Source of the DNA: a virus
Strand: one strand, 5' to 3'
IMG/VR virus record: IMGVR_UViG_3300013094_004141
Coordinates: 1 to 37,961 of that record
Length of the DNA stretch: 37,961 bases
Shown: one piece after another, positions 1 to 37,961 of the stretch
Numbering within the stretch: position 1 is the first letter of the stretch
Layout of the letters: the number at the start of each line of letters is the position of its first letter
Position numbers and translations under genes: made by a program
Notes under the pieces: generated by a model
The model's input: the letters and a program-made list of their open reading frames with translations, nothing else
What the model was told of the DNA's origin: nothing
Databases searched by the model: none

Positions 1-1
1 A

Positions 2-328
2 ATGATCAACGGTGAGCAAAAGATAAAGTTTGGCGGAGTAGGTAATAGCCAAGAAGCGGCTATGAAGACTGCGACAAACTGGGCCAACAATCATGGCTAC
101 GAGCGTGAAGTACAAGCAGGTAAAGTTAAAGTTGTGAAAGTCCAACAAGGTGTGGCAGAAAACTTTGCCGATGGTAAAGGTCCCGGTAAGCCTGGAGATA
201 GTCAACGCCATGGAATACCCAAGCACGCCACCATGGCCGAATTAGAAAAAGCCAGTCACAGTAAAGGCCGCAAAGGTCAATTGGCACGTTGGCAAATCAA
301 TATGCGTCGTGGCCATAAAAAATCATAA
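2..328 (+). CDS. Conserved small phage protein
   Basis: A 108-residue, lysine- and glycine-rich protein. The central stretch VAENFADGKGPGKPGDSQRH and the ending WQINMRRGHKK resemble a short basic protein common in T4-like phages of aquatic bacteria; no function is known to me. The ATG is at the very edge of the window, so the true start may lie further upstream. It ends 35 bp before the convergent endonuclease gene. Confidence 0.65.
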   Translation: MINGEQKIKFGGVGNSQEAAMKTATNWANNHGYEREVQAGKVKVVKVQQGVAENFADGKGPGKPGDSQRHGIPKHATMAELEKASHSKGRKGQLARWQINMRRGHKKS

Positions 329-363
329 ACTATTATCGAAAAGATGTTTAGAATCTGAGGGTG

Positions 364-1095
364 TTACAATCGTCCCTTAACCAGCCCTAACTGTTGAATT
401 TTGGGATCACCGATCTTAAGCAAAAAACTTTTAGATCCGTTGTTATACCAGTGGGTCTTTTTCTTTGATTCAAAATAATCCACAGAACTAACCCATCCGT
501 TGGGAATAATGTCATTAAGTTTGAATCGTTTCTTTTCTTTTGTTGTTAGATTGTAGTAAAATTTTGTCCCATAAGAACCATTATTGCTACCAGAAATTTT
601 TTGTGAAATAGTAACATTGTCTCTATTGGCAACAGCCTTTGCTTTAGCATCAGGACTATATGGACCTATACCTAATTTTTTCATCATTAAATTTCTTTGG
701 CGACTTACCTCTCGTTCTTCTGTAGTAGGAATATGTCGTTGAATGCCTTTACCAGTTTCGCTGGATATCCTAGATACTTGTTTTCGTTTGTCTGGATCAT
801 TGTTTATGTGATCAAAACCGCCGGTTCCTCCGGAGCGCATATTATAACAATATGGTTTACCTAAATGGGGAGCAACACTTTCTTCTTCTTTAAGTAAGCA
901 TTCAGTTTCGCTTGTGAATACAAATAGAGTTTCTCTGACAAAGTTATCTTTACCATACTTCTTAATTGCTTGTTGTATTTGTGTTCCTGATCCGTAGTAG
1001 CCATCAAATTGATGAGGATCTAAAGTTTGACGATGTTTGCCAATATAGAATTTATTGTTGACAAGATTAATAGTTTTATATATAATATAGAACAT
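364..1095 (-). CDS. GIY-YIG homing endonuclease
   Basis: A 243-residue protein on the minus strand. The N-terminus carries the GIY-YIG nuclease signature: IIY at residues 4-6 and YIGKH at residues 17-21 separated by the usual 10-12 residues, followed by the family pattern DGYYGSG and later NMRSGGTGG. The C-terminal half has two phage homing-endonuclease-type DNA-binding repeats, one around FYYNLTTKEKKRF...IPNGW and one around HWYNNGSKSF. These enzymes cut double-stranded DNA at a specific site and spread their own gene. It stands alone and antisense next to the tmRNA gene, with only a weak ribosome site. The call as a Seg-like free-standing homing endonuclease is secure; the target site is unknown. 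Confidence 0.88.
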   Translation of the reverse strand: MFYIIYKTINLVNNKFYIGKHRQTLDPHQFDGYYGSGTQIQQAIKKYGKDNFVRETLFVFTSETECLLKEEESVAPHLGKPYCYNMRSGGTGGFDHINNDPDKRKQVSRISSETGKGIQRHIPTTEEREVSRQRNLMMKKLGIGPYSPDAKAKAVANRDNVTISQKISGSNNGSYGTKFYYNLTTKEKKRFKLNDIIPNGWVSSVDYFESKKKTHWYNNGSKSFLLKIGDPKIQQLGLVKGRL

Positions 1096-1108
1096 GATGA
1101 GTAACCCT

Positions 1109-1116
1109 TATAAATA
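1109..1116 (+). promoter_or_regulatory. T4-late-type promoter box for the tmRNA
   Basis: Exact TATAAATA, the T4 late promoter -10 element, pointing at the tmRNA. By T4 geometry the RNA would start about six bases after the box, near 1122. No other + strand gene lies between it and the tmRNA. Confidence 0.65.
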
Positions 1117-1149
1117 CAGTTGAGGACAGTCCCGAGTAACCCCGGGGTT

Positions 1150-1171
1150 GGTATTAGTTACCGCTAATACC
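1150..1171 (+). other. Perfect 8-bp hairpin in the tmRNA leader
   Basis: GGTATTAG (1150-1157) and CTAATACC (1164-1171) are exact inverted copies around a six-base loop. It lies inside the predicted pre-tmRNA, upstream of the acceptor piece, so it may be a pseudoknot or hairpin of the 5' piece or a processing signal. No T-tract follows directly, so it is not a convincing terminator. Confidence 0.55.
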
Positions 1172-1204
1172 TTACTCAATTATTTATCATCGTATGAAGG
1201 AATA

Positions 1205-1251
1205 AGAACAATTGACTGGACGCGGGGGGCGGTGCCCCGCCCGGTCCACCA
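1205..1251 (+). ncRNA. tmRNA acceptor piece (tRNA 3' half with CCA)
   Basis: This segment holds the helix-2 strand (1209-1214), a T-arm and the 3' acceptor strand with ACCA at 1248-1251. The T-arm can form GCGGGG/CCCCGC (1222-1227 with 1235-1240) around a 7-base loop GGCGGTG, or a 5-bp stem with a 9-base loop. The normal TTCRANT T-loop is absent. The 5' end is uncertain: the mature piece may reach back to about 1122 and include the 1150-1171 hairpin. Confidence 0.75.
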
Positions 1252-1338
1252 TAAACATATTAGAATCTGTAAAAAGATAGGGTTTGGTATCCCGGTCCTC
1301 TACCTGTAAGACTTAATACACCTTAGTATGTTTTTGAT

Positions 1339-1560
1339 GGGCCGGTCTTAGATTCGACAGTTGGTGCAGTATTTGACCAGACGATGCGGTAGGCGATGAC
1401 CGTAAATCAAGCAAAACTAGTAAATGCAAAAACATCTACAAAATTGGGTACTTTCAAAGTAACTGCAGGTAAAGGATTCCGCTTCAGCGGTTCTAAAGCT
1501 GCATCTACAAAGGAAGTAGCGTTCGTTTAATCGAACCCCACGGGGTAGGACTTACCTTGT
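1339..1560 (+). ncRNA. tmRNA coding piece (tRNA 5' half plus tag template)
   Basis: Starts with the 5' acceptor strand at 1339, followed by the D-arm region GATTCGAC, a pseudoknot-1-like stem near 1386-1401, the pre-tag motif CTAGTA (1417-1422), the tag frame, and a hairpin GTTCG/CGAAC (1521-1525 with 1532-1536) whose loop carries the tag stop codon, as in helix 5 of known tmRNAs. CCCC/GGGG and GGTA/TACC stems follow at about 1536-1556. The exact 3' end is unknown; it lies before the terminator. Confidence 0.75.
1423..1530 (+). other. tmRNA tag-peptide reading frame
   Basis: After CTAGTA, which matches the pre-resume-codon region of bacterial tmRNAs, a frame runs from AAT (1423) or GCA (1426) to TAA at 1528-1530. 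It encodes 34 or 35 residues beginning NAKTSTKLG and ending KAASTKEVAFV. Tags are usually shorter and end in ALAA- or AVAA-like degrons; this one is long, basic and ends in AFV. The frame choice rests on the stop codon sitting in the loop of a helix-5-like hairpin. The resume codon is inferred. Confidence 0.55.
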
Positions 1561-1576
1561 AAAATAAACAACCAGG

Positions 1577-1600
1577 ACCCGCTTCGGCGGGTTTCTTTTT
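1577..1600 (+). terminator. Intrinsic terminator of the tmRNA
   Basis: ACCCGC (1577-1582), tetraloop TTCG, GCGGGT (1587-1592), then TTCTTTTT. A textbook rho-independent terminator closing the tmRNA transcript. Confidence 0.92.
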
Positions 1601-1601
1601 G

Positions 1602-1609
1602 AGTAAATA
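1602..1609 (+). promoter_or_regulatory. Possible late promoter box (AGTAAATA)
   Basis: A variant of the late box just after the tmRNA terminator and 20 bases upstream of the dehydrogenase ATG. The predicted leader would be about 14 bases without a Shine-Dalgarno sequence. Confidence 0.35.
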
Positions 1610-1628
1610 CTTTTTTAATCAACTAATT

Positions 1629-2405
1629 ATGAAAATAGGTATCATCGGTTTAGGCTATGTTGGATCAGCAGTAGCCGCAAGTTACGACCCAGACCAATTA
1701 TTGATCAACGATCCCGCTAAATCAAATTCTTTGCCCATCGAAGTACTCAAAGCACAATGCGATGCAATATTTGTATGTGTGCCAACTCCGCAAAGCTCAA
1801 ACGGTGCGTGCAATACCAGTATATTGGAATCTGTTATAGCACAGTTAGAAGGCTACACTGGCATTGTTATTGCTAAAAGTACTGCAAGTCCATTAGTTTA
1901 TCAACAATTAGAAGCCACTTCAGGACTGAAATTGGCCCACGTTCCAGAGTTTTTAACACAGGCTAATGCAATTGCAGATTATTTGAATCCCCATAAAATT
2001 GTAATCGGATCTAGTTCCAGTATTGCTACTGAAGTGTCAGATGTAATTATCCGCAGTAAAGTTACTTTTAATCAAAAAATAAACTACTGCTCAATTGGCG
2101 AAGCAGCGTTTTTCAAATATATGGCCAATACCTTTTTGGCCATGAAGGTTGTTATGAACAATGAGTACTATGACCTTGCTCAACAGATGAATTTGAATTG
2201 GGAAGTACTCAGCGGTATAGCACAGTACGACACTAGACTGGGCGACAGTCATTGGCGTGTGCCCGGACCGGATGGTAGTCGTGGATTCGGTGGTGCGTGC
2301 TTTCCAAAAGATACTCAAGCATTGGCATATTTGGCAAAAGATCTAGGCGTAGATCTAGCTGTTTTAACAGCTGCTATTGACAAGAACCAAGCATATCGTA
2401 TATAA
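1629..2405 (+). CDS. UDP-glucose/GDP-mannose dehydrogenase family protein
   Basis: A 258-residue nucleotide-sugar dehydrogenase-like enzyme; the family oxidises UDP-glucose or related NDP-sugars to uronic acids with NAD. The Rossmann motif GLGYVG is at residues 7-12, a conserved Lys in FFKYMAN near 163, and the catalytic Cys at 224 in GFGGACFPKD. It stops after the central dimerisation helices and lacks the C-terminal UDP-binding domain of full-length enzymes (about 390-450 residues), so it may be a short phage form or partner with a host enzyme. The ATG at 1629 is preferred over a TTG at 1599 because the Rossmann strand begins right there. Related short dehydrogenases occur in T4-like cyanophages, where they are thought to modify surface sugars. 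Confidence 0.85.
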   Translation: MKIGIIGLGYVGSAVAASYDPDQLLINDPAKSNSLPIEVLKAQCDAIFVCVPTPQSSNGACNTSILESVIAQLEGYTGIVIAKSTASPLVYQQLEATSGLKLAHVPEFLTQANAIADYLNPHKIVIGSSSSIATEVSDVIIRSKVTFNQKINYCSIGEAAFFKYMANTFLAMKVVMNNEYYDLAQQMNLNWEVLSGIAQYDTRLGDSHWRVPGPDGSRGFGGACFPKDTQALAYLAKDLGVDLAVLTAAIDKNQAYRI

Positions 2406-2406
2406 T
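2377..2406 (+). promoter_or_regulatory. Sigma-70-type promoter for the rubrerythrin pair
   Basis: TTGACA (2377-2382), 18-base spacer, TATAAT (2401-2406). It overlaps the end of the dehydrogenase gene and leaves a leader of about 55 bases. Confidence 0.6.
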
Positions 2407-2428
2407 TGCTACTCAGTGTTTCTACTGA

Positions 2429-2436
2429 TATAAATA
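2429..2436 (+). promoter_or_regulatory. T4-late-type promoter box for the rubrerythrin pair
   Basis: Exact TATAAATA downstream of the sigma-70 promoter, so this gene pair may be expressed both early and late. A ribosome site AAGAAGGAA follows before the ATG at 2468. Confidence 0.6.
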
Positions 2437-2467
2437 AATATACAGTATTCAACAAGAAGGAAAAATT

Positions 2468-2917
2468 ATGTCTATCACAATTAAAAACTTAGAATCAGCG
2501 TTTGCTGGTGAGAGTCAAGCTCACACCAAATACCGCTACTTTGCAAAAATCGCTCGTGAAAATGGTCACGAAGATATTGCACAACATTTTGAACATACCG
2601 CAGACCAAGAGTTGCTACACGCTTGGGGTCATTTGGAATTGCTAATTGGCAAGCCCACTACTGCAGAATGTTTGCAAAAAGCCATTGATGGCGAAACTTA
2701 CGAGTTTACCACAATGTATCCAGGGTTCAAAGCAGAAGCAGAAGCTGAAGGTAATGCTCCAGCAGCCGCAGAAGCTGATACTCAAATTGCAGAATCAAAA
2801 GAACACGCAGAGCAATTTGCGGCTATTCTTGCCAAAGCAGAAAAGCGTTTTGCAGCATTGACCAAAATCGAAGCTCGCCACGCAGCTGCTTATCAATCTA
2901 AATTGGAGACACTATAA
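2468..2917 (+). CDS. Rubrerythrin-like diiron protein (ferritin-like domain only)
   Basis: A 149-residue four-helix diiron protein that reduces hydrogen peroxide in rubrerythrins. Ligand residues in the family pattern are visible: Glu15 (GES), Glu48-x-x-His51, Glu76 and Glu79 in GETYEFTTMYPGF, and Glu135-x-x-His138. The usual C-terminal rubredoxin domain is missing from this chain but is encoded by the next gene, whose ATG overlaps this stop codon (TAATG). A strong ribosome site lies upstream. Family assignment is firm; peroxidase activity is inferred. Confidence 0.93.
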   Translation: MSITIKNLESAFAGESQAHTKYRYFAKIARENGHEDIAQHFEHTADQELLHAWGHLELLIGKPTTAECLQKAIDGETYEFTTMYPGFKAEAEAEGNAPAAAEADTQIAESKEHAEQFAAILAKAEKRFAALTKIEARHAAAYQSKLETL

Positions 2918-3057
2918 TGAGCAACGAAACTACTATTATTTGTGTGGTCTGTGGCCACGTGCACGACGAAGCTACTGAAGGTGCTTGGGACTCTCTGCCC
3001 GAGGATTTTACTTGCCCCGAGTGCGGATGCGGTAAAGAAGACTACATTACAGAGTAA
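2917..3057 (+). CDS. Rubredoxin
   Basis: A 46-residue electron-transfer protein. Two CxxCG knuckles are seen: Cys9/Cys12 (CVVCGH) and Cys33/Cys36 (CPECG), which bind one iron; residues between them (EGAWDSLPEDFTCP) match the rubredoxin core. An extra Cys38 follows the second knuckle. The gene overlaps the rubrerythrin stop by one base, so the two are translationally coupled and together correspond to a normal rubrerythrin split in two. It would pass electrons to the diiron site. Confidence 0.88.
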   Translation: MSNETTIICVVCGHVHDEATEGAWDSLPEDFTCPECGCGKEDYITE

Positions 3058-3085
3058 TACCTAAGTATTACTTTTTGTGTTGCAA

Positions 3086-3110
3086 AAAACCCACAGAAAT
3101 GTGGGTTTTA
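3086..3110 (+). terminator. Intrinsic terminator after the rubredoxin gene
   Basis: CCCACA (3090-3095), loop GAAA, TGTGGG (3100-3105), extended by A/T pairs and followed by TTTTATTTT. Confidence 0.88.
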
Positions 3111-3112
3111 TT

Positions 3113-3141
3113 TTGACTGAAATATCAAATACTGTTATAAT
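3113..3141 (+). promoter_or_regulatory. Sigma-70-type promoter
   Basis: TTGACT (3113-3118), exactly 17 bases, TATAAT (3136-3141). It starts directly after the terminator and serves the gene at 3164. Confidence 0.8.
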
Positions 3142-3163
3142 ATACTATCAAGTAAGGAGAAGT

Positions 3164-3511
3164 ATGTATAAGTTTTTTCAAGAAACAACAAAATGGTCGG
3201 ACAGTACCCCGAATCACACATACGTTATGACTCCAGATAAAAGTAAGGCAATAGGCTACATCAAGGCTGGCACAAAGTCTGTATTTAAGTTTAGTCAACC
3301 TATGCGTATTGACACCCGACGCCGAACATTTAAGGTCTTACCCGATGACGCTTTTGCAATGACAGCGGAAATAGATCCAGCCGTCAAAACTCGGGAAGTC
3401 ATAGGCTCAAAAGGTGATGTATATTATATAACCGACGATGGTAATCAAATTACCTGTAGTTGCAGTGGATTCAAATTTCGTGGTAAGTGCAAGCACATTG
3501 TAGGAGCATAA
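3164..3511 (+). CDS. Small protein with SWIM-like zinc motif
   Basis: A 115-residue protein. The C-terminus ITCSCSGFKFRGKCKHI gives Cys98-x-Cys100 ... Cys109-x-His111, the CxC...CxH pattern of SWIM zinc fingers, which bind DNA or proteins. The N-terminal part is not recognised. The start is set by AAGGAG a few bases before ATG 3164; a longer upstream frame would run through the promoter. Function is unknown; a nucleic-acid-binding role is inferred. Confidence 0.7.
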   Translation: MYKFFQETTKWSDSTPNHTYVMTPDKSKAIGYIKAGTKSVFKFSQPMRIDTRRRTFKVLPDDAFAMTAEIDPAVKTREVIGSKGDVYYITDDGNQITCSCSGFKFRGKCKHIVGA

Positions 3512-3512
3512 A

Positions 3513-3752
3513 ATGGCCAGTAAACCTCTTCCCGTACACAAAGACAAATTAGGCCAGGATCTTGATTTAGGTGATTGTGTGGCATTTCCTGACAGTAACA
3601 CATTGTTTATTGGAAAAGTCATTAAACTTCATCCCAAATTGGTTACTGTTGTTAAACTTGGCGGTCTTTGGCAATTTGAAACTCGTAAATATCCCGGAGA
3701 TTTGATCAAACTAGAATCCGACAAGCTGACATTTTATTTGTTAAGACACTAA
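3513..3752 (+). CDS. Hypothetical protein, beta-rich
   Basis: A 79-residue protein starting one base after the SWIM-like gene's stop. The stretch DLGDCVAFPDSNTLFIGKVI looks like a small SH3-like or KOW-like barrel that handles charged ligands, but this is only a pattern impression. Co-transcribed with 3164-3511. Confidence 0.6.
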   Translation: MASKPLPVHKDKLGQDLDLGDCVAFPDSNTLFIGKVIKLHPKLVTVVKLGGLWQFETRKYPGDLIKLESDKLTFYLLRH

Positions 3753-3759
3753 TAATCTG

Positions 3760-3788
3760 TTGACACCCTGTGCTAAATTTGTTATAAT
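3760..3788 (+). promoter_or_regulatory. Consensus sigma-70 promoter for DNA ligase
   Basis: TTGACA (3760-3765), exactly 17 bases, TATAAT (3783-3788): a full match to the bacterial housekeeping consensus, so the ligase should be read early by host polymerase. Confidence 0.88.
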
Positions 3789-3810
3789 GTATGTATATTA
3801 AGGAGCCAAA

Positions 3811-5124
3811 ATGAGTAACTGTGCTGAGCATATTTGGGATTTGGAAAGTCATCCTAGTCGCCTTAATAAAGAAGCGATCATCGAAGCCATTGCTGAATCG
3901 GGCAATGACGAGTTTTTTGAAGGTTGCAGACTAGCACTTGACCCAATGATTACCTTTGGGCTAAAAGCAATTAAGGAAAAAACAAATGAAGATGGTCCTG
4001 GTTTGTCTTGGGATAATTTTATTAGTGTTGTTGGCGGTTTTATTAATCGTACAATTACCGGTAACTCAGCAAGGAATGCTATTGATCAGATGATTGAACA
4101 GGCCACTCAAAAAGAGTGGAATGGTTGGTATCGTCGTATACTAATCAAAGACCTGCGTTGTGGTGTTAGCGAAAAAACAGTTAATAAAGTAGTGGAGAAA
4201 AAATATGCTCGTTACAGTATTCCCGTATTTGGCTGCCAGCTTGCTCATGACAGTGCTAATCATGAAACTAAAGTCCAAGGAAAAAAACTTATCGAAGTCA
4301 AACTGGATGGTGTACGTGTTATCACAATTGTCTATCCTGATGCTCGCGTTAATCAATTTAGTCGCAACGGCAAAGAGCTGGTCAATTTTCCCCATATAGT
4401 TGAACAATTTGCTGCCATTGCACCCTCACTGACTGAACCCTGGGTGTTTGATGGTGAGATTATGAGCAGTAGTTTCCAAGACTTGATGAAACAGGTACAT
4501 CGCAAGGACAATGTCAAGGCCAATGACGCAGTACTTAATTTGTTTGATTGGATGAAACTATCCGACTTTGAAGCAGGTATCTGTACAATGAGTCAAGATA
4601 TCCGTAGTAGAGGATTGGAAGTTTGGTACAACAGTCACCAGTCAGTGTTGCCTAATATAACCATTGTAGGGCGTGAACTAGTGGACTTGGATTCCGACGA
4701 AGGGCAAACAAGATTTCGAGAAATCAATGCAGCCGCAGTAGCCGGAGGCTACGAAGGTATTATGATCAAAGATCCTTCTGCCGCTTATGAATGTAAACGT
4801 AGTGTAGCCTGGCTCAAACTAAAACCTTTTATCGAAGTTAGCCTTACTGTAGTTGCAGTAGAAGAAGGCACTGGCCGCAATGTAGGTAAACTGGGTGCAC
4901 TGGTATGTGAAGGCGTCGACGATGACAAACAAATTCGAGTCAATGTAGGCTCGGGATTTAGTGACAGTGATCGCGACAGTTATTATCAATCAAAGGATAC
5001 TTTACTTGGTCAAATAGTTGAGGTACGTGCTGATGCAGTTACACAAAATCAAGATGGCACTTATAGTCTTCGTTTTCCGAGGTTCCTACATTTCCGTGGC
5101 TTCATGGCTGGCGAAAAAATCTAA
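3811..5124 (+). CDS. ATP-dependent DNA ligase
   Basis: A 437-residue T4 gp30-type ligase that seals nicks during replication. Nucleotidyltransferase motifs are in order: motif I EVKLDGVRV with the adenylated Lys164, motif III VFDGEIM at 212-218, motif IV EGIMIKD at 315-321, and motif V WLKLKP at 334-339; an OB-fold domain follows. The N-terminal helical domain resembles that of T4 ligase. Strong ribosome site AAGGAG and consensus promoter upstream. Full length for the family. Confidence 0.96.
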   Translation: MSNCAEHIWDLESHPSRLNKEAIIEAIAESGNDEFFEGCRLALDPMITFGLKAIKEKTNEDGPGLSWDNFISVVGGFINRTITGNSARNAIDQMIEQATQKEWNGWYRRILIKDLRCGVSEKTVNKVVEKKYARYSIPVFGCQLAHDSANHETKVQGKKLIEVKLDGVRVITIVYPDARVNQFSRNGKELVNFPHIVEQFAAIAPSLTEPWVFDGEIMSSSFQDLMKQVHRKDNVKANDAVLNLFDWMKLSDFEAGICTMSQDIRSRGLEVWYNSHQSVLPNITIVGRELVDLDSDEGQTRFREINAAAVAGGYEGIMIKDPSAAYECKRSVAWLKLKPFIEVSLTVVAVEEGTGRNVGKLGALVCEGVDDDKQIRVNVGSGFSDSDRDSYYQSKDTLLGQIVEVRADAVTQNQDGTYSLRFPRFLHFRGFMAGEKI

Positions 5125-5140
5125 GTTGGGCAATTTGTTT

Positions 5141-5374
5141 ATGAATAGGCAAGCAATTAAAGATACATTGTATGGTGGCATAATTGAGATGACACAAAAT
5201 CGCCGCTACTACTATACCAGCGGAATAGGTACTGCATATAGTCATTGGACCACAGAAGGTGAAACAGAATTGCTGGCCTATATCAAAACCATGACCAAAC
5301 TGATGAAAGAAGCCGAGGCAACCGATTTAGATGAACGTGCGAAAAATTTAGTAATGAAAGGACTTTCAGAATGA
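5141..5374 (+). CDS. Conserved small phage protein
   Basis: A 77-residue protein. The first half, with LYGGIIEMTQNRRYYY and YSHWTTEG, matches a short protein repeatedly found in T4-like cyanophages; its role is unknown. ATG 5141 is chosen because the conserved block begins there. The stop overlaps the next start (ATGA). Confidence 0.7.
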   Translation: MNRQAIKDTLYGGIIEMTQNRRYYYTSGIGTAYSHWTTEGETELLAYIKTMTKLMKEAEATDLDERAKNLVMKGLSE

Positions 5375-5553
5375 GTAAATTCAGAGAATGGTATTTGGAC
5401 TACGATACACAAATCACTTGGTTTATCCTGGGTGTTACATTTGATGTATTTTTAACCTGCATTAGTCAGGGCGAGTGGATCGGTGCTGGCATTGAAGCAC
5501 TGGTATTCTTTTTGTTAGCGTCTATGGAATATTACAAGGTGAAACCACAATGA
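5371..5553 (+). CDS. Small membrane protein
   Basis: Sixty residues with hydrophobic segments around 14-33 and 38-53, consistent with a two-pass or hairpin membrane protein. Starts inside the previous stop (ATGA) and overlaps the following ORF in the same way. No family recognised. Confidence 0.65.
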   Translation: MSKFREWYLDYDTQITWFILGVTFDVFLTCISQGEWIGAGIEALVFFLLASMEYYKVKPQ

Positions 5554-5819
5554 TAGACACAATGACCCAAGACGAAAGATACACTTACTTTAGACAACAG
5601 TTGCAGGACAACATCTGTGAAGTCACATTTACCAAAGTAAACGGTGAAGTTAGAGTAATGCCCTGTACTCTACGAGCAGATATTTTGCCTGTTGTAGAAA
5701 ACAAGCAAACAAAAGTTTCGGAACCAAAAACCGAAACAATCAGTGTTTTTTGTACCGACAAAAAAGAATGGCGTAGTTTTCGAACAATGAACGTCACAGG
5801 TTTGGTAATATTAAACTAA
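5550..5819 (+). CDS. DUF2693-like small phage protein
   Basis: An 89-residue protein with the pattern EVTFTKVNGEVRVMPCTL ... FCTDKKEWRSFR, typical of the phage DUF2693 / SH3-fold family. No biochemical role is established. Coupled to the upstream gene by an ATGA overlap. Confidence 0.72.
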   Translation: MIDTMTQDERYTYFRQQLQDNICEVTFTKVNGEVRVMPCTLRADILPVVENKQTKVSEPKTETISVFCTDKKEWRSFRTMNVTGLVILN

Positions 5820-5837
5820 AAACGGCAAAACAAAGTA

Positions 5838-5866
5838 TTGCAATTAGACAATTAAACTGTTATACT
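5838..5866 (+). promoter_or_regulatory. Sigma-70-type promoter
   Basis: TTGCAA (5838-5843), exactly 17 bases, TATACT (5861-5866), upstream of the winged-helix gene at 5912. Confidence 0.68.
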
Positions 5867-5911
5867 ATGTCTAACTGTACAAAAACAGTAATTATTTTAT
5901 AAGGAATTAAT

Positions 5912-6175
5912 ATGATGTTTTCAACAAAAACTAAGACACACAAATTGTTATCAGCACTTCAAGCTGGTGAAGTTTTGACTCCCAGCCAAATCAGCAAGCG
6001 TTTCAGCATTGGTAATCCAAGTGCAGAAGTTACACGCATTCGTCAAGCTGGTTTCGTTGTTTATGCTAACAAGCGTAAAGCAGGCAATGGTGTAGTTGTT
6101 ACCGAATACCGTACTGGTAAAGCAAGTCGTGCATTGATTGCAGCTGGCTACAAAGCCTTGTCAATGGGCATTTAA
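5912..6175 (+). CDS. Winged-helix DNA-binding protein
   Basis: An 87-residue protein. Residues 10-60 (LLSALQAGEVLTPSQISKRF ... EVTRIRQAGFVVYAN) form a helix-turn-helix followed by a wing, as in small phage DNA-binding proteins. It has its own promoter and terminator, so it is a single-gene unit, and it may be a regulator. Two ATGs (5912, 5915) are possible; AAGGA at 5901-5905 fits either. Confidence 0.75.
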   Translation: MMFSTKTKTHKLLSALQAGEVLTPSQISKRFSIGNPSAEVTRIRQAGFVVYANKRKAGNGVVVTEYRTGKASRALIAAGYKALSMGI

Positions 6176-6193
6176 TAGTACACGGTGCTAGTC

Positions 6194-6219
6194 AAAAAGG
6201 CACTTAGGTGCCTTTTTTT
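6194..6219 (+). terminator. Intrinsic terminator after the winged-helix gene
   Basis: AAAAAGGCAC (6194-6203), loop TTAG, GTGCCTTTTT with a T-run to 6219. Confidence 0.93.
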
Positions 6220-6233
6220 ATATAGGAAGAATC

Positions 6234-7082
6234 ATGACACTTACAGTTAATTTAATCAGCGATTTACATTTAGAATTTGCAGACTTGGAATTACCAGGCG
6301 GCGATGTCTTGATTCTATCCGGCGATGTTTGTGAAGCCAAAAATATCAAACAAGAAAACTATAACCCCAATATGGTGGTGTTGCCCACCGAAAGACCTGA
6401 TCGAAGGATCGACCGTTTTGCAAGGTTCTTCAACGAAGAATGTGTAAAGTATCGGCAAGTGTTGTATGTTATGGGCAATCACGAGCATTACCATTTTAAG
6501 TTTAATAATACTTACAATTATATTACTGACAATATTCCCAGTAATGTTCGCCTGTTGGAAAAAGAAACTGTGGAAATAGACGGTGTGGTATTCATCGGAG
6601 CTACACTTTGGACAGACTTGAATGGTAATGATCCTATCACTGATTATACTCTTAGAACTCAAATGAATGACTATAAGGTAATTACCAATCATTACAAAGA
6701 TCGCGATTCGTATTTTAGGCTGCAGCCCGAAGTAACTTATCGAGATCACCAAGCGGCTGTTAAATATATTGACGATACAGTTAAACTAAATTACAATAAA
6801 CCTTGTGTAGTGGTCACACACCACAGTCCCAGTAGGCGTAGTATGAAACCAATGTATGAAGGAGACTATCATATGAATGGTGGATACAGCAGTAATTTGG
6901 AATGGCTTATGGAACAAAATAAAAATCTGCGAGTGTGGACACACGGCCATACACACGATTTTTTCGACTATACTGTTGAACAATGCCGTGTGGTATGTAA
7001 TCCACGTGGCTATGCTGGATATGAACAACGCAGCCGAGAGTTTGATCCCGGTTTTGCTTTTACTATTAATAATCAACTATGA
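6234..7082 (+). CDS. Calcineurin-like metallophosphoesterase
   Basis: A 282-residue enzyme of the metallophosphatase superfamily. All metal-binding motifs are present in order: DLHLE (residues 10-14), GDV (about 30), GNHEHYH (about 80), THHSP (about 197) and GHTH (about 240). Substrate cannot be told from sequence; phage members act on nucleic acids or nucleotides. Ribosome site AGGAAG directly upstream; stop overlaps the next start (ATGA). Confidence 0.92.
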   Translation: MTLTVNLISDLHLEFADLELPGGDVLILSGDVCEAKNIKQENYNPNMVVLPTERPDRRIDRFARFFNEECVKYRQVLYVMGNHEHYHFKFNNTYNYITDNIPSNVRLLEKETVEIDGVVFIGATLWTDLNGNDPITDYTLRTQMNDYKVITNHYKDRDSYFRLQPEVTYRDHQAAVKYIDDTVKLNYNKPCVVVTHHSPSRRSMKPMYEGDYHMNGGYSSNLEWLMEQNKNLRVWTHGHTHDFFDYTVEQCRVVCNPRGYAGYEQRSREFDPGFAFTINNQL

Positions 7083-7546
7083 GCGACAATTTTGACGGAA
7101 ATGTAATAACTATCTCAGGGTACGGCGGCATAAGCGGACTTAGCACCGGTTCTTCAGGGCAACTGTTGACTGTTGGGTGTACCGGTTCTTCTAGTTGGAA
7201 CAATATTAGTATTGCCCCGTCTTCTAGTTATTATTCTATTGGCGGTAGCAATGGCATTAACAATAATTGGTCTAGTGCGCTAAGTGCTTCGAGTGCTAGT
7301 ATTGCCAAAGTAGAAGTAAACGAAAACGGTATTACTATGAACGAAGGCACAGATATCAAACTGGGTAATATCAGTTTAATAGATTCGCTTCAAAGAATTG
7401 AAAGTCGCTTGGCTATCCTGAAACCTGACAAAGATTTAGAAAAGGATTGGGAAGAACTCAAACGACTAGGAGATGCTTACCGTGAACTTGAAAAAGAAAT
7501 AAAAGAAAAAATCATCACTTGGGATATCCTGAAAAAGGAAGATTGA
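7079..7546 (+). CDS. Conserved phage protein, Ser/Gly-rich with coiled coil
   Basis: A 155-residue protein. The first 80 residues are low-complexity Ser/Gly/Asn; residues 95-150 (GTDIKLGNISLIDSLQRIES ... ELEKEIKEKI) form a charged coiled coil that I recognise as a recurring block in T4-like phage proteins of unknown role. Coupled to the phosphoesterase by ATGA. Confidence 0.7.
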   Translation: MSDNFDGNVITISGYGGISGLSTGSSGQLLTVGCTGSSSWNNISIAPSSSYYSIGGSNGINNNWSSALSASSASIAKVEVNENGITMNEGTDIKLGNISLIDSLQRIESRLAILKPDKDLEKDWEELKRLGDAYRELEKEIKEKIITWDILKKED

Positions 7547-7571
7547 CATTAATTCAAAAATGTGTTATAAT
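7543..7571 (+). promoter_or_regulatory. Consensus sigma-70 promoter for the small-gene cluster
   Basis: TTGACA (7543-7548), exactly 17 bases, TATAAT (7566-7571). The predicted RNA start (about 7578) coincides with the ATG at 7577, so the first gene would have no 5' leader. Confidence 0.82.
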
Positions 7572-7576
7572 TACAT

Positions 7577-7756
7577 ATGACTACTGTAACTATAAGAGAT
7601 GGTAAGACCAGCGTTTATGACGCAGTTCTTTGGTGCCAAGAACAATTTGGTGTTAAAAATTTTAATCTTGTAAATCAATTTCCCAGTTGGAATTGGGACT
7701 TCAATTTCAAGAATCCCCAACACGCAACACATTTTGCACTGAAATGGTCACGCTAA
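7577..7756 (+). CDS. Small protein of the FxLKW cluster (member A)
   Basis: A 59-residue protein. The N-terminal part VLWCQEQFGVKNFNLVN resembles the 36-residue ORF at 8796, and the C-terminus FNFKNPQHATHFALKWSR shows the ending shared by most of the cluster. No upstream ribosome site: the promoter -10 box ends six bases before the ATG. Overlaps the next gene. Confidence 0.68.
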   Translation: MTTVTIRDGKTSVYDAVLWCQEQFGVKNFNLVNQFPSWNWDFNFKNPQHATHFALKWSR

Positions 7757-8055
7757 CTACCAAAGAATGGGCCGATATCTACATTCGGCTGTCCAAGGAT
7801 TGTCCCCCAAGTTATTTGTTGATTAGTGAGGTCATGCGGCGTGAGTTGGGCTTTACTGTTCGCAGACATTCGGGCTACAGACCTAGGACCGCCCAAGAGC
7901 TAGATGACTACGACCGCAGTGATAATCGTTGGCATGAGACTGAACGGGATCGTAAGTTCCACAGAGAGAATATCCAAAAGGATATCATTTGTTTGGATTT
8001 TTACGATGATGTCAAAGAAACTTGGTTTCGTTTAAGGTATTTAGATCGTGAATGA
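7744..8055 (+). CDS. Small protein of the FxLKW cluster (member B)
   Basis: A 103-residue, charged protein ending LDFYDDVKETWFRLRYLDRE, a variant of the cluster's C-terminal pattern. ATG 7744 overlaps the previous stop by 13 bases and is preferred over an upstream in-frame ATG that would lie deep in member A. Function unknown. Confidence 0.65.
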   Translation: MVTLTTKEWADIYIRLSKDCPPSYLLISEVMRRELGFTVRRHSGYRPRTAQELDDYDRSDNRWHETERDRKFHRENIQKDIICLDFYDDVKETWFRLRYLDRE

Positions 8056-8275
8056 CATATTTGAAGGTTGGAAAAAGAGTCGATTTGTTCTTGCCAACGA
8101 TGTATATGAGGAAAGCAAAAACATCTTATTGGTGCTGACAGATGCAGCGTACTGGATTGATCACTATCATGAACTTGAAGAATGGTGCCAACAACATCAA
8201 GGACAGGCAGTGGGTATGACTGTTGAACTGCCCGATGAGGCCGCTCTGACATTATTCACCCTGAGGTGGTTATGA
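8048..8275 (+). CDS. Small protein of the FxLKW cluster (member C)
   Basis: A 75-residue protein with a GTG start overlapping the previous stop by 8 bases. It has a central DHYHELEEWCQQHQG helix and the ending ALTLFTLRWL. The pattern (helix with W-C-Q, then a strand and FxLRW) parallels member A. Function unknown. Confidence 0.65.
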   Translation: MNDIFEGWKKSRFVLANDVYEESKNILLVLTDAAYWIDHYHELEEWCQQHQGQAVGMTVELPDEAALTLFTLRWL

Positions 8276-8574
8276 CCACACATATAACAGCTGATCCTTT
8301 GTTCTCGCAAAAGTTTTGCAAGGCGTTTAATGGCGGAAAGTACAATATGGCAAGAAACAAAGTTAGAATAGAATGGGAACGACTACCCGGATTCAAATTG
8401 AGAGCGACTTGGACTCCGGGTCCCCAAGGTTTGGAAATGGGACTAAATGAGTCAGATATGGACCCGATACAGGTCTGGAGCAAAGAAACTGGGTGTGGCG
8501 TTAGAATTAGTTTTAATATGTGGCGGTTCAGGACTCTTGAAGAAATGACTGCATTTTTGTTAAAGTGGTCATGA
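8272..8574 (+). CDS. Small protein of the FxLKW cluster (member D)
   Basis: A 100-residue protein ending FRTLEEMTAFLLKWS. ATG 8272 overlaps the previous stop (ATGA), which decides the start over a GTG two codons earlier. Function unknown. Confidence 0.68.
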   Translation: MTTHITADPLFSQKFCKAFNGGKYNMARNKVRIEWERLPGFKLRATWTPGPQGLEMGLNESDMDPIQVWSKETGCGVRISFNMWRFRTLEEMTAFLLKWS

Positions 8575-8774
8575 TAGCAGCCCAAGTGACTGTATCAGGT
8601 CTAAAAATCTCCAGGATGGTAGATTGGTGTTGTAAAAATATTGGCAAGGAAGCACCCACCAAAGACACAGTTGACGACGACAGACCTTGGCATTGGAATT
8701 CGAATTTTCGTGACACCACCTTTTACTTTGCCGAAGAAAAATCGGCAACTTGGTTTAGTTTGGTGTGGTTGTAA
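8571..8774 (+). CDS. Small protein of the FxLKW cluster (member E)
   Basis: A 67-residue protein with MVDWCCKNIG, then WNSNFRDTTFYFAEEKSATW and the ending FSLVWL, closely matching member A in layout. Starts at an ATGA overlap with member D. Confidence 0.68.
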   Translation: MIAAQVTVSGLKISRMVDWCCKNIGKEAPTKDTVDDDRPWHWNSNFRDTTFYFAEEKSATWFSLVWL

Positions 8775-8795
8775 GTTGAAACTAAGGAGTTAAAT

Positions 8796-8906
8796 ATGTA
8801 TATAACTAATTGCACAGGAGAAATCCGTTTACCCAATGAACCTGGCTTATTAGAATGGTTGCAGGAAAATTACCCTTACTCTAAATATAGGTTAGTCAAT
8901 GTTTAA
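8796..8906 (+). CDS. Truncated relative of member A
   Basis: A 36-residue ORF with a good ribosome site (AAGGAG, 8784-8789). Its second half LLEWLQENYPYSKYRLVNV aligns with VLWCQEQFGVKNFNLVN of member A, but it stops where member A continues into the FxLKW part. It looks like a shortened copy; whether the product is functional is unknown. Too short to be certain. Confidence 0.5.
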   Translation: MYITNCTGEIRLPNEPGLLEWLQENYPYSKYRLVNV

Positions 8907-9189
8907 GATTCCAATTTCAATACCACAAGCACATCTTGATACCAGTGTGTTGCATCACCGTACAGAAGTAAAACGGCACCACTTGCAGGACAAGCATAAT
9001 GCAGAAGTTTATACTTTTCACAAGGAAAAATACACTGATTGGTATAACAATAAAATACGATTAGAGCACTTACACGAGTATCAAGACTATTTGGCTATCA
9101 ATCAATACTTAAATCTAAAACGTCATATCGAGTATGGGCTATTTAGATACAGTATTACACTGGGTAATAATTTGGATGTTTATGTCTAA
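8899..9189 (+). CDS. Hypothetical protein
   Basis: A 96-residue, His- and Tyr-rich protein (HHRTEVKRHHLQDKH). It lacks the FxLKW ending and is not recognised. ATG 8899 overlaps the preceding short ORF's stop; the stop overlaps the next gene by 8 bases, so it belongs to the same transcript. Confidence 0.62.
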   Translation: MFKIPISIPQAHLDTSVLHHRTEVKRHHLQDKHNAEVYTFHKEKYTDWYNNKIRLEHLHEYQDYLAINQYLNLKRHIEYGLFRYSITLGNNLDVYV

Positions 9190-9448
9190 CGAATTGTATA
9201 GTGATTATTATCGCAGATTAGATACTATAATAGGCGATGCCGATTTTTGGTATATGATGCGTCGGTGCAGGGAAACCGAGGGAGCCACTGCCTGCGAAAC
9301 CAATACAGGTATGTTTGTATTTTTCCGAGACACCTACGGCATACAGTTGAGACTTGCCGACGGTGACCGTATGGAAAACATATCTAAGATAGTTGACATC
9401 GTAGATGAGCAGAAATATATGTTATTTTTATTAAAGTATACACGATGA
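9182..9448 (+). CDS. Small protein of the FxLKW cluster (member F)
   Basis: An 88-residue protein ending VDEQKYMLFLLKYTR, a variant of the shared ending. ATG 9182 is chosen because it gives the short overlap typical of this cluster; upstream in-frame starts would lie inside the previous gene. Function unknown. Confidence 0.62.
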   Translation: MSNELYSDYYRRLDTIIGDADFWYMMRRCRETEGATACETNTGMFVFFRDTYGIQLRLADGDRMENISKIVDIVDEQKYMLFLLKYTR

Positions 9449-9708
9449 TCAGCACATTTTACGGATATGGAAGACCTAAAAACGAAGTATTAGAACACTG
9501 CTATCAATCGCATCTAAGTGATATAGCAGTACGAAAATCCAAACTTGATTCGGATAAAATTAAAAAATGGGCCCAAGAACATTGTGAAAGTTTTATATGG
9601 ATGGACGAAGATGAAGTAATGGATGTTAGTACACAATTTGATTATATCTATACTTTTTACTTTACCAAAGCCGAAGACCAAACACTTTTTGAACTGAAAT
9701 TTAAGTAA
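9445..9708 (+). CDS. Small protein of the FxLKW cluster (member G)
   Basis: An 87-residue protein with IKKWAQEHCESFIWMDEDEV and the ending FYFTKAEDQTLFELKFK. Starts at an ATGA overlap. Last gene of the cluster. Confidence 0.65.
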   Translation: MISTFYGYGRPKNEVLEHCYQSHLSDIAVRKSKLDSDKIKKWAQEHCESFIWMDEDEVMDVSTQFDYIYTFYFTKAEDQTLFELKFK

Positions 9709-9711
9709 ATA
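9704..9711 (+). promoter_or_regulatory. Possible late promoter box (AGTAAATA)
   Basis: By T4 geometry the start point would be 9717, within one base of the carboxypeptidase ATG (9716), giving a leaderless message. It overlaps the end of the preceding gene, so the match could be chance. Confidence 0.4.
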
Positions 9712-9715
9712 CTTG

Positions 9716-10486
9716 ATGAACAAGATTATTACAATTTTATTAATGGCACTAGCAGTTAATGCTAATGCAAAACATCACCACAAAGTTTATACACCGGCAC
9801 CACCAGCTGAAGAAGTAACTATGTTGGTCTATAATATTTCCACTCAGCAGGCAACAGTCAGTGCCAATGCTGACAAAATAAGACCAATGGCCAGTATTAC
9901 CAAACTAATGACTGCCATGATCAGTTTGGATCTATATAGACTAGACGAAGCAATAACAGTAGGACGACATCAAACGGTGACCGTAGAGCAACTGTTGACT
10001 CGATTGTTGATCCGCAGTGATAACGGTGCCGCTGAACTACTGGCACGCCATCACCCTGAAGGTAGAGATGCTTTTCTTACTGCAATGAACGAACGTGCAC
10101 AACGACTGGGATTGGTTAATACCGAATATCATGATCCCAGTGGATTGATAAGAACCAACACTACCACTGCCAATGACTTGGCTAAGTTAATTGCCACTGC
10201 CGGTACCTACAGTTTTATCAAAGCAACTGCCAGTCAAGCCGAAGTAGTACAAGATGCTAGCAAAAAACATCCGGTGGTATTAAACAATACCAATCACACC
10301 ATACTAAAAGAATTCCATAATATATTGGTTAGCAAAACCGGCTATACTACTCCAGCAGGACGTTGTTTAGCCTTACTGGTTGACAGTTCAGGCCAACAGT
10401 ATGCTATAATTATATTAGGAGAAAACACACCCCAGAATAGGGATCGATTGGCAAGAGTGCTAATACAATCAACAAATAATTCATAA
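9716..10486 (+). CDS. D-alanyl-D-alanine carboxypeptidase (PBP5/6 family)
   Basis: A 256-residue serine peptidase of family S11, which trims the terminal D-Ala from peptidoglycan stem peptides. The three active-site motifs are intact: SITK at 60-63, SDN at 101-103 and KTG at 207-209. Residues 1-18 are a cleavable signal peptide (hydrophobic core, NANA-K), so the product acts in the periplasm. The C-terminal amphipathic membrane anchor of host PBP5 is absent, which makes it shorter than the usual 380-400 residues. Rare in phages; it could remodel the cell wall before lysis or against superinfection (inference). Confidence 0.92.
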   Translation: MNKIITILLMALAVNANAKHHHKVYTPAPPAEEVTMLVYNISTQQATVSANADKIRPMASITKLMTAMISLDLYRLDEAITVGRHQTVTVEQLLTRLLIRSDNGAAELLARHHPEGRDAFLTAMNERAQRLGLVNTEYHDPSGLIRTNTTTANDLAKLIATAGTYSFIKATASQAEVVQDASKKHPVVLNNTNHTILKEFHNILVSKTGYTTPAGRCLALLVDSSGQQYAIIILGENTPQNRDRLARVLIQSTNNS

Positions 10487-10500
10487 CACAAAGGAATAAT

Positions 10501-10722
10501 ATGAGTCAAGATAAAAAAGCGAAAATCAAACACAAAGTCACTCTCAGTAAACAAAGCAAGCGATATGCAGCTTTGATTTTGGATCCGCACAAGCGTGGTG
10601 CATTTATTCGTAGTCAATTGGATGCAGAAAATACTGCATTTATGGCCAAGTTTGCCAAACCACAACGTGATAATAAACCAAAATTTGGACAAGCACCTGC
10701 GGAAACGCCAGAGAATACTTGA
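10501..10722 (+). CDS. Hypothetical basic protein
   Basis: A 73-residue, Lys/Arg-rich protein (KKAKIKHKVTLSKQSKRYAAL) with AAGGAATA upstream of ATG 10501. Composition suggests nucleic-acid contact, but no family is recognised. Confidence 0.6.
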   Translation: MSQDKKAKIKHKVTLSKQSKRYAALILDPHKRGAFIRSQLDAENTAFMAKFAKPQRDNKPKFGQAPAETPENT

Positions 10723-10747
10723 TTATTAATGGGATCTGTAGTATAAT
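10719..10747 (+). promoter_or_regulatory. Sigma-70-type promoter
   Basis: TTGATT (10719-10724), exactly 17 bases, TATAAT (10742-10747), upstream of the MazG-like gene. Confidence 0.7.
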
Positions 10748-10772
10748 TACAGTAAGATGATTAAGGAAAAAT

Positions 10773-11132
10773 ATGAATCCGTTTAGAGATCAAGAAAAGT
10801 TTATGCGTGCCTGCGACCAAACAGTGGGCGAAGTTAACGAAGACCAGTATGCATTGTACCAAAAGCTGATTCTTGAAGAATGCCAAGAGTTCATTACTGC
10901 ACTTGAAACACGTGATCGTATAGAACAATTGGATGCACTGGTTGATATACTAGTTGTAACCATTGGTGCTATACATAGTGCAGGCTTTGATGCCGAAGGT
11001 GCTTGGAGAGAAGTTATGAGCACTAACTTTGCCAAAATTGGCGAGGATGGCAAAGTACGCAAACGTGAAGATGGCAAAGTATTAAAACCGCTGGGATGGA
11101 CCCCACCACAATTAGGACAATTTATAAAATGA
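10773..11132 (+). CDS. MazG-like nucleotide pyrophosphohydrolase
   Basis: A 119-residue all-alpha NTP pyrophosphatase of the MazG / HisE-like superfamily. Metal ligands are in the pattern ExxxE (EECQE, 35-39) followed by EQLDALVD (51-58). The tail with NFAKIGEDGKVRKREDGKVLKP is typical of the phage subgroup. It would hydrolyse dNTPs or alarmone-like nucleotides. Ribosome site AAGGAA; the stop overlaps the next start (ATGA). Confidence 0.85.
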   Translation: MNPFRDQEKFMRACDQTVGEVNEDQYALYQKLILEECQEFITALETRDRIEQLDALVDILVVTIGAIHSAGFDAEGAWREVMSTNFAKIGEDGKVRKREDGKVLKPLGWTPPQLGQFIK

Positions 11133-11956
11133 GATCACAATATTGGAGTTGCACAAAATTTGCAAACTGGCTTCGTGGTACCGCCAAGTTAAGTGCCGGT
11201 ACCAGCAAAGAATGGGACGAATGGCATACTACTGCCAAAATGCGTCATAACTTTCGTTACTGGTTAGCCGAAGAAGCATTGGACGCTATCCAAAATTTTA
11301 TTAACTACCCTGCGGATCGACTAAATGACGTTAGATATTACATTAATAATCGTTGGATCAGTCGTAGCCACGCTCTTACCGCTCATCCTCGCGACATTAA
11401 ACCCGGTCAGTGGCAGGATGTGGGCTGGCGTTTCTTGCCTTGTCTATTTAATGAGCTTGTGGATTTTGTGGAAATAGAACAAGCGTGGCATACTTGTATG
11501 TGGGACGTCGAAGCTCGCAAAAAATACAATCCGCCTTGGTGGCGCAGTGGTTGGTTGCGTTGGCGCACTTGGCGTTGTCCAGAAGCAGGCATTGCTTATT
11601 TAGATTGGGCAGCCACGTTAACTAACAAAGACTTTATTGAAGAAGGTGAAAAAGAAGAGCCAACTTACCAAGCCAAAGCCGCTAAGGAAATCAAAGAGCT
11701 TTATCTATGGTGGACTCAAACATATCGTAATCGTCCAGACCCGTATGATGCCAGTGGTTGGACTGCCTACTGTGAACTAAGCCGTTTACAAAATAATGGC
11801 AAATTATCTCTTGACTGCGACAAAGATAGCCCAGAACTTAAAAAAATTGCCGATTTGGCAAGCGAAGAACTTCGTAAAATCGAAGCTGCTTATGAAGCAG
11901 AAGATGAAGCAATGATGATTAGACTCATCAAAATCCGTAACTCACTTTGGACCTAA
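11129..11956 (+). CDS. Conserved phage protein, Trp-rich
   Basis: A 275-residue soluble protein with many tryptophans (WRSGWLRWRTWRCPEAG; LYLWWTQTYRNRPDPYDASG). I recognise the block as conserved among T4-like phages, including the N-terminal KFANWLRG, but know no function. ATG 11129 overlaps the previous stop and replaces a longer frame start. Confidence 0.7.
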   Translation: MRSQYWSCTKFANWLRGTAKLSAGTSKEWDEWHTTAKMRHNFRYWLAEEALDAIQNFINYPADRLNDVRYYINNRWISRSHALTAHPRDIKPGQWQDVGWRFLPCLFNELVDFVEIEQAWHTCMWDVEARKKYNPPWWRSGWLRWRTWRCPEAGIAYLDWAATLTNKDFIEEGEKEEPTYQAKAAKEIKELYLWWTQTYRNRPDPYDASGWTAYCELSRLQNNGKLSLDCDKDSPELKKIADLASEELRKIEAAYEAEDEAMMIRLIKIRNSLWT

Positions 11957-11957
11957 T

Positions 11958-12323
11958 ATGGAAGACTTTTTTGATTTTTTGTTTTATTTGTTTTGTGCGT
12001 ATGCCGCAGTTAAGATTCTTGAAATGATTGTTGCCGATCATCTTGAGAAAAAACTTGAAGCCCACAACGAATTCCGCAGTCGAATAAACGAAATCATTCA
12101 CCGTGTGAACATTGAACAACACGCCGAAACCTACTACTGGTTTGATATGGATGACGGGGAATTCTTGGGCCAGGGCAAAAATACCGAAGAAATCATTGTT
12201 GTATTAAAACAACGATTTCCCGAGCATATTTTCCTACTGCCCACACACCAAAAAATACACGCTCCCAGCTGGACTCCTGAGCCCTATACTGTGCAAAATC
12301 TATCAAAATCTTTTGACAAATAA
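11958..12323 (+). CDS. Membrane-anchored conserved phage protein
   Basis: A 121-residue protein. Residues 4-26 form one transmembrane segment; the rest is soluble and holds YYWFDMDDGEFLGQGKNTEE followed by LKQRFPEHIFLL, a block repeated across T4-like phage genomes. Function unknown. Confidence 0.7.
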   Translation: MEDFFDFLFYLFCAYAAVKILEMIVADHLEKKLEAHNEFRSRINEIIHRVNIEQHAETYYWFDMDDGEFLGQGKNTEEIIVVLKQRFPEHIFLLPTHQKIHAPSWTPEPYTVQNLSKSFDK

Positions 12324-12341
12324 TGGCAATTTTGCTATAAT
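12313..12341 (+). promoter_or_regulatory. Consensus sigma-70 promoter
   Basis: TTGACA (12313-12318), exactly 17 bases, TATAAT (12336-12341). It begins inside the end of the previous gene. Confidence 0.85.
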
Positions 12342-12370
12342 TACAGTATTGGCTAATTAGGAGTATTTCA

Positions 12371-12766
12371 ATGACTATGCATCTTGCACACCCCAGTTTG
12401 AGTCTCAGCGGTAAGAAAAAAGGTAAAGTTAAGTTTAAGAGTTCAGCTGACGCTCAACGAGCCCGTCAATTAGAAGCAGATTGGCAACAGTTATTAAATT
12501 CTCACGGTGTTAGCCAAGAAGATAAAAAACGCAAACGTGCGTTGGCCGCAGAACCGTTGGTCTACAGTTTATCTACTCCAGTGGGTCGTACCAATACCAA
12601 ACATATTCCCAGTCGAGACAGTGGGCATATGGGTGCAGTTTCCAGTAAACCTATCCCACAGTATACAGGTACAAAAATTATTGGTATTGGTACTATGCAC
12701 AAGTCAAATGCGGTGCCGATTTTCAGCGATGACGAAGCGGTAGAAATCAGCCGTATGAGAAGGTAA
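12371..12766 (+). CDS. Conserved phage protein
   Basis: A 131-residue protein. The C-terminal half (KHIPSRDSGHMGAV ... IIGIGTMHKSNAVPIFSDDE) is a well-conserved phage block; the N-terminal half is basic and helical. Role unknown. Ribosome site AGGAG upstream. Confidence 0.72.
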   Translation: MTMHLAHPSLSLSGKKKGKVKFKSSADAQRARQLEADWQQLLNSHGVSQEDKKRKRALAAEPLVYSLSTPVGRTNTKHIPSRDSGHMGAVSSKPIPQYTGTKIIGIGTMHKSNAVPIFSDDEAVEISRMRR

Positions 12767-12769
12767 ATA
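12762..12769 (+). promoter_or_regulatory. Possible late promoter box (GGTAAATA)
   Basis: Overlaps the stop of the previous gene and lies 22 bases before the IF-1 start; an AGGAG ribosome site follows. Confidence 0.35.
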
Positions 12770-12791
12770 ACTGTTTATAATAGGAGATTCA

Positions 12792-13010
12792 GTGGCTAAA
12801 GAAGAAGGTATGAAAATGAACGGCGTTGTATTTGAGGTATTAGGCAACGCTATGTTTAGGGTTAAATTAGAAAACAGTGAACATATGGTCACTGCTTATA
12901 TCGGTGGAAAACTACGCAAACACGATATCAAAGTTATTCAGGGCGACCGCGTGGTTATGGAAATGAGCCCTTATGATTTATCAAAAGGCAGAATTATGTA
13001 TAGAAACTGA
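12792..13010 (+). CDS. infA: Translation initiation factor IF-1
   Basis: A 72-residue S1/OB-fold protein, the same length as bacterial IF-1, which binds the ribosomal A site during initiation. Diagnostic stretches are present: [62 protein letters not shown] start with AGGAG at 12782-12786. It lies between a conserved phage protein and SOD and is preceded by a late-type box. Phage-borne IF-1 is unusual; it could replace host IF-1 or bias initiation towards phage messages (inference). Confidence 0.95.
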
Positions 13011-13014
13011 TTTC

Positions 13015-13022
13015 TATAAATA
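13015..13022 (+). promoter_or_regulatory. T4-late-type promoter box for SOD
   Basis: Exact TATAAATA. The predicted start point, six bases downstream, is 13028, the A of the SOD start codon, implying a leaderless message. Confidence 0.6.
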
Positions 13023-13027
13023 GTTTT

Positions 13028-13594
13028 ATGTCTGAAACAAATTTACGCAATTTAATTGATCTAGTAGAAGCCAAAGGTAAACCAGAACTAAAGCTGGAGC
13101 GATTGCCCTACGGCCGTTCACAACTTACTCCTGTAATGAGCAATCGTACTGTAGAATATCACTACGGCGAATTGGCCAAAGGCTATGTTGATCGTTACAA
13201 CAAAGGCGAAGGCGACCCAGTTTTCAACGAAGCCGGCGCTTATTTGCACAATATATTCTTCCCCCAACTTATGCCTCCCAAGCAGGGCAACAAGCCACAC
13301 GGAGCCAGTCTTGCACTGATTGATCGCAAGTACGGCAGTTTTGATGCTTTCAAGAAAGAAATGAAAGAACAAGCTATGAAAATCCAAGGTTCTGGGTGGA
13401 TTTACTTGGCACGCAACGGGGATATCAAAACTATCAAGAACCATCAAAAGCGTACAGATATTGCACTACTAATCGACTGGTGGGAACACGCTTACAATTT
13501 AGACTACGGTTCAAACAAAAGCAAATACTTTGATAGTATATGGCGTATTATCAATTGGGATAAAGTAAACGTTAGAATCTACGCTGGAAAATAA
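13028..13594 (+). CDS. sodB: Fe/Mn superoxide dismutase
   Basis: A 188-residue cytoplasmic superoxide dismutase. Metal ligands match the family: His45 (VEYHYGEL), His74 (YLHNIFF), Asp150 and His154 (DWWEHAY). The second-shell pair after His45 (KHH in host enzymes) is replaced by ELA and the HTFYW segment by HNIFF, so it belongs to a divergent subgroup and the metal preference cannot be read off. No ribosome site before ATG 13028. Works with rubrerythrin in the same genome against oxidative stress (inference). Confidence 0.92.
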   Translation: MSETNLRNLIDLVEAKGKPELKLERLPYGRSQLTPVMSNRTVEYHYGELAKGYVDRYNKGEGDPVFNEAGAYLHNIFFPQLMPPKQGNKPHGASLALIDRKYGSFDAFKKEMKEQAMKIQGSGWIYLARNGDIKTIKNHQKRTDIALLIDWWEHAYNLDYGSNKSKYFDSIWRIINWDKVNVRIYAGK

Positions 13595-13611
13595 AACACA
13601 GATAGAATACT

Positions 13612-13646
13612 ATAAAACCCGATAAATAAGTTATACCGGGTTTTAT
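13612..13646 (+). terminator. Inverted repeat / probable terminator after SOD
   Basis: ATAAAACCCG (13612-13621) and CGGGTTTTAT (13637-13646) are exact inverted copies around a 15-base loop, with the T-run in the second arm. The late box for the fibre gene lies at the start of the loop. Confidence 0.6.
13621..13628 (+). promoter_or_regulatory. Late promoter box (GATAAATA) for the fibre operon
   Basis: Close variant of the T4 late box, 31 bases before the fibre ATG and inside the preceding hairpin. Confidence 0.5.
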
Positions 13647-13651
13647 ACAAT

Positions 13652-16351
13652 ATGTCTTTACTTGCTAATTTATCTCTTCCATTCACTGGTGCGGCCCCAA
13701 ATGACGGGTCTGGCACTACTTTACGCGATGCGTTCAACGAAGTCAATACTGATTTATCGTTAATAGCTGCCGCAGTTGATCATCTCAATACATTAGGAAT
13801 AACAAGCGGTCCGCAAGGACCAACAGGCCCAAGCGGTCCATCGGGCCCAAGCGGTGCAATTGGTCCACAAGGTCCGATTGGTCCAATCGGTGCGTCTAGT
13901 ACAGTACCAGGTCCACAAGGACCACAAGGACCAATCGGCCCATCAGGCCCTCCCGGAGGTCCACAAGGGCCACAAGGCGATATTGGACCATCAGGACCAA
14001 GCGGTCCGCAAGGCCCAACAGGTCCAGCAAGCAATATACCAGGTCCAATCGGGCCATTGGGCCCAGCAGGACCAACAGGGCCAAGCGGTCCAACAGGCCC
14101 AGCAGGAGGACCGCAAGGCCCAACAGGCCCAGCAGGTAGCGCAGGACCAGCAGGTCCATCAGGTAGCACAGGTCCGGCAGGCCCATCAGGTCCAGCAGGA
14201 ACCGACGGTGCGGCAGGGCCAACAGGTCCAGCAGGCCCAGCAGGTAGCACAGGTCCAGCAGGCCCGGCAGGTCCTTCAGGTAGTCCAGGACCAAGCGGTC
14301 CAGCAGGTAGCACAGGCCCATCAGGTCCAAGTGGTCCATCGGGAGCAGCAAGCACAGTTCCGGGCCCAACAGGACCAAGTGGTCCAGCAGGTAGCACAGG
14401 CCCAGCGGGTCCAGCAGGTCCTTCAGGCAGTCCAGGACCAAGTGGTCCAGCAGGTAGCACAGGCCCAGCAGGCCCAGCAGGTCCGGCAGGTCCAATCGGT
14501 CCAATCGGACCAGCAGGAGGAACAGGACCGTCTGGTCCGTCGGGTAGTCCTGGTCCACAAGGACCCGCTGGTAATACAGGTCCTTCAGGTCCGTCGGGAC
14601 CAAGCGGAGCAACAGGAGCACAAGGACCACAAGGTCCAACCGGACCGTCAGGGGCACAAGGACCACAAGGACCAATTGGTCCAATAGGCACACAAGGATT
14701 ATTAGGCCCAACTGGACCTTCAGGAGTACAAGGACCACAGGGACCTCTTGGAGCACAAGGCCCACAAGGCCCGCAAGGTGCAAAGGCAGGATTAAAATAC
14801 TATTGGGATGGCGCTAATAGCGGTGTAGCAGGAACTAGTGGAAACGGTAGTCTTAGAACCAGTCAAAGTAACACATATCTTGCTTGGACTAACGCCACTA
14901 ATTTATATATAAGTGCATACGATGCCAATGGAGTTAGTCTAGTTAATTATATTACACAATGGGGAGCCAGTACTGGTCTTATAAAAGGACAAATCATTAT
15001 GCAAGATAGTGCAAATGATTTTGTAGTTTATAACATAACTGGTTCAGTTATCAATAATTCAACTTATTTTACTATTCCGGTTACTTCTGTCGGCAGCTCA
15101 TCCACTGTTCCAGCCAACAATACCACATTATATCTTGAATTTGTTCGTACAGGTGATGTGGGACCAAGCGGTCCACAAGGACCACAAGGAACAACAACTT
15201 ACGTATATAATGTTAAAAGTCCAGTGTATGGAGCCAAAGGAGATGGCTCAACCGACGATACCGCAAGTATTCAAAGTGCAATTACTGCAGCTACTACCAC
15301 TGGCGGAACAGTATTTTTCCCGGCCGGTACTTATAAAATTACCAGTGGTGTATCGCTATCAATAACAAACGGTAGTGATCCTGGTCCCAGAGTGCACTTT
15401 CTCGGAGAAGGTATTGGAGCCAGTATAATTAAACAGTTTTCCAGTTCTAGCAATGGTATTAACATAGTTTCAACTAATGTAAACTGTTATGTTCAGATTT
15501 CCAGTTTAACCATATTAGGTGCAGGCGGCGGATCTGGAATTAATTTTAGCGGTGGTTGGTTCTGTAGAATTAGAGATTGTGAAATATACAACTGGATCAA
15601 CGGTGTTTACGCTACAAATATGGTTGCATCTACCATAGATGCTTGCTATATCAAATATAATACTACCGGTGTTGCTATCACTAATGCCGCAGGAACAGGT
15701 CAAATTGATCCTAGCGGTATCAACATTATCAATACTGAAATTGGCTGGAACACCAGTATAGGTATTAGTATAACTGGGCCCAGTAATTTTACCATGACCA
15801 GCTGTTATGTGGATAACAACGGTACAATTGGCAGCAGCACCTATGCTGTGCAATTGTATGATAGCGGTGGAGTAGTAGCTGAAGTTGATCCAGCAGGATT
15901 TGTGATACAGGGCACGCTATTTTATCAAAACGGCGGTATAGCTGACATCTTAGTAAGACAAGATGTTGCGAGAAGCGGAGTAACTGGAACTATTATTGGT
16001 TGCGGATTCACTAGAACTCCTACTAATTATACCACTAACAATATATCTTTGCAAGGATCTGCATCTACTACTACTTTCCCTGTTAGCATTATCAGTTGCG
16101 GATTCTATGCAGGGAATTATAGTGCAAGTCGTCCAACCATTGGAAACTCCAGTAATTGGTGGCCAGTTTTACTACAGGCCTGTAACTTTGGTAGCAGCGT
16201 AGATCAATATGTACCACCAACTCCATCCAATGGAACAAGCCCTGGTGTATTGGGACAAACTATAGTAGATAAAACAGGTGGTAATTTGTACTTCTGTTAT
16301 GCACCAAACACGTGGGCAAAGATTAGTGGTTTAGTCTATGCTTCATTTTAA
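13652..16351 (+). CDS. Tail fibre with collagen-like stalk and beta-helix tip
   Basis: An 899-residue virion protein. Residues 14-39 ([18 protein letters not shown]) are a probable attachment motif shared with the next gene. Residues about 53-365 are Gly-X-Y collagen-like triplets, mostly GPQ, GPS, GPA and GPT, broken by two ASTVPGP interruptions, which would form a triple-helical stalk. A second short triplet run lies near 507-515. From about 520 a pectate-lyase-3 beta-helix begins ([19 protein letters not shown]) and runs almost to the end, closing with [13 protein letters not shown]. Likely binds or degrades host surface polysaccharide. Trimeric assembly is inferred. Confidence 0.88.
14243..14475 (+). 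repeat. 147-bp-period direct repeat in the collagen-like region
   Basis: A block of about 85 bases beginning GGTAGCACAGG at 14243 recurs from 14390 with a few third-position changes (49-codon period). Both copies encode [20 protein letters not shown]. This suggests internal duplication followed by synonymous drift. Confidence 0.6.
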
Positions 16352-16355
16352 TTAA

Positions 16356-16363
16356 GCTAAATA
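16356..16363 (+). promoter_or_regulatory. Possible late promoter box (GCTAAATA)
   Basis: Between the two fibre genes, 24 bases before ATG 16387, followed by an AAGGAA ribosome site. Confidence 0.4.
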
Positions 16364-16386
16364 ATTTATACAAGGAACATTAAATC

Positions 16387-18264
16387 ATGTCTATCTCTTT
16401 TGCAAATGTTAACACAGGAACTACAGCCAATGACGGCACAGGTACACCACTGCGTGATGCATTTAACATAATCAATACCAATTTTAGCTTAATTAACCAA
16501 GCTGGTGTTGGAAATTCATATAACGGCGGAACTATTACTAACTCACTGAGTGTGTTAGGCGGTGTCCAAAATACTCCAATTGGTAATTCAAATCCCAGTA
16601 CTGGTTATTTTACCAGTGTTACCACTAGCGGAGGCATTACTTTACAAGGTCCAAATAGCCCAATCATTGAAAATGGCACAGGCGGTCAAACTGGTTATGT
16701 GTTAACTAGTACCGGCCCGACAAGTACTCCTGTATGGGCAGCTCCTACAGGTGGAAACAGTGGCAATGGCGGTGGCGGTAGTGGTGGCGGAATTACTACA
16801 CTCAGTGCTAATGTATTGAACGATTTAGGCGATGTTGTATTCAGCGGATTAACTAGCGGCCAATATTTGTATTATAACGGCACAGATTGGGTTAATCACA
16901 CACTTAGTAATAGTGGTGGTGGTGGCGGTAGCAATATTAGTTTACCATCAGATGCAAGAGGATTCTTGTATGACGACGGTTCTGGCACCTTCAGCTGGGG
17001 TCATCCAGACTATACATACAATGTAAAAACACGCTACGGTGCCACTGGTGACGGTACTACCAACGATGCAACCGCTATCCAAAGTGCGATTAATGCTGCT
17101 ATAGCCAATGGCGGTACAGTATTTTTCCCAGCAGGTGTTTATAATATTGGATCAACTTCATTGACTTGTACTATTACTAATAATAGCAGTGATGATACAG
17201 TTAGTATGAAACGCCCACACTTCTTAGGTGAAGGTATTGGTGCTAGTATTATTAAAGGCACTGCTACTAGTAATGCATTGGTTATTACTGATACTATTAG
17301 CGGCGGATTTGGAAATACATACTCTACCATTTCAGGACTTAGCTTTATAGGCACCGGTTCACCTGATCCTGCAATAGTAAGTGCTGGTATCATTGTACTT
17401 GATGACGGGTTTGTTGCAGTCAAAGATGTAGAAGTTACTAATTTCCAATTTGGTATTGCTGGTCTACAAAATGTTGGATTCTTGATTCAAAATTGTATGC
17501 TCAAAAAGAACGGCAACGGTTTTGTTTCCTATGGTGCTATTAGCGGATCTGGAACAGGGCTAGTTGATCCAAATAACATTAACTTTATTAATACAACATT
17601 ATACCAAAATACATACAACGGTGCGGTTGTTCGTGGCGGTAGTAATATTAATATGTTTGGCGGCTTTGTAGTTGACAATGGAGCTAACGGTATTTTATTA
17701 ACAGATATTGGCGGAGACGGTGGTGCAGCGGTAAATGCCGGATTTAACCTACAAGGTGTAGCATTTATCCATAATGGCAAAACTGATCATACCAGTGCCC
17801 AACTAGCTGTTTTGCTGGATTCTAGTGCCGAAGCCAATGTAGCAACTTGGAGTTCTGGTATTATTAATGCTTGTAGTTTTTCAACAGATGCAGACGGATA
17901 CGGTAGCAACGGTTTTATAATTTTGACAACAACTAGTGCATCAAATTATTTCCCTGTGACTATTTCAAGTTGCGGTTTCTCTTGCAGCGACAATGTTGAT
18001 CATAGTTATCCTGCAGTATACAATCCTGGTTTCCACTTCCCTGTACAATTTATCGGTTGTAATATGGAATACCAAAGTATGGAATACATTCCTCCTGCCC
18101 CATCATCAAATGTTAGTATAGGAATTCAAGGAGAATTTAGAGCTAACCTCTCCGGTTATCCTGACGGATCTTTTCCAATATATTACTGCTATGCTCCCAA
18201 TCGTTGGATTCAAATTAGTACACAAGGTTATTTAGAGCAAGGCCCAACCGGCGGACCTTGGTAA
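16387..18264 (+). CDS. Tail fibre / beta-helix protein
   Basis: A 625-residue paralogue of the preceding fibre without the collagen stalk. It shares the N-terminal motif TANDGTGTPLRDAFNIINTN (residues 13-32), has a Gly-rich hinge (GGNSGNGGGGSGGG, near 122-136), a pectate-lyase-3-type beta-helix from about 210 (YGATGDGTTNDATAIQSAI) and the same C-terminal block with YYCYAPNRWIQIS. Presumably a second adhesin or depolymerase on the same baseplate. Confidence 0.85.
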   Translation: MSISFANVNTGTTANDGTGTPLRDAFNIINTNFSLINQAGVGNSYNGGTITNSLSVLGGVQNTPIGNSNPSTGYFTSVTTSGGITLQGPNSPIIENGTGGQTGYVLTSTGPTSTPVWAAPTGGNSGNGGGGSGGGITTLSANVLNDLGDVVFSGLTSGQYLYYNGTDWVNHTLSNSGGGGGSNISLPSDARGFLYDDGSGTFSWGHPDYTYNVKTRYGATGDGTTNDATAIQSAINAAIANGGTVFFPAGVYNIGSTSLTCTITNNSSDDTVSMKRPHFLGEGIGASIIKGTATSNALVITDTISGGFGNTYSTISGLSFIGTGSPDPAIVSAGIIVLDDGFVAVKDVEVTNFQFGIAGLQNVGFLIQNCMLKKNGNGFVSYGAISGSGTGLVDPNNINFINTTLYQNTYNGAVVRGGSNINMFGGFVVDNGANGILLTDIGGDGGAAVNAGFNLQGVAFIHNGKTDHTSAQLAVLLDSSAEANVATWSSGIINACSFSTDADGYGSNGFIILTTTSASNYFPVTISSCGFSCSDNVDHSYPAVYNPGFHFPVQFIGCNMEYQSMEYIPPAPSSNVSIGIQGEFRANLSGYPDGSFPIYYCYAPNRWIQISTQGYLEQGPTGGPW

Positions 18265-18282
18265 TAAGAGATTTAACAATGT

Positions 18283-20964
18283 ATGGCAGTTTTATGGAAT
18301 ACTCCAGCCGGGCTAATAGATACACTAAGTGATTTAACGACATACCGTTACACACTTAGTGCTGTCGACACCTTTGGCGGTCCGATGGAATACACATTAA
18401 TTGCCGGAAGTCTTCCTGATGGAATGAGTTTTGCTGATGGCGGACTTGTTGTATTATACGGAAATGTAAATGCAGTTATTGGTACTAGTACCAGCACCTT
18501 TGTAATCAGAGCAACTTCAAATGCTGGAGTGATTGCAGATAGAACATTTAGTTTTATTGTTAATGGTGCAGGTGAACCTAGTATACTGCCAGATAACAGT
18601 CAATTGGGTGTATTTGATAGTACAACTTTTGCAAACATACAAATAGAATTAAAAAACATCAATAGTACTACTCCCACAGAGTACACACTGGTCAACGGTG
18701 AGTTGCCCAGACAACTAACATTAAGCAACACTGGTACTATTAGCGGTTACATTACACCTGGCTATTCAGACAATTACGATTTCACAGTACAGGCCAAAAA
18801 CGGTAATGTCACTGTATTAAAATTATATTCAATTGCAACTCTGGATGCAGCTCAACCTACTGCAAATTTAACTGCAGATGGAATTTCACTCCCAGATCCA
18901 TTTAGTGTTAACTTAACATCAGACTTAGGTTCGGTAGTTGGCTATCCGTTTTCCTTTACTGCAGACGAAACACAATTAATATATCCTACATATTCTCCTA
19001 TTTTATACACACCCAGTGGTAGCATAGGAACTGCGATACAGGATACAAATTTTGCATTCCAATTGGATGCACACGATTACAACGGCAAAGAATTAACCTA
19101 CGAACTAGTAAGCGGATACTTGCCCCCAGGTTTTAGTTTGAATCCAACAAATGGTTGGATCACTGGATTTGTTCCCTTGGGCAGCATCACTGAGTTTTCC
19201 TACACTTTCACTGCCAAAGTATACGAAACATTATATCCTGTAAACCAAAGTGATACAAAGACCTATACTATCAATATTGCAGTCGACGTTAACAATCAAG
19301 TTATTTGGGATACTGCGGCCAACATTGGAGAAATTTGCAACGGATCTATTAGTAATTTTTCAGTCTCCGCACACACAGTTAGCAATCGAACATTGACTTA
19401 TAAACTAAAAACTCCAGGTACTATGCCGTATGGGTTAGAGTTGTTGTCAGATGGAACCATATCAGGCCGTGTTAGCTTTAATATGGGGACACATTATTTA
19501 GGAAACACCAATGTGTCAATTAACGACACTATTGACAGTACTGTTATAGACATTGACAGTACTGTTATTACGGTCGACTCAACAGTTTACAGTAGTTCTT
19601 TCATTGCCACTGCTGTAGGTGCAAAAACACTATTCACATTTACTGTTAGTGCAACAGATGCTTATGGCTATGCCTACGGTGAAAAGACCTTTACAATTAC
19701 CGTAGATAATTGCAACCCATCGCCATATGAAAATTTATATATTCAACTATTACCCAACAGAGATCAACGCAACTACTACGAAAATATTGTCAACAATACC
19801 GATTTAATTCCCTGGGAGTATTTGTACAGGCCCAATGATCCTTGGTTTGGTCTTAATAAACTTAGAAGAATACTGTTCTTATCTGGTGTTAATGTCGAGC
19901 AAACAGTATCATACCTACAGCCAATGGCTTTCAATCATTATTGGAAACAGTTGAATTTTGGTAAGGTCAAATCTGCAATAGCACAGGATGAAAATTTTAA
20001 TACCATTTACGAAGTTGTATACGTTGAAATATTAGAAGACAATGTAAATAGCCAAGGCCTGGGCCCAGCTGCAAACATTGCACTAAACCCCAATACCATT
20101 GGAGTAAATTCAGCGTATCCAAATACGTTTGCTGATATGGCCAACAACATATCTGGCAGATTTGGATTTGAATCAACTGACTCGATTCCACAGTGGATGG
20201 TTAGCCAACAACCAGATGGTACTGTGTTGGGATTTACAAGAGCATTGGTATTGTGCTACTGCTTGCCAGGCAAGTCTGCAGAAATAGCCTACAGAATTAA
20301 CCAAACAAATACCAAATTTAATCTAATAGATTTCAAAGTTGACAGATACGAATTAGACTCATTGCTATCACGTTATTATAATAAACAAAATAACGAATTC
20401 ATAGCCAGCTACGACAGCGGCCAAGGAACTATAACCTGTAGTCACTTTGGTAATACGGTTTCATACATTGCCACAGATATTATCGGTAACGGAACTATAA
20501 GCGGTACCAGAGGATCGCTAACAATTCACGGTACAAATTCAAACTTTGATAGTCAACTTAGAGTCGGTGCTAATTTATATGCCAACACCGCCGGAATTAT
20601 TACTAGTATTAACCTAGGCACTATTGTTGAAATAACAAATGCCAATTTGTTAACAGTGATAAATCCGTTGCCTGTTACAATATCTAATCTAAATTATCAT
20701 ATCGAAAGCATACCTACTGCGTTTACCACAGATTTACACGTGGGCGATGAGATACTGGTTAACAATCTTAGTGTGGGAATTGTAAAAACAATAACCGACG
20801 ACAGTCAATTGGTTCTTGCTGACAATGCATCGTTTGATGTAACACATCAACCATACACACATACCGCAAGGGATCCCTACAGCATACCCGAGCAAGGAGA
20901 TAAATATCTTAAATTCCCCAATGTTAGAGTTATCTCCTCTAATTACACAATCCCGGAGTATTAA
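18283..20964 (+). CDS. Virion structural protein with Ig-like domains
   Basis: An 893-residue protein. The first 480 residues hold at least four putative-Ig (He_PIG-like) repeats, each with a pattern such as YTLIAGSLPDGMSF, YTLVNGELPRQLTL, YELVSGYLPPGFSL and a following G-x-I/V-x-G. A small tandem motif (IDSTVI, three to four copies) is near 415-435. The later part, with NRDQRNYYENIVNN and PNDPWFGLNKLRRI, resembles large structural proteins of T4-like phages. Location in the tail or baseplate is inferred from the fibre genes around it. Confidence 0.72.
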   Translation: MAVLWNTPAGLIDTLSDLTTYRYTLSAVDTFGGPMEYTLIAGSLPDGMSFADGGLVVLYGNVNAVIGTSTSTFVIRATSNAGVIADRTFSFIVNGAGEPSILPDNSQLGVFDSTTFANIQIELKNINSTTPTEYTLVNGELPRQLTLSNTGTISGYITPGYSDNYDFTVQAKNGNVTVLKLYSIATLDAAQPTANLTADGISLPDPFSVNLTSDLGSVVGYPFSFTADETQLIYPTYSPILYTPSGSIGTAIQDTNFAFQLDAHDYNGKELTYELVSGYLPPGFSLNPTNGWITGFVPLGSITEFSYTFTAKVYETLYPVNQSDTKTYTINIAVDVNNQVIWDTAANIGEICNGSISNFSVSAHTVSNRTLTYKLKTPGTMPYGLELLSDGTISGRVSFNMGTHYLGNTNVSINDTIDSTVIDIDSTVITVDSTVYSSSFIATAVGAKTLFTFTVSATDAYGYAYGEKTFTITVDNCNPSPYENLYIQLLPNRDQRNYYENIVNNTDLIPWEYLYRPNDPWFGLNKLRRILFLSGVNVEQTVSYLQPMAFNHYWKQLNFGKVKSAIAQDENFNTIYEVVYVEILEDNVNSQGLGPAANIALNPNTIGVNSAYPNTFADMANNISGRFGFESTDSIPQWMVSQQPDGTVLGFTRALVLCYCLPGKSAEIAYRINQTNTKFNLIDFKVDRYELDSLLSRYYNKQNNEFIASYDSGQGTITCSHFGNTVSYIATDIIGNGTISGTRGSLTIHGTNSNFDSQLRVGANLYANTAGIITSINLGTIVEITNANLLTVINPLPVTISNLNYHIESIPTAFTTDLHVGDEILVNNLSVGIVKTITDDSQLVLADNASFDVTHQPYTHTARDPYSIPEQGDKYLKFPNVRVISSNYTIPEY
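19531..19595 (+). repeat. Short tandem repeat, 21-bp unit
   Basis: Units of the type ATTGACAGTACTGTTAT(A/T) occur at 19531 and 19552, with a diverged third unit to about 19590, encoding repeated IDSTVI / VDSTVY. A likely replication-slippage expansion between structural domains. Confidence 0.55.
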
Positions 20965-20969
20965 AATAA

Positions 20970-22115
20970 ATGCCTAGTCAAATTAATTATACAAGCATCG
21001 ATGCTACTTTTCCTATAGCAGGGCAGAATAATTCCAGCCAAGGATTTCGTGACAACTTTGCTAATATTCAAACCAGTTTACTAACTGCTTATACAGAAAT
21101 ATCTAATCTACAGGCCAACTCTATTGTAATCGGCGGAACAAACGATTTAACTGGCACTAACATTAATAATGCTATTATCAACGGCGGAAGAGAACTTGAA
21201 TATAATTTTGGTAGTGTAAGTGGAGCTCAAACTGTTGATTATAATAACGGTACTTACCAAATTATCACTTTGGGTGGAAGTACTGTAGTAACAAATATTG
21301 TAAATTGGCCGCCTGCATCCGAAGGCACACGTGCCAAAATGATTATTGAAGTGGATGTACCAAACGTTGCCAGTACATTTACATTCCCAGACACAGTGAA
21401 TTTGAATATGGAAACTATTGCAGGTGCCAGTGGCCATACTGTAACTTTCCAAAACATCGGAGTATTTGCTTTCGAACTTAGCAGCAATGACGGTGGTGCC
21501 AATATGTTGATTTCTGATCTAAGCAGAAATCGAAATACTGTAGAAGATAACCTTGGTGTATATGGCAATGTTACTGCACAAAACTTTATTGGTAATTTTG
21601 TTAGCAGTGGCAGTGATTTAATGTTGTCTGGCAACATTGATGCAACCAATGTAAACGCTACAGGAATTTACGGAAACATAATGTCTCCCATTCAAACCAG
21701 TATCACAACACTGGGTAGTTTGAATAGCCTAAGTGTTACCGGTGATGCCAATGTCGGTAATGTAACTGTAACTGGTATTACTGATATGTGCGGCGGTACT
21801 GCTTATGGAGTCCAATATGTTACTCCTGCAACAGGCACCAGTGTACAATTATTATCAAATGTAGGTGTTAGTATTATTAATCCAAATGGCACAATTGCTG
21901 CATTAACTCTATTAATGCCAGCAACGCCAATGAATGGCCAAAGCATCGACGTTACTTTTGGTAATGCAGTTACATCTTTGGGATTGACCCCAGCACCTGG
22001 ATCCGGTCATACGGTGATTGGACAATCATCAAATGTAAGTATTTCCAGCGGTGCGGTGGGAAGTTGGATATTCTACAACAATACTTGGTACATTTTACAC
22101 GCATTACAGGCGTAA
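20970..22115 (+). CDS. Fibre-like virion protein
   Basis: A 381-residue, Thr/Asn/Gly-rich protein with repeated VTGDANVGNVTVTGI-type strands, typical of beta-structured fibres. Its N-terminus FPIAGQNNSSQGFRDNFANI carries a variant of the attachment motif of the two preceding fibres. The C-terminal VGSWIFYNNTWYILHAL resembles fibre caps. Starts just after the upstream stop; probably part of the same tail module. Confidence 0.75.
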   Translation: MPSQINYTSIDATFPIAGQNNSSQGFRDNFANIQTSLLTAYTEISNLQANSIVIGGTNDLTGTNINNAIINGGRELEYNFGSVSGAQTVDYNNGTYQIITLGGSTVVTNIVNWPPASEGTRAKMIIEVDVPNVASTFTFPDTVNLNMETIAGASGHTVTFQNIGVFAFELSSNDGGANMLISDLSRNRNTVEDNLGVYGNVTAQNFIGNFVSSGSDLMLSGNIDATNVNATGIYGNIMSPIQTSITTLGSLNSLSVTGDANVGNVTVTGITDMCGGTAYGVQYVTPATGTSVQLLSNVGVSIINPNGTIAALTLLMPATPMNGQSIDVTFGNAVTSLGLTPAPGSGHTVIGQSSNVSISSGAVGSWIFYNNTWYILHALQA

Positions 22116-22120
22116 AATCA

Positions 22121-22149
22121 TTGACTTTATTTTATTAATAGTTTATAAT
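22121..22149 (+). promoter_or_regulatory. Sigma-70-type promoter for the exported-protein pair
   Basis: TTGACT (22121-22126), exactly 17 bases, TATAAT (22144-22149). Confidence 0.75.
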
Positions 22150-22162
22150 AGCTTGTAAATCG

Positions 22163-22170
22163 AGTAAATA
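22163..22170 (+). promoter_or_regulatory. Possible late promoter box (AGTAAATA)
   Basis: Second potential start for the same unit, followed by TTGGAG at 22182-22187 as ribosome site. Confidence 0.4.
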
Positions 22171-22193
22171 AATTATATATTTTGGAGAACAAG

Positions 22194-22604
22194 ATGAAAC
22201 AAACACTAGCATCTTTAATTTTACTGTCTTTGGGTGTAACAGCATTTTCCCAAACAGTTGATGTAGCAACTGTGGTTAATGTTCAACCAAGATACGTTAC
22301 TGTTAGACAACAACAATGCCAACAACAAGAAGTTGTGCGTGATAATAGTCGTGCAGACGGTACCATTGGTGCATTGGCTGGTGCAGCCATTGGCAGTACT
22401 ATAGGCGGAAACAATCGAGATAGATTGGCAGGCGGAGTAGTTGGGGCATTGGTAGGCGGAGCCATTGGCAATGATGTTGGCCGAGACAATGCTCAAGCAG
22501 AAGTCCGTAATGTATGTAGATTCGTACCAGTTACGGTACAACAAGGCAGCGTGGTGACCTTTAACTACCACGGACAGATGTTTACCCAATCATTCCAACA
22601 ATAA
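22194..22604 (+). CDS. Exported glycine-zipper protein
   Basis: A 136-residue protein with a signal peptide (MKQTLASLILLSLGVTAFSQ) and a glycine-zipper 2TM segment (GALAGAAIGSTIGG ... GGVVGALVGGAIGN, about 57-95). Such domains occur in bacterial outer-membrane or periplasmic proteins (17-kDa-antigen-like). There is no lipobox cysteine, so it is not a lipoprotein. It looks host-derived rather than phage-core. ATG 22194 is preferred over a TTG four codons earlier. Possible roles: envelope stress or superinfection exclusion (speculative). Confidence 0.78.
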   Translation: MKQTLASLILLSLGVTAFSQTVDVATVVNVQPRYVTVRQQQCQQQEVVRDNSRADGTIGALAGAAIGSTIGGNNRDRLAGGVVGALVGGAIGNDVGRDNAQAEVRNVCRFVPVTVQQGSVVTFNYHGQMFTQSFQQ

Positions 22605-22614
22605 GGAGAATGTA

Positions 22615-22938
22615 ATGAAAAAAGTTTTAATTGCAAGTTTATTAGCATTAGGATTAGCAGTAACTGCCAGTGCCCATGGGCCATATCGTGCATTTGGTTG
22701 GCACGGTGGTTACTATCACGGCGGCTATGGCTGCGGTGGATGCTGGGTTGCTCCTGCACTAATCGGCGGTGTAGTCGGTTACGAACTAGCTCGTCCTGCT
22801 CCTGTGATCGTTGAGCAGCCTAGTGTTATTGTACAGGAACCACAAACAGTTGTACAAGCACCTCCTGCTGGTTACCACTGGCAAGCAATGATCGACCCAC
22901 AAACTAATACTCAAAAGATTGTATTAGTACCAAATTAA
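22615..22938 (+). CDS. Exported His/Gly-rich small protein
   Basis: A 107-residue protein with a clear signal peptide (MKKVLIASLLALGLAVTASA), a His/Gly/Tyr-rich segment (WHGGYYHGGYGCGGCW) and a hydrophobic Gly-rich stretch, then a Pro/Val-rich tail. It resembles small periplasmic proteins of proteobacteria. Paired with the previous gene (AAGGAG ribosome site, 10-base gap). Function unknown. Confidence 0.72.
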   Translation: MKKVLIASLLALGLAVTASAHGPYRAFGWHGGYYHGGYGCGGCWVAPALIGGVVGYELARPAPVIVEQPSVIVQEPQTVVQAPPAGYHWQAMIDPQTNTQKIVLVPN

Positions 22939-22939
22939 T

Positions 22940-23176
22940 ATGCACCCACTAACTGAAGATCTATCAAGTCTCAAAGACGAAGAACTGAACAAAAAGATCA
23001 GTGATTTGTCATTGAGACTGAATCAAGCCTATAGGTTTGGCAACTACGCATTAACCAGTCAAGTACAAATGGTACTGGAAGACTACCAATTGGAACAACA
23101 ACGTCGATATCAAAAGAGTATGGACGAAATTTTAAGCAAGAGCAACAAGTTCTCAGGTATAATTGATATTCAATGA
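22940..23176 (+). CDS. Conserved small helical phage protein
   Basis: A 78-residue helical protein (LSSLKDEELNKKISDLSLRL ... QVQMVLEDYQLEQQRRYQ), a type seen next to replication genes in T4-like phages. No known role. Overlaps the next gene (ATGA). Confidence 0.68.
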   Translation: MHPLTEDLSSLKDEELNKKISDLSLRLNQAYRFGNYALTSQVQMVLEDYQLEQQRRYQKSMDEILSKSNKFSGIIDIQ

Positions 23177-23691
23177 AGTATGATCAGTTTGGTCAGTCTT
23201 ATACAACAACAGAAGAACTTTGTGAATTAATTTACAAAGATCCTACATTAGATTTGACTAATTTTTTAGTCGAAGATTGGGATCGATTCAACACCAGTGT
23301 AAAACTCACTTACAGTGATATACCAAGTGTAAAAGAATATCACCCACTGCCACCAGAAACTGATATCGGTGCGTTTCATCGAATGCAACAAAGTTGTTGG
23401 CATATGCCCAAAGAGTACATAGATTTAGATATTGCAGCCTATATACTAGGCTTATGCAAGTCTGAAGCAGAACTACAAAGGGTAGGAGAAGAATTACTAC
23501 TATTTCAAGAACGAGACTTGTTTAATTTGTTGCGTTATATGAAATATTTGGTAGACACACTTCGGACAAATAAAATCGTGTGGGGTGTCGGAAGAGGTAG
23601 CTCTGTAGCTAGTTATGTGTTATACTTGCTGGGAGTTCATAAAATCGATAGTCTATATTACGACATAGACATTTCAGAATTTTTGAAATAA
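23173..23691 (+). CDS. DNA polymerase III alpha-like fragment protein
   Basis: A 172-residue protein. Residues 138-154 (GVGRGSSVASYVLYLLG) followed by HKIDSLYYDIDISEFL match the PHP-palm border motif of bacterial DnaE (G-x-GRGS-x-x-S...YLLG...IDPL-YDL-FERFL). Only this motif and a preceding helical part are present; the catalytic aspartates of DnaE are not. It is a stand-alone domain, not a polymerase. It could bind primer-template or host polymerase III (inference). Starts in an ATGA overlap. Confidence 0.75.
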   Translation: MKYDQFGQSYTTTEELCELIYKDPTLDLTNFLVEDWDRFNTSVKLTYSDIPSVKEYHPLPPETDIGAFHRMQQSCWHMPKEYIDLDIAAYILGLCKSEAELQRVGEELLLFQERDLFNLLRYMKYLVDTLRTNKIVWGVGRGSSVASYVLYLLGVHKIDSLYYDIDISEFLK

Positions 23692-23701
23692 GGAAAATAA
23701 A

Positions 23702-23929
23702 ATGGGAAAAAACGTATATAAGTCTGCACAAGGCAAAATAGTAGATATGGATAAGTTAAGACTTATTCATGAAAATGAAATTGCAGTGGGCAATATGAAA
23801 GTAAATGCCAGAGGTGATCAAATAGGAACTAACGGTAAAGTTGTTAAAAGTCGCAATGAAGTAGTTAAAGATCATTACAACAGAACCGAAGGCTTAATTC
23901 CCAGTACTACTAACAGAAAGCAAAAATAA
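23702..23929 (+). CDS. Conserved phage protein
   Basis: A 75-residue protein whose stretches GKIVDMDKLRLIHENEIAVG and NMKVNARGDQIG are strongly conserved among T4-like phages of aquatic hosts. Function unknown. AAGGAA ribosome site; overlaps the co-chaperonin start by one base (TAATG). Confidence 0.75.
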   Translation: MGKNVYKSAQGKIVDMDKLRLIHENEIAVGNMKVNARGDQIGTNGKVVKSRNEVVKDHYNRTEGLIPSTTNRKQK

Positions 23930-24318
23930 TGGCACTTCCATATACCAATAAAATCAAAGAATTAATCCCATTAAAGGATTATATTTTAGTCACTGATATG
24001 AGTTTCGACCAACGCACACTTAGCAGTGGTATTATTATGTTAGGCGATGATAAAAAGACTGACGGCATTCGTCCCCGTTGGGCCAAAGTATATGCAGTTG
24101 GTCCTGAACAAACTGATGTTGTTGTAGGACAATATGTATTGGTAGAGCACGGTCGTTGGACACGTGGCAGCAGTATCGAAGTTGACGGTGAGCAGTTGAC
24201 TATTCGTAGAATTGACGGCAATGCCATTATGCTGGTCAGTGATGAAGCTCCGCCCGCAGACGATAACATCAGCACTGCCGTTGACGCTCAACAGTTAACT
24301 AGAACGCAATATGACTAA
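23929..24318 (+). CDS. GroES-like co-chaperonin (gp31-type)
   Basis: A 129-residue Cpn10-fold protein. IPLKDYILVTDM, the mobile-loop region RTLSSGIIMLGDD, and the second sheet WAKVYAVGPEQTDVVVGQYV followed by VEHGRW follow the GroES layout (beta barrel, mobile loop, dome). Phage co-chaperonins replace GroES on host GroEL to fold the major capsid protein. The C-terminal 25 residues are an acidic, Gln-rich extension. Confidence 0.87.
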   Translation: MALPYTNKIKELIPLKDYILVTDMSFDQRTLSSGIIMLGDDKKTDGIRPRWAKVYAVGPEQTDVVVGQYVLVEHGRWTRGSSIEVDGEQLTIRRIDGNAIMLVSDEAPPADDNISTAVDAQQLTRTQYD

Positions 24319-24478
24319 TCTTAAGGCTACAGTAACTCTCGAAGAAGATCCCGATACCGGTGATTTAATTATGCCCATACCTGATGATATTTGGAATGAA
24401 ACTGGGTGGCAAATTGGTGATACAGTAGAATGGATTGATAATCACGACGGTACTTGGTCTCTAAAGAAAAAGGAATAA
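24311..24478 (+). CDS. AbrB/MazE-like small protein
   Basis: A 55-residue protein. MPIPDDIWNETGWQIGDTVE and DNHDGTWSLKKK match the swapped-hairpin AbrB pattern (IP-x-x-L/I ... GW-x-x-GD-x-V ... DG). Might bind DNA or act as an antitoxin-like fold; no toxin gene is adjacent. Overlaps the co-chaperonin end by 8 bases. Confidence 0.65.
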   Translation: MTNLKATVTLEEDPDTGDLIMPIPDDIWNETGWQIGDTVEWIDNHDGTWSLKKKE

Positions 24479-24480
24479 GC

Positions 24481-24726
24481 GTGGGATTCAAAAAAGATTG
24501 GGATCTAAACTCTATTAAGCATCAAATTTGGCTGATGCGTGCAGAGATGAATAGTGGATACAATGATGGGTGGACTGCTTGGGGTATAAAACAAGAAATG
24601 TATCAACTCAAATGGTTACTTGACGAATCCCTAGAATCTTCCGGTGAGTTTCATGGAGAAGACGCTTGGCTCAAAGAGCAGGAACAAAATCGTTTGGTAA
24701 AAATATTAAAAAATGAGCGACTCTGA
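24481..24726 (+). CDS. Hypothetical helical protein
   Basis: An 81-residue protein, helical, Trp-rich (IWLMRAEMNSGYNDGWTAWG). GTG 24481 is chosen because AAGGA lies at the right distance and it starts just after the upstream stop. Unknown function. Confidence 0.62.
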   Translation: MGFKKDWDLNSIKHQIWLMRAEMNSGYNDGWTAWGIKQEMYQLKWLLDESLESSGEFHGEDAWLKEQEQNRLVKILKNERL

Positions 24727-24958
24727 AAAAACTTTTGGTGATAATTTCCAAGGAATTTTTAGAAGAACTGCTGACAAAATTACCTGCGGATGTTATAATT
24801 GCATGAGCAAAATAAAAGATGAATGGAATATACCCCTAACATCTTATACTTTTATTGTCTGTCCAGATTGTGGTAATAAACGATGCCCAAAAGCAACCGA
24901 TCATAATCTAGCCTGTACAAATAGCAATGAGTTAGGTCAACCAGGAAGTAGATATTAA
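24713..24958 (+). CDS. Conserved phage protein with two cysteine clusters
   Basis: An 81-residue protein likely to bind zinc: Cys25, Cys27, Cys30 in CGCYNC; Cys50 and Cys53 in CPDCGNKRCP; then His64 and Cys68. The ending HNLACTNSNELGQPGSRY is a hallmark of a widespread T4-like phage protein of unknown function. Overlaps the previous gene by 14 bases. Confidence 0.78.
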   Translation: MSDSEKTFGDNFQGIFRRTADKITCGCYNCMSKIKDEWNIPLTSYTFIVCPDCGNKRCPKATDHNLACTNSNELGQPGSRY

Positions 24959-24959
24959 T

Positions 24960-25127
24960 ATGGAAATTCAACCTAAAGATACAAGTCGAGGACATTTTTA
25001 TGTCAGCCTGGTAAAGAGTATATTACGTATTGCCGCAGGATCTGCTCTTATTATGGGTATGATTGACGTAGGTGGCGGATTGTTTATTGTTGCCGAACTA
25101 TTAGGCATTTTAGAGGAGATTGTATAA
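24960..25127 (+). CDS. Small membrane protein
   Basis: A 55-residue protein with one long or two short hydrophobic segments (LRIAAGSALIMGMIDVGG, GLFIVAELLGIL). Unrecognised. The stop overlaps the next ATG (TAATG). Confidence 0.6.
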   Translation: MEIQPKDTSRGHFYVSLVKSILRIAAGSALIMGMIDVGGGLFIVAELLGILEEIV

Positions 25128-25357
25128 TGCCAACAATTTATCAAGAAGTTGAAGTTGAAGTTGAATTAAATGATTTCGACACTGATGATTTGCTCGAAGA
25201 GCTACAACGGCGTGGCAAGTTGATCGGCAACGGGTGGGGCGATCCCACCGACAACGAAAGATTAATTAATGCTATTTTTCACAAGCGTAGAGACGGACAA
25301 GATTTTACAAAAGAACTAGACGATTTAATTTACAACACCATTGGGAGATTTGTGTGA
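25127..25357 (+). CDS. Conserved small acidic phage protein
   Basis: A 76-residue acidic protein (YQEVEVEVELNDFDTDDLLEEL) with the form of a small phage protein often placed near nucleotide-metabolism genes. Function unknown. Confidence 0.65.
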   Translation: MPTIYQEVEVEVELNDFDTDDLLEELQRRGKLIGNGWGDPTDNERLINAIFHKRRDGQDFTKELDDLIYNTIGRFV

Positions 25358-25824
25358 TATTTAATAAAGTAAAAGAACTAAGAGAAAAAGGATTAAAGAT
25401 CGGAATTACATTTAGTACTTTCGATTTGCTACACGCCGGACATATCGCTATGTTGTCCGAAGCTAAAAATCACTGTGATTATTTGATTGCTGGTCTACAA
25501 ACAGATCCTACCATCGACAGACCCGACAGTAAAAATAAACCAATTCAAAGCATTGTTGAACGACAAATTAGCCTTAGTGCTTGCCGTTATGTAGACGAAG
25601 TGGTTGTTTATCAAACTGAACAAGATCTAATAGACCTCTTGCTAATTCTCCCGCTTAATGTTAGAATACTAGGTGTAGAGTATGAAGGCAAACAATTTAC
25701 CGGAGACGAAGCCTGTTGGAAGCGTGGTATTGAATTGGTTTTTAATGGACGCGACCATAGTTTCAGTAGCAGTAGTTTGCGTAAACGTGTTGCAGATGCA
25801 GAAAACAGTAAAGGTAAAAAATGA
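25354..25824 (+). CDS. Cytidylyltransferase-like nucleotidyltransferase
   Basis: A 156-residue enzyme of the HxGH nucleotidyltransferase superfamily, closest in layout to glycerol-3-phosphate cytidylyltransferase (TagD). GITFSTFDLLHAGH holds the HAGH nucleotide-binding motif at 27-30, and the C-terminal SSSSLRKRV corresponds to the ISSTxxR motif. Substrate not determinable; related phage enzymes are annotated as adenylyl- or cytidylyltransferases. GTG start inside an overlap; stop overlaps the clamp loader start (ATGA). Confidence 0.86.
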   Translation: MIFNKVKELREKGLKIGITFSTFDLLHAGHIAMLSEAKNHCDYLIAGLQTDPTIDRPDSKNKPIQSIVERQISLSACRYVDEVVVYQTEQDLIDLLLILPLNVRILGVEYEGKQFTGDEACWKRGIELVFNGRDHSFSSSSLRKRVADAENSKGKK

Positions 25825-26744
25825 AAGAGTTATGGACAGAAACCTACAGACCCACTGACATAAATGGATATGTATTCACTGATGTCAGCGTTAAGGAACA
25901 AGTAGAAGCGTGGATTACCGAAGGCAGTATTCCGCACTTATTACTACACGGACCTGCAGGTACTGGAAAAACAACTTTGGCTAAAATATTAATCAATCAG
26001 CTGAACATAGATCCTTATGATATACTACAGGTCAATGCCAGTCGAGACAATGGTGTAGATTTTCTTAAAACTAAAATTGAAGGTTTTGTTAGTACATTAC
26101 CATTCGGACATCTTAAAATTGTACTGTTGGATGAAGCAGACTATTTGAGTCACAATGCACAAGGTCTGTTGCGTGGACTTATGGAAACGTATCAAAGCCA
26201 AGCAAGATTTATCTTAACTTGTAATTTGATACACAAAATTATTCCGCCACTGAGAAGTCGTTCTGCAGAAATACATATTAACAAAACTGATATAACTGAA
26301 TTTACTGCCAGAGCTGCTACCATATTGGTAACTGAAGGTGTTGAGTTTGATTTGGATACCTTGGACAGTTATGTCAAAGCAACTTATCCAGATCTTCGCA
26401 AGTGTTTGAATTTGCTACAACCAAACAGCTCTTCAGGCAAACTTATATCTCCCAAAGAGTCAGACTCTGGCACACAAGATTATAAACTTGCTATGGTAGA
26501 CCTGTTTAAGCAACGTAAAATCAAAGAAGCAAGAGCATTGTTATGCAGTCAAGCTCGTCCAGAAGAAATGGAAGACATCTTCCGTTGGATGTACGACAAT
26601 CTAGATCTTTGGAGTGCCACTGATCAAGGACAAGATGAAGCCATCGTTATTATTCGTCGAGGTTTAGCTAATCATACCTTGGTCGGAGATCACGAAATAA
26701 ATTTAAGCGCAACCATTACAGAATTGGCCCGAATTGAGCAATAA
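25821..26744 (+). CDS. Sliding-clamp loader large subunit (gp44-like)
   Basis: A 307-residue AAA+ ATPase that opens and loads the sliding clamp. Walker A GPAGTGKT at 44-51, Walker B LLDEAD at 102-107, sensor-1 FILTCN, and the arginine-finger region PPLRSRSAEI (RFC-type SRC-like box). The N-terminus WTETYRPT is typical of T4 gp44 and RFC small subunits. The C-terminal collar domain is present. Confidence 0.93.
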   Translation: MKELWTETYRPTDINGYVFTDVSVKEQVEAWITEGSIPHLLLHGPAGTGKTTLAKILINQLNIDPYDILQVNASRDNGVDFLKTKIEGFVSTLPFGHLKIVLLDEADYLSHNAQGLLRGLMETYQSQARFILTCNLIHKIIPPLRSRSAEIHINKTDITEFTARAATILVTEGVEFDLDTLDSYVKATYPDLRKCLNLLQPNSSSGKLISPKESDSGTQDYKLAMVDLFKQRKIKEARALLCSQARPEEMEDIFRWMYDNLDLWSATDQGQDEAIVIIRRGLANHTLVGDHEINLSATITELARIEQ

Positions 26745-27090
26745 AGACATACATTTGGTAGCTTTTTACCACCTTAAACCCAAGAACCCTAACAAGACTA
26801 AAGATGCAGGGTATATGACTAATCCCGACAATATTGCGATGGATGAGTCTATAAATATTACTAGAGGATTAAAAACTCGGGATCAACTGTCAGCGAGAGT
26901 AATACTGAATCTATCTAAAGAAACAGTAGTAAGAAATACTTTTAATGATGGCAGAGACTACGCCAGTTTGTTAGCACACTATCAAGAAGGCTACCCGCAG
27001 TATATTAATCCATTGCTAGCACAACTATATCCGGAGGAAGTCAATGGCAACGTCAATGTATCTAACCAAGAAGAAGAAAAGAGCAGTTGA
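26734..27090 (+). CDS. Conserved phage protein next to clamp loader
   Basis: A 118-residue protein. YHLKPKNP, DAGYMTNPDNIAMDESINIT and GLKTRDQLSARVILNLSKETV form a block conserved downstream of gp44 in T4-like phages; it sits where the small clamp-loader subunit gp62 would be but shows no clear gp62 similarity that I can see. TTG start at 26734 overlapping gp44 is the only start that keeps the conserved N-terminus. Confidence 0.66.
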   Translation: MSNKDIHLVAFYHLKPKNPNKTKDAGYMTNPDNIAMDESINITRGLKTRDQLSARVILNLSKETVVRNTFNDGRDYASLLAHYQEGYPQYINPLLAQLYPEEVNGNVNVSNQEEEKSS

Positions 27091-27283
27091 TCCCGATGCT
27101 CCTCCTCGCCCCACACTACTGGGACACGAGAAGGAAATGAAACATTGGCGAGAACAATTCGGAGAGTTGGCTGATAGAAATGTTCACCAAACCATCACTA
27201 TCAAAGCATTGGAACGTAAGGTCAATAGACTAGAAGCACAGTTAGATGCACTGAGCAGTTATATGAAAAGAAATCTTAGATGA
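27044..27283 (+). CDS. Small coiled-coil protein
   Basis: A 79-residue protein with a coiled coil at about 45-75 (TIKALERKVNRLEAQLDAL). The start is set by a strong GGAGGA site just before ATG 27044, despite a 47-base overlap with the previous gene. Function unknown. Confidence 0.68.
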   Translation: MATSMYLTKKKKRAVDPDAPPRPTLLGHEKEMKHWREQFGELADRNVHQTITIKALERKVNRLEAQLDALSSYMKRNLR

Positions 27284-27471
27284 TGGATAACGATTATATA
27301 AAACAACGTATGGAGGCCATGATGGCTCCTATTGATAGTTGTATACAACTCACCGACGACAGGCAAGATATGTTGATGTTGGCCTGTGCGATGATGCAAC
27401 GTACTAGGGAAATCTTCGATAATGAAATCGGAGAAGAAGGTCGAAAAATAATGTTCAAGGAATTAAGTTGA
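27280..27471 (+). CDS. Conserved small helical phage protein
   Basis: A 63-residue protein (MLMLACAMMQRTREIFDNEI) of a type common in T4-like phage genomes; unknown function. Overlaps both neighbours by four bases. Confidence 0.66.
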   Translation: MMDNDYIKQRMEAMMAPIDSCIQLTDDRQDMLMLACAMMQRTREIFDNEIGEEGRKIMFKELS

Positions 27472-28064
27472 AAGATTCAGTAATACTAGTAGATGCAGAC
27501 GGCGTACTTTTGAATTGGGAATATGCATTTGCAATTTGGATGGAACAACACGGATTCAATATAATTCCGGGCGGCGAGCTAAAATATGATATTGGAGACA
27601 GATACAATATTGACCACGAACAAAGTCGTACCTTAATCAAGATGTTTAATGAATCTGCAGCCATTGGATTTTTGCCACCATTGCGTGATTCAATGCACTA
27701 TGTAAAAAAACTGCACGAAGAACACGGCTATGTATTCCATTGCATTACTAGCCTAAGTACAGATCCTAATGCACAAAAACTTAGAGAAATGAATCTTCGA
27801 AAGTTGTTTGGTAAAACAGCGTTTGCTAAGATTATTTGTTTGAGTACTGGAGCCGATAAGGACTATGCACTAGCTCCTTATAAAAACTCAGAGTGTTGGT
27901 GGATTGAAGATAAACCTGAGAATGCCGAAACTGGTCATAAATTAGGATTGAATTCTATTCTCATTGAACACGGTCATAATATGTGGTATCAGCACGATGC
28001 TATTCCACTGGTTAAAAACTGGCGTGATGTTTACAATATCATTACAGGGAACAACCTAAATTGA
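27468..28064 (+). CDS. HAD-family 5'(3')-deoxyribonucleotidase-like hydrolase
   Basis: A 198-residue HAD-fold phosphatase. Motif I is DADGVLLNW with nucleophile Asp9 and acid/base Asp11; motif II is CITSLST near 103; the late motif is WWIEDKPENAE near 143. The short cap after motif I resembles 5'-nucleotidase C types. Probably dephosphorylates deoxynucleotides. TTG start inside an overlap (AGTTGA); the frame has no better start. Confidence 0.82.
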   Translation: MKDSVILVDADGVLLNWEYAFAIWMEQHGFNIIPGGELKYDIGDRYNIDHEQSRTLIKMFNESAAIGFLPPLRDSMHYVKKLHEEHGYVFHCITSLSTDPNAQKLREMNLRKLFGKTAFAKIICLSTGADKDYALAPYKNSECWWIEDKPENAETGHKLGLNSILIEHGHNMWYQHDAIPLVKNWRDVYNIITGNNLN

Positions 28065-28074
28065 TCCCTGTAAT
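28041..28074. terminator. Possible bidirectional terminator between convergent genes
   Basis: ATTACAGGGA (28041-28050) and TCCCTGTAAT (28065-28074) are exact inverted copies around a 14-base loop, located between convergent genes. The T-tract is weak on both strands. Confidence 0.5.
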
Positions 28075-28084
28075 TATTGCGCGA

Positions 28085-28828
28085 TTAAATCTCCTTGTAA
28101 ATTTTTAATACTTCGATAACTGCTGGATGTCTTTGAATATCCTTGCCAGTTAACTCGACTCCGTCAACAAAGCGGGCTGCTTTGTAACTGTCAACTAATG
28201 CTTTGAAGTCTAATAGGCCATTGTCTAGGTCTGATCGGTCCGCTTGGCGAGTATCGCCAGTGACTATCATTTTACTACCTTCGCCGATCCGGGTTAACAG
28301 CATTTTCATTTGGTTAGGTGTCGCGTTTTGCATTTCGTCTGCAATAATCCACGAATTCTTAAATGTCCGTCCCCGCATGAATGCCAGTGGAGATATCTCG
28401 ATAATTTGTTCGTCTAGCATTCGGGCAATTTCTTTTCTATCGTAATATTCAGCCAATACGTCAAATAAAGGCCTTGTCCACGGTTCCATCTTTTGATTCA
28501 AATCTCCAGGTAGAAATCCGTGCTGTTCATCATCTACACCTACTGCTGGTCTGGTTAGCACGATTTTGGTAATCGATCCTTCCTTTAGTGCTTTTATCCC
28601 AGCTAACATAGCCAACATAGTTTTACCTGTACCAGCTGGTCCTGTGGCAAAGACTATAATCTTTGTAGGATCAGTTAACAAATTAACGTATGTTTCTTGA
28701 TTTAGGGTTTTTGGTAGCAGATGAACTTGACGTTTTTTGCTGCTATAGTAAGTGTTCAAACTTACAATTTTGTTGTCTACAACCATTTGTGCTTGTAGTT
28801 CTCTACGATTGCTGCTTTTTCTTGACAA
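28085..28828 (-). CDS. phoH: PhoH-like ATPase
   Basis: A 247-residue P-loop ATPase of the PhoH family, widespread in marine and freshwater phages. Walker A GPAGTGKT at 63-70, LTRPAVGVDDEQHGFLPG and the Walker B/DEAD-like IIADEMQN are diagnostic. TTG 28828 is chosen as start because a strong AGGAGG lies five bases upstream; a longer frame from GTG 28891 lacks such a site. One of only two genes on this strand. The role is unclear; suggested RNA metabolism or phosphate-stress response. Confidence 0.92.
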   Translation of the reverse strand: MSRKSSNRRELQAQMVVDNKIVSLNTYYSSKKRQVHLLPKTLNQETYVNLLTDPTKIIVFATGPAGTGKTMLAMLAGIKALKEGSITKIVLTRPAVGVDDEQHGFLPGDLNQKMEPWTRPLFDVLAEYYDRKEIARMLDEQIIEISPLAFMRGRTFKNSWIIADEMQNATPNQMKMLLTRIGEGSKMIVTGDTRQADRSDLDNGLLDFKALVDSYKAARFVDGVELTGKDIQRHPAVIEVLKIYKEI

Positions 28829-29005
28829 TGTGTCCTCCTGATTGGATTGTGGACTTGGTGTTGTTAAAAGGACTGTAACAACACAATCCACGATAATATT
28901 TAAGACTATGAAAATAGAGCAATCAATAGCTATAATTCTTATTTTACAGACATAAGTATTAAGCTCCGAGCAAACTTCTAAGAAACTACATCTGCTGTCA
29001 AAAAT

Positions 29006-29013
29006 AATAAATA
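29006..29013 (+). promoter_or_regulatory. Late promoter box (AATAAATA)
   Basis: Six bases after the box comes the A of ATG 29019, so the predicted message is leaderless; no ribosome site is present. Confidence 0.5.
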
Positions 29014-29018
29014 ACTAT

Positions 29019-29573
29019 ATGGCCGCAAATATTAAAGATATCTTAGATAACGTAAAAACCATCTATATGAGTGACAGCAGTTTAGAAACTCTGCTGGACT
29101 ACGAACGTGTATTAGATGAGCTTGATCTCTATACTTTCAGTAACTGGAAAAAAGGCGAGCTGGTCAACGGCCCAGTATATGAAAAATACTTTGTAACCTG
29201 CACTTGGATGTATAACTTCAGAGAAATGCCTGATCCTGCAGGAGCAGAAAGACTATTAAATTATGGTTGCGAAATCAACTATAAAAAAGACACATTGGAA
29301 TATCCTATCAAAGTTAAAAGTCCCGAAGACTTCAAACCTGGAACAAAAGTTCCACGTATGGTTAGCAAGCCAATTTGGCTGGTAGAAATTACCATGCCTA
29401 AACGTTTGATGAGTGACATACAACAGGGATCAATTGAATTAGAAAGCGAAACCCTGGATAGCGAAGAAATTGAAACCGCATACGAGCAAGGTGACGATGA
29501 TGATGTTTTCCAAACCGCAAATAGCCCACAGGATCAAGCGCAACAAACAGCGCCCAATATACCAAATGTCTAA
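29019..29573 (+). CDS. Conserved phage protein, probably virion or assembly
   Basis: A 184-residue protein. FSNWKKGELVNGPVYEKYFV and the CTWMYNFREMPDP / GAERLLNYGCEI region are conserved across T4-like cyanophage-type genomes. The acidic, Gln-rich tail (QGDDDDVFQTANS) is unstructured. Function unknown; the late box suggests a late role. Confidence 0.7.
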   Translation: MAANIKDILDNVKTIYMSDSSLETLLDYERVLDELDLYTFSNWKKGELVNGPVYEKYFVTCTWMYNFREMPDPAGAERLLNYGCEINYKKDTLEYPIKVKSPEDFKPGTKVPRMVSKPIWLVEITMPKRLMSDIQQGSIELESETLDSEEIETAYEQGDDDDVFQTANSPQDQAQQTAPNIPNV

Positions 29574-30186
29574 ATTAGCTAAACTACTTGAGGGAGCAGA
29601 AAAGGGCGACTTGGCCAGAGTTGTTCATCCTAAACTTCACATTGACGAATTTAAGAGCAAAATGGGAAGTGACAGCAATATCATTGTTCTAAGTTTTAAG
29701 TTAACCAGCAAAGAACCCGCTAACGATTTGATGAATTTTATCGAACGTGGCTATCCTTGGGTGTTGGATTCTGATGTTAGCTCAGGTGAATTAGACGACG
29801 GCGAGTATTTGGTATTTGTAGAATTAGAACGCGATCCTGAAGCTGCTGAACAAATAGTCAAGTTAATGAAGGATCTGCTTAATCTCACCAATCAAAAACT
29901 CAGCGACTGGCGTGTACAGTATCAAAAAAGCCGCGAAGAATACGAAATCAGTGAAGAAAGTATTCGTGCACACGTACCACTAACTCCTGAGTCGTATGAT
30001 GCAAAATACAAGTCAGAAAAGGACGAAATCGAGGACGAAGTTCCTGAAATTAGTCCCGAAGATGAAGATGCCAAGTTCAACAAAGAACTAGAAGCAATGA
30101 AAGAATCCGCAAGGATTATTACACGTAAACAAGCACCAGTTAATGACTGGACCAACAGTATCAGAGTAGCTGCCGGTTTGAAATAA
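29566..30186 (+). CDS. Conserved phage protein, acidic C-terminus
   Basis: A 206-residue protein beginning MSKLAKLLEGAEKGDLARVV; the middle part includes NDLMNFIERGYPWVLDSDVS. The C-terminus ending WTNSIRVAAGLK is a recognisable phage block. ATG 29566 overlaps the previous stop by 8 bases. It forms a conserved pair with the upstream gene; function unknown. Confidence 0.7.
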   Translation: MSKLAKLLEGAEKGDLARVVHPKLHIDEFKSKMGSDSNIIVLSFKLTSKEPANDLMNFIERGYPWVLDSDVSSGELDDGEYLVFVELERDPEAAEQIVKLMKDLLNLTNQKLSDWRVQYQKSREEYEISEESIRAHVPLTPESYDAKYKSEKDEIEDEVPEISPEDEDAKFNKELEAMKESARIITRKQAPVNDWTNSIRVAAGLK

Positions 30187-30194
30187 GTTGGTTT

Positions 30195-30202
30195 GCTAAA
30201 TA
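30195..30202 (+). promoter_or_regulatory. Possible late promoter box (GCTAAATA) for the lysis operon
   Basis: Just after the previous stop and about 30 bases before the endolysin ATG, followed by AAGGAG. Confidence 0.45.
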
Positions 30203-30232
30203 CATTAGCAACTGAACGTTCAAGGAGCAATG

Positions 30233-30868
30233 ATGGCTGACAGTTTTACTTTCAATTTCACGCAAGACCAATTAAATCAAATAGTACCTGGCAATCCTTA
30301 TATTGACCACTGGTACGAAGCATTTTGTAAAATACTTCCTGATTACGATATCAATACTCCTGCACGTGTAGCAGCATTCTTGGCGCAGTGCGCACACGAA
30401 AGCAATGGCTTCAAGGCTATTAAGGAAAACTTAAACTATCGTCCAGAAAGTTTAATGGCCTTGTTTGGCAAACATTTTCCTGGTGGTTTAGCAGAAGCAC
30501 AACAGTATGCGCACAATCAAGAAATGATTGCCAATAGAATTTATGCAAATCGTATGGGCAACGGAGACGAAGCATCAGGTGATGGATTTCGTTATTGCGG
30601 TCGTGGGCTAATTCAATTGACTGGTAAAAGTAATTACAAGCGTTTTGCAGAAAGCATTGATACACCATTGGAAGAAGTTACAGAATTCATGGGCACATTT
30701 GAAGGATGTATTCAAAGTGCTTGTTGGTTTTGGGAAACCAACAATTTGAATCGCTGGGCAGACCAAGGCGACATACTTACATTAACTAAAAAAATCAACG
30801 GCGGTACACTAGGGTTGGCAGAACGCCAAGCACACTATCAAAAAGCAGTTCAAGTACTAGGCGGTTAA
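30233..30868 (+). CDS. Endolysin, glycoside hydrolase family 19
   Basis: A 211-residue chitinase-fold lysozyme that cleaves peptidoglycan. The catalytic Glu56 is in AQCAHESNGF; the signature FRYCGRGLIQLTGKSNY (about 120-136) and the WFWETNNLN region follow the GH19 pattern. No signal peptide, so release depends on the holin. The second ATG (30233) has the better distance to AAGGAG than the first (30230). Confidence 0.93.
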   Translation: MADSFTFNFTQDQLNQIVPGNPYIDHWYEAFCKILPDYDINTPARVAAFLAQCAHESNGFKAIKENLNYRPESLMALFGKHFPGGLAEAQQYAHNQEMIANRIYANRMGNGDEASGDGFRYCGRGLIQLTGKSNYKRFAESIDTPLEEVTEFMGTFEGCIQSACWFWETNNLNRWADQGDILTLTKKINGGTLGLAERQAHYQKAVQVLGG

Positions 30869-30869
30869 T

Positions 30870-31319
30870 ATGTGGATACTGAGTTTTTTGCCTGATAGTT
30901 TGCTGCAACTTGCAGTATATAGCACTATCATTGCAGGCGGCGTTTTGTATGCGGCCGGCTTACTAATGAATTTTTTACCTTGGTTAGTACCTTATAAAGA
31001 ACCAGTACGTATTTTGAGTACTGTATTTTTGGTAGCCGGTGTATATTTTTATGGAAGTTACGACAATGAAATGAGTTGGCGTAAACGAGTAGAAGAAATT
31101 CAAGCAAAAGTAGCAGTGGCCGAAGAACAAAGCAAAACTGCAAATGTAAAAATTGATAATAAAATTCAAACTCGCACACAGGTTGTGCACGATGTCAAAG
31201 TTGTAGTCAAAGAACGTATTCGCGAAATAGCTGCAAAAGCTGATGCCGAGTGCAAAGTTGATCCAGAAATAGTTAAATCTTTGAATAAGGCTGCAGTAGG
31301 CACAAAGGATAGTCAATGA
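30870..31319 (+). CDS. Inner-membrane spanin-like protein (i-spanin candidate)
   Basis: A 149-residue protein with hydrophobic segments near 9-36 and 46-63, then a periplasmic coiled coil (RKRVEEIQAKVAVAEEQSKT ... VVVKERIREIAAKADAEC). Position between endolysin and a lipoprotein fits Rz of a spanin pair. Two membrane segments instead of one are atypical. The stop overlaps the next start (ATGA). Confidence 0.7.
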   Translation: MWILSFLPDSLLQLAVYSTIIAGGVLYAAGLLMNFLPWLVPYKEPVRILSTVFLVAGVYFYGSYDNEMSWRKRVEEIQAKVAVAEEQSKTANVKIDNKIQTRTQVVHDVKVVVKERIREIAAKADAECKVDPEIVKSLNKAAVGTKDSQ

Positions 31320-31582
31320 AAAAATCAATCGTAGCATTAGTGGTGTTATTAACAGGATGTGCAACTACTGTACCTGTTACTATGAAATTCCCCCAACGTC
31401 CTGAAACTTTATCTCAGTCTTGCCCAGACTTAAAAACCATACCCGAAGACACTGATAAAATCAGTGTGGTATCTGATGTAGTAGTTGATAACTATGCACA
31501 ATATCGTGAATGTAAAATCAAAGTGGACGGTTGGTTAGAATGGTATGAAAATCAACGTAAGATTTTTGAAAGCATCAAATGA
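31316..31582 (+). CDS. Outer-membrane spanin-like lipoprotein (o-spanin candidate)
   Basis: An 88-residue lipoprotein: signal peptide MKKSIVALVVLLTGC with lipobox LTGC and acylated Cys15. The mature part ends EWYENQRKIFESIK and has CPDLKTIPEDTDKIS and NYAQYRECKIKVDGW, similar to Rz1-type partners of myoviruses. It would bridge to the i-spanin and fuse the membranes at lysis. Confidence 0.75.
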   Translation: MKKSIVALVVLLTGCATTVPVTMKFPQRPETLSQSCPDLKTIPEDTDKISVVSDVVVDNYAQYRECKIKVDGWLEWYENQRKIFESIK

Positions 31583-31980
31583 AAAAATTACTAGTACTGT
31601 TGTCAATATTTGCATTAAACGGATGTGCTGTTTATGATGCTTACTTTATGGCCAAATTTGATAACAACGAATACAAGTTAATAAACGACATCCGAACAAA
31701 AGCAAATCTAGGTGCAGCAAAATGCGGTACCGATGATGCAATTGTAGCAGTGGATGATTTATACAGAACTACAGTAGAATTTAGAAACTACGCAGAATAT
31801 ATTCCTCATAACGAAGAAGTTATAAGGTTAAGCAAAGAGTTCAGCGAAATGGCAAAAACATTCAGTGAACACTACCACACTACCCCCAAGGTTAGTACAA
31901 CATACTGTACTATTAAATTTGGTAGTTTAGAGAAAAATGCGGTTATAGTACAAAACGTAGTTGGAAGGAAACCAAAATGA
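31579..31980 (+). CDS. Lipoprotein of the lysis region
   Basis: A 133-residue protein with signal peptide and lipobox (MKKLLVLLSIFALNGC, Cys16). The mature domain is helical with two further cysteines. Not recognised; it is an extra lipoprotein after the spanin pair and may be a second o-spanin or an exclusion factor. Overlaps both neighbours by four bases. Confidence 0.68.
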   Translation: MKKLLVLLSIFALNGCAVYDAYFMAKFDNNEYKLINDIRTKANLGAAKCGTDDAIVAVDDLYRTTVEFRNYAEYIPHNEEVIRLSKEFSEMAKTFSEHYHTTPKVSTTYCTIKFGSLEKNAVIVQNVVGRKPK

Positions 31981-32225
31981 GTTTAGAAACAGATTTGCAC
32001 GCAATGAAAGACAGTGGAGATCCATTTTTAATGGATTTAGGTACCCAAGCAGAAAACATTAAAACAATGTTTGACAACGGAGAACTAACCAACAGTGAGT
32101 ATTTAGATCTGTTAAACGATCTTATTAAGAGTAAAAATATAAATGATGCGGTACAAGACCTTGCTGCCAAAGAAAGAGTCAACAGTATACTTAACGCATT
32201 AGTAACCTTAGCCAGCGTATCATAA
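31977..32225 (+). CDS. Hypothetical helical protein
   Basis: An 82-residue, acidic, helical protein (DLGTQAENIKTMFDNGELTN) often seen near lysis genes of T4-like phages in this form. Function unknown. Confidence 0.65.
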   Translation: MSLETDLHAMKDSGDPFLMDLGTQAENIKTMFDNGELTNSEYLDLLNDLIKSKNINDAVQDLAAKERVNSILNALVTLASVS

Positions 32226-32239
32226 TAAAGGAGCACAAA

Positions 32240-32836
32240 ATGGCATTAATCGATAGCGTATTAAATTTAGTCACAAAACAACCAAAAGACCCAAATGCAG
32301 TTAAACTCCCTGCAGGCTCACGTAGCGAGCGTGAAGCAAAGATCAAAGATAAAGCAGGTATGGTTATCAGTGTATTTGCACTGATCCTAGCAGTTAACAG
32401 TTGGTACGGTGGCAAACTAAGCAGTATTACATTAAACAATACCATTGCAGCCAATGATGTGTGGAGTTTTTACGAAGCCAAGAGCATTAAACAAATTTTA
32501 GCTCAACAAAGTTTAGACGATGCGGTTGAGCGCCACCAAGATGAAAAAGCTGCAAAATTAAAAGCCAAAATTGATCGTTACGAAAGTGAACCCGAGACCG
32601 GTGACGGCAAAAAAGAACTAATGGACAAAGCACATAAACTAGAAGCCGAGCGTGACTATGCTAAAAAGCAAAGTCCTTGGATCGGTTTTGCCAGTACACT
32701 ATACCAATTGAGTATCGTTGTATTATCAGCAAGTATTTTAGCTGTTAGTATGGAAATGTTCTGGGGAAGTTTCTTTGTTGCAGGATTAGGTTTATTGCTA
32801 AGTAGTCAAGGTGTTTGGCTTTGGTTACCAATTTAA
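32240..32836 (+). CDS. DUF4337-like membrane protein
   Basis: A 198-residue protein. One transmembrane segment near 39-55, then NNTIAANDVWSFYEAKSIKQ, a cytoplasmic or periplasmic charged coil (about 80-140), and two segments near 150-195. This N-x-x-A-x-x-x-W-x-x-YEAKSIK layout is that of DUF4337. Function unknown; position suggests a link with holin function. AAGGAG ribosome site. Confidence 0.75.
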   Translation: MALIDSVLNLVTKQPKDPNAVKLPAGSRSEREAKIKDKAGMVISVFALILAVNSWYGGKLSSITLNNTIAANDVWSFYEAKSIKQILAQQSLDDAVERHQDEKAAKLKAKIDRYESEPETGDGKKELMDKAHKLEAERDYAKKQSPWIGFASTLYQLSIVVLSASILAVSMEMFWGSFFVAGLGLLLSSQGVWLWLPI

Positions 32837-32843
32837 CCAAAAT

Positions 32844-32851
32844 TATAAATA
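32844..32851 (+). promoter_or_regulatory. T4-late-type promoter box for the holin gene
   Basis: Exact TATAAATA, 22 bases before ATG 32873. Confidence 0.65.
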
Positions 32852-32872
32852 ACATATCAATTAGGAACTAAA

Positions 32873-33619
32873 ATGGCTGACCAAGATTATTGCGCACCAA
32901 GTGCTAGCGAAACAAAAAAAGAAGATTGGATGAACAGTAAATGGCGTCCAATGATGGGCTGGATGTATATGCTAGTCTGTACTATGGACTTTGTAGGATT
33001 CCCAGTATTGTGGAGTTTATTACAGATGATTAGTCATGGTAATGTAAGTAGCCAATGGCAACCATTGACTTTACAGGGTGCTGGATTATTTCATATTGCA
33101 ATGGGTGCAGTTATCGGTATTAGTGCTTATGGACGTACACAGGAAAAATTAGGCGGTGCGGCAGGACCAGCAATGAGCTTCCCACAAGGTGCAGGAACTA
33201 CTTATGTACCACCTGGGCAGGGAATGGTCAATGTAAGCAATCAGCCTAATATGGGCAGTGGAATGGGCGGAGGGTTTGGAGGAAGCTCTAGTGGGTTTGG
33301 AGGAGCAAGTAATGGCGGATTCGGTTCATCAACAGGCGGCAGTTCAGCATTTGGCGCACCTTCGTCAGGAGGATTCGGCGCATCAACCGGTGGTTTTGGT
33401 TCACCAACAACACCCGCCCCAGCCGCAGGAGGCTTTGGCAGCAGTACAGGCACTGGAACGGGAACGTTTGGGGCTAGTACAACACCAGCACCAGCAGCCG
33501 GAGGCTTCGGAGGGGGTTTTAATAGCGGGTGTGGAACAACAACTCCCGCAACTTCCGCCCCAGCGTTAAACGCTAAGGGCCAAAAGGTTGTTCCAACAGA
33601 TCCAGATCCAATACTATAA
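32873..33619 (+). CDS. Holin-like protein with FG-rich tail
   Basis: A 248-residue protein. The first 105 residues (NSKWRPMMGWMYMLVCTMDF, then PVLWSLLQM and GLFHIAMGAVIGISAYGRTQ) match phage holins of the RP-x-x-W / 3TM type, which open the inner membrane at lysis. Residues about 118-230 are a low-complexity tail of repeated GFG, SFG/AFG and APAAGGFG units, far longer than usual holin tails. Late box directly upstream. Confidence 0.78.
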   Translation: MADQDYCAPSASETKKEDWMNSKWRPMMGWMYMLVCTMDFVGFPVLWSLLQMISHGNVSSQWQPLTLQGAGLFHIAMGAVIGISAYGRTQEKLGGAAGPAMSFPQGAGTTYVPPGQGMVNVSNQPNMGSGMGGGFGGSSSGFGGASNGGFGSSTGGSSAFGAPSSGGFGASTGGFGSPTTPAPAAGGFGSSTGTGTGTFGASTTPAPAAGGFGGGFNSGCGTTTPATSAPALNAKGQKVVPTDPDPIL

Positions 33620-33628
33620 AGGAAAATT

Positions 33629-33820
33629 ATGAAAAGTCTATTAATCGTTTTATTGTCAATGTCGTTAGGTGTAGCATTTGCAGAAACTACACCCGCAGTT
33701 CATAAAAAAGCCGAGACAACAAAAGCAGCTCCTGCAAAAAAAGCAGAAGCAGCTCCTGCAGTCAAGCATCATAAAAAAGTTGAAGGAACAGAAATTCCTT
33801 CTGCTCCAGCTAAAAAATAA
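33629..33820 (+). CDS. Exported Lys/Ala-rich small protein
   Basis: A 63-residue protein with a signal peptide (MKSLLIVLLSMSLGVAFA) and a mature part made of Lys, Ala and Pro (KKAETTKAAPAKKAEAAPAV). It resembles small basic periplasmic proteins of bacteria. Role unknown; charge could bind the outer membrane or peptidoglycan during lysis. Confidence 0.65.
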   Translation: MKSLLIVLLSMSLGVAFAETTPAVHKKAETTKAAPAKKAEAAPAVKHHKKVEGTEIPSAPAKK

Positions 33821-33841
33821 ATATCTTTAGCAAATGGTAAG

Positions 33842-33867
33842 AAGGCAGTTGACTACTGCCTTTTTTT
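33842..33867 (+). terminator. Intrinsic terminator of the lysis operon
   Basis: AGGCAGT (33843-33849), 5-base loop, ACTGCCT (33855-33861) and a run of seven T. It overlaps the following promoter. Confidence 0.92.
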
Positions 33868-33877
33868 ATTGTATACT
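33849..33877 (+). promoter_or_regulatory. Sigma-70-type promoter for dnaJ, overlapping a terminator
   Basis: TTGACT (33849-33854), exactly 17 bases, TATACT (33872-33877). The predicted start point is 33884, the A of the dnaJ ATG, so the message would be leaderless. Confidence 0.72.
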
Positions 33878-33883
33878 TTATCT

Positions 33884-34717
33884 ATGAATTACTATGAAAC
33901 ATTGGGTGTGCCAAATACTGCATCGGAAGATGAACTCAAAAGAGCTTATCGAAAATTAGCCAGTCAGCATCATCCAGACAAAGGCGGAAATACTGCCAAG
34001 TTCCAGGAAATTCAAGAAGCTTATGCTACACTGAGTGATCCGCAAAAACGTGCTCAATATGATAATCCTCAACCGCAAATGGGAGGGGTTCATTTTAATT
34101 TCAACGGTCATAATATAAACGATATATTCAGCCAATTTGGATTTAATCCTTTTGGCGGCGGCGATCCTTTTGCCAATTTCAGACATCAGCAACAACGAAA
34201 TAAAGATATACGGGCCAATTTAAGTGTGACGCTCGAAGATACACTAGCAGACAGGGAAAAACACCTAAACATTAGCACTGGCCCAGGACAAACACAAGAA
34301 GTTACTGTAACCATCCCACGTGGTATTACTCCACAGACCACAATCAAATATCCTGGACTAGGTGAACAAGTATATCCAAATTTACCAAAAGGCGATCTAT
34401 ATCTTACTATAAATTTGATGACCAATTGGAAGTTTCAAACTGCTGGATTAGACCTAATAACAGACTTGACATTAGACTGTTTTCAAGCTATACTAGGTAG
34501 TGAACAAACAGTAGTTGGCCTAGACGGAAAACAATTTGTAATCAAAACACCCGCTGGTTGCCAACACGGTACCAAATTAAAAATTTCTGGTGAGGGCCTG
34601 TGGGGATTTCAACAAGACATCAAAGGACATTTATTTGCACGTGTTAACATTACTATCCCAACCGATCTTTCGGAAGAAAAGGTAAGTATTATCCGTAATC
34701 AACTGCTCGCAGGTTAA
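33884..34717 (+). CDS. DnaJ / CbpA-like J-domain co-chaperone
   Basis: A 277-residue class-B Hsp40. J domain at 1-65 with the HPD motif at 30-32 (needed to stimulate DnaK), a Gly/Phe linker ([12 protein letters not shown], about 86-97), and two C-terminal substrate-binding domains (from about 110). The CxxCxGxG zinc finger of DnaJ is missing, as in CbpA. ATG 33884 is chosen because the J domain begins there; a TTG 15 bases upstream lies in the -10 region. Confidence 0.92.
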
Positions 34718-34720
34718 ATA
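34713..34720 (+). promoter_or_regulatory. Possible late promoter box (GTTAAATA)
   Basis: Overlaps the dnaJ stop; predicted leader of about 15 bases to the clpA ATG, without a ribosome site. Confidence 0.35.
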
Positions 34721-34740
34721 TTTTATAACAACTAAATTAA

Positions 34741-36978
34741 ATGCTACAAAACAATCCAGACATTGACTCTATTATCGAAGTTGCTACAAAAATAGCACAA
34801 AGTAAAAACCACGAATATGTAACCTTGGAACATTTATTGTTGTCTATGGTAACGTATCAGCCATTTACAGAAACTCTATCATCATTTGGTTGTATTGTTG
34901 ACGAAATGCAAAGAGAAATAGACACATATTTAGACAAACAAACATATTTGAGCAACAAAGGGTTCGACCCGGTTCCCAAGAAAACTCATAGCCTAGAACG
35001 TGTATTCAACCGTGCATTCACACAGGTACTGTTCAGTGGCAGACAAACAATGCAATTGGTTGATTTGTATTTGAGTTTAATGAACGAAGAACGCAGTCAC
35101 GTAAGATACTTTTTACTCAAGTACGGAGTCGAGCGTGCTGCATTTGTGGAACATTGGAATAAAGTCAACGATTCACCTAAAGATGGAAAAAGCAAAAGGA
35201 GCAGATCTGCAGTGGACGGTATTTTAGAAGAACATTGCGAAAATCTAAACGAGCAAGCCGAGCGTGGGGAAATTGATCCTGTTATTGGTAGAGAGCTTGA
35301 AATCGAAGAAATCACACAGGTACTGGCTAAACGTAATAAATCAAATGTACTAATGGTAGGCGATCCTGGTGTAGGTAAAACTGCTATTGCAGAAGGCCTT
35401 GCACGTAATATTGTTAACGGCAATGTACCTGAATATTTGAAAGGGTTCGTAGTTTACAATTTAGATATTGGCAGTTTACTTGCTGGTAGTAAGTATCGCG
35501 GCGAATTCGAAGAAAAACTCAAGGATGTTATTCGTGCATTGAATACCAAAGGCAAGTGTATTTTGTTTATCGACGAAGCACATCAAATGAAAGGTGCAGG
35601 CGGCGGAGCACAAAGTAGTGTGGACTTTGCTAATATGATTAAACCAGCACTTACCAAAGGACGTATTAAAGTTATTGCTAGTACAACGTGGGAAGAATAT
35701 ACACAAAGTTTTGAAAAGGATCGTGCACTAATGCGCAGATTCTATAGACTAACTGTAGAGGAACCTACCCCAGCGGTTGCTAAAGATATTCTTAAAGGAT
35801 TGAAAGTGCATTTTGAAGCGTTTCACGGTGGTATGATTACCGATGAAGCCATTAACTCAGCAGTAGATCTCAGTGTGCGTTATCAAACAGACAAACGCTT
35901 GCCCGACAAGGCAATTGACTTAATCGATACTGCGGCTGCAAAACTTAAAATTGTTGCCCCAGACTTTATTGTACGCAAGAGTCATATTATCGATACACTC
36001 AGCAAGTTTACCAAGATTCCAGTGGATCAAATGGATCAACAGGGCAACAATAGTTTAGAAAAATTGGAACCCAATATCAAAACTAAACTGTTTGGACAAG
36101 ATGCTGCAGTAGATGCTGTATTAGATAAAATTTATGTAAGCCGTGCTGGACTTAAATCAATTAACAAGCCTGTGGGCAGTTTCTTGTTCTTGGGCCCAAC
36201 AGGTACAGGTAAAACTGAACTTGCTAAATTGTTAGCCGAAAACTTAGGAATGAAACTGTTACGCTATGATATGAGTGAGTATCAAGAAAAGCACAGTATT
36301 GCCAAGTTGATTGGTGCACCTCCTGGATATATTGGCTACGATGATGGCAATATCGGTGGCGGATTACTGATCAGTGATGTTGAAAAGAATCCTAACTGTG
36401 TTATCTTATTTGATGAAATTGAAAAAGCACACACTGATGTCAGTAACCTGTTGTTAAGTTTAATGGATGAGGGTATTATTACCAGCAGTAACGGCAAAAA
36501 AGCAGACTGCAGAAACGCCATTGTTATTTTAACCAGTAACTTAGGTGCTGCAGACGGGGAAAGAAATAGCATTGGCTTTGGTAGAGATCTTGAGCGCAAA
36601 GGCGAAGACGATAAAGCAGTTAAAGATTTCTTTAAGCCTGAGTTCCGTAATCGTTTGGATGCAATTATTAAGTTTAACAAGCTGAATAAAGAAAGCATTA
36701 AGAAAATTACTATTAGATTTATCAATGAGATGAATGACCTATTAGGCAACAAACAAATTACTGTTGCATTAACAGAAACAGCATACGATTATGTTATCAA
36801 AGAAGGTTTTGATAGTAAAATGGGTGCAAGACCATTGAATAGAAAAATTAATGATTTAATTAAAACTCCGCTAAGTAAAAAGATACTATTTGAAAATATT
36901 TCAAACAGCATAATCAGAGTTGACTATACTGATAAAATTGAATTCCATATTGAAAATCAATTTGCACCAACAACCTAA
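34741..36978 (+). CDS. clpA: ClpA-type AAA+ unfoldase
   Basis: A 745-residue Hsp100 protein. Clp-N repeats at about 1-140; first ATPase domain with Walker A GDPGVGKT (207-214) and Walker B ILFIDEAH (274-281); second with Walker A GPTGTGKT (485-492), pore loop GYIG (529-532) and Walker B VILFDEIEKAH (554-564). There is no middle coiled-coil insert, so it is ClpA-like and not ClpB. The segment ERNSIGFGRD (607-616) places an IGF tripeptide where ClpA carries the ClpP-docking IGL loop, so docking to host ClpP is likely. It unfolds proteins for degradation. No ClpP or ClpS gene is in the window. Confidence 0.93.
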   Translation: MLQNNPDIDSIIEVATKIAQSKNHEYVTLEHLLLSMVTYQPFTETLSSFGCIVDEMQREIDTYLDKQTYLSNKGFDPVPKKTHSLERVFNRAFTQVLFSGRQTMQLVDLYLSLMNEERSHVRYFLLKYGVERAAFVEHWNKVNDSPKDGKSKRSRSAVDGILEEHCENLNEQAERGEIDPVIGRELEIEEITQVLAKRNKSNVLMVGDPGVGKTAIAEGLARNIVNGNVPEYLKGFVVYNLDIGSLLAGSKYRGEFEEKLKDVIRALNTKGKCILFIDEAHQMKGAGGGAQSSVDFANMIKPALTKGRIKVIASTTWEEYTQSFEKDRALMRRFYRLTVEEPTPAVAKDILKGLKVHFEAFHGGMITDEAINSAVDLSVRYQTDKRLPDKAIDLIDTAAAKLKIVAPDFIVRKSHIIDTLSKFTKIPVDQMDQQGNNSLEKLEPNIKTKLFGQDAAVDAVLDKIYVSRAGLKSINKPVGSFLFLGPTGTGKTELAKLLAENLGMKLLRYDMSEYQEKHSIAKLIGAPPGYIGYDDGNIGGGLLISDVEKNPNCVILFDEIEKAHTDVSNLLLSLMDEGIITSSNGKKADCRNAIVILTSNLGAADGERNSIGFGRDLERKGEDDKAVKDFFKPEFRNRLDAIIKFNKLNKESIKKITIRFINEMNDLLGNKQITVALTETAYDYVIKEGFDSKMGARPLNRKINDLIKTPLSKKILFENISNSIIRVDYTDKIEFHIENQFAPTT

Positions 36979-36987
36979 TAGACAGAA

Positions 36988-37725
36988 ATGGATAAATTGC
37001 ACTGGACCCAATTAAATCCATCACTTGAAATTAAAAATACCAAGAAGAAGTTTTTCAATCGGTATCTTTATAAAGCAGTGGTGTTTATGCCAGCCGGTAG
37101 AATTATTCACGCGACTTCAAAAGAGTCAACTGACGCATTGTTGGAAACAAGAAAAACCATTGCGTTTAGTAATAGAAATATAAATTGGGGCGGCAGTTGG
37201 CAAAAGCGTCAAGTTGAAACTATAATAAAACATCAAGGTTCAGCTGAACAAATAGATTATTTTAGACAACTGACTATCAAATTAGGTGACGATTTTAAGT
37301 TTAGAATCGAAGAACCCTATATGTCTATATACGCACAAGATGAATCTGCTTTATATAAAATATTAATTTCGTCACCGTTGAAAGAACGAGTGACTGAATT
37401 TTATAGGCCTGAAAATCCCGAAGCTGAAAAAGTATTAAATCAAGGCGAAATCATTGTTAAAAGAAATACAGAGTACGAATACAAAGTTGTATTTCGTGAA
37501 ATGTATTGGGGCAATGTAGCCGAAAAAAATCAAATATATGACTATTTAGAAAGTCTGGGCGATGTAGTTAAATTGACAAAAAGTTGTAGAAGTACACTTG
37601 CGTCAAAAAGATCCTGGTTTAACAGCATTTACTTTTATACCAAAGATCCCAGCATATTGACATTCTTGAATTTGATTTCTCCGGGAATCGTATCAGGAAT
37701 ATATAAGCTGACGAAACTCGACTGA
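36988..37725 (+). CDS. Hypothetical phage protein
   Basis: A 245-residue mixed alpha/beta protein with two similar-looking halves: FNRYLYKAVVFMPAGRII near 23-40 and YEYKVVFREMYWGNVAEKNQ near 162-181. The YLYKAV / YEYKVV repeat suggests an internal duplication. No known family; the composition and place at the end of the ClpA unit do not reveal a function. Confidence 0.68.
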   Translation: MDKLHWTQLNPSLEIKNTKKKFFNRYLYKAVVFMPAGRIIHATSKESTDALLETRKTIAFSNRNINWGGSWQKRQVETIIKHQGSAEQIDYFRQLTIKLGDDFKFRIEEPYMSIYAQDESALYKILISSPLKERVTEFYRPENPEAEKVLNQGEIIVKRNTEYEYKVVFREMYWGNVAEKNQIYDYLESLGDVVKLTKSCRSTLASKRSWFNSIYFYTKDPSILTFLNLISPGIVSGIYKLTKLD

Positions 37726-37731
37726 TAAATA
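37724..37731 (+). promoter_or_regulatory. Late promoter box (GATAAATA)
   Basis: Overlaps the stop of the previous gene; an AAGGAG ribosome site (37743-37748) follows. Confidence 0.48.
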
Positions 37732-37751
37732 TTTGTATATTCAAGGAGCCT

Positions 37752-37928
37752 ATGATGGCAAAAATCTACGAAGAATCAATTACGATTAAATTAAGTGTAT
37801 TGGAAAAAGACAACACGATTGCCGACAGACAATCGCTAGTAACCGACGACATTACATCTGCATTAGAATCAGTAGTGGAAGAACTATTAAACGACAAATC
37901 TGTTGTCGTTGAAGTATCAACAAATTAA
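37752..37928 (+). CDS. Small conserved acidic protein
   Basis: A 58-residue acidic protein (KIYEESITIKLSVLEKDN) with a strong AAGGAGCC ribosome site. A second ATG at 37755 is also possible. Unknown function. Confidence 0.62.
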   Translation: MMAKIYEESITIKLSVLEKDNTIADRQSLVTDDITSALESVVEELLNDKSVVVEVSTN

Positions 37929-37944
37929 CCAAAGAAAGTAATCA

Positions 37945-37961
37945 ATGAGCAATAAAACTCC
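37945..37961 (+). CDS. Start of a further gene (partial)
   Basis: ATG at 37945 (MSNKT...) follows the previous stop by 16 bases with AAAGAAAG as a possible ribosome site. The gene runs off the window, so identity cannot be judged. Confidence 0.4.

Follow-up and report, generated by a model that had tools for sequence, protein, structure and literature searches.

The stretch of DNA analyzed here (the window) is a 37,961-base IMG/VR virus record, a ~38-kb fragment of a jumbo phage that has not been cultured and that has relatives with a betaproteobacterial-type tmRNA. It encodes tail fibers, an endolysin, PhoH, a clamp loader, a ligase, DnaJ and a ClpA-like unfoldase; the dnaJ-clpA neighborhood is held in common with the jumbo phages Phosso, Atu_ph07 and MIJ3, and contigs that encode close relatives of ClpA or of the ligase are up to 374 kb long. 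Near one end of the window, on the + strand, lies a permuted tmRNA gene. Directly upstream of it and divergent from it is a GIY-YIG homing endonuclease gene (364-1095, - strand), which may have moved in next to the tmRNA; when the tmRNA locus was compared by blastn with annotated phages, the matches were to the homing endonuclease and short chance ones only. On the opposite strand, the 5' coding end of the endonuclease gene holds the perfect sigma-70 type promoter of the tmRNA (TTGACA-N17-TATAAT, 1058-1086, + strand, 12/12 consensus positions), and sigma-70-like sites matching at ≥10/12 positions are found upstream of 38% of phage tmRNAs, as against 6.7% in shuffled sequences. The original prediction had instead put the gene under a late promoter, presumably the weak T4-late-promoter-like TATAAATA at 1109-1116 (+ strand); this element occurs at chance frequency (5 in the window, 3.6 expected) and is present at 7 of 104 relatives, and with a perfect sigma-70 promoter upstream a late promoter for the tmRNA is doubtful. 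An intrinsic terminator (1575-1597, + strand) forms the downstream flank of the gene. Farther along the window a truncated-looking UDP-glucose dehydrogenase gene (1629-2405) adjoins a rubrerythrin-family gene (Pfam PF02915, 2468-2917), and one tail fiber of 899 aa (13652-16351) contains collagen-like Gly-Pro-X repeats.

Identity and architecture of the two-piece RNA

The sole Rfam match in the whole window is to RF04321 (tmRNA_permuted), at 1188-1473 on the + strand; its score of 82.7 bits is well over the cut-off of 47, and its E value is 1.5e-14. Rfam supports the original prediction through this permuted family and not through the alpha or beta ones: the score for RF01849 (alpha_tmRNA) is 47.4, slightly below the cut-off of 50, on which the candidate assignment of the window as alpha-type was rejected, and the RF01850 (beta_tmRNA) cut-off of 84 is not reached, because the best match in that clan is the alpha one at 47.4. 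ARAGORN, likewise named there as a means of verification, reported no tmRNA in the window. The claim of a phage-encoded, circularly permuted, two-piece tmRNA is borne out by the RF04321 score and by the acceptor stem and the helix that joins the pieces, both of which vary in a compensatory way among related phages, and every structural element originally described lies where it had been placed.

The halves of the tRNA-like domain are in reversed order, the CCA-bearing half (1241-1251) preceding the 5' half that begins at 1339. The piece transcribed first, the acceptor piece (1188-1251, + strand; bounded by the start of the RF04321 model, where the mature 5' end is predicted, and by the CCA), comprises the tRNA-like 3' half with the T arm. 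It opens with the strand CATCGT (1188-1193) of the outer helix 2 and closes with the 3' strand of the acceptor stem, CCGGTCC (1241-1247), followed by A (1248) and an encoded CCA (1249-1251). An intervening segment of 87 nt (1252-1338), which is presumably cut out by tRNA-processing enzymes, separates this piece from the next; it is longer than the 24-42 nt of most bacterial beta-type copies examined, and is closed in the predicted fold by a helix of 11 bp (1253-1263/1323-1333) whose fold energy is unexceptional (z -0.75). The coding piece (1339-1597, + strand, from RF04321 and the predicted fold; its mature 3' end is predicted) holds the tRNA-like 5' half, the tag frame and the terminator. Its first seven bases, GGGCCGG (1339-1345), pair 7/7 with the acceptor strand and include G1341.U1245, the G3.U70 determinant of alanyl-tRNA synthetase; GATTCGAC is located at 1351-1358, and ACGATG (1381-1386) is the second strand of helix 2. 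The tag stop codon lies in the loop of a hairpin resembling helix 5 (GTTCG-TTTAAT-CGAAC, 1521-1536, + strand). Gene order, tRNA-like domain, T arm and helix 2 are as in the RF04321 and RF01850 tmRNAs (PMC11915505).

In fold energy the two pieces do not stand out (z -1.57 and -1.40). Among the matches listed, G3.U70 is present in 106/106 distinct phage genes, although the finder left the U unforced, and acceptor pairs 4-6 covary across the same 106 genes, so that the covariation looked for in the acceptor pairing was found around a constant G.U at pair 3. Helix 2 shows a compensatory series, CATCGT/ACGATG in the window being replaced in relatives by GATCGT/ACGATC, GACTGT/ACAGTC, TGCTGT/ACAGCA and TATGGT/ACCATA. 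The stop-codon hairpin keeps its pairing among relatives while the stem sequence varies; its score against shuffles does not exceed the 95% null, and it is therefore argued only from this conserved position and changing stem.

Distribution among phages

In 100 contigs with close ClpA or ligase relatives, the RF04321 search yielded 20 records above the cut-off, including 7 of the 8 contigs longer than 280 kb; Phosso also matches, and Atu_ph07, XaC1 and MIJ3 do not. Pattern scans of IMG/VR added at least about a hundred further permuted tmRNA loci. Several relatives score above the RF01850 cut-off, and this beta-type character suggests betaproteobacterial hosts for them.

The expectation that few or none had been described on a phage does not hold, because phage two-piece tmRNAs have already been published: PMC9004378 describes them in Methylophilales phage Melnitz, SAR11 phages and other phages, with 53 structures in phage genomes, and dozens more were found here. 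A further paper gives 79 phage tmRNA sequences (PMC11915505). The Melnitz and SAR11 RNAs are likewise phage-encoded and circularly permuted, with early expression proposed (PMC9004378); Melnitz differs in that its RNA is of alphaproteobacterial type and comes with a glutamine riboswitch, where the window's relatives have a beta-type RNA. In the passages of that article consulted here, long tags are not mentioned. The Rfam scan of the window detected no riboswitch beside its tmRNA, of the Melnitz glutamine type or any other.

Several individual loci were also recorded. The cultured Stenotrophomonas phage vB_SmaS-DLP_6 has at 1501-1693 (our locus L503) a permuted tmRNA that is unannotated in its record, with the tag ANDDSFAPMAIAA. 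In an alpha-like phage permuted tmRNA (IMGVR_UViG_3300045391_000883, L009) the intervening segment is very short and the tag, AEMPMAA, apparently has just 7 aa. In L221 and L223 the acceptor stem is GTGGCGG/CCGCTAC, with T-A at pair 2 and G3.U70 retained; these two loci, together with L198, L236 and L240, have unusual T loops, CTTCGAAG-like or CTATCGTATG. L375 and L376 are permuted phage tmRNAs with a different coding region, lacking the standard GTAAATGCA resume context and possibly encoding another long tag that ends ...VALQMAA.

The extended tag peptide

What the original prediction overlooked is the tag peptide, which at 34 aa is the unusual part of this RNA. The tag reading frame (1426-1530, + strand), identified by its resume context and by selection, runs from the resume codon GCA at 1426 through 34 codons, encoding AKTSTKLGTFKVTAGKGFRFSGSKAASTKEVAFV, to TAA at 1528-1530; the resume context GTAAATGCA is common to the window and its relatives. 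Among the matches listed, the tags of about 106 distinct phage permuted tmRNAs are bimodal in length, 63 having 10-15 aa and 43 having 23-34 aa, and in the subset of listed matches found by the T-arm pattern alone 26 of 78 are long. Long tags begin as a rule with A(K/N/T)(T/A)(S/N/D)T and fall into families. That of the window is VKVTxGKGFRFGG...EAAFA (a member being AKTSTTMGAVKVTAGKGFRFGGSKSVATEAAFA), from whose ending the window's own AFV departs; others are, for example, FKFSGKGVKLASARREAVLA, TFDFSAMSFTGNTV...FALAA, FEYFKVP...FAMAA and VKVTxSKAAFFGR...VLLAA.

In five long-tag families, with the last ten residues excluded, pN/pS is 0.20, 0.42, 0.51, 0.55 and 0.68; the lowest value belongs to the TFDF family, in which differences are distributed over the three codon positions as 88/136/458. 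For tag pairs that include the window, pS is 0.46 and pN 0.20, a ratio of 0.44 over the whole tag. Judged from these substitution patterns, the long-tag families are under purifying selection, and because pN/pS is below 1 and the codon positions are biased, the extended tag peptide is very probably translated and selected. A search for long tags as copied segments of phage proteins gave no convincing match, and a genome-wide search with the DNA pattern of the long-tag start gave 52 matches (in Bacteroidota, Firmicutes, archaea and others), none of them with a permuted tmRNA according to the finder script.

Bacterial counterparts sampled here are short. Of 399 genomes belonging to one order, 15 gave a permuted tmRNA with RF01850; the readable tags among these have 10 aa (ANDERFALAA, ANDENFALAA and similar), and one of the 15 (L484) has no clear tag; an unrelated gammaproteobacterial permuted tmRNA has a tag of 12 aa. 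The tags recorded for bacteria span 8-35 aa (PMC8012679), and the most frequent tag in the tmRNA database has 10 aa (PMC11915505), as compared with 34 aa in the window. With 10 residues as the usual tag, families of long tags maintained by selection appear to be new for the permuted tmRNAs of phages; a search of open-access main texts turned up no report of them, nor one that links them with a phage ClpA-ClpP pair. A close parallel is the tag of Mycoplasma and Mesoplasma tmRNA, which is also long, replaces the short ALAA tag, ends in AFA and is recognized by Lon in bacteria that have no ClpXP (PMC3985003, PMC9382460). The window's tag family likewise ends in AFA; the window's own tag, unlike these, ends in AFV, and recognition by Lon would here be by analogy. 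Many long phage tags retain the LAA end, and therefore the protease need not change.

Candidate partners, function and alternative explanations

A possible functional partner is the phage ClpA-like unfoldase (34741-36978, + strand; PDB 1ksf, E 1.8e-175; PHROG 4871), which aligned with E. coli ClpA (1ksf) has ERNSIGF for ERKSIGL, i.e. IGF where E. coli has the ClpP-docking IGL. Of 22 phage records, 14 encode ClpP, and the Ser, His and Asp catalytic motifs are present in 8/8 sequences examined. In 9 of the 10 IMG/VR records that have both genes, ClpP precedes the tmRNA by 8-24 kb and shares its strand; the window begins 1.2 kb before the tmRNA and so shows no ClpP either way, ClpP being seen in relatives only. 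Uncultured jumbo phages (e.g. L487-L492) combine ClpP having intact catalytic motifs with a ClpA-like unfoldase, DnaJ and tmRNA. Sinorhizobium phage Phosso is likewise a jumbo phage with dnaJ-clpA, ClpP and a permuted tmRNA, and differs in its 13-aa tag (ANDNVSTKVALAA), alpha-type RNA and 410-nt intervening segment. Tag length does not follow the presence of ClpP, since the short-tag relatives G030, G036 and G051 encode it as well. SmpB was found in 0 of 22 phage records by a search that was positive in 10 of 14 control genomes, and no one-piece tmRNA scored above the cut-off in ClpP-bearing relatives without the permuted form. Bacillus phage G and the mycobacteriophage Bxz1 group have tmRNAs of the one-piece kind, and that of Bxz1 probably has a long tag. 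These too are phage-encoded (PMC4131195).

On what can be read from the sequences, namely tmRNA identity, structure, covariation, conservation of the tag, the co-encoded ClpA and the ClpP of relatives, we put the probability at about 0.8 that this is a working phage two-piece tmRNA which borrows host SmpB and adds an evolved 34-residue tag, likely to change the fate of tagged proteins. What we infer beyond this, from expression of the gene through processing and charging of the RNA to its use of host SmpB and the routing to a protease, would run as follows. One precursor would be made from the sigma-70 promoter, probably early; the intervening segment would be removed by the host's RNase P and tRNA 3'-end enzymes, and the acceptor and coding pieces would stay joined through acceptor-stem and helix-2 pairing. 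The RNA would be charged with alanine via G3.U70 and would work with host SmpB, proposed because smpB was not found in these phages. During infection, ribosomes stalled on broken mRNA would be freed and the 34-residue tag added to unfinished proteins. Such a tag would be an evolved, extended form under protein-level selection, unlike the 10-residue host tag, and its likely purpose would be a new fate for tagged proteins, e.g. delivery to phage ClpA-ClpP or Lon. The stronger proposal of a private tag-and-degrade pathway, in which a phage-specific extended degron is read by phage ClpA-ClpP (or Lon) and replaces the host ClpXP route, is tentative and, in our estimate, rather improbable.

The chief alternative is that the phage simply acquired a host tmRNA, which supplements the host's own ribosome rescue during infection, the longer tag being tolerated, functionless drift. 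The structure does agree with host permuted tmRNAs, many phage copies retain a host-like 10-aa tag, and growth of phage lambda-imm-P22 depended more on ribosome recycling than on tagging, according to studies summarized in PMC2862035; however, drift comports poorly with purifying selection on the extension in every family (pN/pS 0.20-0.68, and 0.44 for window pairs) and with a bimodal tag length, and we regard this explanation as unlikely while still giving it appreciable weight. Selection on the peptide speaks also against a decoy that would bind SmpB, EF-Tu or alanyl-tRNA synthetase and so block host trans-translation, as does retention of the mRNA-like domain, resume context, tag frame and stop hairpin; this idea, for which phage DS6A offers a precedent in that its tmRNA is a tRNA-like domain only and tmRNA can be inhibited by a molecule of similar kind (PMC4131195, PMC11915505), is very improbable. 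We hold it scarcely credible that the gene is a decaying remnant, no longer functional: the window does score lower than most relatives (82.7 against mostly 90-142 bits) and its tag end, AFV, differs from the AFA of the family, but the helices are all intact, the 34-codon frame is open with pS exceeding pN, the promoter is perfect and a terminator is present.

The working tmRNA with an evolved tag is thus the reading we prefer. Long phage tags are two to three times the length of the bacterial tags sampled here, form several conserved families, and are present in phages that encode a ClpA-like unfoldase along with ClpP. If the private pathway were true, ribosome rescue in infection would feed phage-controlled proteolysis instead of host ClpXP. 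If the tag is used, the trans-translation tag would have been repeatedly re-engineered by phages, and these RNAs would allow the value of tagging to a virus to be tested directly, besides providing a natural collection of new degrons.
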